64,000 nt of DNA from Burkholderia pyrrocinia (lineage in GTDB: Bacteria; Pseudomonadota; Gammaproteobacteria; Burkholderiales; Burkholderiaceae). Below are positions 1 through 64,000 of the stretch, piece by piece. Within the stretch, counting starts at the first letter, position 1. Each line of letters begins with the position of its first letter. Both the position numbers and the translations under genes were made by a program. The notes under the pieces are model-generated. The model made no database searches, was not told the origin of the DNA, and was given only the letters and a program-made list of their open reading frames with translations. The stretch covers positions 682,001-746,000 of the forward strand of contig NZ_CP024902.1 in the NCBI RefSeq assembly GCF_003330765.1. The letters run 5' to 3'.

Positions 1-480
1 CTGGAGGCGATCCAGCGCGCAAGCCAGCTCGCGGACGACATCGTCGTCGGCGTCGGCACGATCACGAAGCCCGAGCATTGCGCGCAGGCGAAGCGCGCGG
101 GCGCGAAGTTCGGCGTGTCGCCGGGCCTGACGAAGGACCTGCACCTCGCTTCGCTCGACGCGGGCCTGCCGCTGCTGCCGGGCGTGATGACGCCGAGCGA
201 CATCATCCAGGCACTCGAACTCGGCTACGAGATCGTGAAATTCTTCCCCGCGCAGCAGGCGGGCGGCGTGCCGATGCTGCAGGCGTTCCACGGCCCGTTC
301 CCGGCGCTGAAGTTCTGCCCGACGGGCGGCATCACGGTCGAGAGCGCGCCGAATTTCCTGAAGCTGCCGAACGTCGTGTGCGTCGGCGGCTCGTGGCTCA
401 CGCCGAAGGCCGCGCTCGCCGCGCAGGACTGGGCCGAAGTCACGCGCCTCGCGCAAGCCGCGAGCCAGCTTCCCCGCTAA
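1..480 (+). CDS. eda: KDPG/KHG aldolase (Eda), 5' end outside the window
   Basis: This is the C-terminal 159 residues of 2-dehydro-3-deoxy-phosphogluconate aldolase, which splits KDPG into pyruvate and glyceraldehyde 3-phosphate as the last Entner-Doudoroff step in the cytoplasm. The frame is open from base 1 to the TAA at 478-480. The Schiff-base lysine sits in the EIVKFFPA motif, and GVGTIT and CPTGGI are family motifs of the TIM barrel. Full-length family members are about 210 residues, so roughly 50 are missing upstream. The gluconate permease and gluconokinase genes follow in the same direction, which fits a gluconate utilisation locus; edd would be expected upstream but is not visible. 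Confidence 0.93.
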   Translation: MEAIQRASQLADDIVVGVGTITKPEHCAQAKRAGAKFGVSPGLTKDLHLASLDAGLPLLPGVMTPSDIIQALELGYEIVKFFPAQQAGGVPMLQAFHGPFPALKFCPTGGITVESAPNFLKLPNVVCVGGSWLTPKAALAAQDWAEVTRLAQAASQLPR

Positions 481-503
481 GACTTGTACGAAATGATGGT
501 TTG

Positions 504-550
504 ACCCTCGGGTGACAGGCGCTTAGTGCTTGTTTTACCGAGGGTTTTTG
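504..550 (+). terminator. Hairpin with U-tract between eda and gntP
   Basis: An 8-bp stem ACCCTCGG/CCGAGGGT (504-511 with 538-545) encloses a second stem, ACAGGCGC/GTGCTTGT with two G-U pairs, and is followed by TTTTT. It starts 24 bases after the eda stop. It is probably the eda terminator, although with gntP downstream it could also act as a read-through or attenuation point. Confidence 0.7.
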
Positions 551-552
551 CT

Positions 553-570
553 GATGGAACCGGTTCTATC
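553..570. promoter_or_regulatory. 18-bp near-perfect palindrome upstream of gntP, LacI-like operator
   Basis: The sequence GATGGAACCGGTTCTATC equals its own reverse complement except at one symmetric pair. A central CG within AACCGGTT is typical of LacI/GalR-family sites, and enteric gluconate genes are controlled by the LacI-family repressor GntR. It lies about 134 bases before the gntP start. The regulator is not in this window, so the assignment is inferred from position. Confidence 0.5.
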
Positions 571-703
571 CGCGGGCCGCAAAGATAAGTAAAATTCAGC
601 GTCCTGACGGCGGGTGGGGGACCTCCCGTGTTTCGGAGACCTGCATAGCCGGGCATACTCGCAACAACTCGCCCGGTTCGAACAATTCAAGGAGGAGTGC
701 CAC

Positions 704-2065
704 ATGGGGGCTGTCCAAGGCAGCATGCTGCTCGTATTCACGCTGGTCGCGATTGCCGCGCTGATCCTGATGATCGCGCGCTTCAAGATCTACCCGTTCC
801 TGGTGCTGATCATCGTTTCGCTCGGCCTCGGTCTCGTCGTCGGCATGCCGATGGACAAGATCGTCAAGTCGTTCGAGGCAGGCACCGGCGGCACGCTCGG
901 TCACATCGCGATCGTCGTCGGCCTCGGCACGATGCTCGGCAAGATGATGGCCGAATCGGGCGGCGCCGAACGGATCGCGACCACGCTGATCGACTGGTTC
1001 GGTGAAAAGAACATCCACTGGGCGATGATGTTCGTCGCGATCATCGTCGGCCTGCCGGTGTTCTTCGAAGTCGGCTTCGTGCTGCTGATCCCGATCGCGT
1101 TCAACGTCGCGAAGCGCACCGGCAAGTCGCTGCTCGTCGTCGGCCTGCCGATGGTGGCCGGCCTGTCCGTCGTGCACGGGCTGATCCCGCCGCACCCGGC
1201 CGCGCTGCTGGCCGTCCAGCAATACGGCGCCGATATCGGCAAGACGATCGCGTTCGGCCTGATCGTCGGCGTGCCGACCGCGATCATCGCGGGCCCGCTG
1301 TTTGCGCTGACGATCTCGAAGTTCGTGAAGCTGCCGGAAAGCAACCCGCTCGCCGCGCAGTTCGTCGATTCGCACACGGACGGCCGCAAGCGCGAACTGC
1401 CGAGCTTCGGCATCACGCTGTTCACGATCCTGCTGCCCGTCGCGCTGATGCTCGTCGGCAGCTGGGCCGACCTGCTGTTCGCACCGAAGTCGCTGCCGAA
1501 CAACCTGCTGCGCTTTGCCGGCAACTCGGACGTCGCGCTGCTGATCGCCGTGCTCGTGAGCTTCTTCACGTTCGGCAAGCTGCAGGGCTTCAACCGCGAC
1601 CAGATCCAGAAGTTCTGCGGCGAGTGCCTGGCGCCGATCGCCGGGATCACGCTGATCGTCGGCGCGGGCGGCGGCTTCGGCGGTGTCCTGCGCGACAGCG
1701 GGATCTCGCAGCAGATCGTCGAGACCGCGAAGCACGCGCACCTGTCGCCGCTGCTGCTCGGCTGGTTCGTCGCGGCGCTGATGCGTCTCGCGACGGGTTC
1801 GGCGACGGTCGCGATGACGACGGCCTGCGGGATCGTCGCGCCGATCGCGGCGGCGGCCGGCACGACCGTCAGCCCGGAGTTGCTGGTGCTCGCAACGGGC
1901 TCGGGCTCGCTGATCTTCTCGCACGTGAACGACGGCGGTTTCTGGCTGATCAAGGAATACTTCGGGATGACGGTCGGTCAGACGTTCAAGACCTGGTCGT
2001 TGCTCGAAACCATCATCTCGGTGCTCGGCCTGGGCTTCACGTTGCTGCTGAGCATGGTTTTGTAA
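704..2065 (+). CDS. gntP: Gluconate permease, GntP family
   Basis: A 453-residue inner-membrane symporter that takes up gluconate (family Gnt-H+ symporters, GntP/GntT/GntU). The sequence is almost wholly hydrophobic with about 12 helices, and family motifs GHIAIVVGLGTMLGKMMAESGG and VVHGLIPPHPAAL-type segments are visible. The frame is open upstream to 614, but the ATG at 704 is chosen because AAGGAGG lies about 7 bases before it and the product then starts directly with the first membrane segment, matching the usual length of about 440. The gluconokinase gene follows after 13 bases, so the two form a transport/phosphorylation operon. Substrate could be a related sugar acid, but the kinase neighbour favours gluconate. 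Confidence 0.92.
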   Translation: MGAVQGSMLLVFTLVAIAALILMIARFKIYPFLVLIIVSLGLGLVVGMPMDKIVKSFEAGTGGTLGHIAIVVGLGTMLGKMMAESGGAERIATTLIDWFGEKNIHWAMMFVAIIVGLPVFFEVGFVLLIPIAFNVAKRTGKSLLVVGLPMVAGLSVVHGLIPPHPAALLAVQQYGADIGKTIAFGLIVGVPTAIIAGPLFALTISKFVKLPESNPLAAQFVDSHTDGRKRELPSFGITLFTILLPVALMLVGSWADLLFAPKSLPNNLLRFAGNSDVALLIAVLVSFFTFGKLQGFNRDQIQKFCGECLAPIAGITLIVGAGGGFGGVLRDSGISQQIVETAKHAHLSPLLLGWFVAALMRLATGSATVAMTTACGIVAPIAAAAGTTVSPELLVLATGSGSLIFSHVNDGGFWLIKEYFGMTVGQTFKTWSLLETIISVLGLGFTLLLSMVL

Positions 2066-2078
2066 CAAGGGGTAGTCA

Positions 2079-2582
2079 ATGATTCTGATCGCAATGGGCG
2101 TGTCGGGCGCGGGCAAGTCGCGAATCGGCGAAATGCTGGCGGAACGCCTGTCGTGCAGCTATACCGACGGCGACGCGTTTCACAGCGCGGCGAACAAGGA
2201 AAAGATGCACCACGGCATTCCGCTGACCGACGACGACCGCTGGCCGTGGCTGCGCGCGATCCGCGCGGCCATCGAGGAAAAGCGGCACGCGGGCGAGACG
2301 GCCGTGTTCACCTGCTCGTCGCTGAAGCGGTCGTACCGCGACGTGCTGCGCGGCACCGACACCGACGTGCGGTTCGTGTATCTGCAGGGTTCGTTCGACG
2401 TGTTGCACGAACGCCTGAAGACCCGCACCGGCCACTTCTTCGATCCGTCGCTGCTGAAAAGCCAGCTCGAGACGCTCGAGGAGCCGGGCCCGGACGAAGC
2501 GATCGTGGTCAGCATCGAGCTGACGCCCGAGCAGATCGTCGATCAGGTGATGGTGAAGATCGGCAACGCGCAGCAGCACTGA
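2079..2582 (+). CDS. gntK: Gluconokinase
   Basis: A 167-residue cytoplasmic kinase that phosphorylates gluconate to 6-phosphogluconate with ATP, feeding the Entner-Doudoroff and pentose phosphate pathways. The P-loop GVSGAGKS is at residues 7-14. The DGDAFH motif and CSSLKRSYRD segment are characteristic of GntK/IdnK. Length matches the family (E. coli GntK is about 175 residues). It begins 13 bases after gntP, preceded by a purine-rich stretch AACAAGGGG, and is cotranscribed with it. A strong terminator follows. Confidence 0.95.
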   Translation: MILIAMGVSGAGKSRIGEMLAERLSCSYTDGDAFHSAANKEKMHHGIPLTDDDRWPWLRAIRAAIEEKRHAGETAVFTCSSLKRSYRDVLRGTDTDVRFVYLQGSFDVLHERLKTRTGHFFDPSLLKSQLETLEEPGPDEAIVVSIELTPEQIVDQVMVKIGNAQQH

Positions 2583-2605
2583 GTGCGGTTCGCCGCAATC
2601 GTCAT

Positions 2606-2638
2606 GAAAATGGCGCCCGAAGGGCGCCATTTTCGTTT
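2606..2638. terminator. Bidirectional terminator between gntK and the tetR-type gene
   Basis: A perfect 12-bp stem AAAATGGCGCCC/GGGCGCCATTTT with a GAA loop lies between two convergent genes. A tails on one side and T tails on the other allow it to stop transcription from both directions. Confidence 0.85.
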
Positions 2639-2654
2639 GCGGCCCGCAAGCCGG

Positions 2655-3302
2655 TCAGGCTGCGGGCGCGCGCGCCGCGATGCCGTCGAGCAGCACGTCG
2701 AGCATCGTGTCGTGCACGGCCGCCGGATCGAGTTGCGCGTAGAGCAGAGCGGCCGATTTGACGAGCGGATGCTCGGTGTTGGACAGCGCGTTCATCTCCG
2801 CGAGCTCGACGTCGTTCGCGGCGCGCGTGAGGCCGCCGGCCTCGGCGGCGGCAAGCCCGATCACGCTCGCATACCAGCCGACGCACACGGCCGGCAGCGC
2901 CGCGCGCGGGATGCCGGCGTCGGCCAGCGCGCGATGCACGGCCTCGATGTGCGCGAGATCGGCCGGCCCCGTACTCATGTGGCGCTGCAGGAGCGCGAAC
3001 GCGGCAGGGTGGCGCAGCGCGAGCGCGCGGTACTGGCGCGCGAGGTCGCGCAGCCGTTCGCGCCACGGCAGCGCGTCGTCGACCGGCACGAGCGAGCGCG
3101 ACAGCGCGTTCGCGATCGCGCGGCTCAGGCCGTCCTTCGACTTGAAGTGGTACAGCACGCTCATCGGATCGCAGCCGACCGATTGTGCGAGCTTGCGCAC
3201 GCTGAATGCGGCTTCGCCGACGTCTTCGAGCAGCGCGAGCGCTGCCGCGACGATCGCGTCCTTGTCGAGGCCGCGCGGGCCCTGGGCAGGTTTGTCTTTC
3301 AT
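2655..3302 (-). CDS. TetR-family transcriptional regulator
   Basis: A 215-residue DNA-binding repressor. The N-terminal helix-turn-helix spans about residues 14-60, with FSVRKLAQSVGCDPMSVLYHF as the recognition region typical of TetR proteins; the rest is a helical ligand-binding/dimer domain with a TetR_C-like segment. The frame continues upstream, but ATG at 3302 (product MKDKPAQG) gives a normal length. It is divergent from a PuuB-like FAD oxidase gene. Two dyad sequences sit on that gene's promoter in between, so local control of the oxidase, and of itself, is the natural inference. The inducer is unknown, perhaps a polyamine- or amine-derived compound. Confidence 0.88.
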   Translation of the reverse strand: MKDKPAQGPRGLDKDAIVAAALALLEDVGEAAFSVRKLAQSVGCDPMSVLYHFKSKDGLSRAIANALSRSLVPVDDALPWRERLRDLARQYRALALRHPAAFALLQRHMSTGPADLAHIEAVHRALADAGIPRAALPAVCVGWYASVIGLAAAEAGGLTRAANDVELAEMNALSNTEHPLVKSAALLYAQLDPAAVHDTMLDVLLDGIAARAPAA

Positions 3303-3341
3303 CGATGCGGCCTGGCGGCCGGTGCCGGCCCGGCTGTAAAC

Positions 3342-3371
3342 TTGACGAAAGCTTATTCTACACTGTAGAAT
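3342..3371 (+). promoter_or_regulatory. Sigma-70 promoter of the FAD oxidoreductase gene
   Basis: TTGACG (3342-3347) and TAGAAT (3366-3371) are separated by 18 bases and read toward the gene starting at 3578. A dyad operator overlies the spacer and the -10 box, a classic repression geometry. The implied 5' leader is about 200 bases. Confidence 0.6.
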
Positions 3372-3390
3372 TATTTCTGCGGTGTAGAAA
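3356..3390. promoter_or_regulatory. Two tandem operator-like dyads (TTCTACA-N-TGTAGAA type)
   Basis: TTCTACACTGTAGAA at 3356-3370 is a perfect palindrome around one central base. TTTCTGCGGTGTAGAAA at 3374-3390 is a weaker copy, with centres 19 bp apart, close to two helical turns. The pair lies between the divergent TetR gene and the oxidase gene and is the likely binding site of that TetR protein. Confidence 0.65.
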
Positions 3391-3577
3391 TTGGGTGTCC
3401 CGGCACCTTTCAATACGTGCTTTTGCACAGTCCGGGATCCAGGCGGCACGAGCGTGCCAGCCGTCAACACGGGCCATCGCGCCTCTTTTCTCGTTGACAC
3501 CCAAGTGGAACCGGCTGCCCCACCCGCGAAGCCAGAAGGCTCATCGACAGGCGGCCCAAGACCATGCAAGTGCAATC

Positions 3578-4999
3578 ATGACTTCCAATCACCAACCCCT
3601 GATCCAGGGCGAATCGCGTTTCGCGCAAACGCAACTGAACATCGAAAAAGACAACTGGAACTGGTGCGACCCGGCCCGCCATGACGGCGAACACCCGGCC
3701 AACTGGTACGAGGCGTCGCTGTCGCGCCACGCAAACAGCGCGCCGCTCGCGCACGACGCCGTGTGCGACGTGCTCGTGATCGGCGCGGGGCTGCTCGGCG
3801 CGTCGGCCGCGCTGCATCTCGCGGAAGCGGGCGTCGACACGATCCTCGTCGACAAGCATCACGTCGGCTCGGCCGCATCGGGCCGCAACGGCGGGCAGCT
3901 CACGCCCGGCATCGCGCGCTGGGAAGCCGCCGACATGATCGACCACCTGTCGCACGACGATGCGAAGCGGCTGTGGCGCTTCGCATCGGCCGAATCGATG
4001 GAGCTGATCGACGCGATCGGCGCGCGTTACGCGCTCGATCTCGACCGCAAGCGCGGCCACATCACGGCGGCGGTCCACCCCGGCCACATGAGCGCACTGC
4101 TCGACGGTGCGGATGCGCGCCGTCACCTCGGCGACACGGGCGTGACGCTCGTCGGCCGCCATCAACTGCACGACGAATACGTGCGCTCGGGGCTGTACCA
4201 CGGTGCGGCGATCGACGCGATCGGCGGGCAGATCCATCCGCTCGCGCTCGTGCGCGGCCTCGTGCACGGCTTCCGGCTGAACGGCGGCGCGCTGTTCGAG
4301 GGCACCGAGGTGCTCGAGCTCGACGACACGCCGGCAGGCGTCGTCGCGACGACGCCGGGCGGCACGATCACCGCGCGCAAGGGCGTCGTGCTTGCGCTGC
4401 ACAACACGACGTTCCGGCTGCTCGACGACGGCGCCGCGACGACCGTGCCGTTTTTCACGTACGTGAGCGTGACGGCGCCGCTCGACGTCGACGTTGCGAC
4501 GCTGATGCCGGCCGGCATGCCCGTGTACGACACGCAGTTCCAGATCGATTACTACCGGCCGGTGCGCGGCAACCGCCTGCTGTTCGGCGGGCAGGGCACC
4601 GGCAGCTGCTGGGCGCAGCCCGACGTCAACGCGTATCTGCTGACACGGTTGAACACGGTGTTTCCGCAGGTCGACGGCCAGTTCGCGCTCGACTACTGCT
4701 GGAGCGGCGTCAGCGACTTCACGCTGAACGGCGCCACCGACAGCCGCAAGACCGACGGTCGCGTGCCGATGTACATGGTGCAGGGCTGGAGCGGCCACGG
4801 CGTCGCGCAGACGGTGCGGATCGGCAAGGCGATCTGCGACGATTTCGTCGGACGCAACGACGATTTCTCGATGCTGACCGGCATCGATCACCGCGCGATT
4901 CCGCTCGGCCGGCAGTTGTCGCCGATCGCAATCCCGGCCGCGAAGGCCGCGATGAGCGTGATGAGCGCGCTCAACCCGGGCCGGATGATCTCGTTCTGA
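3578..4999 (+). CDS. PuuB-like FAD-dependent amine oxidoreductase
   Basis: A 473-residue flavoprotein of the D-amino-acid oxidase (DAO) fold. The dinucleotide motif GAGLLG is at residues 69-74 and the FAD-contact motif SGRNGG at 101-106; the N-terminal NWYEASL block is typical of gamma-glutamylputrescine oxidase PuuB and its relatives, which oxidise secondary or blocked primary amines with release of aldehyde and peroxide. The C-terminal WSGHGVAQTV segment closes the flavin site. ATG at 3578 is chosen because the upstream extension of the open frame runs through the regulatory region. It is divergent from the TetR gene, with tandem dyads on its promoter. The exact substrate cannot be read from the sequence; polyamine or amine catabolism is the best guess. 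Confidence 0.85.
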   Translation: MTSNHQPLIQGESRFAQTQLNIEKDNWNWCDPARHDGEHPANWYEASLSRHANSAPLAHDAVCDVLVIGAGLLGASAALHLAEAGVDTILVDKHHVGSAASGRNGGQLTPGIARWEAADMIDHLSHDDAKRLWRFASAESMELIDAIGARYALDLDRKRGHITAAVHPGHMSALLDGADARRHLGDTGVTLVGRHQLHDEYVRSGLYHGAAIDAIGGQIHPLALVRGLVHGFRLNGGALFEGTEVLELDDTPAGVVATTPGGTITARKGVVLALHNTTFRLLDDGAATTVPFFTYVSVTAPLDVDVATLMPAGMPVYDTQFQIDYYRPVRGNRLLFGGQGTGSCWAQPDVNAYLLTRLNTVFPQVDGQFALDYCWSGVSDFTLNGATDSRKTDGRVPMYMVQGWSGHGVAQTVRIGKAICDDFVGRNDDFSMLTGIDHRAIPLGRQLSPIAIPAAKAAMSVMSALNPGRMISF

Positions 5000-5012
5000 G
5001 CGTCTGAAAAGG

Positions 5013-5047
5013 AAAAAGCCCGATGCGATTGCTCGCATCGGGCTTTT
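5013..5047. terminator. Bidirectional terminator between the FAD oxidoreductase and purB
   Basis: Stem AAAAGCCCGATGCGA with TCGCATCGGGCTTTT around the loop TTGC lies between convergent genes, with A and T tracts on opposite sides, so it can serve both transcripts. Confidence 0.88.
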
Positions 5048-5067
5048 GTACGTCTGGCGACGAGCGC

Positions 5068-7640
<2,573 letters not shown>

Positions 7641-7766
7641 CTGCGCAACGATGATCGCGGCCGGCTGACGGCGAGCTTGCGGCGCCTGTCGGACGGCTTC
7701 CGGCGGCCTGCCCGCGCGCGGGCAACACGATTTTTCGCGGAGGCGATGCACGACCGATCGCGGCCG

Positions 7767-7817
7767 TTCTTGCGCAAATCGACCGCAGATTTGCGAAAAA
7801 TCGCGATCATGCAAGAA
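7767..7817. promoter_or_regulatory. Nested inverted repeats upstream of gdhA
   Basis: The inner repeat CGCAAATC/GATTTGCG (7773-7780 and 7788-7795, 7-base spacer) is perfect and has the size of a LysR-type site. An outer repeat, TTCTTGC/GCAAGAA (7767-7773 and 7811-7817), encloses it. A -10-like CATAAT follows at 7821-7826. The site lies 80-130 bases before gdhA and after the LysR gene. Confidence 0.55.
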
Positions 7818-7902
7818 ACGCATAATCGAATAAGCAAACGGCATTGGATAAAAAAAACGGGTTTTTCGACAATGTGCGCACCTGTTGACCGTTGGAGCAT
7901 CC

Positions 7903-9189
7903 ATGTCTTCGCAATTGCAGTCCATCCCGTCCTACCTGCACGCCGACGATCTCGGCCCGTGGGGCAACTATCTTCAGCAAGTCGATCGCGTCGCGCCGTA
8001 CCTCGGCTCGCTGTCGCGCTGGCTCGAAACGCTGAAGCGCCCGAAGCGCATCCTGATCGTCGATGTGCCCATCGAGCTCGACAACGGTACCGTCGCGCAC
8101 TTCGAGGGCTATCGCGTGCAGCACAACGTGTCGCGCGGCCCGGGCAAGGGCGGCGTGCGCTACCACCAGGACGTGACGCTGTCGGAAGTGATGGCGCTGT
8201 CCGCATGGATGTCGGTGAAGAACGCGGCCGTGAACGTGCCGTACGGCGGCGCGAAGGGCGGTATCCGCGTCGATCCGCGCAAGCTGTCGCGTGGTGAGCT
8301 CGAGCGCGTGACGCGCCGCTACACCAGCGAAATCGGCATCATCATCGGCCCGAACACCGACATTCCGGCGCCGGACGTCAACACCAACGAACAGGTGATG
8401 GCGTGGATGATGGACACCTACTCGATGAACCAGGGCCAGACGTCCACCGGCGTCGTGACCGGCAAGCCGATCGCGCTCGGCGGTTCGCTCGGCCGCAAGG
8501 AAGCGACCGGCCGCGGCGTGTTCGTCGTCGGCTGCGAAGCGGCGAAGAAGAAGGGCCTCGAGATCGAAGGCGCGCGCATCGCGGTGCAGGGCTTCGGCAA
8601 CGTCGGCGGGATCGCGGCGAAGCTGTTCCAGGAAGCGGGCTCGAAGGTGATCGCGGTTCAGGATCACACGGGCACGATCTACCAGCCGGCCGGCCTCGAT
8701 TCGAACCGGCTGCTCGACCACGTGGCCCGCACGGGCGGCGTTGCAGGCTTCGAAGGCGCCGAGCCGATGCCGAACGACGAGTTCTGGACGGTCGAGACCG
8801 ACATCCTGATCCCGGCGGCGCTGGAAAACCAGATCACCGAGAAGAACGCCGGCAAGATTCGCACGAAGATCATCGTCGAAGGCGCGAACGGCCCGACGAC
8901 GACGGCGGCCGACGACATCCTGAGCGCGAACGGCGTGCTCGTGATCCCCGACGTGATCGCGAATGCGGGTGGCGTGACCGTGTCGTACTTCGAGTGGGTG
9001 CAGGATTTCTCGAGCTTCTTCTGGACGGAAGACGAGATCAACCATCGTCTCGAGCGCGTGATGCGCGAAGCGTTCGCCGGCGTGTGGGCGGTGTCGGAAG
9101 AGCACAAGGTATCGGTGCGCACGGCGGCCTTCATCGTCGCGTGCAAACGCATCCTGATGGCGCGCGAAATGCGCGGCCTCTACCCCTGA
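7903..9189 (+). CDS. gdhA: Glutamate dehydrogenase (Glu/Leu/Phe/Val family)
   Basis: A 428-residue cytoplasmic enzyme interconverting glutamate and 2-oxoglutarate plus ammonia with NAD(P). The substrate-site PYGGAKGG at residues 113-120 contains the catalytic lysine K118, and the Rossmann motif GFGNVGG is at 230-236. The length and the [20 protein letters not shown] block resemble the RocG/GudB-type (small hexameric, usually NAD-linked) rather than the 447-residue E. coli NADP enzyme, which suggests a catabolic role. ATG at 7903 follows GTTGGAG. A glutamate/aspartate importer lies immediately downstream and a LysR regulator upstream, giving a glutamate uptake and deamination locus. Confidence 0.94.
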
Positions 9190-9244
9190 TCGTTGAGTTC
9201 GATCAAGTCATGACGCAATCCACCCGATTGCGGATGTGAACCCT

Positions 9245-9276
9245 CGCGGGCGGTGCCGGATCCGGCACCGCCCGCG
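9245..9276. repeat. 32-bp perfect GC-rich palindrome after gdhA
   Basis: Each arm is 16 bases (CGCGGGCGGTGCCGGA and its complement) with no spacer. It lies 56 bases after the gdhA stop. It can form a very stable hairpin but has no U-tract. It could be a 3'-end stabilising structure, a Rho-assisted terminator or a protein site. Confidence 0.7.
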
Positions 9277-9408
9277 CGCGCATTCGGGGTGCCCGAAGCC
9301 GGGAGGAAGGCTTCGCGCAGGGCGATTCGTAGTTCGGTAAACAACCAGTACTTTCAAAAATATTACTTTGATACACTGGCGCGGGTTTAAGCCAAGGAGA
9401 TGACCAAA

Positions 9409-10302
9409 ATGAAATACCACAAGGCAGTCCTCATGGTCGCGGCGCTCTGCGCATTCGCAAGCGGCGCGCATGCCCAGGAGACGGGCACGCTGAAGAAGAT
9501 CAAGGACACGGGCGTGATTGCGCTGGGGCACCGCGAATCGTCGATCCCGTTCTCCTACTATGACGAAAAACAGCAGGTGGTCGGCTATTCGCGCGAATTC
9601 CAGATGAAGGTGGTCGACGCGGTGAAGAAGAAGCTGAGCCTGCCGAACCTGCAGGTCAAGAACATTCCGGTTACGTCGCAGAACCGCATTCCGCTGGTGC
9701 AGAACGGCACGGTCGACATCGAGTGCGGCTCGACGACCAACAACGCCGAGCGTCAGCAACAGGCCGCATTCTCCGACACGATCTTCGTGATCGGCACGCG
9801 CCTGATGACGAAGAAGGATTCGGGCGTCAAGGATTTCGCCGACCTCAAGGGCAAGACGGTCGTGACGACCGCCGGCACGACGTCCGAGCGCCTGCTGCGC
9901 AAGATGAACAACGAGAAGCAGATGGGCATGAACATCATCAGCGCGAAGGATCACGGCGATTCGTTCAACACGCTGGAATCGGGCCGCGCCGTTGCGTTCA
10001 TGATGGACGACGCGCTGCTCGCGGGCGAGCGCGCGAAGGCGAAGCAGCCGGGCGAGTGGGTGATCGTCGGCACGCCGCAATCGGAAGAAGCGTACGGCTG
10101 CATGATGCGCAAGGGCGACACGGACTTCAAGAAGGTGGTCGACGACGCGATCTCGCAAGTCGAGAAGTCGGGCGAAGCCGCGAAGATCTACGCGAAGTGG
10201 TTCGAGAACCCGATTCCGCCGAAGGGGCTGAACCTGAACTTCCCGCTGTCCGAGTCGATGAAGAAGCTGTACGCGAACCCGAACGACAAGGCGCTCGACT
10301 GA
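9409..10302 (+). CDS. gltI: Glutamate/aspartate ABC transporter, periplasmic binding protein
   Basis: A 297-residue substrate-binding protein of the glutamate/aspartate importer GltIJKL. A signal peptide covers residues 1-22 with cleavage after AHA. The SBP_bac_3 domain follows, with the ligand-site segment ALGHRESSIPFSYYD. ATG at 9409 is chosen over the ATG at 9400 because AAGGAGA directly abuts the latter but is 8 bases from the former. It is the first gene of gltI-gltJ-gltK-gltL, separated from gltJ by 84 bases containing a strong hairpin with U-tract. This probably lets the binding protein be made in excess over the membrane components. Confidence 0.95.
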   Translation: MKYHKAVLMVAALCAFASGAHAQETGTLKKIKDTGVIALGHRESSIPFSYYDEKQQVVGYSREFQMKVVDAVKKKLSLPNLQVKNIPVTSQNRIPLVQNGTVDIECGSTTNNAERQQQAAFSDTIFVIGTRLMTKKDSGVKDFADLKGKTVVTTAGTTSERLLRKMNNEKQMGMNIISAKDHGDSFNTLESGRAVAFMMDDALLAGERAKAKQPGEWVIVGTPQSEEAYGCMMRKGDTDFKKVVDDAISQVEKSGEAAKIYAKWFENPIPPKGLNLNFPLSESMKKLYANPNDKALD

Positions 10303-10335
10303 CCACACGGCCGTTGATGCAGAAATGACGCTAAT

Positions 10336-10371
10336 GAGACGGAAGAGGCCACGCTTCTTCCGTCTCTTTTT
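10336..10371 (+). terminator. Intercistronic terminator/attenuator between gltI and gltJ
   Basis: A perfect 11-bp stem GAGACGGAAGA/TCTTCCGTCTC encloses a 9-base loop and is followed by TTTTT. The rest of the transport operon lies directly downstream, and no obvious new promoter separates it, so partial read-through is the likely mode. The stem would also protect the 3' end of a gltI-only message. Confidence 0.8.
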
Positions 10372-10386
10372 GCTGGAGTCTTGCCC

Positions 10387-11127
10387 ATGTCTTACCACTG
10401 GAACTGGGGCATCTTCCTGAGCCCCGTGTCGACCGGCGAGCCGACGACTTACTTCGGATGGCTGATGTCCGGCTTCTGGGTGACGATCGAAGTGTCGCTC
10501 GCCGCCTGGGTCATCGCGCTGATCGTCGGTTCGCTGTTCGGCGTGCTGCGGACGGTGCCTAACAAATGGCTCTCCGCGCTCGGCACAGTGTATGTGTCGA
10601 TCTTCCGGAACATTCCGCTGATCGTGCAGTTCTTCGTCTGGTATCTCGTGATACCCGAGCTGCTGCCGGCGTCGATCGGCACCTGGATCAAGCAGTTGCC
10701 GCCCACCACGCAGTTCTTTACCGCGTCGATCATCTGTCTCGGCCTGTTCACCGGCGCGCGCGTGTGCGAACAGGTGCGCTCGGGGATCAACGCGCTGCCG
10801 AAGGGCCAGCGTGCCGCCGGCCTCGCGATGGGCTTCACGCAATGGCAGACGTACCGCTATGTGCTGCTGCCCGTTGCGTACCGGATCATCGTGCCGCCGC
10901 TCACGTCGGAATTCCTGAATATCTTCAAGAACTCCGCCGTCGCGTCGACGATCGGCCTGCTCGACCTGTCCGCGCAGGCGCGCCAGCTCGTCGACTACAC
11001 CGCGCAGACCTACGAGTCGTTCATCGCGGTCACGCTCGCGTACGTGCTGATCAACCTGGTCGTGATGGCGTTCATGCGCTGGATCGAAGGCCGTACGCGG
11101 CTGCCCGGCTATATCGGAGGCAAGTGA
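10387..11127 (+). CDS. gltJ: Glutamate/aspartate ABC transporter permease GltJ
   Basis: A 246-residue inner-membrane permease of the HisM/polar amino acid family, the same length as E. coli GltJ. The EAA loop appears as [23 protein letters not shown], which contacts the ATPase. A TTG codon 6 bases earlier is in frame, but ATG at 10387 is better placed behind CTGGAG. The stop overlaps the gltK start (TGATG), so translation of the two permeases is coupled. Confidence 0.94.
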
Positions 11128-11804
11128 TGCATCAGTTCGACTGGAGTAGTATTCCCGGCGCGCTGCCGACGCTGTGGACGGGTGCGATCGTCACGTTGCA
11201 GATCACGCTGATCGCGATCGTCATCGGGATCGTCTGGGGCACGCTGCTGGCCCTGATGCGGATGTCGGGCGTCAAGCCGCTCGCGTGGTTCGCACAGGCC
11301 TATGTGACGGTGTTCCGCTCGATCCCGCTCGTGATGGTGCTGCTGTGGTTCTTCCTGATCGTGCCGCAGTTGCTGCAGGGCGTGCTCGGGTTGTCGCCGA
11401 CGATCGACATCCGCCTCGCATCGGCGATGGTCGCGTTCTCGCTGTTCGAAGCCGCGTATTATTCGGAGATCATCCGCGCCGGCATCCAGTCGGTGCCGCG
11501 CGGGCAGGTGAACGCCGCGTTTGCGCTCGGCATGAACTACGCGCAGGCGATGCGCCTCGTGATCCTGCCGCAGGCGTTCCGCGCGATGGTGCCGCTGCTG
11601 CTCACGCAGGCGATCGTCCTGTTCCAGGATACGTCGCTCGTGTACGTGATCAGTCTCGCGGACTTCTTCCGCACGGCCGCCAACATCGGCGATCGCGACG
11701 GCACGACCGTCGAGATGGTCCTGTTCGCCGGCGCATGTTATTTCGTGATTTGCTCGTTGGCGTCTGCTCTCGTCAAGGGTCTCCAGAAAAAGGTCACACG
11801 ATGA
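11127..11804 (+). CDS. gltK: Glutamate/aspartate ABC transporter permease GltK
   Basis: A 225-residue second permease of the importer, matching the 224-residue E. coli GltK. The EAA-type loop [20 protein letters not shown] is clear and about five hydrophobic segments are present. The ATG overlaps the gltJ stop, and the TGA overlaps the gltL ATG (ATGA), so all three membrane/ATPase genes are translationally coupled. GGAGG lies 7 bases before the start. Confidence 0.94.
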
Positions 11805-12526
11805 TTTCCATCAAGAACGTTTCGAAGTGGTACGGCCAGTTCAAGGTCCTTACCGACTGCACGACCGAGGTCAAGAAAGGCGAGGTAGTCGTCGTGTGCG
11901 GCCCGTCGGGCTCCGGCAAGTCGACGCTGATCAAGACCGTGAACGGCCTCGAGCCGTTCCAGCAGGGCGAGATCCTCGTGAACGGCCAGTCGGTCGGCGA
12001 CAAGAAGACGAACCTGTCGAAGCTGCGCTCGAAGGTCGGGATGGTGTTCCAGCATTTCGAGCTGTTCCCGCACCTGTCGATCACCGAGAACCTGACGCTC
12101 GCGCAGATCAAGGTGCTCGGCCGCGGCAAGGACGAGGCGAACGAGAAGGGCATGAAGTTGCTCGATCGCGTCGGCCTGAAGGCGCATGCGCACAAGTTTC
12201 CGGGCCAGTTGTCGGGCGGCCAGCAGCAGCGTGTCGCGATCGCGCGCGCGCTGTCGATGGACCCGATCGCGATGCTGTTCGACGAACCGACCTCCGCGCT
12301 CGACCCCGAGATGATCAACGAGGTGCTCGACGTGATGGTCCAGCTCGCGAAGGAAGGGATGACGATGATGGTCGTCACGCACGAAATGGGCTTCGCGAAG
12401 AAGGTCGCCCATCGCGTGATCTTCATGGATCAGGGTGCGATCGTCGAGGACGACCGCAAGGAAGATTTCTTCGAGAATCCGAAGTCGGAGCGCGCGAAGG
12501 ACTTCCTCGCGAAGATCCTGCACTGA
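11801..12526 (+). CDS. gltL: Glutamate/aspartate ABC transporter ATPase
   Basis: A 241-residue ATP-binding subunit, the same length as E. coli GltL. Walker A GPSGSGKS is at residues 34-41, the signature [15 protein letters not shown] in the middle, and Walker [14 protein letters not shown] after it. It energises import by the GltJ/GltK pair. It overlaps gltK by 4 bases and ends the operon, which closes with a strong terminator. Confidence 0.96.
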
Positions 12527-12556
12527 GCGTTCGCGCACTTCGTGCGCGTCAATGCG

Positions 12557-12589
12557 AAAACCGCCCGGCCGAACGCCGGGCGGTTTTTT
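12557..12589 (+). terminator. Terminator of the gltIJKL operon
   Basis: Stem AAAACCGCCCGGC/GCCGGGCGGTTTT followed by additional T residues, about 30 bases after the gltL stop. The A tract on the other side lets it also serve the convergent amidotransferase gene. Confidence 0.88.
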
Positions 12590-12662
12590 CGTCCGCCTTT
12601 TTTCGCCCGCCTTGTCGTACGGTGGCGGGGGAAGAGAAGAGGAGGGCGCCGGCGCGCCGGGC

Positions 12663-13574
12663 TCAGAAGTCGATCGCGTCGTCGGAATCGCCGTCGGCGG
12701 CCGTTGCGAGCGCCTCGCGTGCATCGCGCGGCGCCGACGCCGACGCGTCGAGTGCGGGATTTCGAAGCTTCTCGAGCACGCGCTCGGGCACCGGGATCTG
12801 CATCCGCGCGGCGACGTCGCCGCACTGGAACATGATCAGCTCGCCCGGCTCGAACGCGGTCCAGACCTCGTTGTCGGTGAGCGGCTGCGTCGCGATCACC
12901 GCGACGCGATCCTCGGGCGTCGTGTATTTCGCGAAGTCGATCGACAGGTCTTCGTCGACGAGATGCGCGGTCGAGAACGGCCAGCGCCGCACCAGGTAGT
13001 GCAGCCGCGTCGAGCAGTGCGCGAAGAGCGCCTGGCCGTTCGACATCAGGAAGTTGAACACGCCGTGATCGGTGATGCCGCGCGTCAGCTCGCCGACGCG
13101 CTCGAACAGTTCGGGCAGCGGCGGCTGCGCACCGGGGAATGCCTCGCGCAGCCCCTGCATCAGCACGCAGAACGCCTGTTCGCTGTCGGTCGTGCCGACC
13201 GGATGGTAGACGCTGCCGTCCATGTCCGGTGCGTAGTCCTGCAGGTCGCCGTTATGCGCGAAGATCCAGTGCCGGCCCCACAGCTCGCGCATGAACGGAT
13301 GGCTGTTCTCGAGCAGGATGTGCCCTTGCGTCGCCTTGCGGATGTGCGCGATCGTGTTCTTGGACTTGATCGGGTAGCGCTTCACCATTTCGGCGATCGG
13401 CGAGGTGGCCGATGCCTGGTGATCGATGAACAGGCGGCAGGCCTTGTCTTCGAAGAACGCGATGCCCCAGCCGTCGGCATGGTGGTCGGTGAGCCCGCCC
13501 CGGGCCGCGAAACCGGTGAAGGAGAATGTGACGTCCGTCGGCGCGGCGCAGTTCATTCCTAAGAGTTGGCACAT
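12663..13574 (-). CDS. Class II glutamine amidotransferase (YafJ-like)
   Basis: A 303-residue protein whose N-terminal nucleophile cysteine is residue 2 (MCQLLGMN). The GATase_4/YafJ fold is supported by HADGWGIAFFEDK and by the TIAHIRKATQG and HPFMRELWGRHWIFAHNGDL motifs that form the glutaminase site. Such proteins hydrolyse glutamine, but no acceptor domain is fused, so the physiological reaction is unknown. It is about 50 residues longer than E. coli YafJ, the extra part being an acidic, alanine-rich C-terminal tail. It is divergent from pyrC and shares its upstream region. Confidence 0.87.
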   Translation of the reverse strand: MCQLLGMNCAAPTDVTFSFTGFAARGGLTDHHADGWGIAFFEDKACRLFIDHQASATSPIAEMVKRYPIKSKNTIAHIRKATQGHILLENSHPFMRELWGRHWIFAHNGDLQDYAPDMDGSVYHPVGTTDSEQAFCVLMQGLREAFPGAQPPLPELFERVGELTRGITDHGVFNFLMSNGQALFAHCSTRLHYLVRRWPFSTAHLVDEDLSIDFAKYTTPEDRVAVIATQPLTDNEVWTAFEPGELIMFQCGDVAARMQIPVPERVLEKLRNPALDASASAPRDAREALATAADGDSDDAIDF

Positions 13575-13777
13575 TTTACTTGGGGCGGCAGGCTGAGGCG
13601 GGGTAACGAACCGGGCGAACCCCGGTACAATGCGGCTTCTAGCATATCACCGAGCCCTGAGCGGTAAAAAGCGGATTCCGCCGGCCGAAGGCCTCGTGTT
13701 GCGGTTTGCCGTCAGTCGGCCCGCGCACGTGTGTTCCGGCCCCGCCGATGGCCAGCCCGTTCCTCACGACGCCTCCT

Positions 13778-14842
13778 ATGACTGCCTCGAACGCTTCCTC
13801 TCCGGCGACGCTCTCGCTCGCCCGTCCCGACGACTGGCACCTGCACCTGCGAGACGGCGACATGCTGGCCGCCGTGCTGCCGCACACCGCGCGCCAGTTC
13901 GGCCGCGCGATCGTCATGCCGAACCTGAAGCCGCCGGTGACGACCACCGCGCACGCGCAGGCCTATCGCGAGCGCATCCTCGCTGCGCTGCCGGCCGCGA
14001 TGACGTTCGAACCGCTGATGACGCTGTACCTGATCGACAACACGCCGCCCGACGAGATCCGCCGCGCGCGCGAAAGCGGCTTCGTGCACGGCGTGAAGCT
14101 GTATCCGGCCGGCGCGACGACGAATTCCGACCACGGCGTCACTGATCTCGCGAAATGCGCGAAGACGCTCGAGGCGATGCAGGAAACGGGCATGCCGCTG
14201 CTGGTGCACGGCGAGGTAACCGACGCGTCGATCGACCTGTTCGACCGCGAGAAGGTCTTCATCGACCGTGTGATGACGCCGCTGCGACGCGATTTCCCGG
14301 GCCTGAAGGTCGTGTTCGAGCACATCACGACGAAGGACGCGGCCGACTACGTGCGCGACGCCGACGCGGCGCCCGGCCTGCTCGGCGCGACGATCACCGC
14401 TCATCACCTGCTGTACAACCGCAACGCGCTCTTCGTCGGCGGGATTCGCCCGCATTACTACTGCCTGCCGGTGCTGAAGCGCGAGACGCATCGCGTCGCG
14501 CTGGTCGAGGCCGCGACGTCGGGCAACCCGCGCTTCTTCCTCGGCACCGACAGCGCGCCGCATGCGCGCGACGCGAAGGAAACCGCATGCGGCTGCGCAG
14601 GCTGCTACACGGCGCTGCACGCGCTCGAACTGTATGCGGAAGCGTTCGACCACGCCAGCGCGCTTGACAAGCTGGAAGGTTTCGCGAGCTTCTTCGGCGC
14701 CGATTTCTACGGGCTGCCGCGCAGCGCCGAGACGGTCACGCTGCGCCGCGAGCCGTGGGAACTGCCGCGCGAGATCTTCGCGGGCGATACGCCGGTCGTG
14801 CCGCTGCGCGGCGGCGAGACGATCGGCTGGAAACTCGCGTGA
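13778..14842 (+). CDS. pyrC: Dihydroorotase
   Basis: A 354-residue zinc enzyme that cyclises carbamoyl aspartate to dihydroorotate in pyrimidine synthesis. Metal ligands H21 and H23 are in DWHLHLRDG, the carboxylated lysine is K107 in [11 protein letters not shown], and [12 protein letters not shown] supplies another histidine. This is the E. coli-type (class II) enzyme of about 348 residues. Two starts are possible, 13748 and 13778; neither has a clear ribosome site, and the second gives the family length. A TACAAT -10-like box is at 13626-13631. The RNase P RNA gene follows. Confidence 0.94.
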
Positions 14843-14899
14843 CCGGCGCGCCGCTCGCGCGCTGCCGACGGCGGCGCGCAGTGTTAGAATGCGCGTCGC

Positions 14900-15307
<408 letters not shown>

Positions 15308-15321
15308 GCCGTTCGAATGCG

Positions 15322-15362
15322 AAAGGGCCGGCGTCTCCTTGCGGAGCGCCGGCCCTTTTTTC
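15322..15362. terminator. Terminator between rnpB and the OsmC gene
   Basis: Stem AAAGGGCCGGCG/CGCCGGCCCTTT with an inner CTCC/GGAG extension, then TTT. It lies 15 bases after the RNase P RNA and also just past the convergent OsmC gene. Confidence 0.88.
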
Positions 15363-15385
15363 TTTCATGTGCGCCCGCCGCGGGC

Positions 15386-15808
15386 TCAGGCCGCGACGAT
15401 GTCGAACGAATGCGTGAGTTCGGCCGTCTTCGCGATCATGATCGACGCGGAGCAATACTTGTCGTGCGACAGGTTGATCGCGCGTTCGACCGTGGCCGGG
15501 TTCAGGTTGCGGCCGGTAACGGTGAAGTGGAAGTGCACCTTCGTGAACACCTTCGGATCTTCGCTCGCGCGCTCGGCCTTCAGCGTAACCGAGCAGCCGG
15601 TGACTTCCTGGCGGCTCTTCTTCAGGATCAGCACGACGTCGTAGGCCGTGCAGCCGCCGGTGCCGAGCAGCACCATTTCCATCGGGCGCGGCGCGAGGTT
15701 ATGGCCGCCGCCTTCGGGTGCGCCATCCATCGTGACGAGATGCCCGCTGCCGGTCTCGGCGGAAAACGCCATGCCGTCCTGGCCCATCCAGCTTACTTTG
15801 CATTCCAT
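15386..15808 (-). CDS. OsmC/Ohr-family protein (YhfA-like)
   Basis: A 140-residue protein of the OsmC fold. Both conserved cysteines are present, C53 in GTGGCTAYDVV and C119 in HDKYCSAS, as in thiol-dependent peroxidases that reduce organic hydroperoxides. The overall pattern (MECKVSWMGQ ... TMDGAPEGGG) resembles the YhfA subgroup, whose true substrate is not established. ATG at 15808 is chosen; upstream in-frame codons lack similarity. It is convergent with rnpB, and the AT-rich intergenic region with a small RNA lies behind it. Confidence 0.88.
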   Translation of the reverse strand: MECKVSWMGQDGMAFSAETGSGHLVTMDGAPEGGGHNLAPRPMEMVLLGTGGCTAYDVVLILKKSRQEVTGCSVTLKAERASEDPKVFTKVHFHFTVTGRNLNPATVERAINLSHDKYCSASIMIAKTAELTHSFDIVAA

Positions 15809-16002
15809 GCTTGCACTCCAGCGTTGCCTGATTCGGATTCGATCCGGCATTGTAGCCCGCTGCGCAACGGCCGGCTGATGCACTGCACGACGTGCAACGC
15901 CGGCGCTGCGTGAGCGGCGTGCCGAACGGCAATTTCCCTTCTGATTTTAGGGGTTTTACTCTAGGTGAGGTCGATTTCCGATCACGCTGGATGATTGCAA
16001 GC

Positions 16003-16087
16003 AATTGATTTCATGTGGAAAATCAATTTTCTCGGCCGCTCACTCAAAATTTCGCATTATGGTGTTTGATTTCGCAATGCAAATTTT
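16003..16087. promoter_or_regulatory. Two dyads in the AT-rich region upstream of the candidate small RNA
   Basis: AATTGATTT/AAATCAATT (16003-16011 and 16020-16028, 8-base spacer) is a perfect repeat. AAAATTTCGCATT/AATGCAAATTTT (16046-16058 and 16076-16087) is near-perfect with one bulge and ends two bases before the -35 box. The stretch 15900-16120 is strikingly AT-rich for this genome. These look like activator or repressor sites, with the second placed for an activator touching RNA polymerase. Confidence 0.5.
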
Positions 16088-16088
16088 C

Positions 16089-16117
16089 TTGTGGTGTCGG
16101 CGACACGTTCGTATAAT
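16089..16117 (+). promoter_or_regulatory. Sigma-70 promoter of the candidate small RNA
   Basis: TTGTGG (16089-16094) and a perfect TATAAT (16112-16117) are separated by the ideal 17 bases. No reading frame lies downstream on this strand before the terminator at 16186, so the transcript should be a short RNA starting near 16124. Confidence 0.7.
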
Positions 16118-16123
16118 GCGTCT

Positions 16124-16215
16124 CATTGGTTGTCGCGCTGCGGCAACCTCCGCATGTCTCCTCCACCCTCCTCCTGAGGTGGATTAAGCCCGAACCAGCC
16201 GTTCGGGCTTTTTTT
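16124..16215 (+). ncRNA. Candidate trans-acting small RNA with CU-rich loop
   Basis: A transcript of about 92 bases is predicted from the promoter and terminator. It would fold into three hairpins: GGTTGTCGC/GCGGCAACC (16128-16148), TCCACC/GGTGGA (16162-16183) with the loop CTCCTCCTGA, and the terminator. The loop and its flank are rich in CCTCC, complementary to Shine-Dalgarno sequences. Small RNAs with C-rich loops (for example the CcsR/cuckoo RNAs of alphaproteobacteria) are known to regulate by such loops; homology is not claimed. It lies between the OsmC gene and the convergent DUF1090 gene. I know no gene name for it. Confidence 0.65.
16186..16215 (+). terminator. Intrinsic terminator of the candidate small RNA
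   Basis: Perfect 10-bp stem AAGCCCGAAC/GTTCGGGCTT, 5-base loop, and a run of seven T. It reads mainly rightward; on the other strand the tail is only two T, so it would be weak for the convergent DUF1090 gene. Confidence 0.88.
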
Positions 16216-16260
16216 CGTCCCATGCAAACATCGGCGTGCGGCTTGCGCGCCCCGGCATCG

Positions 16261-16566
16261 TCACGCGGGCTGTTGTGCGGCCGGCTGCGATGTCGCGTCG
16301 GGCGGCGTGCCGCGCGAGCGTGCGCCGGGCGCCGGCGCGTGGGCGGCCGACGCATGGCCGTGGCCGCGTGCGCAGAAGTGGCGTACGCGTTCGCGCACCG
16401 CGCGCAGACGGGCGACGCGATCCTCGGCATGGGCGGTCCGGGCTTCGGCAATGCGTGCATCGAGCGTGTCGAGCTTGGCTTCGCAGCCGGCGCGGGCGGC
16501 GACGGCAGGCGCCGCGGCGGCCAGCAGCGCGGCCGCGAAGAAGGGCGTAAGTCGTTGTTTCATCAT
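16261..16566 (-). CDS. DUF1090-family (YqjC-like) periplasmic protein
   Basis: A 101-residue exported protein. Residues 1-23 form a signal peptide ending AVAA/ARA, followed by the short DUF1090 core GCEAKLDTLDARIAEARTAH and RVARLRAVRERVRHFC with two cysteines, predicted as a helical hairpin. The C-terminal third is a low-complexity alanine/proline/histidine tail. E. coli YqjC is a similar small exported protein of unknown role. Two adjacent ATG codons (16566, 16563) are equally possible starts. It has no codirectional partner. Confidence 0.72.
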   Translation of the reverse strand: MMKQRLTPFFAAALLAAAAPAVAARAGCEAKLDTLDARIAEARTAHAEDRVARLRAVRERVRHFCARGHGHASAAHAPAPGARSRGTPPDATSQPAAQQPA

Positions 16567-16877
16567 GCTTGTTTGTTGTTTTCCGTGTTCGGCCGGTCTG
16601 GCGCGGCAAGGTCATGTGCCGCGCGTCGATGGGTGCCTCCCCGGGCGCTCGGTTCGCCTGGCTTGTCGGGGCACGACCGGATTTTGGCCCATTTCGGGCG
16701 CGCCGGACACGGGGCGTGGAATCTCTTTGACCGCCGTGTGGCATTTCCTTTATAATTCAGGGCTTTTCCGCTTTTATGCCCACGGAAAAAGAACAGGGAG
16801 AGCCTGCACCGCGCCTCGAAGCGCACACAGACAAGCAGGAAGAACACATCGGGCAAAGCATTTTTTTTGGATCGATC
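16567..16877 (+). promoter_or_regulatory. rplM-rpsI promoter and leader region
   Basis: This 311-base gap has no gene. A strong promoter, TTGACC (16727-16732) and TATAAT (16751-16756) with an 18-base spacer, predicts a start near 16763 and a leader of about 115 bases. The leader can form a stem TTTTCCG/CGGAAAA near its 5' end. In E. coli L13 represses its own operon by binding the rplM leader, so a similar control is possible here. The rest of the gap shows nothing clear. Confidence 0.7.
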
Positions 16878-17306
16878 ATGAAGACGTTTTCCGCAAAAGC
16901 CCATGAGGTGACGCGCGAATGGTACGTGATTGACGCGACGGATAAGGTTCTCGGCCGTGTTGCCAGCGAAGTGGCACGCCGTCTGCGCGGCAAGCACAAG
17001 CCTGAGTTCACCCCGCACGTCGACACTGGTGATTTCATCATCATCATCAACGCGAGCAAGTTGAAGGTCACGGGCAACAAGACTCTGGACAAGAAGTACT
17101 ACCGTCACTCGGGCTACCCGGGCGGTATCTATGAAACGACGTTCGGCAAGATGCAAGAACGCTTCCCGGGCCGCGCGCTCGAGAAAGCGGTCAAGGGCAT
17201 GCTGCCGAAGGGCCCGCTCGGCTACGCGATGATCAAGAAGCTGAAGGTCTACGCAGAAGCGACGCATCCGCATTCGGCTCAACAGCCGAAGGCGCTCGAG
17301 ATCTAA
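16878..17306 (+). CDS. rplM: 50S ribosomal protein L13
   Basis: A 142-residue early-assembly protein of the large subunit, the same length as in E. coli. The conserved [20 protein letters not shown] and [13 protein letters not shown] blocks are present. The open frame starts 34 codons earlier, but ATG at 16878 ([11 protein letters not shown]) is the family start. It is followed after 10 bases by rpsI, the usual L13-S9 operon, and driven by the promoter at 16727-16756. Codon use is less GC-biased than in its neighbours, as expected for a highly expressed gene. Confidence 0.98.
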
Positions 17307-17316
17307 GGGGACCCAC

Positions 17317-17709
17317 ATGATCGGTAACTGGAACTACGGTACGGGCCGCCGCAAGAGCGCAGTCGCACGTGTCTTCATCAAGGCAGGCAAGGGCGACATC
17401 GTTGTCAACGGCAAGCCCATCGCTGACTACTTCTCGCGTGAAACGTCGCTGATGATCGTGCGTCAACCGCTGGAACTCACGAACCACGGCCAGACGTTCG
17501 ACATCAAGGTGAACGTGACGGGCGGCGGTGAAACGGGTCAGGCAGGCGCAGTGCGCCACGGCATCACCCGTGCACTGATCGACTACGATGCGACGCTGAA
17601 GCCGTCGCTGTCGACCGCAGGCTTCGTCACGCGCGATGCACGTGAAGTCGAGCGTAAGAAGGTCGGTCTGCGCAAGGCACGCCGCGCCAAGCAGTTCTCG
17701 AAGCGTTAA
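17317..17709 (+). CDS. rpsI: 30S ribosomal protein S9
   Basis: A 130-residue small-subunit protein whose basic C-terminal tail reaches toward the P-site tRNA. The sequence starts [18 protein letters not shown] and ends [12 protein letters not shown], the diagnostic SKR tail. Length equals E. coli S9. AAGGGGA precedes the start. It is the second gene of the rplM operon and is closed by a strong terminator. Confidence 0.98.
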
Positions 17710-17751
17710 TTCCGCTTCATGGCCGCGCCGCTTTCGGGCGGCGTTTGCCGG

Positions 17752-17789
17752 AAAAACCGCCAGCTTTCGCACTGGCGGTTTTTTTTTGC
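17752..17789 (+). terminator. Terminator of rplM-rpsI
   Basis: Stem AAAAACCGCCAG/CTGGCGGTTTTT with an 8-base loop and a long T run, about 40 bases after rpsI. Confidence 0.9.
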
Positions 17790-17916
17790 CCGCGCGGCGG
17801 CGGCCCGCGCCGGGCGCGATTGACGATATCGACAAGAACCTGTTGATTTCATGGACTTCAGCACGATCTTCTGATCGGCCCTACAATAGCGGCTAAAGCT
17901 TCCTGGAGAGTTCGCA

Positions 17917-18288
17917 ATGAACGCTGTTACCGAATCCGCAGCAACCACGACCGAAATGCCGTTACCGTTCGTCTTCACCGACGCCGCGGCCGACAAGGTC
18001 AAGCAACTGATCGACGAAGAGGGCAACCCCGACCTGAAGCTGCGTGTGTTCGTGCAGGGCGGCGGCTGCTCCGGCTTCCAGTATGGCTTCACGTTCGACG
18101 AGGAAGTCAACGAGGACGACACCGTGATGAACAAGAACGGCGTCCAGCTCCTGATCGACTCGATGAGCTACCAGTACCTGGTCGGCGCCGAGATCGACTA
18201 CAAGGACGACCTCAACGGCGCCCAGTTCGTGATCAAGAACCCGAACGCGACCACCACCTGCGGGTGTGGCTCGTCGTTCTCGGTCTGA
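17917..18288 (+). CDS. erpA: Iron-sulfur cluster insertion protein ErpA
   Basis: A 123-residue A-type carrier that delivers Fe-S clusters to apo-proteins, including those of isoprenoid synthesis and respiration. The three ligand cysteines are C51 (GGGCSGFQY), C115 and C117 (CGCGSSF). The extended N-terminus of about 18 residues and the [10 protein letters not shown] block are typical of betaproteobacterial ErpA. CTGGAGAG lies before the start. It stands alone, bounded by terminators on both sides. Confidence 0.95.
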
Positions 18289-18321
18289 GCGCACGGCAGA
18301 TCAGCGCCGGTTCGCCGGAAT

Positions 18322-18352
18322 AAAAAACGGGGCTTCATGCCCCGTTTTTTTT
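18322..18352. terminator. Bidirectional terminator between erpA and anmK
   Basis: AAAAAACGGGGC/GCCCCGTTTTTT around a TTCAT loop, with matching A and T tracts, lies between convergent genes. Confidence 0.9.
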
Positions 18353-18389
18353 ACGTCTGTGCGTGGCACCGGCCGCGCCGCGCAGCCCT

Positions 18390-19538
18390 TCAGCGCGGAT
18401 AGAGTGCGCCGAGCACGCGGTTGCCGGCCGCCCCGGTGACCGTCGCGAGATTGCCGGGCTGGCGCGCGGTGAAGCGGTACGCGAGCCACGCGAACGCAAG
18501 CGCCTCGACCTGCTGCGGCGGCACGCCGAGCGCAGCCGTTGTATCGACCGTGGCCGGCACGCCGGCCTCGCGCAGCGCGTGCCTGAGTGCGTCGAGCAGC
18601 ACCGGATTGCGTGCGCCGCCACCACATACGAAGACGGCCTTGCAGCCCGGCGCGTGCTGCGCGATCTCGCGCGCGACCGAGACGGCGGTGAGCGCCGTGA
18701 GGGTCGCCTGCACGTCCTCCGGCGCGACCTGCGCGAACGCGGCGAGCTTCGCGTCGAGCCACGCGGGGTTGAACAGGTCGCGGCCGGTGCTTTTCGGCGG
18801 CGGCGCGGAGAAATACGGCTCGTCGAGCAGCGCGTCGAGCAGCGGTGCGTGCACGGTGCCGCGCGCGGCGAACTTGCCGCCGTCGTCGTACGGCTTGCCG
18901 AGATGGCGGGTCGCCCACGCGTCGATCAGCGCATTCGCGGGGCCGCAGTCGAAGCCGCGCACGTCGCCGTCTTCGCCGGGCAGGATCGTGATGTTGCTGA
19001 TCCCGCCGAGATTGCAGACGACGCGCGTTTCGCCCGGCGCACCGAACACCGTTGCATGGAACGCCGGCGCGAGCGGCGCGCCGTGGCCGCCCGCGGCGAC
19101 ATCGCGGCTGCGGAAATCGGCGATCACGTCGGCATGGGTCAGCTCGGCGAGCAGTGCCGGGTTGTTGAGTTGCCGCGTATAGCCGCGCTCGGGGCGATGG
19201 CGCACCGTCTGGCCGTGCACGCCGATCGCGCGGATCTCGTCGCGCGACAGCCCGGCCGTGCGCTGCAATTCGTGGCAGCACACCGCATAGCGCGCGACGA
19301 GCGCATTCGCCGCGAGCGATTCGCGGTCGATCTCGTCGTCGCCGGGCTGCTGCAGTGCGAACAGCGCGTCGCGCAGCGATTGCGCGAAGCCGACGAACGC
19401 TTCCGCGAGCACGGCCGGCGCCTTGCCGGCCTCGAAACGCACGGCGACACCGTCGACGCCGTCCATGCTGGTTCCCGACATCAGCCCGAAGTAGATGCCG
19501 TCGGCCGGATGGGCGTTTTGCGGATGTCGTTGCGGCAC
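18390..19538 (-). CDS. anmK: Anhydro-N-acetylmuramic acid kinase
   Basis: A 382-residue cytoplasmic enzyme of peptidoglycan recycling. It hydrates and phosphorylates 1,6-anhydro-MurNAc to MurNAc-6-phosphate. The ATP-site motif [12 protein letters not shown] near the N-terminus, HGQTVRHRP, and the [10 protein letters not shown] and VCGGGARNP motifs define AnmK. Length is close to E. coli AnmK (369). ATG at 19538 follows AGGAGAACC. It is divergent from tyrS, an arrangement I recall from other Burkholderia. Confidence 0.95.
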
Positions 19539-19680
19539 GTTGGGTTCTCCTGGATCGTGCGGCGCGGGCCGGTGCCACGCGCCTTGCGCCCGATTATCCG
19601 CGCAACGTGACGTGTCGTTAAGCGATGCGCGCGCAAGTTATGGGAAAATCCCTGTCTTTGCGACATTCTTCCTGGCACCG

Positions 19681-20922
19681 ATGAGCACCGAACCCAGTTC
19701 CAAGCCCGTTTTCCCGATCACCGACGAAGTCCGGCATGCGCTCGCCGTCACGAAGCGCGGCGTCGACGAGCTGCTGATCGAGGAAGAGTTCGCGCAGAAG
19801 CTCGCGCGCAGCGCGGCCACGGGCACGCCGCTTCGCATCAAGCTCGGCCTCGACCCGACCGCGCCTGACATCCACATCGGCCATACGGTCGTGCTGAACA
19901 AGATGCGTCAGCTTCAGGACCTTGGCCACACGGTGATCTTCCTGATCGGCGATTTCACGTCGCTGATCGGCGATCCGTCGGGCCGCAACGCGACGCGCCC
20001 GCCGCTCACGCGCGAGCAGATCGAGTCGAACGCGAAGACCTACTTCGAGCAGGCCGCGCTCGTGCTCGATCGCGAAAAGACCGAGATCCGCTACAACAGC
20101 GAATGGTCGATGCCGCTCGGCGCGGACGGGATGATCAAGCTCGCGTCGCGCTACACGGTCGCGCGGATCCTCGAACGCGAGGACTTCACGAAGCGCTTCC
20201 AGGGCGGCGTGCCGATCTCGATCCACGAATTCCTGTACCCGCTGATGCAGGGCTACGATTCGGTCGCGCTGAACGCCGATCTCGAACTTGGCGGTACCGA
20301 CCAGAAGTTCAACCTGCTGGTCGGCCGCGAACTGCAGAAGCAGTACGGGCAGGAACAGCAGTGCATCCTGACGATGCCGCTGCTCGAAGGCCTCGACGGC
20401 GTCGAGAAGATGTCGAAGTCGAAGGGCAACTACGTCGGCATCAGCGAGAAGCCGACCGACATGTTCGGCAAGCTGATGAGCATCTCGGACGCGCTGATGT
20501 GGCGTTACTTCGAACTGCTGTCGTTCCGCAGCCTCGACGAGATCGCCGGCTTCAAGCGCGAGGCCGAAGGCGGCCGCAACCCGCGCGACTTCAAGGTGCT
20601 GCTCGCGCAGGAAATCGTCGCGCGGTTCCACTCGCAGCCTGATGCCGAGCGTGCGCTCGAGGACTTCAACCACCGCGCGAAGGGCGGCGTGCCGGACGAC
20701 ATTCCGTCGGTCACGCTCGCCGGCGCGCCGCTGGCGATCGGCCAGTTGCTGAAGCAGGCCGGCCTCGTGCCGTCGACGAGCGAGGCACTGCGCAACATCG
20801 AGCAGGGCGGCGTGAAGATCGACGGCGCGATCGTGTCGGACAAGGGCCTGAAGGTCGAGGCCGGCGAGTTCGTCGTGCAGGTCGGCAAGCGCCGCTTCGC
20901 GCGTGTCACGCTGACTGCATGA
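19681..20922 (+). CDS. tyrS: Tyrosyl-tRNA synthetase
   Basis: A 413-residue class I aminoacyl-tRNA synthetase that charges tRNA-Tyr. The ATP-binding HIGH motif is at residues 65-68 (PDIHIGHT) and the KMSKS loop appears as EKMSKSKGN. An S4-like RNA-binding domain is at the C-terminus ([21 protein letters not shown]). ATG at 19681 gives the family length. The stop overlaps the ATG of dtd by 4 bases, coupling charging with D-tyrosine proofreading. Confidence 0.97.
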
Positions 20923-21377
20923 TCGCGCTGATCCAGCGCGTGAAGCGCGCCGACGTGCGTGTCGGCGGCCGCACGACGGGCGAGATCGGCGCGGGGCTGC
21001 TCGCGCTCGTCTGCGCGGAGCGCGGCGATACGGAGGCGGCTGCCGACAAGCTGCTGGCGAAGATGCTCGGCTACCGCGTGTTCAGCGACGCAGCCGGCAA
21101 GATGAACCTCCCCGTGTCGAATATCGACGGGGAAGGGCGCGCGGGCGGCCTGCTGCTCGTGTCGCAGTTCACGCTGGCGGCCGATACCAACAGCGGGCTG
21201 CGCCCGAGCTTCACGCCGGCCGCGCCGCCCGACGAGGGCGCGCGGTTGTTCGACTATTTCGTCGTGGCCGCGCGTGCGCGCCATCCGGTCGTCGAGACGG
21301 GCGAGTTCGGCGCCGACATGCAGGTGTCGCTCGTCAACGACGGCCCCGTGACGTTCTGGCTGCAAGTGCGGCCCTGA
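20919..21377 (+). CDS. dtd: D-aminoacyl-tRNA deacylase
   Basis: A 152-residue proofreading enzyme that removes D-amino acids, notably D-tyrosine, from tRNA. Motifs SQFTLAAD and NDGPVTFWL form the active site in which the Gly-cisPro pair enforces chirality (a cis-proline lies in GPVTF). Length is close to E. coli Dtd (145). Translation is coupled to tyrS through an ATGA overlap. Confidence 0.95.
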
Positions 21378-21400
21378 TTCTTTCCCGGAGACGCCCCGCG

Positions 21401-22066
21401 ATGGCCACCACGCAGATTCTTTTCATCCGCCATGGCGAGACGGCCTGGAACCGCATCAAGCGCATCCAGGGACATATCGACATCCCGCTGGCCGACACGG
21501 GCCTCGCGCAGGCGCAGCGGCTGGCCGCGCGGCTCGCGCGCGATGCGCGTGACGGTGCGCGGCTCGACGCGGTCTATTCGAGCGACCTGATGCGCGCGCA
21601 GCAGACCGCGCAACCCTTTGCCGACGCGCTCGGGTTGCCGCTGCTGCTGCGCGAAGGGTTGCGCGAACGCTCATACGGCGCGTTCCAGGGGCACGACAGC
21701 ACCGAGATCGAGGCGCTGTTTCCGGACGCGTACGCAGCCTGGCAGACGCGCGACCCGGGCTTCGCACCGGAAGGCGGTGAGTCGCAGCGCGCGTTCTATC
21801 ACCGCGTGCTGCATGCGCTCGAGCCGATCGTCGCCGCGCATCCGGGCGGCCGGATCGCGTGCGTCGCGCACGGCGGCGTGCTCGATTGCGTGTATCGCTT
21901 CGCGAACGGCCTCGATCTGTCGGCGCCGCGCAACTATCAGCTGCTCAACACCAGCATCAACGTCGTCGATTACGTGGATGGCCGCGCGCAGGTCGTGCAG
22001 TGGGCCGACGTGTCCCACCTGAGCGCCGCGAGCGACGATGATGACGGGTACCGCAAGGTGCTCTGA
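21401..22066 (+). CDS. Histidine phosphatase family protein (GpmB/CobC-like)
   Basis: A 221-residue cytoplasmic phosphatase of the phosphoglycerate mutase superfamily. The phospho-accepting histidine H11 is in FIRHGETAWN, the acid residue is near E89 (GLRERSYGAF), and H157 is in VAHGGVLD. Members dephosphorylate small phosphoesters; true cofactor-dependent mutase activity is unlikely at this length and sequence. It begins 23 bases after dtd with CCCGGAGA before the ATG, so it may be the third gene of the tyrS operon. The substrate is unknown. Confidence 0.87.
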   Translation: MATTQILFIRHGETAWNRIKRIQGHIDIPLADTGLAQAQRLAARLARDARDGARLDAVYSSDLMRAQQTAQPFADALGLPLLLREGLRERSYGAFQGHDSTEIEALFPDAYAAWQTRDPGFAPEGGESQRAFYHRVLHALEPIVAAHPGGRIACVAHGGVLDCVYRFANGLDLSAPRNYQLLNTSINVVDYVDGRAQVVQWADVSHLSAASDDDDGYRKVL

Positions 22067-22095
22067 GCACGCGGGCCCCGTCCTCTGCGTGAGGC

Positions 22096-23232
22096 TTACT
22101 GCTGCAGCCCGTGGCGCGTCTTATAGTCGAGCGCATAGGCGATCTTGCCGGGCTTGTCGGCCGTGATTGGCTGGCGCAGCTTGTCGAATTCCCCCTTGTT
22201 GTATTTCTTCCCGCCGTTGATCGCATCGGCGCGCCCGAGGTCGGCGCCCGTCTTGCCGTCGATCACGGGGTCCGTGGCCGCGACCATTCGCGTCGACATG
22301 TTCCACACCGCGTTCAGGTAGCCCGTATCGGCCTTCGCCGGATCGGGATCGGTCGCGCCGAGGCGCGTCAGGTCGTAGCTGGCGAGCGGGAACGTGCCCG
22401 GCTGCGCGCGCAGCCAGTCGGCCCAGTAGAACTCGAGGTAGTCGGTGGCTTGCGCGGGCTTGCTGTAGCCGATGTCGCGCGTGAAATAGACGAGCGACCG
22501 GTAGCGGTCATTCGTCATCCCGAGTTTCAGGCCGAGTCCGGTCGGCAGTTGCGCGACCGCGATCGGTTTGCCTTCGCCATTCTTGAGGCGCACATAGCCG
22601 CGGCTTTGCATCTGCTGCCAGAACGCGTCGCCCGAATAGTCGCTCAGGTTGTCCTTGACGACGACGTGCACATGCAGCGCCGGGCCGCCGTCGGGCGTCT
22701 CGTAGTAGGTCGACAGCCCGTGGTGGCCGTCGGTCAGGTACAGCGCATCGCCGTTCGGGCCGATCACGACCGGGTTCAGCACCGAGCGGTCGCGGGCGTT
22801 CGCGTCGGTTATCGCGCACGTGTAGCTCGCGGGCTCGCGCAGCGCCGACCTGGCCGTGTAGCCGCTCGATGCGACGCCACCGAGCCCTTCGTCCGCACAG
22901 AAGTCGTCGAATTTCTTGTCGGGCTGCAGTTCGTAGCGGCCGAGCTTGTAGTAGATCTGGTCGTAGCCAATCGCGCCCTGCGTCGGATGGAGATCGCCGA
23001 GCGTCACGTCGATCAGGTCGCCCGCGCGGGCGGCCTGCCACTTGCCCGGTTGCGGCGTGATGGTGGCGGGCGGCGTGGGGGCGGGCGTTGTCGTGGTGCC
23101 GCCCGTCGGCGTTTGCGCGTCCGTGTGCGCGACGGCGGCGACATCGTCGCCTCCGCAGGCGGTGAGGGCGAAGACGGCGGACAGGCTGGCGGCGAGGGCA
23201 AAACAGGTCGGCAGGCGTGGCATCGCGGGCAT
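22096..23232 (-). CDS. Putative lipoprotein with ParB/Srx-like (ParBc_2) domain
   Basis: A 378-residue exported protein. A lipoprotein signal ends in LTAC with the lipid-accepting cysteine at residue 26, followed by a threonine/proline-rich linker (about 35-62). The main domain starts VTLGDLHPTQGAIGYDQ and contains LYLTDGHHGLSTYYE (DGHHG at 168-172), the pattern of the ParB-like nuclease/sulfiredoxin fold (ParBc_2). Proteins of this kind in the envelope have no established role; nothing suggests DNA partitioning. A second ATG at 23223 is equally plausible. It is codirectional with, and downstream of, the MpaB-like gene. Confidence 0.75.
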   Translation of the reverse strand: MPAMPRLPTCFALAASLSAVFALTACGGDDVAAVAHTDAQTPTGGTTTTPAPTPPATITPQPGKWQAARAGDLIDVTLGDLHPTQGAIGYDQIYYKLGRYELQPDKKFDDFCADEGLGGVASSGYTARSALREPASYTCAITDANARDRSVLNPVVIGPNGDALYLTDGHHGLSTYYETPDGGPALHVHVVVKDNLSDYSGDAFWQQMQSRGYVRLKNGEGKPIAVAQLPTGLGLKLGMTNDRYRSLVYFTRDIGYSKPAQATDYLEFYWADWLRAQPGTFPLASYDLTRLGATDPDPAKADTGYLNAVWNMSTRMVAATDPVIDGKTGADLGRADAINGGKKYNKGEFDKLRQPITADKPGKIAYALDYKTRHGLQQ

Positions 23233-23375
23233 CGGGTGTCGGTCGGGTGGGCGGGACACCGCGCGGGTAACGGATGTGCGGGACGTGCAGGACGTGCGAC
23301 CGTGCGCGGGTGCAAGCCTGTCAGCTTGCCACATGAATTTGACAGCAAATTGAAATGATCGGATGAAGCTAATCG

Positions 23376-24326
23376 TCAGGCGGGTGGGGCGCCGTCGGGC
23401 GGTGTCGCGGTCGCGCGACGGCGTGCACGCTTTGACGCGCCGTTGACGAGTGCCCAGCGCAGCACGGGGGCGACGGCCCGTACGCCGGGCCGGACCACCG
23501 CGCGTCGCAACGGCGCGAACGTCGACACGCCGAGCATGCGTTGCGCCCACGGCGGCAGCAGGTCGATCCCGGCATGCATCACCAGCGAGGCGGCTGGCCG
23601 CAGCGCGGGCGTCGCGACCGGTACATTCAGCAGGATGGACATCACTTCGAAGGTGTGCGGCCCGGCCTCGAGTTCGGGTTGCATGCGCGCGAGATACGCG
23701 GCCACCTCGGCGCGCGAGCGGGGAACCTCGTGTGCGCCGAGCAGTTCGGCGATCAATGCCGTTTCGGCGTAGTAGCGGTCCTGCAACTCGCCCGGCAGCG
23801 CCGGATTCACGTAGCACAGATGCGCGGCGAGGAAGCTCGACACTTCCGCGACATGCACCCAGGTCAGCAATGCCGGATCGTCGGCGCGGTACGGCCGGCC
23901 GTCGGGTGCGGTACCCGATACGCGCGCGTGGATCGCTTTCACGCGCTCGATCAGCGCGAGTGCGTCCGCGCGACTGCCGAACGTCGTACCTGTGATGAAC
24001 GTGGCGGTGCGCCGCAAGCGGCCAAGGATGTCGGTGCGAAACGACGAGTGATCCCAGACGCCCGCGAGCGCGAGCGGATGGAGTGCCTGCAGCAGCAGTG
24101 CGGCGATGCCGCCTGTCATCATCGACGTGAAGTCGGCATGCACGCGCCAGCAGACGGCGTCGGGGCCGAACAGCCCCGGATCGCCAGGCGGTGAAGAGAG
24201 ATCGAGCGACGGGCCGCCGCCCACCGTCAGGTGCGTGATGCCGGCCACCAGCCGCTTGCGGATCGGCTCGGCCCAGCGCGGGCCCGGTGCGGGTGCGGCG
24301 GGGTGGCGGCTATGCGGCGTCGTCAT
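23376..24326 (-). CDS. MpaB/DUF2236-family oxygenase-like protein
   Basis: A 316-residue protein of the DUF2236 (MpaB/latex-clearing-protein related) family. The conserved core HADFTSMMTGGIAALLLQAL and HPLALAGVWDHSSF, then FRTDILGRLRRTATF, carry the histidines that bind a b-type haem in characterised relatives. No signal peptide is apparent. The biochemical reaction in proteobacteria is not known. It starts only 24 bases after the ruvB stop on the same strand, so it may be transcribed with the ruv genes without sharing their function. Confidence 0.8.
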   Translation of the reverse strand: MTTPHSRHPAAPAPGPRWAEPIRKRLVAGITHLTVGGGPSLDLSSPPGDPGLFGPDAVCWRVHADFTSMMTGGIAALLLQALHPLALAGVWDHSSFRTDILGRLRRTATFITGTTFGSRADALALIERVKAIHARVSGTAPDGRPYRADDPALLTWVHVAEVSSFLAAHLCYVNPALPGELQDRYYAETALIAELLGAHEVPRSRAEVAAYLARMQPELEAGPHTFEVMSILLNVPVATPALRPAASLVMHAGIDLLPPWAQRMLGVSTFAPLRRAVVRPGVRAVAPVLRWALVNGASKRARRRATATPPDGAPPA

Positions 24327-24350
24327 GGCTGGCGCGGCTCGGGCGGCGGG

Positions 24351-25421
24351 TTACTTCCCGTCGGGGGCATCCGACACGCCGCGTTCGGCGCGGCCGGTGT
24401 CGGGCGCGGAAAGCCCGAAGTGGCGATACGTGAGCAGCGTCGCGATACGCCCGCGTGGTGTGCGCTGCAGGAAGCCCTGCTGGATCAGGTACGGTTCGAG
24501 CACGTCCTCGATCGTGTCGCGTTCCTCGCCGATCGCCGCTGCGAGGTTGTCGATGCCGACCGGGCCGCCGTCAAACTTGTACAGGATCGCTTCGAGCAGC
24601 TTGCGATCCATCAGGTCGAAGCCGACCGGATCGACGTCGAGCATCGCGAGCGCGGCATCGGCAACGGCCGCGGTGATCTGGCCGTCGGCCTTCACTTCCG
24701 CGAAGTCACGCACGCGGCGCAGCAGGCGGTTCGCGATTCGTGGCGTGCCGCGCGCGCGCTTCGCGATTTCCAGTGCGCCGTTCGGATCGATCTGCGCGTT
24801 CAGCAGCGATGCCGAGCGTCGCACGATGCGCGACAGTTGATCGGCGTCGTAGAACTCGAGGCGCGCGACGATCCCGAAACGGTCGCGCAGCGGGTTGGTC
24901 AGCATCCCGGCACGGGTGGTCGCGCCGACGAGCGTGAACGGCTGCAGGTCGAGCTTCACGCTGCGCGCGGCCGGCCCTTCGCCGATCATGATGTCGATCT
25001 GGTAATCCTCGAGTGCCGGATACAGGATTTCCTCGACGACCGGCGACAGCCGGTGGATTTCGTCGATGAACAGCACGTCGTTCGCCTCGAGGTTCGTCAG
25101 CAGCGCGGCGAGATCGCCCGCGCGCTCGAGCACGGGGCCCGACGTCTGGCGCAGGTTCACGCCCATCTCGCGCGCAATGATGTGCGCGAGCGTCGTCTTG
25201 CCGAGACCCGGCGGCCCGAACAGCAGCACGTGGTCGAGCGGCTCGGAACGGCGCTTGGCAGCTTCGATGAAGATCTCGAGCTGGCCGCGCACCTTTTCCT
25301 GGCCGACGTAGTCGTCGAGCTGGCGCGGCCGCAGCGCACGTTCGAACACCTCCTCGTGCGACGAGGCAGGCGAGGCGGCGATGATCCGCTGCTCGGTGGC
25401 GAGTTTGTCGGTTTCAATCAT
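24351..25421 (-). CDS. ruvB: Holliday junction branch migration helicase RuvB
   Basis: A 356-residue AAA+ motor that forms hexameric rings on DNA and drives Holliday junction branch migration with RuvA. Walker A GPPGLGKT is at residues 69-76, Walker B in [10 protein letters not shown], with sensor motif GATTRAG and a C-terminal winged helix. Length is slightly above E. coli RuvB (336), with an extended N-terminus. It lies 108 bases downstream of ruvA. Confidence 0.97.
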
Positions 25422-25529
25422 GCGGCCATTGTACCGCGCGCCGCAGTCCGGCCCACCTGGCCGAACGGCCGACTGGCGAGCGCCGCGCGGCCGCGCGACA
25501 CTGGTCTCGACGGACGCTCAGGCCGCGCG

Positions 25530-26111
25530 CTATGCCTTCGACAGCGCCTTCAGCGCGAGCTTGATGCCTTCGGACACGCCGGTGCCGGCCGGCACGTTCT
25601 TGATCGCGGCGAGGCCTTCCTTTTCGGAGTAGCCGAGCGCGAGCAGCGCGTTGAGGATGTCGGTCGCGTGGTCGGACGGCGATGCGGCGCCGGCGAGCGC
25701 ACCAAGATCGGCGCCGAGCTTGCCCTTCAGTTCGAGCAACAGGCGCTCGGCCGTCTTCTTGCCGATGCCTGGCAGGCGTACGAGGCGCGCGGCGTCCTGC
25801 ATCGTCACGGCCTGCGCGAGCTCCTGCACGCTCATGCCGGACAGCACGGCGAGCGCCATGCGCGCGCCGATGCCGGTGATCTTCAGCAGCTCGCGGAAGG
25901 TCATGCGCTCCTGCGGCGTCAGGAAGCCGTACAGCAGGTGCGCGTCCTCGCGGACGATCTGCTGCGTGAGCAGCACGACGCGCTCGCCCGTTTGCGGCAG
26001 GTTGTAGAAGGTGCTCATCGGCACGTCGATTTCGTAGCCGACGCCGTTGCAGTCGACGAGCAGGTGAGGCGGGTTCTTTTCGAGCAGGATGCCGGCGATG
26101 CGACCGATCAT
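25530..26111 (-). CDS. ruvA: Holliday junction DNA helicase subunit RuvA
   Basis: A 193-residue junction-binding protein that loads RuvB. It has the N-terminal OB fold ([20 protein letters not shown]), two helix-hairpin-helix motifs ([18 protein letters not shown] and [19 protein letters not shown]), and the C-terminal RuvB-contact helices ([16 protein letters not shown]). Length is near E. coli RuvA (203). It lies between ruvC and ruvB. Confidence 0.97.
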
Positions 26112-26268
26112 GGATGGCGGAATGCGAGGAAGAAAGCGCGAGTGTAGCGCACGCGCGGCGCAATGCCGATTGGATCGGCCGTCAGGCCGAAGCGATACGT
26201 GTCGTGTGTGCGCCGCGCGCGGTCAAAACGGTCGATCCGGGGTGCCGGGCGATGGCGTGCGCTCGGTG

Positions 26269-26811
26269 TCAGCCGACCAGCCGCCCGCGCCGCACGCGCA
26301 GCCCTTTCTTCGCGAGCGCCGGCGCGAGGCCGCCGAGCGTGCTGAGCGTATTGCCGCCGTGGGCGTGGCAGATCGCCATGCCGAGCGCGTCGGCCGCGTC
26401 GGAGCCCGGTTGTCCGGAGAGATTGAGCAATCGCGTGACCATTTCCTGCATCTGCGTCTTGGTCGCACGGCCGTAGCCGACGACGGCCTGCTTAAGCTGC
26501 AGCGCCGTGTATTCGGCGACGGGCAGGCCACCCGCGACGAGGCCGCAGATCGCGGCGCCGCGCGCCTGGCCGAGTAGCAGCGTCGATTGCGGGTTCACGT
26601 TGACGAACACCTTTTCGATCGCGGCCTGGTCGGGCGCATGTTCGCGCACGATCGTCGAGACGCCCTGGAAGATCGTGCCGAGCCGGGTGGCCAGGTCGGC
26701 AGTCGGCGTGCGGATCACGCCGCTCGTGACATAGGCGAGCCGGTGGCCGCTGACGTCGATGACGCCAAAGCCGGTGACGCGCAGGCCGGGGTCGATGCCG
26801 AGAATTCGCAT
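26269..26811 (-). CDS. ruvC: Holliday junction resolvase RuvC
   Basis: A 180-residue endonuclease that nicks Holliday junctions symmetrically. The acidic catalytic residues are D7 (MRILGIDPG), the glutamate of AAIEKVFVN, and the aspartates of [15 protein letters not shown]. Length is like E. coli RuvC (173). It is separated from purH by a terminator and from ruvA by 157 bases, in which no gene is seen. Confidence 0.96.
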
Positions 26812-26900
26812 GAGAGAGGAGAAATGCCTGATGCAGCGATACTACAACGAATGGTGCGGCGAGCCGGCCATATGGTCGCGCGCGAGGGCGCCGCGCAATA

Positions 26901-26933
26901 AAAAACCCGGCGGGTGCGATGCCGCCGGGTTTT
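26901..26933 (-). terminator. Terminator downstream of purH
   Basis: Stem AAAACCCGGCGG/CCGCCGGGTTTT with an 8-base loop. On the minus strand the hairpin is followed by about six T, so it ends the purH transcript before ruvC. Confidence 0.87.
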
Positions 26934-26953
26934 CGTGTCGCGGCCGCGCGCGA

Positions 26954-28519
26954 TCAGTGACGGAAGTGGCGCACGCCCGTCAGGATCATCGCGATGTTGT
27001 GCTCGTCGGCTGCCGCGATCACTTCGTCGTCGCGCATCGAGCCGCCCGGCTGGATCACGCAGGTCGCGCCGGCCGCAACGACGACGTCGAGGCCGTCGCG
27101 GAACGGGAAGAACGCATCCGACGCGACGGCCGAGCCGGCCAGCGTCAGGCCCGCGTTCTGCGCCTTGATGCTCGCGATGCGCGCGGAATCGACGCGGCTC
27201 ATCTGGCCTGCGCCGACGCCGAGCGTCATGCCGTTGCCGCAGAACACGATCGCGTTCGACTTCACGTACTTCGCGACGCGCCATGCGAACAACAGGTCGT
27301 CCATTTCCTTCGGCGTCGGGTGGCGCTTCGTGACGACGCGCAGCTCGTGCGGCTGCACGTTCTTCGAATCGAGCGACTGCACCAGCAGGCCACCGCCCAC
27401 GCGCTTCAGGTCGAATGCGTTGTGGCCGTCGCCGAGCGCGATCTCGAGAAGGCGCACGTTCTGCTTAGCCGCGAACACCTGCTTCGCGGCGTCGGAGAAC
27501 GACGGCGCGATCAGCACTTCGACAAACTGCTTCGCGACGGCCTGAGCGGCCGCTTCGTCGACTTCGCGGTTGAACGCGATGATGCCGCCGAATGCCGACG
27601 TCGGGTCGGTCTGGAACGCTTTCGCGTAAGCGTCGGCCGAGTCGTTGCCGATCGCGACGCCGCACGGGTTCGCATGCTTGATGATCACGCAGGCCGGCGC
27701 GTCGAACGTCTTCACGCATTCCCACGCCGCGTCCGAATCCGCGATGTTGTTGTACGACAGTTCCTTGCCCTGCAGCTGGCGGTAGTTCGCCAGCGCGCCG
27801 GCCGGCGTCGCGAGGTCGCGGTAGAACGCCGCGCTCTGGTGCGGGTTCTCGCCGTAGCGCAGGTCCTGCACCTTGTCGAACGCCATGTTCAGCGTCGCCG
27901 GATACGCATTGCGCGACGCATGCTTCAGCTCGTCGGTCAGGCTCGTCAGGTAGTTCGTGATCGCGCCGTCGTATTGCGCGGTGTGCGCGAACACCTTCGT
28001 CGCGAGGCGGAAGTTGGTCGCATAGCCGACCGCATTGCCGTTCGCCTTCATCTCGTCGAGCACGACCGCGTAGTCGGCCGGATCGACGACGACCGTCACG
28101 TCGCGATGGTTCTTCGCGGCCGAGCGCAGCATCGTCGGGCCGCCGATGTCGATGTTCTCGATCGCGTCGGCGAGCGTGCAGTCGTCCTTCGCGATCGTCG
28201 CGACGAACGGATACAGGTTCACGACGAGCAGGTCGATCGTCGGGATGCCGTGCTGTTCCAGCGCCTGCATGTGCTCGGGCAGGTCGCGGCGGGCGAGGAT
28301 GCCGCCGTGCACCTTCGGGTGGAGCGTCTTCACGCGCCCATCGAGCATTTCCGGAAAGCCCGTGTAGTCGGCCACTTCGGTAACGGGCAGGCCCGCGTCG
28401 GCGAGCAGTTTCGCGGTGCCGCCCGTCGACAGCAGCTTGACGCCGAGGTCGGACAGCGACTTCGCGAAGTCGACGATGCCGGTCTTGTCGGAAACGGAAA
28501 TGAGCGCTTGCTTGATCAT
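26954..28519 (-). CDS. purH: Bifunctional AICAR formyltransferase/IMP cyclohydrolase
   Basis: A 521-residue enzyme for the last two steps of IMP synthesis. The N-terminal IMP cyclohydrolase domain ([33 protein letters not shown]) spans about residues 1-190; the rest is the 10-formyl-THF-dependent transformylase, with the [11 protein letters not shown] active-site motif. Length is close to E. coli PurH (529). It lies 44 bases downstream of fis. Confidence 0.97.
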
Positions 28520-28563
28520 GATGGAACCACCAATAGCCAGGGAAACGGGGACGGGACGGCCGG

Positions 28564-28797
28564 CTACAGCAGGCCGTGCTGCTGCAGCTTCTTGCGCAGC
28601 GTATTGCGATTGATGCCGAGGTACTCCGCGGCGAGCGACTGGTTGCCGCCTGCCTGTACGAGCACGACCTCGAGCATCGGCTTTTCGACGCAGGACATCA
28701 CCATTTCATAGACGTCGTGCGGATTGGAGCCGTCTAGATCCCGGAAATACACGTCCAGGCTCTCGCGGACACATTGTTCGATGTTGTGCTTGCTCAT
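28564..28797 (-). CDS. fis: DNA-binding protein Fis
   Basis: A 77-residue nucleoid-associated protein that bends DNA and activates rRNA promoters. The C-terminal helix-turn-helix [20 protein letters not shown] is near-identical to other Fis proteins; the N-terminal region is shorter than in the 98-residue E. coli protein, as usual in betaproteobacteria. The ATG overlaps the dusB stop by 4 bases, preserving the dusB-fis operon known from E. coli. Confidence 0.95.
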
Positions 28798-29861
28798 GCT
28801 GCTAACTGGTTATGGTCGTCCGACTCGCCCTGGCCGTTTTCCTCTTCGTCATCGACGTAGACGAGATGGTCCGACAGCGCCTTTTGCGCCTCGAAGAATG
28901 CATTGACGGCGGCGAGCTGCTCGCGGGAGGAATCGAGCGTGTTCATCCTGTGCCGGAACCCGTTGGCACCGGAAAGGCCGCGAGTGTACCAGCCGATGTG
29001 CTTGCGCGCAGTACGGACTCCCGTGAATTCACCATAGAAAGCGTAGTGGTCTTCCAGGTGTTCGTTCATCACGTGCTGGATCTCGTCGATCAGCGGCGGG
29101 GGCAGCAGCTCGCCGGTTTGCAGGAAATGATCGATTTCGCGGAACAGCCATGGCCGGCCTTGCGCGGCGCGACCGATCATCAGCGCGTCGGCGCCCGTGG
29201 CATCGAGCACGGCCTTCGCCTTCGCGGGCGACGTGATGTCGCCGTTCGCGACGACCGGAATCCGCACGGCCGCCTTCACGGCAGCGATGGTGTCGTATTC
29301 GGCGTCGCCGCGGTACAGGTCGGCGCGCGTGCGGCCGTGCACGGTGAGCATCGAGATGCCGGCGGCTTCGGCCAGGCGCGCGACCGTGATCGCGTTCTTG
29401 TGCTCGCGGTCCCAGCCCGTGCGGATCTTCAGCGTGACGGGCACCGCATCGGGCCCCGTGCCGACCGCCGCGACGACGGCCTCGACGATCCGCTGCACGA
29501 GCGGCTCGTTCTGCAGCAGCGCGGAGCCGGCCGCGACGTTGCAGACCTTCTTCGCCGGGCAGCCCATGTTGATGTCGATGATCTGCGCGCCGTTGTCGAC
29601 GTTGTAGCGGGCCGCTTCGGCCATCATCGCCGGATCGGCGCCGGCGATTTGCACGGCGATCGGCTCCACCTCGCCTTCGTGGTTCGCGCGCCGCATCGTC
29701 TTCGCGCTTTTCCACAGCTGCGCGTTGGACGCGACCATCTCGGACACGGCGTAACCGGCCCCCAGCCGCTTGCAGAGCTGGCGGAACGGACGATCCGTCA
29801 CGCCGGCCATCGGAGCGACGAACAGGTTGTTACGCAATACGTGAGGGCCGATAACGGGCAT
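28794..29861 (-). CDS. dusB: tRNA-dihydrouridine synthase B
   Basis: A 355-residue FMN enzyme that reduces specific uridines in the tRNA D-loop. The TIM barrel starts PHVLRNNLFVAPMAGVTDRPFR; the catalytic cysteine is in MGCPAKKVCNVAAGSAL, and FMN-contact motifs follow (VHGRTRADLY, VANGDI, ADALMIGRAAQGRPWLF). A 20-residue C-terminal tail is acidic. It is the promoter-proximal gene of dusB-fis. Confidence 0.96.
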   Translation of the reverse strand: MPVIGPHVLRNNLFVAPMAGVTDRPFRQLCKRLGAGYAVSEMVASNAQLWKSAKTMRRANHEGEVEPIAVQIAGADPAMMAEAARYNVDNGAQIIDINMGCPAKKVCNVAAGSALLQNEPLVQRIVEAVVAAVGTGPDAVPVTLKIRTGWDREHKNAITVARLAEAAGISMLTVHGRTRADLYRGDAEYDTIAAVKAAVRIPVVANGDITSPAKAKAVLDATGADALMIGRAAQGRPWLFREIDHFLQTGELLPPPLIDEIQHVMNEHLEDHYAFYGEFTGVRTARKHIGWYTRGLSGANGFRHRMNTLDSSREQLAAVNAFFEAQKALSDHLVYVDDEEENGQGESDDHNQLAA

Positions 29862-29998
29862 CGCAATGGCACCCGCCCGCGACCGGCGCGGGCAGGGAAA
29901 GGGCAGACGGAAACGAGCATTTTACCGTATTCCCGTGCCTCGCCGATTTGACCCGGTTTGCGTGGCCCGGCTGAGCGCACCGCGCGGTGCGCCGCGCG

Positions 29999-31186
29999 TC
30001 AGTTGCGCTGGCCGAACATCATCTGGCGAGCGATCGCTTTCTTGAGGGGCGGCACGAATTCGAGCGCGGTGAGCGCGGCGCCGCGCAGCAGCGGGAGTGG
30101 GCCCGAGTCGATCGTAAACAGCCGCGCAAGCGTGTCGGTCGCGCCGATCGTGAAGCGCCGGTCGAGCGCGCGGCGCGCGTTGAAGGTGGCGAGCGCGGTC
30201 GCGTCGAAGCCTTGCGCGGACAGTGTATCGACGAGCGTATGCGCATCGCGCAGCCCGAGGTTGAGCCCCTGGCCCGCGACGGGGTGCAGTGTTTGGGCGG
30301 CATTGCCGACGATCGCGACGCGGCCGCTGACGAGCGTCTGCGCGGCGTTCAGGCCGAGCGGGAACGACGCGCGGCCCGCGATCGCGACGAAGTGGCCCAT
30401 GCGTTCGCCGAACGCGCTGCCGAGCTCGCGCAGAAACGCGTCGTCGGGCAGCGCCGCGCGCCGCGCCGCGTCGTCGGGCGTGCAGCACCAGACGAGCGCG
30501 TAGTCGGCCTGGCGCGGCCCGCCGAGCGGCAGCAGCGCGAGCGGACCTTCGTGCGTGAAGCGTTCCCATGCGACATTCGGGCGGGGCGCCGATACCGTGA
30601 CCGTGCCGACGAGCGCGGTCTGCCCGTAGTCGCGGCGATGCTTGCCGGCGTCGGCCTGCTGTTCGTGGAACAGCCCGCCTTCGGCATTGATGACGATGCG
30701 CGCGCGCAGCGTGCGCTCGCCTGGCGGGCCGTCGAGCGTCAGCGTGACGCCGTCGGCGTCCTGTTGCGGCGTGCGCGCGCTGGTCGACGTGAGCCAGTCG
30801 ACGCGCGTGCCGCGCACGGCGCCCGCGAGCGCCTGCACGAGCGAGCCGTAGCGCACGACATAGCCGAGCGCGGCGAGGTCGTGCTCGTCGCGGTCGATCA
30901 GCGTGCGGCCGAAATGGCCGCGCTGCGATACGTGGATATGTTCGATCGGGGTCGCGTCGGCGGGCCACGCGAGCGTGTCGAGCAGTACGTGGCTGCCATG
31001 CGAGACGGCGATCGCGCGCGGGTCGTTCGCGCTCGCGGCCGGTTCGCGCGCGTCGATCAACGCGATCGATGCATGCTGCGTGGCGCTGCGGCGCGCGAGC
31101 CAGCCGGCGAGCGCGAGCCCGACGGGGCCCGCACCGACGATGGCGAGGTCGTAGTCCGGCGTGGCCGGGGAGGAAGCGGTCGTCAT
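29999..31186 (-). CDS. UbiH/UbiF/VisC/COQ6-family FAD hydroxylase
   Basis: A 395-residue flavoprotein monooxygenase of the group that hydroxylates the ubiquinone ring. The FAD motif GAGPVG is at residues 18-23, the DPRAIAVSHGS block is the family signature, and RVAIVGNAAQTLHPVAGQGLNLGLRD is the second FAD motif. Which ring position it modifies cannot be told from the sequence. It lies between dusB and pepP on the same strand; pepP-ubiH-visC clustering is known in enterobacteria, which supports a ubiquinone role. Confidence 0.88.
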   Translation of the reverse strand: MTTASSPATPDYDLAIVGAGPVGLALAGWLARRSATQHASIALIDAREPAASANDPRAIAVSHGSHVLLDTLAWPADATPIEHIHVSQRGHFGRTLIDRDEHDLAALGYVVRYGSLVQALAGAVRGTRVDWLTSTSARTPQQDADGVTLTLDGPPGERTLRARIVINAEGGLFHEQQADAGKHRRDYGQTALVGTVTVSAPRPNVAWERFTHEGPLALLPLGGPRQADYALVWCCTPDDAARRAALPDDAFLRELGSAFGERMGHFVAIAGRASFPLGLNAAQTLVSGRVAIVGNAAQTLHPVAGQGLNLGLRDAHTLVDTLSAQGFDATALATFNARRALDRRFTIGATDTLARLFTIDSGPLPLLRGAALTALEFVPPLKKAIARQMMFGQRN

Positions 31187-31237
31187 CTTGATTCGTGAAA
31201 CGGAGGTAACGGTTGACGGCGGCGCATGGCGGGCCGG

Positions 31238-32623
31238 TTACGCACCCGCGCGCATCAGCGCTTCGATCTCGATTGCCGCGACGGGCACGCCGCGCGTGAT
31301 CAGTTCGCAGCCCTGCTCGCGCACGATCGCGTCGTCCTCGATGCGGATGCCGATGTTCCAGTATTCGGGCGGCACGTCGTCGGCTGCCCGCACATACAGG
31401 CCGGGCTCGACCGTCAGCGTCATGCCGGGCTTCAGCGTGCGCCACGGCAGCGTGCCGTTGCCGTCGCGCTCGGCGAGCCGCTCGCGGTAGTCGCCGCAAT
31501 CGTGCACGTCCATCCCGATCCAGTGGCCCGTGCGGTGCATGTAGAAGCGCGTGTACGCGCGCTCGGCGATCACGTCGTCGACGTTCGAGAAGCGCGTTTT
31601 CGGGATGATGCCGGTGTCGAGCAGCCCCTGCGCGAGCACGCGCACGGCCGCATCGTGCGGCGCCTCGAACGGCACGCCCGCGCGCGTCGCGTCGATCGCG
31701 GCCTGCTGCGCGGCGAGCACGATGTCGTACAGCGTGCGCTGCGCGGGCGAAAAACGCCCGCTGGCCGGGAACGTGCGCGTGATGTCCGACGCGTAGCCGT
31801 CGAGTTCGCACGCGGCGTCGATCAGGATCAGGTCGCCGTCCTGCGCGACTGCGTTGCCGGCCGGGTAGTGCAGCACGCACGCGTTCGCGCCGGCCGCGAC
31901 GATCGAGCCGTACGCGGGCGCCTGCGCGCCGTGCTTGCGGAACACATACAGCAGCTCGGCCTCGAGTTCGTATTCGCGGATGCCGGGGCGGCACACCTGC
32001 ATCGCGCGGCGGTGCGCGAGCGCGGAGATGTGCGCGGCGCGCATCATGATCGCGAGTTCGTGCTCGTCCTTCACGAGCCGCATGTCGTCGAGCAGCGGCG
32101 TGAGGTCGAGCAGCGCGTCCGGCGCGGCGACGCCCGTGCGCGCCAACGCGCGCACCGCGTCGATCCAGCCCGCGAGCTGGCGGTCGAAGTCGGCCGATGC
32201 GCCGAACCGGTAGTGCACGGTGCCCGCGTCGGCGAGCAGGCGCGGCATCTCGGTGTCGATCACGTCGACCGCGAACGCCGCGTCGAAACCGAACGCGTCG
32301 CGCGCGGCTTCGGGCCCGTAGTGGAAGCCTTCCCAGATCTCGCGGTCGGCATTCTTGCCGCGACAGAACAGGATCGACTCCGGCGCGCCGTGCGGTGCGG
32401 CCGCATTCAGCACGAGCACGGCATCCGGCTCGGTGAAGCCCGTCAGGTAATGGAAGTAGCTGTCGTGCCGGTACGGGTAGGCCGTATCGCGGTTGCGCAG
32501 CAGTTCCGGCGCGGTGGTGACGATGGCGACGCCGCCGCCCGCGGCGCGCAGTGCGGCAAGCACGCGTTCACGGCGCTGGCGGTAGACGTCGACGGCGATG
32601 GCGGTATCGAGGGGCGCATTCAT
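31238..32623 (-). CDS. pepP: Xaa-Pro aminopeptidase P
   Basis: A 461-residue dinuclear metallopeptidase that removes N-terminal residues before proline. It has an N-terminal AMP_N domain (RRERVLAALRAAGGGVAIV ... YPYRHDSYFHYLTGF) and a pita-bread catalytic domain with metal ligands in LIDAACELDGYASDITRTF, HRTGHWIGMDVHD, LTVEPGLY and IRIEDD. Length is near E. coli PepP (441). ATG at 32623 was chosen because the upstream open frame lacks similarity. Confidence 0.95.
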   Translation of the reverse strand: MNAPLDTAIAVDVYRQRRERVLAALRAAGGGVAIVTTAPELLRNRDTAYPYRHDSYFHYLTGFTEPDAVLVLNAAAPHGAPESILFCRGKNADREIWEGFHYGPEAARDAFGFDAAFAVDVIDTEMPRLLADAGTVHYRFGASADFDRQLAGWIDAVRALARTGVAAPDALLDLTPLLDDMRLVKDEHELAIMMRAAHISALAHRRAMQVCRPGIREYELEAELLYVFRKHGAQAPAYGSIVAAGANACVLHYPAGNAVAQDGDLILIDAACELDGYASDITRTFPASGRFSPAQRTLYDIVLAAQQAAIDATRAGVPFEAPHDAAVRVLAQGLLDTGIIPKTRFSNVDDVIAERAYTRFYMHRTGHWIGMDVHDCGDYRERLAERDGNGTLPWRTLKPGMTLTVEPGLYVRAADDVPPEYWNIGIRIEDDAIVREQGCELITRGVPVAAIEIEALMRAGA

Positions 32624-32774
32624 CGGGCAATTGTAGCGCCGCCGGCCGCCGCGCGTGAGAGGGCGGCGGCAAGCCGCGCCGGAAGGGCCGCACGGCGGTT
32701 GTTGCAAACCATCCACAGGCCGGACGGCCGATTTTCTACCCGGCCGCGCCTGCCGGTTATGATCGGCGACAACG

Positions 32775-32780
32775 TATACT
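32775..32780 (+). promoter_or_regulatory. -10 box upstream of the GST gene
   Basis: TATACT lies 28 bases before the preferred start of the glutathione S-transferase gene; a weak TGCCGG is 18 bases further upstream. The assignment rests mainly on the -10 element. Confidence 0.4.
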
Positions 32781-32808
32781 CTCGGTGGTTCCCTTAAAAA
32801 GGCAGATG

Positions 32809-33420
32809 ATGAAATTAATCGGTTCGCTCGGCAGCCCGTACGTCCGCAAGGCGCGGATCGTGCTTGCTGAAAAGAAGATCGACTATAAGCTGGAGCTCGA
32901 GAACGTGTGGAGCCCGGATACGAACATTCATGCGTCAAATCCGCTCGGCAAGGTGCCGTGTCTCGTGATGGAAGATGGCGCCGCGGTGTTCGATTCCCGC
33001 GTGATCTGCGAATACGTCGATACGCTGTCGCCGGTCGGCAAGCTGATCCCGCCTTCGGGCCGCGAGCGCGTCGAGGTGCGCTGCTGGGAAGCGTTGTGCG
33101 ACGGCGTGCTCGACGCGTCGGTCGCGATCCGTCTCGAACACACGCTGCGCGACGAAGCGCAGCGCAGCGCGAGCTGGATCGCACGCCAGCAGCGCAAGAT
33201 CGACGATGGCCTCGTCGCGATGTCGCAGGGCCTCGGTAGCAAGACGTGGTGTGTCGGTAATCATTACACGCTCGCCGACATCGCACTCGGCTGCACGCTC
33301 GGCTATCTCGACTTCCGGATGCCCGAACTCAACTGGCGCGAGCACCATCCGAACCTCGACAAGCATTTCGTGAAGCTGGCGCAGCGGCAACCGTTCGCCG
33401 ATACGCTGCCGCAGGGCTGA
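32809..33420 (+). CDS. Glutathione S-transferase (YibF-like)
   Basis: A 203-residue protein with an N-terminal thioredoxin-fold domain (MKLIGSLGSPYVRKARIVLAEK, with the glutathione-site segment NPLGKVPCLV then VFDSRVICEYVD) and an all-helical C-terminal domain. S8 in the SPYVRK motif is the likely glutathione-activating residue. It resembles E. coli YibF rather than detoxifying GSTs, so the natural substrate is unknown. Adjacent ATG codons at 32806 and 32809 both fit; the second is better spaced from AAAAAGG. Confidence 0.9.
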   Translation: MKLIGSLGSPYVRKARIVLAEKKIDYKLELENVWSPDTNIHASNPLGKVPCLVMEDGAAVFDSRVICEYVDTLSPVGKLIPPSGRERVEVRCWEALCDGVLDASVAIRLEHTLRDEAQRSASWIARQQRKIDDGLVAMSQGLGSKTWCVGNHYTLADIALGCTLGYLDFRMPELNWREHHPNLDKHFVKLAQRQPFADTLPQG

Positions 33421-33450
33421 GTCGCAACCGCCCGCGTCAATCCGCAGACG

Positions 33451-33483
33451 AAAGAAAAGCGCCCGGAGAGGCGCTTTTCTTTT
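33451..33483. terminator. Bidirectional terminator between the GST and the GltS-like gene
   Basis: AAAGAAAAGCGCC/GGCGCTTTTCTTT around a 6-base loop lies between convergent genes. Confidence 0.87.
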
Positions 33484-33516
33484 GCGGGGCCGCCCGGCGA
33501 AGGGCGGCGCACTGCG

Positions 33517-35136
33517 TCATTCGATCGACGCGTACACGGCCTCGCCGAGCGTGAACGAATCGCTGCGCGCAATCGGCCACCACTTGTCGTACAGCGTAAA
33601 GCCGCAATGGTTGCCGTCGAGCAGCGCGCCGGGCTTCAGGTACTTCAGCAACTGCGACATCAGCCGGACCTCGTGCGGCGCGATGCGCTGCACGATGTGA
33701 TGCGCGCGCAGCTCCGACGGATGCGACAGGCCGGCCGCCTGCACGAGCTCCTGCAGCGCGTGCAGCGTATTGCGGTGGAAGTTGTACACGCGGTCGGCCT
33801 TGTCGGGCACGACGAGCGCGCGCTGGCGTACCGGGTCCTGCGTCGCGACGCCGGTCGGGCAGCGGCCCGTGTGGCAGGTCTGCGCCTGGATGCAGCCGAC
33901 CGCGAACATGAAGCCGCGCGCCGAGTTCACCCAGTCCGCGCCGATCGCGAGCGTGCGCGCGACGTCGAACGCGGTGATGATCTTGCCGCTTGCGCCGAGC
34001 TTCACGCGATCGCGCACGCCGATCCCGACGAGCGTGTTGTGCACGAGCAGCAGCCCTTCCTGCAGCGGCACGCCCACATGATCGGTGAATTCGAGCGGCG
34101 CCGCGCCGGTGCCGCCTTCCGCGCCGTCGACGACGATGAAGTCCGGCACGATGCCCGTCTCGACCATCGCCTTCGCGATCCCGAAGAATTCCCAAGGATG
34201 GCCGACGCACAGCTTGAAGCCGGTCGGCTTGCCGCCCGACAGCGTGCGCAGCCGTTCGACGAATTCGAGCAGCCCGCGCGGTGTCGAGAATTCCGAGTGC
34301 GTCGCGGGCGAGATGCAGTCCTTGCCCATCGGCACGCCGCGCGTCTCGGCGATCTCCGGCGTGATCTTCGCGGCCGGCAGCACGCCGCCGTGGCCGGGTT
34401 TCGCGCCCTGCGACAGCTTGATCTCGATCAGCTTGACCTGCGGATCGGCGGCCTGCTTCGCGAACTTGTCGGGGTTGAACGTGCCGTCGTCGTTGCGGCA
34501 GCCGAAGTAGCCCGACGCGATTTCCCAGATGATGTCGCCGCCGTTCTCGCGGTGGTACTTCGACAGCGAGCCTTCGCCGGTGTCGTGCGCGAAACCGCCT
34601 TTCTTTGCGCCGAGGTTCAGCGAACGGATCGCGTTCGCGGACAGCGAGCCGAAGCTCATCGCCGAGATGTTGAAGATCGAAATGTCGTACGGCAGCGCGC
34701 GATTCGCCCCGACGCGGATGCGGAAATCGTGGTTCGGCAGCTTCGTCGGCGCGAGCGAGTGGCTGATCCATTCGTGCGCGACGGCCTTCACGTTCAGCTC
34801 GGTGCCGTACGGGCGATTGTCGGCGACGTTCTTCGCGCGCTGGTAGACGAGGCTGCGCTGCGCGCGCGAGAACGGTTTCTCGTCGGTGTCGTCCTCGACG
34901 AAGTACTGGCGGATCTCGGGACGGATGAACTCGAACAGGAAGCGGAAGTGACCCCAGAGCGGGTAGTTGCGCAGGATCGCGTGACGGTCCTGCTTCAGGT
35001 CGTATACGCCGAGCGCGACCAGGGCGACGGGGATGACGATCCACAGCCAGGAGAGTGTGTGGATTGACGCGAGCGCGGCCGTCGCGACGAGCAGCAGGAC
35101 AGCACACCACATCGCCAGATAGCGTCGTGAAAGCAT
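33517..35136 (-). CDS. Membrane-anchored FMN-binding glutamate-synthase-like protein
   Basis: A 539-residue protein. Two hydrophobic helices (about residues 8-24 and 28-46) precede a domain matching the central/FMN part of the glutamate synthase large subunit: ISAMSFGSLSANAIRSLNLGA, EGSLSKYH, KPGHGGVLPAAKI, VVDGAEGGTGAAP and the cluster-binding spacing C-x5-C-x4-C in GCIQAQTCHTGRCPTGVA. The N-terminal glutaminase domain is absent, so it cannot use glutamine alone. Similar stand-alone proteins are annotated as FMN-binding glutamate synthase family and their reaction is unknown. ATG at 35136 is chosen, as the upstream frame lacks similarity. No partner GltD gene is nearby. Confidence 0.85.
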   Translation of the reverse strand: MLSRRYLAMWCAVLLLVATAALASIHTLSWLWIVIPVALVALGVYDLKQDRHAILRNYPLWGHFRFLFEFIRPEIRQYFVEDDTDEKPFSRAQRSLVYQRAKNVADNRPYGTELNVKAVAHEWISHSLAPTKLPNHDFRIRVGANRALPYDISIFNISAMSFGSLSANAIRSLNLGAKKGGFAHDTGEGSLSKYHRENGGDIIWEIASGYFGCRNDDGTFNPDKFAKQAADPQVKLIEIKLSQGAKPGHGGVLPAAKITPEIAETRGVPMGKDCISPATHSEFSTPRGLLEFVERLRTLSGGKPTGFKLCVGHPWEFFGIAKAMVETGIVPDFIVVDGAEGGTGAAPLEFTDHVGVPLQEGLLLVHNTLVGIGVRDRVKLGASGKIITAFDVARTLAIGADWVNSARGFMFAVGCIQAQTCHTGRCPTGVATQDPVRQRALVVPDKADRVYNFHRNTLHALQELVQAAGLSHPSELRAHHIVQRIAPHEVRLMSQLLKYLKPGALLDGNHCGFTLYDKWWPIARSDSFTLGEAVYASIE

Positions 35137-35254
35137 GGGGACTCCGTAAGATTCTTGAAATGCCGCCATGCGTACGCTGCGCGGCGGCGCGCCGCCCGCG
35201 GCGGAATCGTGTTCCGCCGGGCGCGGCGTGCCGCAAGTCTAAACCGAATATGGG

Positions 35255-36394
35255 TCAGCGTGCGTCGGCAAGCGCCGGCGCGTGGCCCTCCGCGGGCGCC
35301 GCCTGGCCGGTTGCCGCGGACTCGATGATGCCGCCGCCGAGGCAGATCTCGCCGTCGTACAGCACGGCCGACTGGCCGGGCGTGACGGCCCACTGCGCGT
35401 CGTCGAACGCGAGCGAGAAGCGCTCGCCGTCGGCACGTGCGAACGTGCATGCCGCATCGGCCTGCCGGTAGCGCGTCTTCGCGCCGGACGCGAAGCCTTC
35501 GGCCGGCGGTTCGCCGGCAACCCAGCTCACGTTGCCGGCGACGAGCTGCCGCGACAGCAGCCACGGATGATCGTGGCCCTGCACGACGTATAGCGTGTTC
35601 GACGCGATGTCCTTCGCGGCGACGAACCACGGTTCGCCGCTGCCGTCCTTGCTGCCGCCGAGTCCGATGCCCTTGCGCTGGCCGAACGTATAGAACGCGA
35701 GGCCGATGTGCTCGCCGACGACCTTGCCGTCGGGCGTCTTCATCGGGCCGGGTTTCGTCGGAAGGTAGCGGTTCAGGAAATCGCGGAACGGCCGTTCGCC
35801 GATGAAGCAGATGCCCGTCGAATCCTTTTTCTTCGCGTTCGGCAGCCCGATCTGCGCGGCGATCTCGCGCACTTTGGTCTTCGGGATCTCGCCGAGCGGG
35901 AACATCGTCTTCGACAGTTGCGCCTGGTTCAGCCGGTGCAGGAAGTACGACTGGTCTTTCGTATGATCGAAGGCCTTCAGCAGTTCGAAACGCCCGTCGC
36001 GCTCGCGCACGCGCGCATAGTGGCCGGTCGCGATCATTTCCGCGTCGAGCGACATCGCGTGATCGAGGAACGCCTTGAACTTGATCTCCGCGTTGCACAG
36101 CACGTCGGGGTTCGGCGTGCGGCCGGCCGAGTATTCGCGCAGGAATTCGGCGAACACGCGGTCCTTGTATTCCGCCGCGAAGTTGACGGCTTCCACGTCG
36201 ATGCCAATCAGGTCGGCCACCGACACGACGTCGATCCAGTCCTGGCGCGTCGAGCAGTATTCGCCGTCGTCGTCGTCTTCCCAGTTCTTCATGAACAGGC
36301 CGACCACGTCGTACCCTTGTTCCTTCAGCAGCCACGCGGTCACCGACGAATCGACGCCGCCCGACATGCCCACCACTACCCGGCGCTTGCTCAT
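35255..36394 (-). CDS. mnmA: tRNA-specific 2-thiouridylase MnmA
   Basis: A 379-residue enzyme that places the 2-thio group on the wobble uridine of Lys, Glu and Gln tRNAs. The PP-loop SGGVDS is at residues 11-16; the catalytic cysteines are in [12 protein letters not shown] and in [12 protein letters not shown]. Length is near E. coli MnmA (368). The start overlaps the Nudix gene stop by 4 bases (ATGA), so the two are coupled. Confidence 0.96.
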
Positions 36395-36900
36395 TTGTTG
36401 ACCGCCTGACGTTCGAATGCTTCGGGACGCGGCGCGACCGAATGCGTGTGCACGAAATCGAGCGGAATGCGCCGCCCGGCGAGGTAGTCGTCGACGCAGC
36501 GCATCACCGCGGGCGAGCGGTGGCGCTCGCTGCACGCGCGCAGTTCGCCGGCCGTCATCCACAGCGTGCGGACGATGCCGTCGTCGAGTGCGTGGCCCGC
36601 TACCGGCTCGCCGGCCGTGCCGCAGAACGTGAAGCGCAGGTAGGTCGCGCCGGCGGTGCCGGGGCGGTCGTAGTGCGCGAGATAGACGCCGACGAGCGCG
36701 TCGGGCGTGAACGGGTGCGCGGTTTCCTCGAGCGTCTCGCGGATCACGGCGTCGGCCAGCGTCTCGCCGGCTTCGAGATGGCCTGCCGGCTGGTTGATGC
36801 GCAGGCCCGCCGAGGTTTCTTCCTCGATCACGAGAAAGCGGCCGGCGTGCTCGACAAGCGCCGCGACCGTCACATGCGGGGTCCAGATTTCGGGTTTCAT
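36391..36900 (-). CDS. Nudix hydrolase (NudJ-like)
   Basis: A 169-residue pyrophosphohydrolase. The Nudix box runs from about residue 40 to 62 ([20 protein letters not shown]), with the RE and EE metal ligands in place. The start [22 protein letters not shown] resembles NudJ (phosphatase/thiamine pyrophosphate hydrolase group), and in E. coli nudJ is also beside mnmA. The ATG overlaps nothing upstream; its stop overlaps the mnmA ATG. Confidence 0.9.
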
Positions 36901-37179
36901 GGTTCGGCATTTTACCGGTTGCGCCCGAACGCTGCCCGGCATCTGGTTAGACGAATCCGACCCTCGCCAATCGTCCGTCTCGCCGATGCGCGATGACGCG
37001 GGCCGGGCTAATGTCGCAATCTCGCACGATCGTGCGCAAAGTGCTGGCGCGGCCATCGCTTTCGGTTAAAGTGCAGCGTGAACGCCGTTGCCCGTGAGCC
37101 GGTAAGTCAGCCTGTCCGGCTCGTTGTGCAGTAGAAATCGCAAGAAAAGAAATACTGACAATGACTGGAGGAACTGAAG

Positions 37180-38319
37180 ATGCATATTGGAGTGCCTGCT
37201 GAAACGCGGGCCAACGAGGCGCGTGTGGCTGCGACGCCGGAAACCGTGAAGAAATACGCGGCTGCCGGCCATCGCGTCAGTATCGCGAAAGGGGCCGGCA
37301 TCGCAGCCAGTTATCCCGACGAGGCCTATGCGGCCGCCGGTGCCGAATTGACCGACCAGTCGGCTGCTTTTGATGCCGACATCGTGCTGAAGGTCCAGGC
37401 ACCCACCGACACCGAACTGCCATCGCTCAAGCGCGGCTCCGTGCTGGTCGGCATGCTCGAGCCGTTCAACGGCGAGCAGGCGGCGACACTCGCCGCGGCC
37501 GGCGTGACCGGCTTCGCGCTCGAGGCCGCGCCGCGCACCACGCGCGCGCAGAGTCTCGACGTGCTGTCGTCGCAGGCGAACATCGCGGGCTACAAGGCCG
37601 TGCTGGTCGCTGCGGCGCTGTATCCGCGCTTCTTTCCGATGCTGATGACGGCCGCCGGCACCGTGAAGGCGGCGCGCGTGCTGATCCTCGGCGCGGGCGT
37701 CGCGGGGCTGCAGGCGATCGCGACCGCGAAGCGGCTGGGCGCGGTGATCGAGGCCTCCGACGTGCGGCCGGCCGTGAAGGAGCAGATCGAGTCGCTCGGC
37801 GCGAAATTCCTCGACGTCCCGTTCGAAACCGACGAAGAGCGCGATGCCGCGCAGGGTGTCGGCGGCTATGCGCGCCCGATGCCGCCGTCGTGGCTCGGCC
37901 GCCAGGCCGCGCTCGTGCACGAGCGCGCGAAGCAGGCCGACATCGTGATCACCACCGCGCTGATTCCCGGACGCCCGGCGCCGACGCTGATCTCGGTCGA
38001 AACTGCGCAGTCGATGAAGCCGGGCTCGGTGCTCGTCGATCTCGCGGCCGGCCGTGGCCCGGAATTCGACGGCAGGAAGAGCGGCAACTGCCCGTTGACG
38101 GTCGCCGACCAGGTGATCGTGCACAACGGCGTGACGATCGCCGGCTACACGAACCTGGCGGCGATGGTCGCGTCGGACGCGTCGGCGCTGTACGCGCGCA
38201 ACCTGCTCGACTTCATGAAGCTGATCGTCACGAAGGAAGGCACGCTGAACATCGACCTGACCGACGACATCGTCGCCGCGACACTGCTGTGCCGCGACGG
38301 CGAAGTCACGCGCAAATAA
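37180..38319 (+). CDS. pntAA: NAD(P) transhydrogenase subunit alpha 1 (NAD-binding domain I)
   Basis: A 379-residue peripheral subunit that binds NAD(H) in the proton-driven transhydrogenase, which makes NADPH from NADH using the proton gradient. It resembles alanine dehydrogenase in fold: [20 protein letters not shown] at the start, [22 protein letters not shown] as nucleotide site, and the mobile-loop region with [19 protein letters not shown] precedes the ATG. It is the first gene of a three-gene pnt operon, the split form in contrast to the two-gene E. coli system. Confidence 0.96.
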
Positions 38320-38330
38320 CGGAGGAGACC

Positions 38331-38648
38331 ATGGAAGTCATCAATCACACGGTGATCAACGTGATCATCTTCGTGCTGGCGGTGTACGTCGGCTACCACG
38401 TCGTCTGGAACGTCACGCCGGCGCTGCATACGCCGCTGATGGCCGTGACCAACGCAATCTCGGCGATCGTGATCGTCGGCGCGATGCTGGCGGCGGCGCT
38501 CACCGTCGGCGTGACCGGCAAGTTCTTCGGCACGCTCGCCGTCGCGCTTGCGGCCGTCAACGTGTTCGGCGGCTTTCTCGTGACGAGGCGAATGCTCGAG
38601 ATGTTCCGCAAGAAGGAGCCGAAGGCGGCGAAGGGGGGCGCGCGATGA
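38331..38648 (+). CDS. pntAB: NAD(P) transhydrogenase subunit alpha 2 (membrane part)
   Basis: A 105-residue inner-membrane subunit with three hydrophobic helices, corresponding to the C-terminal membrane part of E. coli Pnt[26 protein letters not shown] is the conserved signature. GGAGGAG lies just before the ATG, 11 bases after pntAA. Its stop overlaps the pntB start (ATGA). Confidence 0.95.
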
Positions 38649-40099
38649 GCATCAACATCGTTACGCTGCTGTACCTCGTCGCATCGGTGTGCTTCATCCA
38701 GGCGCTCAAGGGGTTGTCTAACCCGAAGAGCGCGCGGCGCGGCAACCTGTTCGGGATGGTCGGGATGGCCATCGCGATCCTCACGACGGTCGCGCTGATC
38801 GTCAAGCAGGCGGCCTGGCTCGGCGCGAACCTGCCGCTCGGCATCGCGCTGGTGCTCGGCGCGCTGATCGTCGGCGGTGGTGTCGGTGCCTTCGTCGCTG
38901 CGCGCGTCGAGATGACGAAGATGCCGGAACTCGTCGCGGCGATGCATTCGCTGATCGGTCTCGCGGCCGTGTGCATCGCGTACGCGGTGGTGTCGGAGCC
39001 GGAAGCGTTCGGGCTCGTGCCGCAGGACGCCGTCGCGGCGAACTTCATTCCGTACGGCAATCGCGTCGAGCTGTTCATCGGCACGTTCGTCGGCGCGATC
39101 ACGTTCTCCGGTTCGGTGATCGCGTTCGGCAAGCTGTCGGGCAAGTACAAGTTCCGGCTGTTCCAGGGCGCGCCGGTCGTGTATGCGGGCCAGCACCTGA
39201 TCAACCTGATGCTCGCGATCGCGATGCTCGGCTTCGGCATCCTGTTCGTCGTCACGCAGGCGTGGCTGCCGTTCATCATCATGACGGCGATCGCGTTCGT
39301 GCTCGGCGTGCTGATCATCATCCCGATCGGCGGCGCGGACATGCCGGTGGTCGTGTCGATGCTGAACTCGTACTCGGGGTGGGCGGCAGCAGGCATCGGC
39401 TTCTCGCTGAACAACGCGATGTTGATCATCGCAGGCTCCCTGGTCGGCTCGTCGGGTGCGATCCTGTCGTACATCATGTGCCATGCGATGAACCGCTCGT
39501 TCTTCAACGTGATCCTCGGCGGCTTCGGCGGTGAAGCGGTGGCCGGCGGCGCGGCGGGCGCGCAGGAGCAGCGCCCGGTGAAGTCGGGTTCGGCCGACGA
39601 TGCGGCGTTCATGCTCGGCAATGCGGAATCGGTCGTGATCGTGCCGGGCTATGGCCTCGCCGTCGCCCGTGCGCAGCACGCGCTGAAGGAACTGACCGAC
39701 AAGCTGATCGAGAAGGGCATCGACGTGCGCTACGCGATCCACCCGGTCGCGGGGCGGATGCCGGGCCACATGAACGTGCTGCTCGCGGAAGCGGAAGTGC
39801 CGTACGAGATCGTGCTCGAGATGGAGGACATCAACGGCGAGTTCGGCCAGGTCGACGTGGTGCTGGTGCTCGGCGCGAACGACGTGGTGAACCCGGCCGC
39901 GAAGAACGATCCGAAATCGCCGATCGCGGGGATGCCGATCATCGAGGCGTACAAGGCGCGCACCGTGATCGTCAACAAGCGCTCGATGGCGGCCGGCTAC
40001 GCGGGCCTCGACAACGACCTGTTCTACATGGACAAGACGATGATGGTGTTCGGCGATGCGAAGAAGGTCATCGAGGAGATGGTGAAGGCGGTCGATTAA
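38645..40099 (+). CDS. pntB: NAD(P) transhydrogenase subunit beta
   Basis: A 484-residue subunit with about nine N-terminal membrane helices (proton channel) and a C-terminal NADP-binding domain III ([57 protein letters not shown]). Length is near E. coli PntB (462). The ATG overlaps the pntAB stop. A strong terminator follows. Confidence 0.97.
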
Positions 40100-40152
40100 C
40101 GCCCGCACCGGCAACGCGGCTGCCCGCTTCGATTCACGGGCGGCCCGACCCG

Positions 40153-40187
40153 AAAAGCCCGACCGGCGCAAGCTGGTCGGGCTTTTT
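40153..40187 (+). terminator. Terminator of the pnt operon
   Basis: Stem AAAAGCCCGACC/GGTCGGGCTTTT and a fifth T. It abuts the end of the truncated LysR frame on the other strand. Confidence 0.88.
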
Positions 40188-40620
40188 CATGGCGCGACGA
40201 TGTTCGCGATGCACGCGGCGATCGTGTCCCGCACGCGCACGATCGCCGGATCGCGCTGCGTGCTCGTGCGCCAGCCGATTTCCACCGGATAGCGCGGCAG
40301 GTCGACCGGGCACGCGAGCGCGCGCAGCGGCGTCGATTGCGCGATCGCGCGCGCCGCGTGCGCGGGAATCGTCGCCACCGCGTCGGAGCTGGCGAGCAGG
40401 TACGGCAACGCGGCGAAATGCGCGGTCGACGCAGCGACGCGCCGCTTGTGGCCGAGCGCGGCCAGCGCCTCGTCGACGATCCCGATCACGCCACCCGACG
40501 ACACGAGCAGATGGTCGCGCCGCAGGAAATCGGCGAGCGTGAGCGTGCGCGGCGGCCGCGCGCGGGCGGCCGGATCGATCAGGCACGCATAGCCGCCCGT
40601 CGCGACCGCGCGGCGGCCCG
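40187..40620 (-). pseudogene. C-terminal remnant of a LysR-family regulator
   Basis: About 140 codons in one frame encode the second half of a LysR effector domain: YACLIDPAARARPPRTLTLA, then DHLLVSSGGVIGIVDEALAA, AASTAHFAALPYLLASSDAV and the closing WR. The N-terminal helix-turn-helix and the first half of the effector domain are missing. No ATG or ribosome site starts this frame; it simply runs back into the YafY gene in another frame, with the join somewhere around 40610-40660, directly after the YafY stop. It looks like the stump left by a deletion or replacement. Codon usage is still native, so the event may be recent. Confidence 0.72.
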
Positions 40621-40662
40621 GGGAATGAACGGCGGCGGCGGCGCGCCCGCCGTCGTGCCGCG

Positions 40663-41349
40663 TCAGCGCATCGGCGCTTCCGCGATCCGCATGTAGTCGG
40701 CGATCCGCCGTCCTTCCATGTCCGGAAACTGCTCGTGCACGGTGATGTCGCCCATCCGCGCGATATCGAAGGTGCGGAAATCGCCGCGCAGCTCGCACCA
40801 CGCGCCGATCGTCCAGCGCCCGCCCCAGTAGACAAGCCCGAGCGGCCACACGCGGCGTTGCGAATGCGCGCCGAGCCGGTCGCGGTAGCCGAAGCTGACG
40901 ACGTGGTGCGTGTCGACGGCCTGGTGGATCGCGTCGACCTTCGCGCAAAACGTTGCGTCGATATGGAACGACGGCGCGAACACGGGCAGGCGGTCGAGCG
41001 CCGTGCGCTTGTCGGCCGGCATCGCGGACGCGATCTTCGCGAGCGCCGAACGGGCGCCGCCCGCGAAGCGCGCACCGCCCCAGGTTTCGAGCATGCGCGC
41101 GCCGGTGGCGAGCGCCGCGAGCTCCTCGGCCGTGAATGTGAGCGGCGGCAGGCTCGCGTTGCGGTTCAGCCGGTAGCCGATGCCGGCTTCGCCTTCGATC
41201 GGCACCCCTGACAGTTGCAGGTCGCGCACGTCGCGATAGACCGTGCGCGGCGACACCGACAGCCAGTCGGCCAGCTGCTGCGCGGTCGTGAGACGCCGCC
41301 CGCGCAAGAGCTCGGCGATCTGGAACAGGCGGTCGGCACGGCGCGTCAT
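40663..41349 (-). CDS. YafY-type WYL-domain transcriptional regulator
   Basis: A 228-residue regulator with an N-terminal winged helix (MTRRADRLFQIAELLRGRRL and SVSPRTVYRDVRDLQLSG) and a WYL-like sensor domain (HVVSFGYRDRLGAHSQRRVW, WPLGLVYWGGRWTIGAWC). WYL proteins often respond to nucleic-acid or small-molecule ligands. The target is unknown; the truncated LysR fragment begins immediately downstream and a VOC gene lies 73 bases upstream on the same strand. Confidence 0.87.
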   Translation of the reverse strand: MTRRADRLFQIAELLRGRRLTTAQQLADWLSVSPRTVYRDVRDLQLSGVPIEGEAGIGYRLNRNASLPPLTFTAEELAALATGARMLETWGGARFAGGARSALAKIASAMPADKRTALDRLPVFAPSFHIDATFCAKVDAIHQAVDTHHVVSFGYRDRLGAHSQRRVWPLGLVYWGGRWTIGAWCELRGDFRTFDIARMGDITVHEQFPDMEGRRIADYMRIAEAPMR

Positions 41350-41422
41350 GACAGCACCTCGATTCCAACGGCTACGGGGACTTCGCGATGATAGCGCCGC
41401 GCTGGCCCGATGGCTGATGCGC

Positions 41423-41827
41423 TCAGTGGCATTTCGGCGCGTGCAGGCCGACGCGGTTGCCTTCGGTATCGATCAGGTAGCCGACGTAGCCGTAGTTGTT
41501 CGGCAGCTCGACAACCGAGCCCTGCACGACGCCGCCCGCGCGCTTCGCGCGTTCGAGCGCCGCGACGACCGACTCGCCGGCGTTCAGGTAGACGAGCACG
41601 CCGTTCGCGCTCGGCTTCATCTGCTGCGGATCGAACACGATGCTGCCGCCCGTGCTCGACGCGTCGCGATCGAACGTGGCCATCGGCACGCCGCCGATGA
41701 CTTCGCGCTGCAGCGTCGTTTGCAGCACGGTTTCGTAAAAGCGGATCGCCCGATCGAAATCGAGGGACGGAATGTCGAACCACGCGATCGCGCGCTCCAG
41801 GGTTGCGGTGGCAGTTGCGGACGTCAT
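41423..41827 (-). CDS. VOC-superfamily (glyoxalase/bleomycin-resistance-like) protein
   Basis: A 134-residue single-module vicinal oxygen chelate protein: AIAWFDIPSLDFDRAIRFYE opens the beta-alpha-beta fold and YVGYLIDTEGNRVGLHAP closes it. One expected metal histidine near the N-terminus is replaced (FDIP), so it may bind ligand without being a glyoxalase. ATG at 41827 follows AAGGAGC. It is divergent from the ArsR-SRPBCC pair, and proteins of these three types are frequently found together. Confidence 0.85.
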   Translation of the reverse strand: MTSATATATLERAIAWFDIPSLDFDRAIRFYETVLQTTLQREVIGGVPMATFDRDASSTGGSIVFDPQQMKPSANGVLVYLNAGESVVAALERAKRAGGVVQGSVVELPNNYGYVGYLIDTEGNRVGLHAPKCH

Positions 41828-41905
41828 GACGAGCTCCTTGTTGTTTGGGTTCTGTATGGAAACCAGCCTTGCATTGCGCCGGGATTGCAGTGTGATCGCG
41901 GCCTG

Positions 41906-41923
41906 CTGACACCGTATTGTCAG
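41906..41923. promoter_or_regulatory. Inverted repeat CTGACA-N6-TGTCAG in the VOC/arsR intergenic region
   Basis: Perfect 6-bp arms with a 6-base spacer lie about 80 bases before the VOC start and 15 bases upstream of the arsR promoter. It may be a second regulator site, for example for the YafY protein. Confidence 0.4.
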
Positions 41924-41937
41924 TAGAGTTGTCACCC

Positions 41938-41966
41938 TTGACATGCAACCTTTTGGTTGCATAATA
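41938..41966 (+). promoter_or_regulatory. Consensus promoter with operator in the spacer, arsR-SRPBCC operon
   Basis: TTGACA (41938-41943) and ATAATA (41961-41966) are 17 bases apart. The dyad ATGCAACC-TTTT-GGTTGCAT (41943-41962) fills the spacer exactly, so a bound dimer would block RNA polymerase. The obvious candidate is the ArsR-family product of the next gene, giving autoregulation. Confidence 0.7.
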
Positions 41967-41988
41967 AAGTCATTGACCCGGGAGCGGC

Positions 41989-42321
41989 ATGGATCTCGTT
42001 TTCAAGGCGCTGGCCGATGCCACGCGCCGTCAGTTGCTCGACCTGCTGCATGCGAAAAGCGGCCAGACATTGTCCGAGCTGTGCGACGGACTCGCGATGA
42101 GCCGGCAGGCCGTGAGCAAGCATCTGGCGCTGCTCGAGGCCGCGAACCTCGTCGCGACGGCGTGGCGCGGCAGGGAGAAGCTGCATTACCTGAATCCGGT
42201 GCCGATCCACGACATCGCGGAACGCTGGATCGGCAAGTTCGAGCGTCGGCGCCTGCAGGCGCTGGCGGATCTCAAGCGCGGGCTGGAAGCGGCCCGTGGT
42301 ACAGGAGACGACGATGGGTAA
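41989..42321 (+). CDS. ArsR-family transcriptional repressor
   Basis: A 110-residue winged-helix protein beginning DLVFKALADATRRQLLDLLH, with the recognition helix in AMSRQAVSKHLALLEAANLV. The metal-binding cysteine box of true arsenic sensors is absent, which places it in the non-metal group usually paired with an SRPBCC (AHSA1) protein. Its gene overlaps the next by 8 bases. A palindrome sits in its promoter. Confidence 0.9.
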   Translation: MDLVFKALADATRRQLLDLLHAKSGQTLSELCDGLAMSRQAVSKHLALLEAANLVATAWRGREKLHYLNPVPIHDIAERWIGKFERRRLQALADLKRGLEAARGTGDDDG

Positions 42322-42778
42322 TCCCGCATTTGTGTACGTGACCTTCATTGCAGCGACGCCCGAGCGCGTGTTCGACGCGCTGACCAACGCCGAGCTGACG
42401 AAAGACTACTGGGTGCGGCATCGCAACGCGTCGCCCGACTGGCGGCCGGGCTCGCGGTGGGAGCATCAGGACTACGACGATCCGTCGCGTGTCGACATCG
42501 TCGGCGAAGTGGTCGAGAACGATCCGCCGCGCCGGCTGGTCGTCACGTGGCGTACGCCGTCAGGGGAGGGCGAGGAATCGCGCGTGACCTATCTCGTCGA
42601 GCCGCACGAGGGCGTCGTGAAGCTGACCGTCACGCACGACGGGCTGGTGGCCGGTTCGGAGATGGATCGCGGGATTCGCGGCGGCTGGCCGGTCGTGCTG
42701 TCGAGCCTGAAGACGCTGCTCGAGACGGGGCAGGCACTGCCGTTCACGATGGGGCGCTGGTCGAAGTCGAAGCACTGA
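42314..42778 (+). CDS. SRPBCC/AHSA1-domain protein
   Basis: A 154-residue START-like ligand-binding protein: FVYVTFIAATPERVFDALTN opens the fold and GGWPVVLSSLKTLLETG forms the long C-terminal helix. Such proteins bind hydrophobic ligands; no enzymatic role is defined. ATG at 42314 (after CAGGAGACG) is preferred to an in-frame GTG 18 bases upstream. It overlaps arsR by 8 bases, so the repressor and binding protein are translationally coupled. Confidence 0.88.
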   Translation: MGNPAFVYVTFIAATPERVFDALTNAELTKDYWVRHRNASPDWRPGSRWEHQDYDDPSRVDIVGEVVENDPPRRLVVTWRTPSGEGEESRVTYLVEPHEGVVKLTVTHDGLVAGSEMDRGIRGGWPVVLSSLKTLLETGQALPFTMGRWSKSKH

Positions 42779-42838
42779 CGGGCGCCGGAGGCAGGCGCGC
42801 GCGGGCGCCGCGATGGCGGCCCCGCGCGATTTCGTTGC

Positions 42839-44137
42839 TTACGCGTCGCCTTCCGGCGTGGCCGGGCGCGCCCTCACGCTGCCGGCGATCAGGTCGAAGC
42901 GGAACAGCCGGCATTCGAGCGCGCCGTTGAACAGCGGCGTCTTCGCTGATTCGCGCAGCCGCAGCTGGCCCGGCAGCGAACGGTCGGACGTGAGCAGGAA
43001 CGCCTGCCAGCCCGTGAAGCGCTGTTTCAGCGCATCGCCGAGCGCGTTGAAGAACTCGCTGTCCGGCGCGTCGGTGTGCGTGCGGCGGAACGCGTCGTCG
43101 TTGTCGCGGTTGCGGCCGGTCTCGCGCGCATCGCCGCGCGGGCCGCGGCCGCGCACTTCGATCCGCTCGCCGTACGGCGGGTTCGCGAGGATGATGCCCG
43201 GCCCGTCGCACGGCGGCGTCATCCCGCGCGCGTCGACCTGCTTGAGCCATACCGACGGCACGCCCGCTCGCTCGAGGTTCGCGCGCGCCTTTTCGAGCAT
43301 GTCGCCGGAGATGTCGCTGCCGTACACGCCGAGCGCGTCGCGTTTGCCGCGCGCCGCGCGCTTCGCGTCCAGCGCCGGGACCTTCAGGCCCTGCCACGCG
43401 GTGATGTCGTACTGCTTGAGTTTCTCGAAGCCGAACCGGCGCTCGACGCCGGGCGCCACGCCGAGCGCGATCTGAGCGGCTTCCGCGAGGAACGTGCCGC
43501 TGCCGCACATCGGGTCGTACAGCGCCGTGCCGGGCGTCCAGCCCGTCAGGCGCAGGATGCCGGCCGCGAGGTTCTCGCGCAGCGGCGCCGCGCCCTTGTC
43601 GAGACGCCAGCCGCGCTTGAACAGCGGCTCGCCCGACGTGTCGAGGTACAGCGTGCACTCGTTGGCCGTCAGGAACGCGAACACGCGCACGTCGGGCGCA
43701 CCCGTGTCGATGCTCGGGCGCGCACCGGTCTTGTCGCGCATCCGGTCGCAGATCGCGTCCTTCACGCGCAACGTCGCGAATTCGAGACTCTTCAGCGGCG
43801 ACTTGATCGCGGTGATGTCGACGCGCAGCGTCTGGGTCGCCGCGAACCAGCGCTCCCACGGCTGCTCGAGCGCGAGCGCGTAGACATCCTGCTCGGTGCG
43901 GTACGCGCGGTGCGCGATCTTCAGCAGGACCCGGCTCGCGATCCGCGAATGGAGGTTGGCGGCCATGCCGGCGGCCCAGCCGCCGCTGAAATGGACGCCG
44001 CCCGGCACCTGCGCGCCCGCGGTGAACGGCGCGCCGTTCAGGTGGCGGCCGGCGATTTCGGCCAGCTCGGCGGCAAGCGCCGCTTCGAGGCCGCGCGGGC
44101 AGGGGGCGAAGAATTCGTACAGGGTGGGCGAGGACAT
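42839..44137 (-). CDS. rlmL: THUMP-domain RNA methyltransferase (RlmL-type)
   Basis: A 432-residue class I methyltransferase. The N-terminal ferredoxin-like/THUMP region (YEFFAPCPRGLEAALAAELA) binds RNA, the SAM site is in DPMCGSGTFLAEAA, and the catalytic motif IILANPPYGERI is the NPPY of N2-guanine/N6-adenine enzymes. It matches the RlmL half of E. coli RlmKL (23S rRNA m2G2445) without the RlmK half. A linker rich in arginine and aspartate follows NPPYGERI. ATG at 44137 is chosen from similarity. Confidence 0.87.
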   Translation of the reverse strand: MSSPTLYEFFAPCPRGLEAALAAELAEIAGRHLNGAPFTAGAQVPGGVHFSGGWAAGMAANLHSRIASRVLLKIAHRAYRTEQDVYALALEQPWERWFAATQTLRVDITAIKSPLKSLEFATLRVKDAICDRMRDKTGARPSIDTGAPDVRVFAFLTANECTLYLDTSGEPLFKRGWRLDKGAAPLRENLAAGILRLTGWTPGTALYDPMCGSGTFLAEAAQIALGVAPGVERRFGFEKLKQYDITAWQGLKVPALDAKRAARGKRDALGVYGSDISGDMLEKARANLERAGVPSVWLKQVDARGMTPPCDGPGIILANPPYGERIEVRGRGPRGDARETGRNRDNDDAFRRTHTDAPDSEFFNALGDALKQRFTGWQAFLLTSDRSLPGQLRLRESAKTPLFNGALECRLFRFDLIAGSVRARPATPEGDA

Positions 44138-44256
44138 TAGGCGGGTGAGGACGTGCAAAAGTCCACTATTGTACGCGGCGCGGGCGACCGGGGCCGGCGT
44201 TTCAGCGCGGCGACGGGGATGCGCCGGCCGTGCTCGCGTGCCGGGAGGCCGGCGCG

Positions 44257-44278
44257 GCGGTGCCCGGCCGGGCACCGC
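44257..44278. repeat. 22-bp perfect GC-rich palindrome after the Gcr-type gene
   Basis: Arms of 11 bases (GCGGTGCCCGG and its complement) with no spacer lie 15 bases past the stop of the Gcr-type gene (reading leftward). No U-tract follows. It is similar in kind to the palindrome after gdhA. Confidence 0.65.
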
Positions 44279-44293
44279 TACACCGCCGCAGGC

Positions 44294-46417
44294 TCAGTGC
44301 GTGCCCGGCTGGCCGGTGCGCGCGGCCTGGCCGCCGGCCGGCCAGAACAGCGCGAACGGATTCGACAGCACCGTGCGGACGATCGCGGCGACGAGCGCGC
44401 GCACCTTGGTCGGGCGCAGGCTGCGCGAGCGCACGGCCATCGTGAATGCGAGCGCGAAACTCACGAGCACGTTGAGAATCGCCATGCTGAGCACGCCGGC
44501 GCCGGCCCACCACAGTTCCGGTGTACCGAGCGCATCCTTGCCCAGCACGCCGAGCGCGATCCCGATCGAACCGGCCGACAGCGTCACGTGCCGTACCTCG
44601 AACGGGAACATGAACACGGTGACGATCGCCGGAATGAGGCCGAGCATCAGGCCGAGGCCGACGTTCGCGACCACGCCGGCGACGTTCGACCGGCAGAAGT
44701 GCGCGAGCTTCGCGGCGCCGGCCGCGCCGAGCGTGAGGCGCAGCCGGCGGTTGTACGTGAGCGCGTCGCCGACCCGGTGCAGCACGAACCAGTTGTCGGC
44801 CCAGCCCGCGAGCAGGCTCGACGCCCACAGCAGCACGCCCGTCAGCGCTGCGTAGAGCGGCGTCGGGCCGAGCAGCGAGAACGAGTGCAGCGTCGCGTGC
44901 GCCTTCTCCGGCGAGATCAGGTTCGCGTGCAGCACGTTGCCCGCGAACAGCTGCACGAGCAGGCACACGGGCAGCACGACGAGCACGTTGCCGGAAATCG
45001 CGGCCGCCTGCGTGCGGATCAGCGCGATCACCGATGCGACGAACGTCTTCACGCCTTCCTCGTGGCCAGTGTCGTCGAGCTCGCGCGCGAGCGTCGGCGC
45101 GGTCATCGCAGGTTGCTTGGTCGCGAGCGTGAAATGCAGGAAGTGCATCAGCATGAAGCTGGCCGCGTAGTTGACGCCCGCGAGCAGCCCTTCGAGCATC
45201 GACTGCAGGTGCGCGCCGGTGATCGCGAACTTCACGCACACGGTCACGACGGTGACGAGGCCGCCGCCTGCGGCCATCCGCAGCATCTTCAGGTACTCGG
45301 CGCGGCCGCGCGAGATGTAGTGCTCGCCGGTGTCCGCGTTGGTCTCGACGAGCTTGCGCGCGAACAGCGAGAAGTTGCTGCGCACGAGGTGCGTCACGCT
45401 CTGGCTGTTCTGGTTCGCGTCGACGAGCTCGGCCGTCAGGCGCGCCATCCCGCGCAGGTCGTCGCGCGCCATCCATGCGTTCAGCAGCGTTTCCGCGCGC
45501 AGGATGCGCATGCGCATCCGCTCGACCTGGAACACGATGTCGACCGACACGCCGTTGCGATACAGGTGCGAGAACACGTCGTCGACGGCGATCCGGCATT
45601 CGTCGAGCAGCACGCGCAGATAGTTCACCTCGTGCAGCAGCTTGCTCGGGTCGCCGCCGTCCTCGATGGCCGCGTGCGCGGTCTCGACCGCGAGCATCGC
45701 GCGCGTGAGGCGGTAGAACGGCTGCGTTTCGAGCGGCTTGCGCGCATCGTCGTCGGACAGCCGGCTGCGCACCGTCTGCGACAGGCCGGTCGAGCTGATC
45801 TGGCAGGTCAGGTTGTGCAGCGCGGCCAGCAGGTCGCGCGAGAACGAGCCCGGCTCGTGGCGCTCTTCGTCGGTGACGTCGAACGAGATCAGGTCGGCGA
45901 GGCGCGCGAGCAGGTCGTCGGGCAGCGCGTCGATCCATTGCGCTTCCTCGGGCGTCGGGAACATCAGCGTGAAGAGTGCCGACAACTCGCGACGGTTCGG
46001 CGCGGGCGGGATCAGCGACGAGTCGATCCGCTCGAACAGCGCGCCGAAGAAGCCCGAGTGCACGGGCATGCCGGCGTCGCACAGCAGCGAGATGCCGTCG
46101 CACTCGCGCAGGATGCCGCGCAGGATGCGCGCGGCGTGCGATTTCCATGCGGGGTTGCGATCGAGCACGTGGAACAGGTAGCGCAGCCGCGCATGGGCCG
46201 GATACGCACGTGCGTCGGCGTCGCGATCGGCCGGCGCGTCCGGCGTGGCCTGCATCGTGCCGTTGCGGCGCAGCCAGTGCGCGAGCTCGATCAGCCATTC
46301 GCTGCGCTCGGCGTACGGCGCATCGGCGTCGGCGTGCGCGAGCAGCGCATCGAGCTGGTGACCGGCATTGCGCGACGCGCGCCACTTCTTGATCAGGGTC
46401 GTCAGGGAACGAAACAT
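44294..46417 (-). CDS. Gcr-type large membrane protein (annotated elsewhere as site-specific recombinase)
   Basis: A 707-residue protein. About 370 residues of soluble, mainly helical sequence are followed by about six to eight membrane helices (for example LVTVVTVCVKFAITGAHL, ALTGVLLWASSLLAGWADNW, NVGLGLMLGLIPAIVTVFMF). It matches what I recall of the Neisseria Gcr/PF10136 family, named site-specific recombinase on thin evidence. I see no serine- or tyrosine-recombinase catalytic motif, and a polytopic membrane protein is an unlikely recombinase. Start ATG at 46417. It lies downstream of the pqi operon, so an envelope role is possible. Confidence 0.75.
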   Translation of the reverse strand: MFRSLTTLIKKWRASRNAGHQLDALLAHADADAPYAERSEWLIELAHWLRRNGTMQATPDAPADRDADARAYPAHARLRYLFHVLDRNPAWKSHAARILRGILRECDGISLLCDAGMPVHSGFFGALFERIDSSLIPPAPNRRELSALFTLMFPTPEEAQWIDALPDDLLARLADLISFDVTDEERHEPGSFSRDLLAALHNLTCQISSTGLSQTVRSRLSDDDARKPLETQPFYRLTRAMLAVETAHAAIEDGGDPSKLLHEVNYLRVLLDECRIAVDDVFSHLYRNGVSVDIVFQVERMRMRILRAETLLNAWMARDDLRGMARLTAELVDANQNSQSVTHLVRSNFSLFARKLVETNADTGEHYISRGRAEYLKMLRMAAGGGLVTVVTVCVKFAITGAHLQSMLEGLLAGVNYAASFMLMHFLHFTLATKQPAMTAPTLARELDDTGHEEGVKTFVASVIALIRTQAAAISGNVLVVLPVCLLVQLFAGNVLHANLISPEKAHATLHSFSLLGPTPLYAALTGVLLWASSLLAGWADNWFVLHRVGDALTYNRRLRLTLGAAGAAKLAHFCRSNVAGVVANVGLGLMLGLIPAIVTVFMFPFEVRHVTLSAGSIGIALGVLGKDALGTPELWWAGAGVLSMAILNVLVSFALAFTMAVRSRSLRPTKVRALVAAIVRTVLSNPFALFWPAGGQAARTGQPGTH

Positions 46418-46888
46418 AAACGGAATAGCGAAAGCCCTGGACGGGCGGGTTCGGGATGCCGGCCGGAGAAACGGCGCAGCGCCGGGGAGAACGGGTGAGA
46501 CGGGGCCGGTTGCCGGACGATGCGCGGCGACCCGCGATGCGGCTGCCCCGCTGCGGTGCACGCCGATCGCGTGCGGGTGCCGGGAGGCTCGGCGGTCGGG
46601 CCGAACGCGGCCCGGCGCCGCTGGTTGGCGCGCACGACGAGCGGCGCGGCCCTGAAAGTGCGTAGGATCGTCAATCGGGCCGGAAAACGCAAGCCGACCG
46701 CATGGGATGGCGCCGGTTCCGGCCGACTTTGACAAACAATGCAAACTAGCCGTTCGTCCGATGAAGGCGGTGCGAGGCCGGCTGCGGCCGGGTCATGCCG
46801 ACAGCTGCCGGCGATCGCCGGCGGACGCGCCGCGCCGGACGAAGCCAGGCAGGCGAACGCATCGGGCGTTCGCCTGCGCGCCGCATGC
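46418..46888. other. Intergenic gap between pqiC and the Gcr-type gene
   Basis: These 471 bases hold no convincing gene; the open frames here lack similarity. The only clear structure is the hairpin at 46849-46877. The promoter of the Gcr-type gene should be in the left part, but no good -35/-10 pair is evident. Confidence 0.6.
46849..46877 (-). terminator. Hairpin at the end of the pqi operon (no U-tract)
   Basis: A perfect 12-bp stem GCAGGCGAACGC/GCGTTCGCCTGC around the loop ATCGG starts 11 bases past the pqiC stop. The U-tract is missing, so termination would need help from Rho, or the hairpin may only protect the 3' end. Confidence 0.55.
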
Positions 46889-47614
46889 TTATGTGCCGGA
46901 CTTGCCCGTCGCGCCGGCGTCGCCGCCCGACGTCGGGTTGGCCGGGCACGGCACGACCGGCGCGGCGGCCATCTTGCTGCCGGCCGCGGGCGCAGGCGCG
47001 GCCGTTGCGCCGCGGCGTGCGGCCATCGCGCGCACGCCGGCCGCGGCTTGCGCGGCAATCACGTCGAGCGCGCGCCGGTGGCCGGCGACGAGCGCGTCGT
47101 AGCCGTCGGCGACCGGTTCCGCGACGCTCGTGCGGCAGGTCATCACGACCTGCGTGCCGAGCGCACGCACGCTCCACACGGCGTCGACCGCCGCGCGCTT
47201 GCCGGGCCATGATTCGAAGCGTTGCACGTTCACGCTGACGCGATACACGGGCACGCCCGGCGGATACGCGGAATTCGCGACGTCGATCGTGCCGAGCTGC
47301 GCGGCGAGATCGTCCGACAGTGCGCGGCGAATCTCGTCGGCGGGCGGCGCTGCCCAGCGTTCCTGCTCGAGCACGTCGACCTGCGCGGCGTTCTTCTGCA
47401 CGACCAGCTGGTTCTTCGCGACCTGCTCGGGCACGCCGACGGACGGCACCTCGATCAGGAACGCCGGGTTGGCCGGCGCGGTGCGCACCGGGGCCGCGGC
47501 GTCGGCCGGGCTGAGCGTGTAGAACCGCGCGGGCGGCGAGCTGCACGCGGCGAGCGCGAGTGCGGCGAAGGCCGCCGCCGCGCCGCTCGCGAAACCGTTC
47601 ACGCGTGTCGTCAT
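46889..47614 (-). CDS. pqiC: PqiC-type outer-membrane lipoprotein (ABC transport auxiliary)
   Basis: A 241-residue lipoprotein with lipobox LAAC (lipid cysteine C24). The DUF330/ABC_trans_aux domain follows (ARFYTLSPADAAAP, FLIEVPSVGVPEQVAKNQLV, WAAPPADEIRRALSDDLAAQL). PqiC anchors the end of the PqiB tunnel in the outer membrane. The C-terminal 50 residues are alanine/proline-rich and probably disordered. The ATG overlaps the pqiB stop by 4 bases. Confidence 0.88.
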   Translation of the reverse strand: MTTRVNGFASGAAAAFAALALAACSSPPARFYTLSPADAAAPVRTAPANPAFLIEVPSVGVPEQVAKNQLVVQKNAAQVDVLEQERWAAPPADEIRRALSDDLAAQLGTIDVANSAYPPGVPVYRVSVNVQRFESWPGKRAAVDAVWSVRALGTQVVMTCRTSVAEPVADGYDALVAGHRRALDVIAAQAAAGVRAMAARRGATAAPAPAAGSKMAAAPVVPCPANPTSGGDAGATGKSGT

Positions 47615-49230
47615 TGTTTATCTCCTGGCTTGCCCTTGAGCAGCGATTCGGGGTGACGCTCCAGATAGTCGGCGAGCGCGTTCAGCGACTGCAGCGTGCG
47701 CGTGAGTTCCTTCAGCGCACCGCGCACGTCGGACTGCAGCGGCGAATCCTGCTGCAGCGTCGCTTCGGCGGTCGAGAAGGTCTGCTTCGCGGCCGACAGC
47801 GTGTCGCGCGCTTCCGGCGCGACCTGCGTATCGAGCTGCTTGAACAGCTTGTCGGCGTTCGACAGCGCGCTGTTCAGGTTCGCGCCGATCTGGTCGAACG
47901 GTACCTTGTCGAGCTTCTTCGCGATGTCGGCGACCTGCAGCTGCAGTTCGTCGAGCGTGTTCGGCACGGTCGGCAGCTCGAGCGGCTGGCGCGACGTGTC
48001 GATCTTCACGACCGGCGCCTTCGGGAAGAAGTCGAGCGCGACGTACAACTGGCTCGTCAGCAGGTTGCCGGTGCGCAGCTGGCCGCGCAGCCCGTGCTGG
48101 ACGAGCCGCTCGACGATCTCGCGGCGGGCCGGTTCGCCCTGGCTCGCGATCGTCTCGCGGAAGCGCCGGCCGAGGCGCTCCGGATACACGTTCATTGTCA
48201 CCGGCATCGTGAAGTTCTTCGCCTTCGGATCGTAGTCGATGCCGATGTTCGTCACTTCGCCGAGCACGATGCCGCGGAAGTCGACCGTCGCGCCGACGGC
48301 GAGCCCGCGCAACGACTGGTTGAAGTTCATCACGACCTGCAGCGGCTGGCCGTCCGGATCGCGCATCGCGTCGCCCTCGTCGGAGGCCAGGCGGAACGTC
48401 GTGTTGTTCGGCGCCGTCGAGCCGCTGCCCTGGTTCGGCGGCGTCTGGAACGCGATGCCGCCGAGGATCACCGTCGCGAGCGACTGCGTGTTCAGCTTCA
48501 GGCCGCTCGAATCGAGCCGCAGGTCGACGCCGCTTGCCTGCCACCAGCGCGAGTTCACGCCGACATACTGGTCGTACGGCGCATTGACGAATACGTTGAA
48601 TGTCACGCCCGTGCCGTCCTTGTCGAGCGAGAAACCGACCACCTGGCCGACCTGCACGCGGCGGTAGTAGACGGGCGAGCCGATGTCGACCGAGCCGAGC
48701 GAATCGCCGCGCAGCACGTATTGCGTGCCTTTCTGGTCGCCCGTGACGGCGGGCGGCGTCTCGAGGCCCGTGAAGTCGGTCAGCGTATCCTCCCCACGGC
48801 CGGCGTCGACGCCGATATACGCGCCGGACAGCAGCGTGCCGAGCCCCGACACGCCGGTCGCGCCGATGCGCGGCCGCACGATCCAGAAGCGCGAGCCCTT
48901 GACCGCGAAGTCCTCGGTTTCCTTCTTGAGCTGCACCTGGACGAGCACGCGCGACAGGTCTTTCGACAGCTTGATCGTCTTGACCATGCCGATCTCGACG
49001 TCCTTGTACTTGACCTGGGTCTTGCCGGGCTCGAGCCCTTCGGCGCTATGGAAGCTGATCGTGATTTCCGGGCCGCGCTCGCGCACGGACTTGATCACGA
49101 GGCCGATGCCGATCAGCGCGGCGATCAGCGGCACGAGCCAGACGAGCGACGGCAGCCAGCCGCTTTTCGTCGAGATCGTCGGATCGGGCGGCCGGGGCGC
49201 GTCGTGCTGCGGGCCTTGTGGACTATTCAT
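47611..49230 (-). CDS. pqiB: Intermembrane lipid transport protein PqiB (MCE)
   Basis: A 539-residue MCE protein with one N-terminal membrane helix (LVWLVPLIAALIGIGLVI) and three MCE/MlaD domains (starting near GPEITISFHSAEGLEPGKT, TQYVLRGDSLGSVDIGSPVY, and LRGLAVGATVDFRGIVLGEV), then a helical coil that forms the needle spanning the periplasm. It matches E. coli PqiB (546 residues) in length and order. It is coupled on both sides: 8-base overlap with the second pqiA gene, 4-base overlap with pqiC. Confidence 0.95.
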   Translation of the reverse strand: MNSPQGPQHDAPRPPDPTISTKSGWLPSLVWLVPLIAALIGIGLVIKSVRERGPEITISFHSAEGLEPGKTQVKYKDVEIGMVKTIKLSKDLSRVLVQVQLKKETEDFAVKGSRFWIVRPRIGATGVSGLGTLLSGAYIGVDAGRGEDTLTDFTGLETPPAVTGDQKGTQYVLRGDSLGSVDIGSPVYYRRVQVGQVVGFSLDKDGTGVTFNVFVNAPYDQYVGVNSRWWQASGVDLRLDSSGLKLNTQSLATVILGGIAFQTPPNQGSGSTAPNNTTFRLASDEGDAMRDPDGQPLQVVMNFNQSLRGLAVGATVDFRGIVLGEVTNIGIDYDPKAKNFTMPVTMNVYPERLGRRFRETIASQGEPARREIVERLVQHGLRGQLRTGNLLTSQLYVALDFFPKAPVVKIDTSRQPLELPTVPNTLDELQLQVADIAKKLDKVPFDQIGANLNSALSNADKLFKQLDTQVAPEARDTLSAAKQTFSTAEATLQQDSPLQSDVRGALKELTRTLQSLNALADYLERHPESLLKGKPGDKQ

Positions 49231-49852
49231 GGTGATTCCCTGAGGTTTCTACTGGATCCCAGATCAGGCGGGGATCGAATTGCATCGACGCGAGCATCGT
49301 CAGGATCACGACCGAGCCGAACGCGAGCGCGCCGGGGCCGGCCGTGATGACGGCGAGCGAACGGAAATGGACGAGCGCGACGGTAAGCGTCACGACGAAG
49401 ATGTCGAGCATCGACCAGCGGCCGATGCGCTCGACGATCCGGAACAGGCGCGTGCGCTGCAGCGGCCGCCATGCGGTGCGGCGCTGCGCGCTGATCACGA
49501 GGATCAGCAGCACGCTGAGCTTGAGCATCGGCACGAGGATGCTCGCGACGAACACGACGACGGCGAGCGGCCAGTCGCCGGATATCCAGAAATAGATGAC
49601 GCCGCTCATGATCGTGTCTTGCTGCGAACCGACGATCGACGCAGTGCGCATGATCGGCAGCAGGTTCGCCGGAATGTAGAGGATCGCGGCCGCGATCAGC
49701 AGCGCCCACGTGCGCATCAGGCTGTTCGGCGTACGGAAATGGAGTGTGCTGCCGCAGCGCGCGCAGTGCGCGTGCGGATGGTCGAGCGTCTGCACGAGCC
49801 CGCACGCGTGGCAGCTTGCATAGCCCTCGCGGGCGGCGGTCGGGATCGTCAT
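49223..49852 (-). CDS. pqiA: Paraquat-inducible protein A, second half
   Basis: A 209-residue inner-membrane protein corresponding to the C-terminal half of the 417-residue E. coli PqiA. An N-terminal zinc ribbon (CHACGLVQTLDHPHAHCARC) precedes four helices, with the family motif LPIMRTASIVGSQQDTIMSG. Here the PqiA halves are separate genes. It overlaps the first half by 4 bases and pqiB by 8, ensuring balanced synthesis. Confidence 0.93.
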   Translation of the reverse strand: MTIPTAAREGYASCHACGLVQTLDHPHAHCARCGSTLHFRTPNSLMRTWALLIAAAILYIPANLLPIMRTASIVGSQQDTIMSGVIYFWISGDWPLAVVVFVASILVPMLKLSVLLILVISAQRRTAWRPLQRTRLFRIVERIGRWSMLDIFVVTLTVALVHFRSLAVITAGPGALAFGSVVILTMLASMQFDPRLIWDPVETSGNHHE

Positions 49853-50514
49853 CGGCGGGCGGTTTCCGGCAGCGGTGCGGCGTCGTCGGGCCGGGCGCCC
49901 GCCCGCGCGGCGCGCAAGTCGTCAGCCATGTCCCACAGCGTGCGCGGATCGAACATCAGCACGACGGCGATCATCAGCGTGAGCGCGGCGAACGCGAACA
50001 GCGCGGCATCGGGAACGACTCTTGCGAGACTCACCATCTTCACGATCGTCACGAGGATCCCGAGCATGAACACCTCGATCATCCCCCATGGCCGCACGAG
50101 CTCGATTGCGCGCAACACCAGGTTGAAACCGGGCGGCACGACGCCGCGCCGCATCGGCAGCAGCAGGTACAGCAGCGCGGCCATTTCGACGAGCGGGAAC
50201 AGCACGGTCGAGCAGAACACCATCACGCCGACGATCGCCATGTCCTGGCGCCACAGCGAATCGATCGCGCCGATCAGCGTCGTCTGCACGCGGTTGCCGT
50301 TCACGTCCATTTCGAGGATCGGGAACGCCTGTGCGATCGTGAACGTGATCAGCGCCGCGAGCGCGAGCGCGCAGATCCGCTCGATCTGCGCGGCGCTGTT
50401 GCGATAAAGCAGCGCGTCGCAGCGGGGGCAGCGGGCGGTTTCGCGCCCGCTGAGGCGCGGTTTGTGCAACAGTGCGTCGCACTCGTGACAGGCAATCAGG
50501 TCGTTTCGTTGCAT
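49849..50514 (-). CDS. pqiA: Paraquat-inducible protein A, first half
   Basis: A 221-residue inner-membrane protein matching the N-terminal half of PqiA. Its own rubredoxin-like zinc ribbon is CHECDALLHKPRLSGRETARCPRC (two CxxC pairs, residues about 9-32), followed by four helices with FPILEMDVNGNRVQTTL and LMFDPRTLWD motifs. ATG at 50514 is chosen; the frame upstream lacks similarity. It is the first gene of pqiA-pqiA-pqiB-pqiC, divergent from cybB. Confidence 0.93.
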   Translation of the reverse strand: MQRNDLIACHECDALLHKPRLSGRETARCPRCDALLYRNSAAQIERICALALAALITFTIAQAFPILEMDVNGNRVQTTLIGAIDSLWRQDMAIVGVMVFCSTVLFPLVEMAALLYLLLPMRRGVVPPGFNLVLRAIELVRPWGMIEVFMLGILVTIVKMVSLARVVPDAALFAFAALTLMIAVVLMFDPRTLWDMADDLRAARAGARPDDAAPLPETARR

Positions 50515-50647
50515 GGAAAAGGCAGTTGTGCGACGGCGGGAGGACGCGTCGACGGGGCCGGAACCCGCGCCAATCTTACCAAAACGCCTTTTTCGACGCG
50601 TCAACGATCGTGTGTTGAGTGACCGAGCGGTAACATGACGGGAAGCC

Positions 50648-50661
50648 GTCAGCCGGCTGAC
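50648..50661. promoter_or_regulatory. 14-bp palindrome between pqiA and cybB
   Basis: GTCAGCCGGCTGAC is a perfect palindrome in the 256-base region shared by the divergent pqi and cybB operons. Its position suits a regulator acting on both; no regulator gene is adjacent. Confidence 0.4.
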
Positions 50662-50770
50662 ACGCCTGTCCTCAGAGTCCGCGCGCGTCAAAAGGTTGCG
50701 GTAGCATGGCGCCCTTGACAAGCGTCGGACCAAGACCGGCGCGGCTGTTCGCTGAACTGAGGAATCCAAG

Positions 50771-51331
50771 ATGGCATCGAATTCGCTGCCGGCCAGGCCG
50801 GTACGCTATACGCAGACCGCGATCGCGCTGCACTGGCTGATCGCACTGCTGATTGTCTGGGGCTTCGCGCTGGGCTGGGTGATGACGGACATCCCCGGCT
50901 TCACGCCGACGAAGCTGAAGTACTTCTCGTGGCACAAGTGGATCGGCGTGACGGTGTTCGCGCTGGCCGTCGTGCGCGTGCTGTGGCGCGCGACCCACGT
51001 GCCGCCGTCGCTGCCGGGCGGCATGCCGGCGTGGCAGCGTCTGGGTTCTCACGGCGTGCACATCCTGCTGTACGTGCTGACGATCGTGATTCCGATCACG
51101 GGCTACCTGTACAGCTCGGCGTCGAACATTCCGGTCGTCTACCTCGGCATCGTGCCGCTGCCGCGGCTGATCGACCCCGATCCGGTGTTGAAGGAAACCC
51201 TCAAGACGCTTCACGCGTCTTTGAATTACATTCTGCTTGCGCTCGTCTCGCTGCACGTGCTCGCGGCGATCAAGCACCAGTTGTTGGACCGCGACGGCCT
51301 GCTGTCGCGGATGCTTCCCTTTGCCAAATGA
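50771..51331 (+). CDS. cybB: Cytochrome b561
   Basis: A 186-residue inner-membrane di-haem cytochrome with four helices. Haem-ligand histidines are in ALHWLIALLI, SWHKWIGVTVF, GSHGVHILLYV and LVSLHVLAAIKHQ. Such proteins pass electrons between quinol and periplasmic partners. ATG at 50771 is 10 bases after GAGGAATCC. YceI genes are frequently beside cytochrome b561, as here: the next gene begins 8 bases after this stop. Confidence 0.93.
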   Translation: MASNSLPARPVRYTQTAIALHWLIALLIVWGFALGWVMTDIPGFTPTKLKYFSWHKWIGVTVFALAVVRVLWRATHVPPSLPGGMPAWQRLGSHGVHILLYVLTIVIPITGYLYSSASNIPVVYLGIVPLPRLIDPDPVLKETLKTLHASLNYILLALVSLHVLAAIKHQLLDRDGLLSRMLPFAK

Positions 51332-51339
51332 AGGATCCC

Positions 51340-51900
51340 ATGAAAGTGTCTTTCTCCCGCTCCATGCTGACCGCGCTCGCCGCGGTGTCACTTGTCGCGT
51401 CGGGCGCGGCGCTCGCCGATGTCGATCTCGCGAAGAGCAAGGTGTCCGCCGTGTCGAAGCAGATGAACGTGCCGACCGAGGGCGCGTTCAAGAAGTTTTC
51501 CGCGCAGGTGAAGTTCGACCCGGCGAAAGCCGCGCAGGGCAGCGCCCAGATGACGATCGACATCGCGAGCTATGACCTCGGCGACAAGATGTACAACGAC
51601 CAGGTCGCGGGCAAGGACTGGTTCGATGCGAAGACGTATCCGCAGGCCACGTTCGTGTCGTCGGCGATCGCGCCGGCGGGCGGCAACAAGTACAACGTGA
51701 CCGGCAAGCTGACGATCAAGGGCAAGTCCGAGACCATCACGGTGCCCGTCACGGTCGCGCAGAGCGGCGCGACGCAGACGTTCGACGGCGTGCTGCCGAT
51801 CAAGCGTTCGACGTTCAACGTCGGCACCGGCGAATGGAAGGACACGTCGGTCGTCGCGGACGAAGTGCAGATCAAGTTCCATCTCGTCGCCACGAAGTAA
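51340..51900 (+). CDS. YceI-family periplasmic protein (1)
   Basis: A 186-residue exported protein; signal peptide cleavage after ALA at residue 26. The YceI lipocalin-like barrel is recognised by [36 protein letters not shown] and [18 protein letters not shown]. It is expected to bind isoprenoid or quinone-like lipids. It is more diverged from E. coli YceI than its neighbour. Start ATG at 51340 behind AAGGA; an ATG overlapping the cybB stop at 51328 is also in frame but gives a worse signal peptide. Confidence 0.9.
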
Positions 51901-51964
51901 GCGGCGGCCTGTCGCCTCACCCGAATGCCGCGCAAGGGCGCGGCGCCGTTCCAAGGAGAAAGAG

Positions 51965-52546
51965 TTGAAAAAGCATCTGATGATCGCCGCGGGCGCACTG
52001 GCAGCGTCGCTGTCGTTCTCGGCATTCGCCGACAGCGCGACGTACCAGTTCGACCCGGCCCACACGTACCCGAGCTTCGAGGCCGACCACTTCGGCGGCC
52101 TGTCGGTCTGGCGCGGCAAGTTCGACAAGTCGAGCGGCACCGTGACGCTCGACCGCGCGGCGAAGACGGGCACGGTCGACGTGACGACCGACATCGCGTC
52201 GATCCACACGGGCAGCACGAAGCTCGACGAGCACCTGCAGACGAACGAATTCTTCGACGCGGCCAAGTTTCCGCAGGCGAACTACAAGGGCACGATCAAG
52301 TTCGACGGCGACAAGCCGGTGTCGGTGGTCGGCAACCTGACGCTGCATGGCGTCACGAAGCCGCTGACGCTGAAGATCGATTCGCTCAAGTGCATGCCGC
52401 ACCCGATGCTCAAGCGTGAAGTGTGCGGCGTCGACGCGGTCGGCGAATTCAGCCGCGACGATTTCGGCCTCGATTACGGCAAGCAGTACGGCTTCAAGAT
52501 GAAGACCAAGCTGCTGATCTCCGCCGAAGCCGTCAAGCAGCAGTAA
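51965..52546 (+). CDS. yceI: YceI-family periplasmic protein (2)
   Basis: A 193-residue exported protein; signal peptide ends AFA at residue 22. YceI motifs are full: [25 protein letters not shown]-like [27 protein letters not shown] and [16 protein letters not shown]. Length equals E. coli YceI (191), which is induced by base. The start is TTG at 51965, 6 bases after a strong AAGGAG; no in-frame ATG precedes the signal peptide. It ends the cybB-yceI-yceI operon. Confidence 0.93.
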
Positions 52547-52590
52547 CGCGCGCAGCCGGGCCCGCCGACGGCCGGCCCGCCACGCACGAA

Positions 52591-52631
52591 CCGCCGCGCG
52601 CTCCGTTACCGGGGCGCGCGGCGGTTTTTTT
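52591..52631 (+). terminator. Terminator of the cybB-yceI operon
   Basis: An 11-bp stem CCGCCGCGCGC/GCGCGCGGCGG with a 12-base loop and seven T, about 45 bases after the second YceI stop. Confidence 0.85.
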
Positions 52632-52732
52632 GCGCGCCTATAATCGCCCGAGCGCCGCTCGCGGCGCCGGGCGGGCCGACGGCGCGAGAGCGGCCGCCTC
52701 GAACAGAACATACAACGACAAGGAGATCGCCG

Positions 52733-54010
52733 ATGCATGCCGTCACGCAGTCCCGTTCCATTGCCTCGTCGCCGCGCGTGTGGCGCGCGGTGGTCGCCGC
52801 GTCGATCGGCAACGCGCTCGAGTGGTTCGATCTTGTCGTCTATGGCTTCTTCGCGGTGACGATCGCGAAGCTGTTCTTTCCGGCCGGCAACGACACCGTG
52901 TCGCTGCTGCTCACGCTCGGCACGTTCGGCGTGTCGTTCTTCATGCGGCCGCTCGGCGCGATCGTGCTCGGCGCCTATGCAGACCGCGCGGGCCGCAAGG
53001 CCGCGCTCACGCTGTCGATCCTGCTGATGATGGTCGGCACGCTGATCATCGCGGTGCTGCCGACCTACGAGACGATCGGCGTCGCCGCGCCGGTGATCCT
53101 CGTCGCCGCGCGGCTGATGCAGGGCTTCTCGGCCGGAGGCGAGTTCGGCAGCGCGACCGCGTTCCTCGCCGAACACGTACCGGGCCGGCGCGGCTTCTTC
53201 GCGAGCTGGCAGGTCGCGAGCCAGGGGCTCACGACGCTGCTCGCCGCCGGCTTCGGCACCGTGCTGAACGCGCAGCTCACGGCCGCGCAGATGGCCGCGT
53301 GGGGCTGGCGCGTGCCGTTCTTCTTCGGCCTGCTGCTCGGGCCCGTCGCGTACTACATCCGCACGAAGGTCGACGAGACGCCCGAATTCCTCGCGGCCGA
53401 AGGCACCGCGAACCCGCTGCGCGACACGTTCGCGTCGCACAAGGCGCGCCTGGTCGCCGCGATGGGCGTGGTCGTGCTCGGCACCGTCGCGACTTATCTC
53501 GTGCTGTTCATGCCGACCTACGGCGTGAAGCAACTCGGCCTCGCGCCGTCCGCCGCGTTCGCGGCGATCCTGGTCGTCGGCGTGATCCAGATGGCGTTCG
53601 CGCCGCTCGTCGGCCACTGGTCGGACCGTTACGGCCGGGTGCGCGTGATGGTCGCGCCGGCCATCGGCATCCTCGTGCTGATCTATCCGGCGTTCGCATA
53701 TCTCGTCGCGCATCCGGGCTTCGGCACGCTGATCGCGCTGCAGGTGTTGCTCGCATTCCTGATGACCGGCTACTTCGCGGCGCTGCCGGGCCTGCTGTCC
53801 GAGGTGTTTCCGGTGCAGACGCGCACGACGGGGATGTCGCTCGCCTATAACGTCGCGGTGACGATCTTCGGCGGCTTCGGGCCGTTCATCATCGCGTGGC
53901 TGATCCGCGCGACCGGAATGAAGACCGCGCCGAGCTTCTACCTGATGTTCGCGGCCGTGCTGAGCCTCGCGGCGCTGGTGGTGCTGCGCAAGCGGTTCGG
54001 GTTTCGGTGA
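52733..54010 (+). CDS. MFS permease, metabolite:H+ symporter (MHS) type
   Basis: A 425-residue permease with 12 helices. The start WRAVVAASIGNALEWFDLVV and the GAYADRAGRKAALTLSI loop, then LMQGFSAGGEFGSATAFLAE, are hallmarks of the MHS family (citrate, tricarballylate, alpha-ketoglutarate, proline/betaine symporters). It resembles citrate/tricarballylate carriers most, but substrate cannot be fixed. AAGGAG lies 8 bases before the ATG, and a TATAAT box is at 52639-52644 just past the previous terminator. It is convergent with the S41 protease gene, only 15 bases apart. Confidence 0.88.
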   Translation: MHAVTQSRSIASSPRVWRAVVAASIGNALEWFDLVVYGFFAVTIAKLFFPAGNDTVSLLLTLGTFGVSFFMRPLGAIVLGAYADRAGRKAALTLSILLMMVGTLIIAVLPTYETIGVAAPVILVAARLMQGFSAGGEFGSATAFLAEHVPGRRGFFASWQVASQGLTTLLAAGFGTVLNAQLTAAQMAAWGWRVPFFFGLLLGPVAYYIRTKVDETPEFLAAEGTANPLRDTFASHKARLVAAMGVVVLGTVATYLVLFMPTYGVKQLGLAPSAAFAAILVVGVIQMAFAPLVGHWSDRYGRVRVMVAPAIGILVLIYPAFAYLVAHPGFGTLIALQVLLAFLMTGYFAALPGLLSEVFPVQTRTTGMSLAYNVAVTIFGGFGPFIIAWLIRATGMKTAPSFYLMFAAVLSLAALVVLRKRFGFR

Positions 54011-54025
54011 ACGCGGGCCGCCGCG

Positions 54026-55591
54026 TCAGCCCGCGTCGCGCTGGCAGACGGGCTGCGCCGGCATCAGTCGCGATGGCGCGTCGACGGTCCGCACGGAGCG
54101 CCCCGCGAGCGCGTTGAGCGCCTGCCGGAGTTGCCAGTCGCCGGCTGTGTCGAACGCGCGCTGCGGCAGCGCTGCGCTTTTCGCCGTATCGACCTTCGCG
54201 AACGCACGCTGCTCGCGCAGCTTCTGCCGATCCTTGCGCACGCGCGCGAACGGGTCGGGCGCCTGCCGGTCCGCATACGGCGCGCGGGCGAGATCGACTT
54301 CCCGATACCACAGCAGCACGCCGTCGACGTCCGAATCGCGGCGCGGCGGCACGAGCCAGTCCGGCACGATGCCGTAGCCGTCCATCGGGCAGCCGTTCGG
54401 CCGCAGGTTGCGAGCGAACGTGAAATTCAGGCGCGTGCCGTCGATCAGGTCGACGCCCGTCTGCGCGAGCCCCTTCCCGTAGGTCGGCATGCCGAGCAGT
54501 TTGGCGCGGCCGAGATCCTTCAGCGCGGCCGCGGTCGCCTCGGCGGCAGATGCGCTTTGCCCGTCGACCAGCACGACGAGCGGCACGGTACGCCACCAGT
54601 CGTCGGCCTGCAGTGGCGCGAGCGGGTCCTGCCCGTGCATCACCGGCAATTCGTAGTCGGGCCAGTTGGTCGTGAAGCGGCGGCGCTTCGTGTCGTCGCG
54701 CTCGACCGTGACCATCGCGGTGCGGTCGCGTCCGGCGAACAGCGCGGTGATGCCGATCGCCGCATTGAGTGCGCCGCCGCCGTTGATCCGCAGGTCCAGG
54801 ATCACACCCTTCACGGGTGGCCCGGTGCGGCGCGCGGCCTGCACCGCGTCGATATAGTCGCCGACCGCCGGCTCGGGGAAGCTCGACAACCGCGTGTACA
54901 GGATGTCGCCGTCGAGTCGCTTCGCGGTCGCCGGATGCGGCTTGATGATCGCCCGCACCGGCGCGAAGCGCAGTGTCTCGTGCGACGGGCCGCGCTGTAC
55001 GGTGAGCTTCAGCGGCACGCCCGCGTCGCCTTTGGCGAGGGTCGCGAGATCGCTGGCGTCGATGCCGACGACGCTCCTGTCGTTCATCGCGACGACGAGA
55101 TCGTCAGGCCGCACGCCGGCCTTCTCGGCGGGGGCATCGGGAATCACGTCGACGATGTGCAGCCCGTCGGGCCGTGTCTCGAACACGATCCCGATGCCGG
55201 GCGTGCCGTCGCGCGCGCGCCGTTCGTCGTCGCGCCGCTCCTGCTCCTCCTTCGCGTCGAAGAAGCGCGCATACGGCAACGTCTTGATCCCCGCGTGGAC
55301 CGAGGCGTCGAGCAGCGCGCCGATGTCGATGTCGGTCAGGTGCTGCCGCTTCAGCAATTCGACCGCGGCCTTGAGTTCGCAGATCTGCGGCTCCCAGTCG
55401 GGCGGACAGGGCGATGGCGATACGGCGGTGGTGGGCGAGGAGGCAGGCGCAGCGACGGGCGGGGAGGTGGGCGACGAGGCAGGCGGCGCGGACGCTGGCT
55501 GGGCGCTGGCGGATTGCTCACACGGCAGTAATGCAGCCGCGACGGCTGCGCAGATGGCAAGACGACGAATGACACGCGTGGGAGGCATCAT
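54026..55591 (-). CDS. Exported S41-family (tail-specific) protease
   Basis: A 521-residue protein. A signal peptide (about 1-30) is followed by a proline/serine/alanine linker (30-62), a helical region, a PDZ domain (IVDVIPDAPAEKAGVRPDDL) and the peptidase S41 core. The catalytic Ser is in VDGQSASAAEATA and the Lys in GMPTYGKGLAQTG, matching the Ser/Lys dyad of CtpA-like proteases. It presumably trims envelope proteins. Two adjacent ATG codons could start it. It is convergent with the MHS gene. Confidence 0.87.
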   Translation of the reverse strand: MMPPTRVIRRLAICAAVAAALLPCEQSASAQPASAPPASSPTSPPVAAPASSPTTAVSPSPCPPDWEPQICELKAAVELLKRQHLTDIDIGALLDASVHAGIKTLPYARFFDAKEEQERRDDERRARDGTPGIGIVFETRPDGLHIVDVIPDAPAEKAGVRPDDLVVAMNDRSVVGIDASDLATLAKGDAGVPLKLTVQRGPSHETLRFAPVRAIIKPHPATAKRLDGDILYTRLSSFPEPAVGDYIDAVQAARRTGPPVKGVILDLRINGGGALNAAIGITALFAGRDRTAMVTVERDDTKRRRFTTNWPDYELPVMHGQDPLAPLQADDWWRTVPLVVLVDGQSASAAEATAAALKDLGRAKLLGMPTYGKGLAQTGVDLIDGTRLNFTFARNLRPNGCPMDGYGIVPDWLVPPRRDSDVDGVLLWYREVDLARAPYADRQAPDPFARVRKDRQKLREQRAFAKVDTAKSAALPQRAFDTAGDWQLRQALNALAGRSVRTVDAPSRLMPAQPVCQRDAG

Positions 55592-55737
55592 CGGGACCGC
55601 AGGTTAGGACCGGTGGCGAGGGTGCTGCCCGCTGGCGCGCGACCGGCAGGCGACGAGGTGGGAACGATTGTAGCCGACACCCGTGACGGCGCACGACGGC
55701 CCGTCGCGGAGCGGAAGGAGCGGGCCGCTGTCCGCAT

Positions 55738-55767
55738 AAAAAAACCGGCCCAACCGGGCCGGCTTTT
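55738..55767 (-). terminator. Terminator downstream of secF
   Basis: AAAACCGGCCC/GGGCCGGCTTTT-type stem with an AACC loop; on the minus strand it is followed by seven T, ending the yajC-secD-secF transcript. Confidence 0.82.
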
Positions 55768-55792
55768 CGTCGATGCCGAAGCAGCGTTGCGC

Positions 55793-56743
55793 TTAAACCT
55801 GCGCGCCCGCGTTCGGATCGTCCGGATCGTGCGCGGTCTTCTTGTCCTTGATCAGGTCTTCGCGCTTGATGCCGAGCCACATCGCGAGCGAGCCCGCGAC
55901 GAACACCGACGAGTAGATGCCGAACATGATGCCGACCGTCAGCGCGAGCGCGAAGTAGTGCAGCGTCGGGCCGCCGAAGAAGAACATCGACAGCACCATC
56001 ATTTCCGTCGACGTGTGCGTGATGATCGTGCGCGACATCGTGGTCGTGATCGCGTGGTTGATCACTTCCTGCACGTTCATCTTGCGTTCGCGGCGGAACG
56101 TTTCGCGGATCCGGTCGAAGATGACGACCGACTCGTTGACCGAGTAGCCGAGCACCGCGAGGATCGCCGCGAGCACCGCCAGCGAGAACTCCCACTGGAA
56201 GAACGCGAAGAAGCCGAGAATGATCACGACGTCGTGCAGGTTGGCGATGATGCCGGCGACCGCGTACTTCCATTCGAAGCGGAACGACAGGTAGATCACG
56301 ATGCCGATCACGACGCACGCGAGCGCGAGCAGGCCGTCGGTCGCGAGCTCCCGGCCGACCTGCGGGCCGACGAACTCGACGCGTTGCAGCGTGACGTCCG
56401 GGCTCTGCGCCTTCAGCGCGCCCATCACCTGGTCGCTCTGCTGCGCGGACGTGAGGCCTTCCTTCAGCTGCAGGCGGATCAGCACGTTGCGCGAGGTGCC
56501 GAAGTTCTGCACCTGTGCGTCGGTGTAGCCGAGCTTGCCGAGCGTCGCGCGTACCGGTTCGAGCTCCGCGGCCTGCTGGTACTGCACCTCGATCACCGTA
56601 CCGCCGGTGAATTCGACGGACAGGTGCAGCCCGCGGTGGAACAGGAAGAACACGGCGGCGAGGAACGTGACCAACGAGATCACGTTGAACACCAGCGCGT
56701 GCCGCATGAACGGAATGTCTTTACGGATGCGGAAAAATTCCAT
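55793..56743 (-). CDS. secF: Protein translocase subunit SecF
   Basis: A 316-residue inner-membrane subunit that, with SecD, uses the proton gradient to assist Sec export. It has one N-terminal helix, a periplasmic P domain (FTGGTVIEVQYQ, FGTSRNVLIRLQL), and five helices (VGPQVGRELATDGLLALACV, YSVNESVVIFDRIRETFR, TTMSRTIITHTSTEMMVL). Length is like E. coli SecF (323). It lies 18 bases downstream of secD. Confidence 0.97.
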   Translation of the reverse strand: MEFFRIRKDIPFMRHALVFNVISLVTFLAAVFFLFHRGLHLSVEFTGGTVIEVQYQQAAELEPVRATLGKLGYTDAQVQNFGTSRNVLIRLQLKEGLTSAQQSDQVMGALKAQSPDVTLQRVEFVGPQVGRELATDGLLALACVVIGIVIYLSFRFEWKYAVAGIIANLHDVVIILGFFAFFQWEFSLAVLAAILAVLGYSVNESVVIFDRIRETFRRERKMNVQEVINHAITTTMSRTIITHTSTEMMVLSMFFFGGPTLHYFALALTVGIMFGIYSSVFVAGSLAMWLGIKREDLIKDKKTAHDPDDPNAGAQV

Positions 56744-56761
56744 GGTCTCGTCTCCGGGGCC

Positions 56762-58786
56762 TTATTGGGTCGAGCCCGGTTTCTTCGGCGACACGCCTTG
56801 CTGCGCGCGGTTGCGCAACTGCGGCTTGCCGGCGGCGCGCGGTGCATTGCTCTTCGCGGGTGCGGCGAGCTTCGCGGCGCGCGCGGTGTCGGTCGATTCG
56901 TCGGCCGCGGCGAACGACGCGGCGGCAGCGGCGCCTTCCGGCTTCCACACCTGGCCGATCGCGAGCGACTTCAGCTTCTTGCGGCCGCCGTACCAGAGGT
57001 TGACGAGCCCGCGCGAGAAGAACACCGCGGAGAACATCGACGTCAAGATGCCGATACAGTGCACGATCGCGAACGCGCGCACCGGGCCCGAGCCGAACGC
57101 GAGCAGTGCGAGGCCGGCGATCAGCGTCGTGACGTTCGAGTCGAGAATCGTCGCCCACGCATGCGCGTAGCCGGCCTGGATCGCGAGCTGCGGCGGCTGG
57201 CCGGCGCGCAGTTCTTCACGCACGCGCTCGTTGATCAGCACGTTCGAGTCGATCGCCATGCCGAGCGCAAGCGCGATGGCGGCGATACCGGGCAGCGTCA
57301 GCGTGGCCTGCATCAGCGACAGCACGGCGACGAGCAGCAGCAGGTTCACCGACAGGCCGATCACCGAGACCACGCCGAACAGCATGTAGTACGCGATCAT
57401 GAACACGGCGATCGCGCAGAAGCCCCAGATCACCGAGTGCACGCCCATCTTGATGTTGTCGGCGCCGAGGCTCGGGCCGATCGTGCGTTCCTCGATGATC
57501 TCCATCGGCGCGGCGAGCGAACCAGCGCGCAGCAGCAGCGCGAGGTCGGCCGCGGCCTGCGGCGTCGGCTGGCCCGTGATCTGGAAGCGGTCGCCGAGTT
57601 CGGACTGGATCGTCGCGACCGTCAGCACTTCGCCCTTGCCCTTCTCGAACAGCACCATCGCCATCGGCTTGCCGATGTTGTCGCGCGACACGGTGCGCAC
57701 CGAGCGGCCGCCCGCCGAATCGAGGCGGATGTTGACCGATGGGCGCTGGTGTTCGTCGAAACCGGCCGATGCATCGATGATGCGGTCGCCGGTGAAGATC
57801 ACGTCCTTCTTCAGCAGCACGGGCGCCTGGTTGCCCTGCGTGAACAGTTCCTCGCCCGGCGGCACGGGGTCGTTCGGGTTCGGGTGCGTGTTGATCGGGT
57901 CGGCGAGGCGCGCCTCGAGCGTCGCGGTGCGGCCGATGATGTCCTTCGCCTTCGCGGTGTCCTGCACGCCCGGCAGCTCGACGACGATGCGGTCGCTGCC
58001 CTGCTGCTGCAGGATCGGCTCCGACACGCCGAGTTCGTTCACGCGGTTGTGGAGCGTCGTCAGGTTCTGCTTGAGCGCGGCGTCCTCGACGGACTTCTGC
58101 ACGGCCGGCGAGAACGTGCCGACGACTTGCGTGCCGCCGCCGCCGGGCTGGGTCGCCCATTGCAGTTCGGTGACCGAAGCGGCGAGCACCTTGCGGGCGT
58201 CTTCCGCCGTCTGCGCGTCGCTGAAGTTGACGACGACGGATTGATCGACGCGGCTTACGCCGCCGTCGCGGATGTTCTTGTCGCGCAGCAGCGTGCGCGC
58301 GTCGGACGCGTCGGAGTCGAGCTTCTTCGTGAGCGCGCCCGTCATGTCGACCTGGAGCAGGAAGTGGACACCGCCGCGCAGGTCGAGGCCGAGATACATC
58401 GGCAGCGCGTGCAGTGCGGTCAGCCAGCGCGGCGACGCGCTCTGCAGGTTCAGTGCGACGACGTACTGCGGATCGTTCGGGTCGGCGTTCAGCGACTTTT
58501 GCAGCAGGTCCTTGACGCGCAGCTGCGTATCGGTGTCCTTCAGGCGCACGCGGATGTTCGCGTTGGCTGCCGTGTTCTCGAAGGTGACGTCGTCCGGCGT
58601 GATCTGCGCGGACGCGAGCGCCGATTCGACCTGGGTCAGCGTGGTCGAGTCGAGCTTGACCGTGGCCTTGCCGCTCGACACCTGCACCGCCGGCGCTTCG
58701 CCGAAGAAGTTGGGCAATGTGTACAGAAGGCCGATGGCGAGCGCCACGACCATCACGACATATTTCCAGAGTGGGTAACGATTCAT
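56762..58786 (-). CDS. secD: Protein translocase subunit SecD
   Basis: A 674-residue inner-membrane subunit, starting MNRYPLWKYVVMVVALAIG. Family blocks are complete: YLGLDLRGGVHFLLQVDM, QGSDRIVVELPGVQDTAKAK, GPSLGADNIKMGVHSVIWG and GMAIDSNVLINERVREELR. It is about 60 residues longer than E. coli SecD because of a C-terminal alanine/lysine-rich cytoplasmic tail after the last helix. It is 106 bases downstream of yajC, so yajC-secD-secF form one unit. Confidence 0.97.
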   Translation of the reverse strand: MNRYPLWKYVVMVVALAIGLLYTLPNFFGEAPAVQVSSGKATVKLDSTTLTQVESALASAQITPDDVTFENTAANANIRVRLKDTDTQLRVKDLLQKSLNADPNDPQYVVALNLQSASPRWLTALHALPMYLGLDLRGGVHFLLQVDMTGALTKKLDSDASDARTLLRDKNIRDGGVSRVDQSVVVNFSDAQTAEDARKVLAASVTELQWATQPGGGGTQVVGTFSPAVQKSVEDAALKQNLTTLHNRVNELGVSEPILQQQGSDRIVVELPGVQDTAKAKDIIGRTATLEARLADPINTHPNPNDPVPPGEELFTQGNQAPVLLKKDVIFTGDRIIDASAGFDEHQRPSVNIRLDSAGGRSVRTVSRDNIGKPMAMVLFEKGKGEVLTVATIQSELGDRFQITGQPTPQAAADLALLLRAGSLAAPMEIIEERTIGPSLGADNIKMGVHSVIWGFCAIAVFMIAYYMLFGVVSVIGLSVNLLLLVAVLSLMQATLTLPGIAAIALALGMAIDSNVLINERVREELRAGQPPQLAIQAGYAHAWATILDSNVTTLIAGLALLAFGSGPVRAFAIVHCIGILTSMFSAVFFSRGLVNLWYGGRKKLKSLAIGQVWKPEGAAAAASFAAADESTDTARAAKLAAPAKSNAPRAAGKPQLRNRAQQGVSPKKPGSTQ

Positions 58787-58892
58787 GAGGGGGCCGAACG
58801 GGTGGTTGGCGTGAAAGCGTCGCGTCCGGCGCCGTGGCGGCCCGCTCTCTCAGGCAGGCACGGCGCGGGGAGCCGGACGCTCGGTGAAGGGC

Positions 58893-59216
58893 TTACAGCG
58901 ACTTGATCGTGCCCTTCGGCAGAATGGTCGTGACCGCAGCCTTCTGCACGGTGATTTCGGTGCCTTCGGCGATTTCGACGCCGATGTAGCCTTCGGTGAC
59001 CTTCGTCACCTTGCCGACGAGGCCGCCGCTCGTGACGACTTCGTCGCCCTTGGCCATGGCCGACAGCATGTTGCGGTGCTCCTTCTGCCGCTTCATTTGC
59101 GGACGGATCATGATGAAGTAGAGCACGGCGAACATCAGGATGAGCGGCAGGAAGCTCATCAGGCTCGATTCGGCGCCACCGGCACCTTGCGCGAAGGCAT
59201 TGGAAATAAACGGCAC
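58893..59216 (-). CDS. yajC: Sec translocon accessory protein YajC
   Basis: A 107-residue membrane protein with one helix (LMSFLPLILMFAVLYFIMI) and a basic RPQMKRQKEHRNMLSAM segment, then a small cytoplasmic domain (GDEVVTSGGLVGKVTKV). It associates with SecDF and SecYEG. GGAGAGACC precedes the ATG. A TAGAAT box on the minus strand (59263-59258) is about 40 bases upstream. Confidence 0.96.
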   Translation of the reverse strand: MPFISNAFAQGAGGAESSLMSFLPLILMFAVLYFIMIRPQMKRQKEHRNMLSAMAKGDEVVTSGGLVGKVTKVTEGYIGVEIAEGTEITVQKAAVTTILPKGTIKSL

Positions 59217-59449
59217 GTTGGTCTCTCCGTAGGGGAAGATCGAAAAATAAGCCGGTTATTCTACCACCGGCCCCATGCGCAAACGGTTCGGCAAATGCGC
59301 TTTCGGATCAAGCTGTTAAAGCGCGAACCGACACCGTTGCGACTTGTATGGAAAGGCAATTGTAATATTTCGCGGTCGCGACTGGCGATTGGAGCGCGTT
59401 ATTTAGTACACGTCCTATGTGACTTGCCGCCGCGCGGCTCGCCGGCCCG

Positions 59450-60841
<1,392 letters not shown>

Positions 60842-61909
60842 TTACGCGCCGGCCGTCTCCGGCGTGTCGCGCCGCGTGAGCAGCATCGCGTCGCCGTAGC
60901 TGAAGAAGCGGTAGCGTTCGTCGATCGCGTGCCGGTATGCGGCACGGATCGTCTCGACACCCGCGAACGCGGACACCAGCATCAGCAGCGTCGACTTCGG
61001 CAGGTGGAAGTTCGTGACGAGCCGGTCGACCACGCGAAAACGGTAGCCGGGCGTGATGAAGATGTCGGTCTCGGCCTGGGTTGCCGCGAGCGGGCGGCCC
61101 GCTTCGTCGGCCGAGCGCGCCGCGGCTTCGAGCGCGCGCATCGACGTCGTGCCGACCGCGATCACGTTGCCGCCGCGCGCGCGGGTCGCGGCGATCTTGT
61201 CGACGAGCGACTGCGGCAGGTCGTACCACTCGCTGTGCATCTTGTGTTCGGCGATGTTGTCGACGCGCACCGGCTGGAACGTGCCGGCGCCGACGTGCAG
61301 CGTCAGCGTCGCGCGCTCGACGCCCATCGCGTCGAGCTTCGCGAGCAGCGGCTGGTCGAAGTGCAGCCCGGCTGTCGGCGCGGCGACCGCGCCCGGATTG
61401 CTTGCGTAGACGGTCTGGTAGCGCGTCTCGTCGGTCGCGTCGGCGTCGTGCTCGATGTACGGCGGCAACGGCAGGCGGCCGTATTGCTCGATCAGCGTCA
61501 GGCACGGCTCGGGGAAGTGCAGCGTGAAGAACGGCTCGACGCGCTCGCCGACCGTCACGTCGAACGCGTCGGCGAGACGCAGCGTCGTGCCGGCGCCCGG
61601 CGATTTGCTCGCGCGGATCTGCGCGAGCGCCGAGTGCGTGCCTGTCACACGCTCGATCAGCACCTCGATCCTGCCGCCACTGGCCTTCTGGCCGAAGAAA
61701 CGCGCCTTCAGCACCTTGGTATCGTTGAAGACGAGCAGGTCGCCGGACGCGATGCACGACGGCAGCTCGGCGAAACGGCGGTCGACGAAGCGCGCGGGCT
61801 CGACGGTACGGTCGACCTCGAGCAGGCGGCTCGCGGTGCGGTCGGGCAGCGCGGTTTGCGCAATCAGCTCGGGCGGCAGATTGAAATCGAAATCGGAAAG
61901 CGTGAACAT
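60842..61909 (-). CDS. queA: S-adenosylmethionine:tRNA ribosyltransferase-isomerase
   Basis: A 355-residue enzyme that adds the epoxycyclopentane ring from SAM to preQ1 in tRNA, directly after Tgt. [18 protein letters not shown] is the standard start. HDR-like motifs [30 protein letters not shown], and [19 protein letters not shown] are typical. Length equals E. coli QueA (356). It is divergent from recG and 204 bases upstream of tgt. Confidence 0.97.
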
Positions 61910-62076
61910 GCGAGCTGGTTCGAAGCGGCCGGCGGGCGTCGCCGGCAGGGCGGAAACGCGTAAATGGGGCGCGCGAGCCGCTATGATGACGGGATGCGCG
62001 GCCTGGCCGGCGTCGTTCGTTCGGACGACGTGAAAGCCGCTATTGTACTTGCCTTGCGAAGCACCCAGACGATCCG

Positions 62077-64000
62077 ATGCCTGTGTCCCCACGCCGTTCC
62101 ACCGCCGCCGTTGCCGATTCCGCCGATCCGTTCGACGCGGAGGATGCCGCGCTACCCGCGCGTAGCGCGGGGGAGCGCGATGCAGGGGAGCGCGCCGCGC
62201 CGCGCCGCGCCGGGCCGAAGCGCGGCGCCGACGGGCGGCTCGCGCAGCCGGCCGCCGCCGCGCCCGATGCCGAAGGCAGCGCCGCGAGCGACGAAGCGGG
62301 CGCGGCTGGCGCGAAGCGCAAGAAGAAGGCGGCCGCCGACAAACCCGTGAAGACCGCCGACAAACTCGCGAAGCTTGGCCTCACGCGCTCGATCGATCTC
62401 GTGCTGCATCTGCCGATGCGCTATGAGGACGAAACCACGCTCACGCCGATCGGCGAACTGCTGCCGGGCGGCATCGCGCAGACCGAAGGCGTCGTGTTCG
62501 ACAACGAGGTCGCGTTCCGGCCGCGCCGCCAGCTCGTCGTGAAGATCCAGGACGACGACGGCGAGCACCTCGTGCTGCGCTTCCTGAATTTCTACGGCTC
62601 GCAGGTCAAGCAGATGGCCGTCGGCCAGCGGCTGCGCGTGCGCGGCGACGTGCGCGGCGGTTTCTTCGGGATGGAGATGGTGCATCCGGCGGTGCGCGTC
62701 GTCGAAGCGGATGCCCCGCTGCCGCAGGTGCTCACGCCCGTCTATCCAAGCACGGCCGGCGTGTCGCAGGCCTATCTGCGCAAGGCGATCGAGAACGCGG
62801 TCGAGCGTACGCCGCTGCCCGAGCTGCTGCCGCCCGAGATCGATCGCGCGTACCTGCAGCCGCTCGGCGTGCCGTCGCTCGAGCAGGCCGTGCGCATCCT
62901 GCACCACCCGCGCGTCGATTCCGACGAAGCCGCGCTGATGGACGGCTCGCATCCCGCGTGGACGCGCATCAAGTTCGAGGAGCTGCTCGCGCAGCAACTG
63001 TCGCTCAAGCGCGCGCACGAGGAGCGCCGCACGCGAGCGGCGCCCGCGATGCCGCGCCGCACCGCGAACGATGCCGACGCGCTGACGACCCGGTTCTACG
63101 CCGCGTTGCCGTTCGCGCTGACGGGCGCGCAGTCGCGCGTCGTCGACGAGATCGCGCACGACCTCACGCTCGCGCACCCGATGCAGCGCCTGCTGCAGGG
63201 CGACGTCGGCAGCGGCAAGACGGTCGTCGCGGCGCTGGCCGCCACGCAGGCGATCGACGCCGGCTACCAGGCCGCGCTGATGGCGCCCACCGAAATCCTC
63301 GCCGAGCAGCACGCGCGCAAGCTGCGCGCCTGGCTCGAGCCGCTCGGCGTCACGGTTGCGTGGCTGGCGGGCAGCCTGAAGGCGAAGGAGAAGCGCGCGG
63401 CGATCGAGGCGGCCGCGCTCGGCACCGCGCAGCTCGTGATCGGCACGCACGCGATCATCCAGGACACGGTCGAATTCGCGCGGCTCGGCCTCGTGATCGT
63501 CGACGAGCAGCACCGCTTCGGCGTCGAGCAGCGTCTCGCGCTGCGCGCGAAGGCCGCGAACGCGGCCAACGGCGCGCGCGATTTCCAGCCGCACCAGCTG
63601 ATGATGTCGGCCACGCCGATTCCGCGCACGCTCGCGATGACGTACTACGCGGATCTCGAGGTCTCGACGATCGACGAGCTGCCGCCGGGCCGCACGCCCG
63701 TGCTGACGCGCCTCGTCGGCGACGCGCGGCGCGAGGAGGTGATCGCCCGCGTGCGCGAGGCCGCGCTGACGGGGCGCCAGGTGTACTGGGTGTGCCCGCT
63801 GATCGAGGAGAGCGAGACGCTGCAGCTGCAGACGGCCGTCGAGACCTACGAGACGCTGGCCGCCACACTCCCCGAGTTGAAGGTCGGGCTCGTGCACGGC
63901 CGGCTGTCGCCGGCCGACAAGGCGGCCGTGATGGAAGCGTTCACGCGCAACGACGTGCAGCTGCTCGTCGCGACGACCGTGATCGAAGTCGGCGTCGACG
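62077..64000 (+). CDS. recG: ATP-dependent DNA helicase RecG, 3' end outside the window
   Basis: The first 641 codons of RecG, which reverses stalled forks and migrates branched DNA. An N-terminal extension of about 85 alanine/arginine/lysine-rich residues precedes the family start ([20 protein letters not shown]). The wedge OB domain follows, then the helicase core: Q-motif region [13 protein letters not shown], Walker [12 protein letters not shown], motif Ia [14 protein letters not shown] box [12 protein letters not shown] and motif [16 protein letters not shown]. The reading frame is open to the window edge. It is divergent from queA. Confidence 0.96.

Follow-up and report, generated by a model that had tools for sequence, protein, structure and literature searches.

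A predicted NcS27 orthologue in Burkholderia pyrrocinia and a tandem DNA element in common with the aceE promoter

The locus and the identity of its small RNA

The window, by which we mean the whole 64,000-nucleotide stretch of Burkholderia pyrrocinia DNA that was analysed, holds a small RNA gene in the interval between an OsmC-type gene on one side and a 101-amino-acid frame on the other, beyond which lie rplM and rpsI. From their own sequences we take the frame at 15386–15883 to belong to the OsmC family and those at 16878–17306 and 17317–17709 to be rplM and rpsI. The 101-amino-acid frame (16261–16566, minus strand), between the RNA and rplM, has a signal-like start and was found by tblastn at 36 of 50 loci of the genus and 0 of 30 others. 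A bacterial RNase P RNA of class A (RF00010, 289.4 bits) lies at 14900–15311 on the plus strand. The main features are listed below; synteny counts refer to 80 fetched loci of the NcS27 type.

15386–15883, minus: OsmC-family gene, synteny marker, beside the RNA at 78 of 80 loci
16050–16083, plus: tandem element TTTCGCATTATG-N8-TTTCGCAATGCAAA, 20-bp period, about −74 to −41 from the predicted start
16089–16094, plus: −35-like hexamer TTGTGG, 3 of 6 positions as in TTGACA
16112–16117, plus: −10 hexamer TATAAT, exact in 47 of 50 genus and 13 of 28 other-genus orthologues
16124–16215, plus: predicted NcS27 orthologue, 92-nt primary transcript, ends placed from the promoter and the T-run
16128–16148, plus: 5' hairpin of the minimum free energy (MFE) fold, outside the Rfam model, predicted leader lost on processing
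16155–16164, plus: anti-Shine–Dalgarno (anti-SD) site 1, TGTCTCCTCC, with 16155–16161 unpaired in the MFE fold
16155–16216, plus: RF02278 match (cmscan), about the processed double-hairpin form
16162–16183, plus: middle hairpin TCCACC/GGTGGA, whose loop (16168–16177) contains anti-SD site 2
16186–16215, plus: intrinsic terminator (stem 16186–16210) and T-run
16878–17306, plus: rplM, synteny marker, beside the RNA at 75 of 80 loci
17317–17709: rpsI, synteny marker, after rplM

A preliminary description had presented the RNA as undescribed-looking and had placed it in no named family; both statements were wrong. The Rfam search that it proposed returned RF02278, whose covariance model matches 16155–16216 with 74.4 bits, above the gathering score of 50 (E = 3.5 × 10−13; model positions 1–64 fully matched), and the layout of that family is present, with two hairpins, a C-rich first loop and a terminator. 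RNAs of RF02278 are named 'double-hairpin' or 'toxic' sRNA. One of them, NcS27, has been mapped and tested in Burkholderia cenocepacia: in strain J2315 it is 92 nt long, its 5' end mapped by dRNA-seq and its 3' end by RACE (PMC4603805, PMC5688073, available text), and its neighbours are BCAL3348a and BCAL3349, the three genes running → ← → (PMC4603805, available text). This is the B. pyrrocinia arrangement seen from the other strand; here, too, the immediate neighbours on the osmC side and on the rplM side are both encoded on the opposite strand. The copy in B. cenocepacia NCTC13227, which we take to be the type strain J2315, differs at 2 of 92 positions and is surrounded by osmC, a small gene, rplM and rpsI. 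Because length, gene order and orientation agree, and the NCTC13227 copy is nearly identical with the same neighbours, we identify the RNA at 16124–16215 by comparison as an orthologue of the already described NcS27. The likeness extends to the 5' part plus double hairpin and to the C-rich anti-SD stretches; the one difference that we noted in this copy, which is known from its sequence, is a loop end GA that allows two extra pairs within the loop. That the RNA is instead anti-hemB (RF02837), or belongs to a new family with no relation to NcS27, has a negligible probability: RF02837 also aligns, at 16159–16216, but reaches 25.9 bits against its own gathering score of 49.5, and the RF02278 score and the NCTC13227 match refute both identities.

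RF02278 was found in 137 of 150 genomes sampled from the family (133 over the cut-off) and in 0 of 14 controls, and the search of Burkholderia genomes advised in the preliminary description matched, at the DNA level, the 186-bp region in all 65 genomes of the genus that were available. Further chosen sets comprised 40, 30, 30 and 22 genomes. J2315 has four RF02278 RNAs, ncS27, ncS03, ncS05 and ncS62 (PMC4603805, PMC5688073, available text), and in the B. pyrrocinia genome four copies exceed the cut-off and two fall short of it. The RNAs at L001, L002 and L004 of this genome share the TGTCTCCTCCA start and the hairpin-and-terminator layout of NcS27; they are short forms without the tandem element described below, and are not paired here one to one with ncS03, ncS05 and ncS62. 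The two sub-threshold sites (L005, G000:C2:311804-311872, 43.7 bits; L006, G000:C1:1858740-1858792, 32.2 bits) are possibly diverged or decayed copies.

Fold, conservation and promoter

The MFE fold of 16124–16215 consists of three hairpins (−39.8 kcal/mol, z = −4.68; none of 200 shuffles was as stable). All three hairpins proposed from hand folding are in it, the middle one exactly at 16162–16183, and the strong terminator is confirmed by its stem and T-run; a conserved transcript of about 92 bases thus holds, with ends predicted in this strain and with the 92 nt of B. cenocepacia ncS27 as a parallel. The middle loop is CTCCTCCTGA, closed by TCCACC/GGTGGA; in this strain the MFE fold adds two pairs inside the loop. 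CCTCC does recur, at 16147–16151 and 16160–16164, each occurrence lying partly within a stem.

To assess conservation we aligned 78 orthologues (50 from the genus and 28 from other genera), namely the 80 fetched loci (L037–L116) without L087 and L090, which have neither osmC nor rplM. All 50 genus orthologues and 27 of the 28 from other genera carry TGTCTCCTCC unchanged, and the loop proved as invariant as anticipated, CTCCTCC being kept in 50/50 and 26/28. The preliminary description was right to see here a regulatory RNA with a C-rich loop, expected to pair with Shine–Dalgarno sequences and conserved across Burkholderia. Compensatory changes were counted in 53 distinct sequences of the 78, after duplicates were collapsed and L085 (core not found) and L089, L095 and L096 (−10 only far upstream) were excluded; L091 and L093 were retained though they lack the 5' hairpin. 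Of the three stems in which they were to be sought, two show them. Both-side changes occur at 5 of 8 counted pairs of the 5' hairpin (92.6% of cells paired) and at 2 of 10 pairs of the terminator stem (98.5%), but the middle stem hardly varies, with 4 of 6 pairs never changing, and covariation among orthologues is uninformative for it because it is nearly invariant. Over the whole structure, 32 cells carry a both-side change, compared with 6.7 in shuffled and 3–16 in slid controls; counted by pairs instead, 7 have such a change, and one slid control (at −2) has 7 as well.

Because of its 5 compensated pairs of 8 and its 92.6% of cells paired, the 5' hairpin is very probably a selected structure that was left out of the Rfam model. 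Its compensation would mark the long form of the RNA as selected, a point absent from the model and from the available text of the literature examined. The hairpin is not universal, which fits a leader that is normally cut off: the usual hairpin does not form in the MFE folds of L078, L098 and L115, and L095 and L096 have an enlarged 5' arm. At L089, L091 and L093, from three genomes of one genus (G030, G047 and G009), it is apparently lost and a TATACT starts 12 nt ahead of the TGTCTCC core, as would suit direct transcription of the short form; L085, a fourth locus of that genus, retains hairpin-like sequence.

The promoter had been called ideal. Its −10 hexamer is perfect, but the −35 hexamer matches at only 3 of 6 positions and reaches 4 of 6 in just 23/50 genus and 6/28 other-genus orthologues; a promoter scan of the window does not list it, and matches this good at 17-bp spacing number 3 in the window against 3.96 expected by chance. 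The bases CTTG at the −35 position (16088–16091) are found in 50/50 genus and 26/28 other-genus orthologues. Conservation, rather than the −35 match, thus supports the predicted NcS27 promoter. A palindrome between the two hexamers, GTGTCGGCGACAC (16094–16106), was considered as an operator and rejected, as it is not conserved among orthologues. Many other-genus orthologues (for example, L071, L077 and L082), and also L087, carry CTTGCRTYGCACAA over the −35 region (about 16088–16101); it occurs in part before the paralogues L001 and L002 and is decayed in NcS27 of Burkholderia. Nor is the RNA strictly without reading frames, as had been stated: no long frame is confined to it, but there are short ones, a 7-codon frame from the ATG at 16154, which some orthologues lack, and a 15-codon frame from a TTG at 16130, and a TTG frame from 16126 traverses the RNA and continues beyond its end.

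A tandem element before NcS27 and aceE

Upstream of the promoter, orthologues in the alignment of 78 share TTTCRYATTATG-N8-TTTCGYAATGYAAA with a 20-bp period. An exact search of the 8-Mb genome finds the tandem pattern a single time; a search of the whole genome with up to three mismatches added two places, the interval between aceE and a sensor kinase gene (on both strands) and C1:2894930. The former (L118 1501–1534, G000:C1:2443581-2443614), flanked by aceE and by a divergently oriented gene for a PAS sensor kinase, is a long, palindromic form of the tandem element; the latter (L120 1501–1534, G000:C1:2894930-2894963) is a weaker match with three mismatches and a matrix score of 19.3. A single dyad, TTTCRYAWTRYGAAA, tried as the element, is absent from the genome.

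With a matrix that combines both kinds of site, the NcS27 site scores 52.1 and the aceE site 47.1, compared with 18.0 for the best other site in the 1.2 Mb (15%) of this genome that the matrix scan covered, and 77 of the 80 NcS27-type loci score over 20 (L078, L094 and L096 are below). No tandem element is found at the paralogue loci L001, L002 and L004, nor, with a matrix from NcS27 sites only, at 30 other RF02278 loci (L007–L036; best score 1.6). As the combined matrix includes aceE sites, only the NcS27-only matrix, built from the 75 sites, among 77, whose pattern score was 20 or higher, tests aceE independently. All 30 aceE promoters scanned, which come from 9 genera, have a match of 24.2–41.6 with it, and the remainder of those loci does not exceed 0.4. 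The own-genome aceE site is the discovery case, having come from the pattern search itself, and the 30 promoters are not 30 independent events, because the genomes are relatives. The sites are approximately 110–153 bp upstream of the point at which the AceE match begins; on their other side, away from aceE, all 30 genomes have a divergent sensor kinase gene.

In a more distant set we scanned 20 of 27 kinase loci, from 18 genomes, with the combined matrix. The element is present (35.3–44.7) in all 16 genomes where aceE adjoins the kinase, making 46 of 46 scanned genomes with that arrangement (30 + 16), and the two kinase matches without aceE beside them have no good site (G001, 4.3; G019, 17.5). 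Sites before the RNA in this set are strong in G002, G024, G026 and G043 (39.6–48.7) and in three AT-rich g18 genomes (41.7–42.4) and weak in G085 (26.3), G080 (19.0), G004 (16.5) and G001 (19.5); in G037 and in the g12, g21 and g22 genomes scanned, the scores do not exceed those of shuffled sequence. For these counts, cores were not found in L263 and L264, and G006, G015 and G036 were scanned only at copies that do not adjoin rplM.

The conserved stretch is AT-rich and lies just upstream of the −35 position, as would a mere UP-like element whose likeness to the aceE site arose by chance, and AT-rich genomes do score high in shuffles (to 38.1, L254). We consider this explanation improbable, because nothing comparable comes up among the sequences scanned: apart from the reverse strand of the site itself, the second place in the window scores 8.3, the best in the 1.2-Mb sample 18.0, C1:2894930 19.3 and the best of 400,000 random positions 9.1, and the match recurs in every one of the 30 aceE promoters while the rest of those loci stays at or below 0.4.

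The tandem element and its sharing with aceE appear to be new, whereas the RNA itself was already known; the available text of the literature examined (including PMC5343134) contains no description of the element. A common upstream motif is mentioned for three of the four double-hairpin RNAs of J2315, and given in a supplement (PMC5688073, available text), so part of the tandem element may be known; CTTGCRTYGCACAA may be that motif. Our analysis thus corrects the claim of an undescribed RNA and adds to NcS27 the compensation in the 5' hairpin and the element shared with aceE.

Candidate regulators and proposed function

The tandem element predicts a regulator common to NcS27 and pyruvate dehydrogenase. 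That one DNA-binding protein with few other targets controls both the RNA and the pyruvate dehydrogenase operon in all Burkholderia, and in many but not all other genera of the Burkholderiaceae, we rate at even chances. Should that protein prove to be the redox- or carbon-sensing response regulator whose gene lies next to aceE, carbon catabolite repression in these bacteria would have NcS27 as its RNA arm, with a logic similar to that of CrcZ in Pseudomonas. The 2017 paper calls the driver of double-hairpin RNA accumulation unknown (PMC5688073, available text), and the element common to NcS27 and aceE makes the driver directly testable.

The nearest candidate is encoded next to the site. On one side of the element in this genome is aceE and on the other the gene of an 830-amino-acid PAS/HisKA/HATPase kinase, which is followed by a 212-amino-acid protein with response regulator and GerE domains. 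The pair resembles AccSR/BphPQ, a candidate likeness that leaves sequence identity aside, and accSR-like genes have been reported near ace genes, with a role in carbon catabolite repression (PMC6456745, available text). In favour of binding by this receiver–GerE regulator, with NcS27 as its RNA arm, the kinase adjoins aceE in 46 genomes, all of which have the element, and G001 and G019, where it does not, have no good site. We nevertheless hold it unlikely, because the two sides come apart elsewhere. The three g18 genomes have a high site before their single RF02278 RNA (shuffle maxima 11.9–24.3 in these AT-rich genomes) and no orthologue of the regulator, the best match having 31–32% identity and the kinase match at most 18 bits; conversely, the regulator and the aceE element are both present in four g12 genomes and in G037, where the RNA lacks a site. 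Because of this disagreement, our claim is limited to a common regulator and does not extend to the response regulator. An unlinked regulator, for example of the IclR or GntR type, that senses a central metabolite such as pyruvate would accommodate g18, which keeps the site without the two-component genes, and at the aceE sites two 15-bp quasi-dyads, TTTCGNATTATGAGA...TCTCATAATNCGAAA, make up a long palindrome, which may resemble IclR-type operators. This alternative, for which we have no candidate gene and for which literature on IclR with TTCGCAT gave nothing useful, we put at somewhat below even.

Favouring a common regulator, whichever protein it may be, we consider it highly probable overall that the RNA is an NcS27 orthologue that represses carbon-metabolism mRNAs by pairing at their ribosome-binding sites and is controlled through the tandem element together with pyruvate dehydrogenase. 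An NcS27 of approximately 92 nt would be transcribed from a sigma-70-type promoter with a weak −35 and probably cut near 16155 to a double-hairpin form of approximately 61 nt. Under nutrient shortage its C-rich stretches would pair with ribosome-binding sites and repress mRNAs, mainly those whose products take up or degrade carbon compounds, and a DNA-binding protein at 16050–16083 and at the aceE promoter would co-control the RNA and pyruvate dehydrogenase. Occlusion of the Shine–Dalgarno sequence, which would block translation, is the best-supported mechanism, and we infer it for this strain from the following work on J2315. There, ncS27 has a processing site that yields the short double-hairpin form, and its C-rich stretches are complementary to ribosome-binding sites (PMC5688073, PMC4603805). 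Overexpression attenuates growth and antisense silencing of the C-rich region raises it; 55–80% of the predicted interactions of double-hairpin RNAs lie around start codons; and ncS27 rises in biofilms (9.7-fold), stationary phase (2.4), starvation (3.9) and glucose medium (4.3) (all PMC5688073). A review credits NcS27 with repression of genes for carbon-source uptake and catabolism (PMC10987360), and a paper cited in PMC4603805 reports that the RF02278 family inhibits growth when cloned in Escherichia coli; each of these sources is taken from its available text. Toxicity need not be the role of NcS27.

The further claim that this genome has many target mRNAs with strong GGAGG sites finds weak support in a crude count. 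At least 8 contiguous complementary bases occur upstream of 5 of 743 naive gene starts, compared with 0 of 743 in a control region; with at least 6 bases the numbers are 30 and 16, and at least 9 contiguous bases occur upstream of none of the 743. True starts may show better complementarity, because those counted are naive.

Similar RNAs are known from other bacteria. S17 of Bordetella pertussis has a C-rich region described as homologous to that of NcS27; RNase E cuts its longer precursor to a 67-nt form, which pairs at ribosome-binding sites and directly represses a target (PMC11722255, available text). NmsRA and NmsRB of Neisseria meningitidis have three stem-loops and two anti-SD stretches, like NcS27, and repress enzymes of the TCA cycle; they differ in being sibling RNAs under RelA control, and we liken their way of working without claiming membership of one family (PMC5362039, available text). 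The NmsR siblings are arranged in tandem (PMC5688073, available text), whereas the six RF02278-like places in the B. pyrrocinia genome lie far apart.
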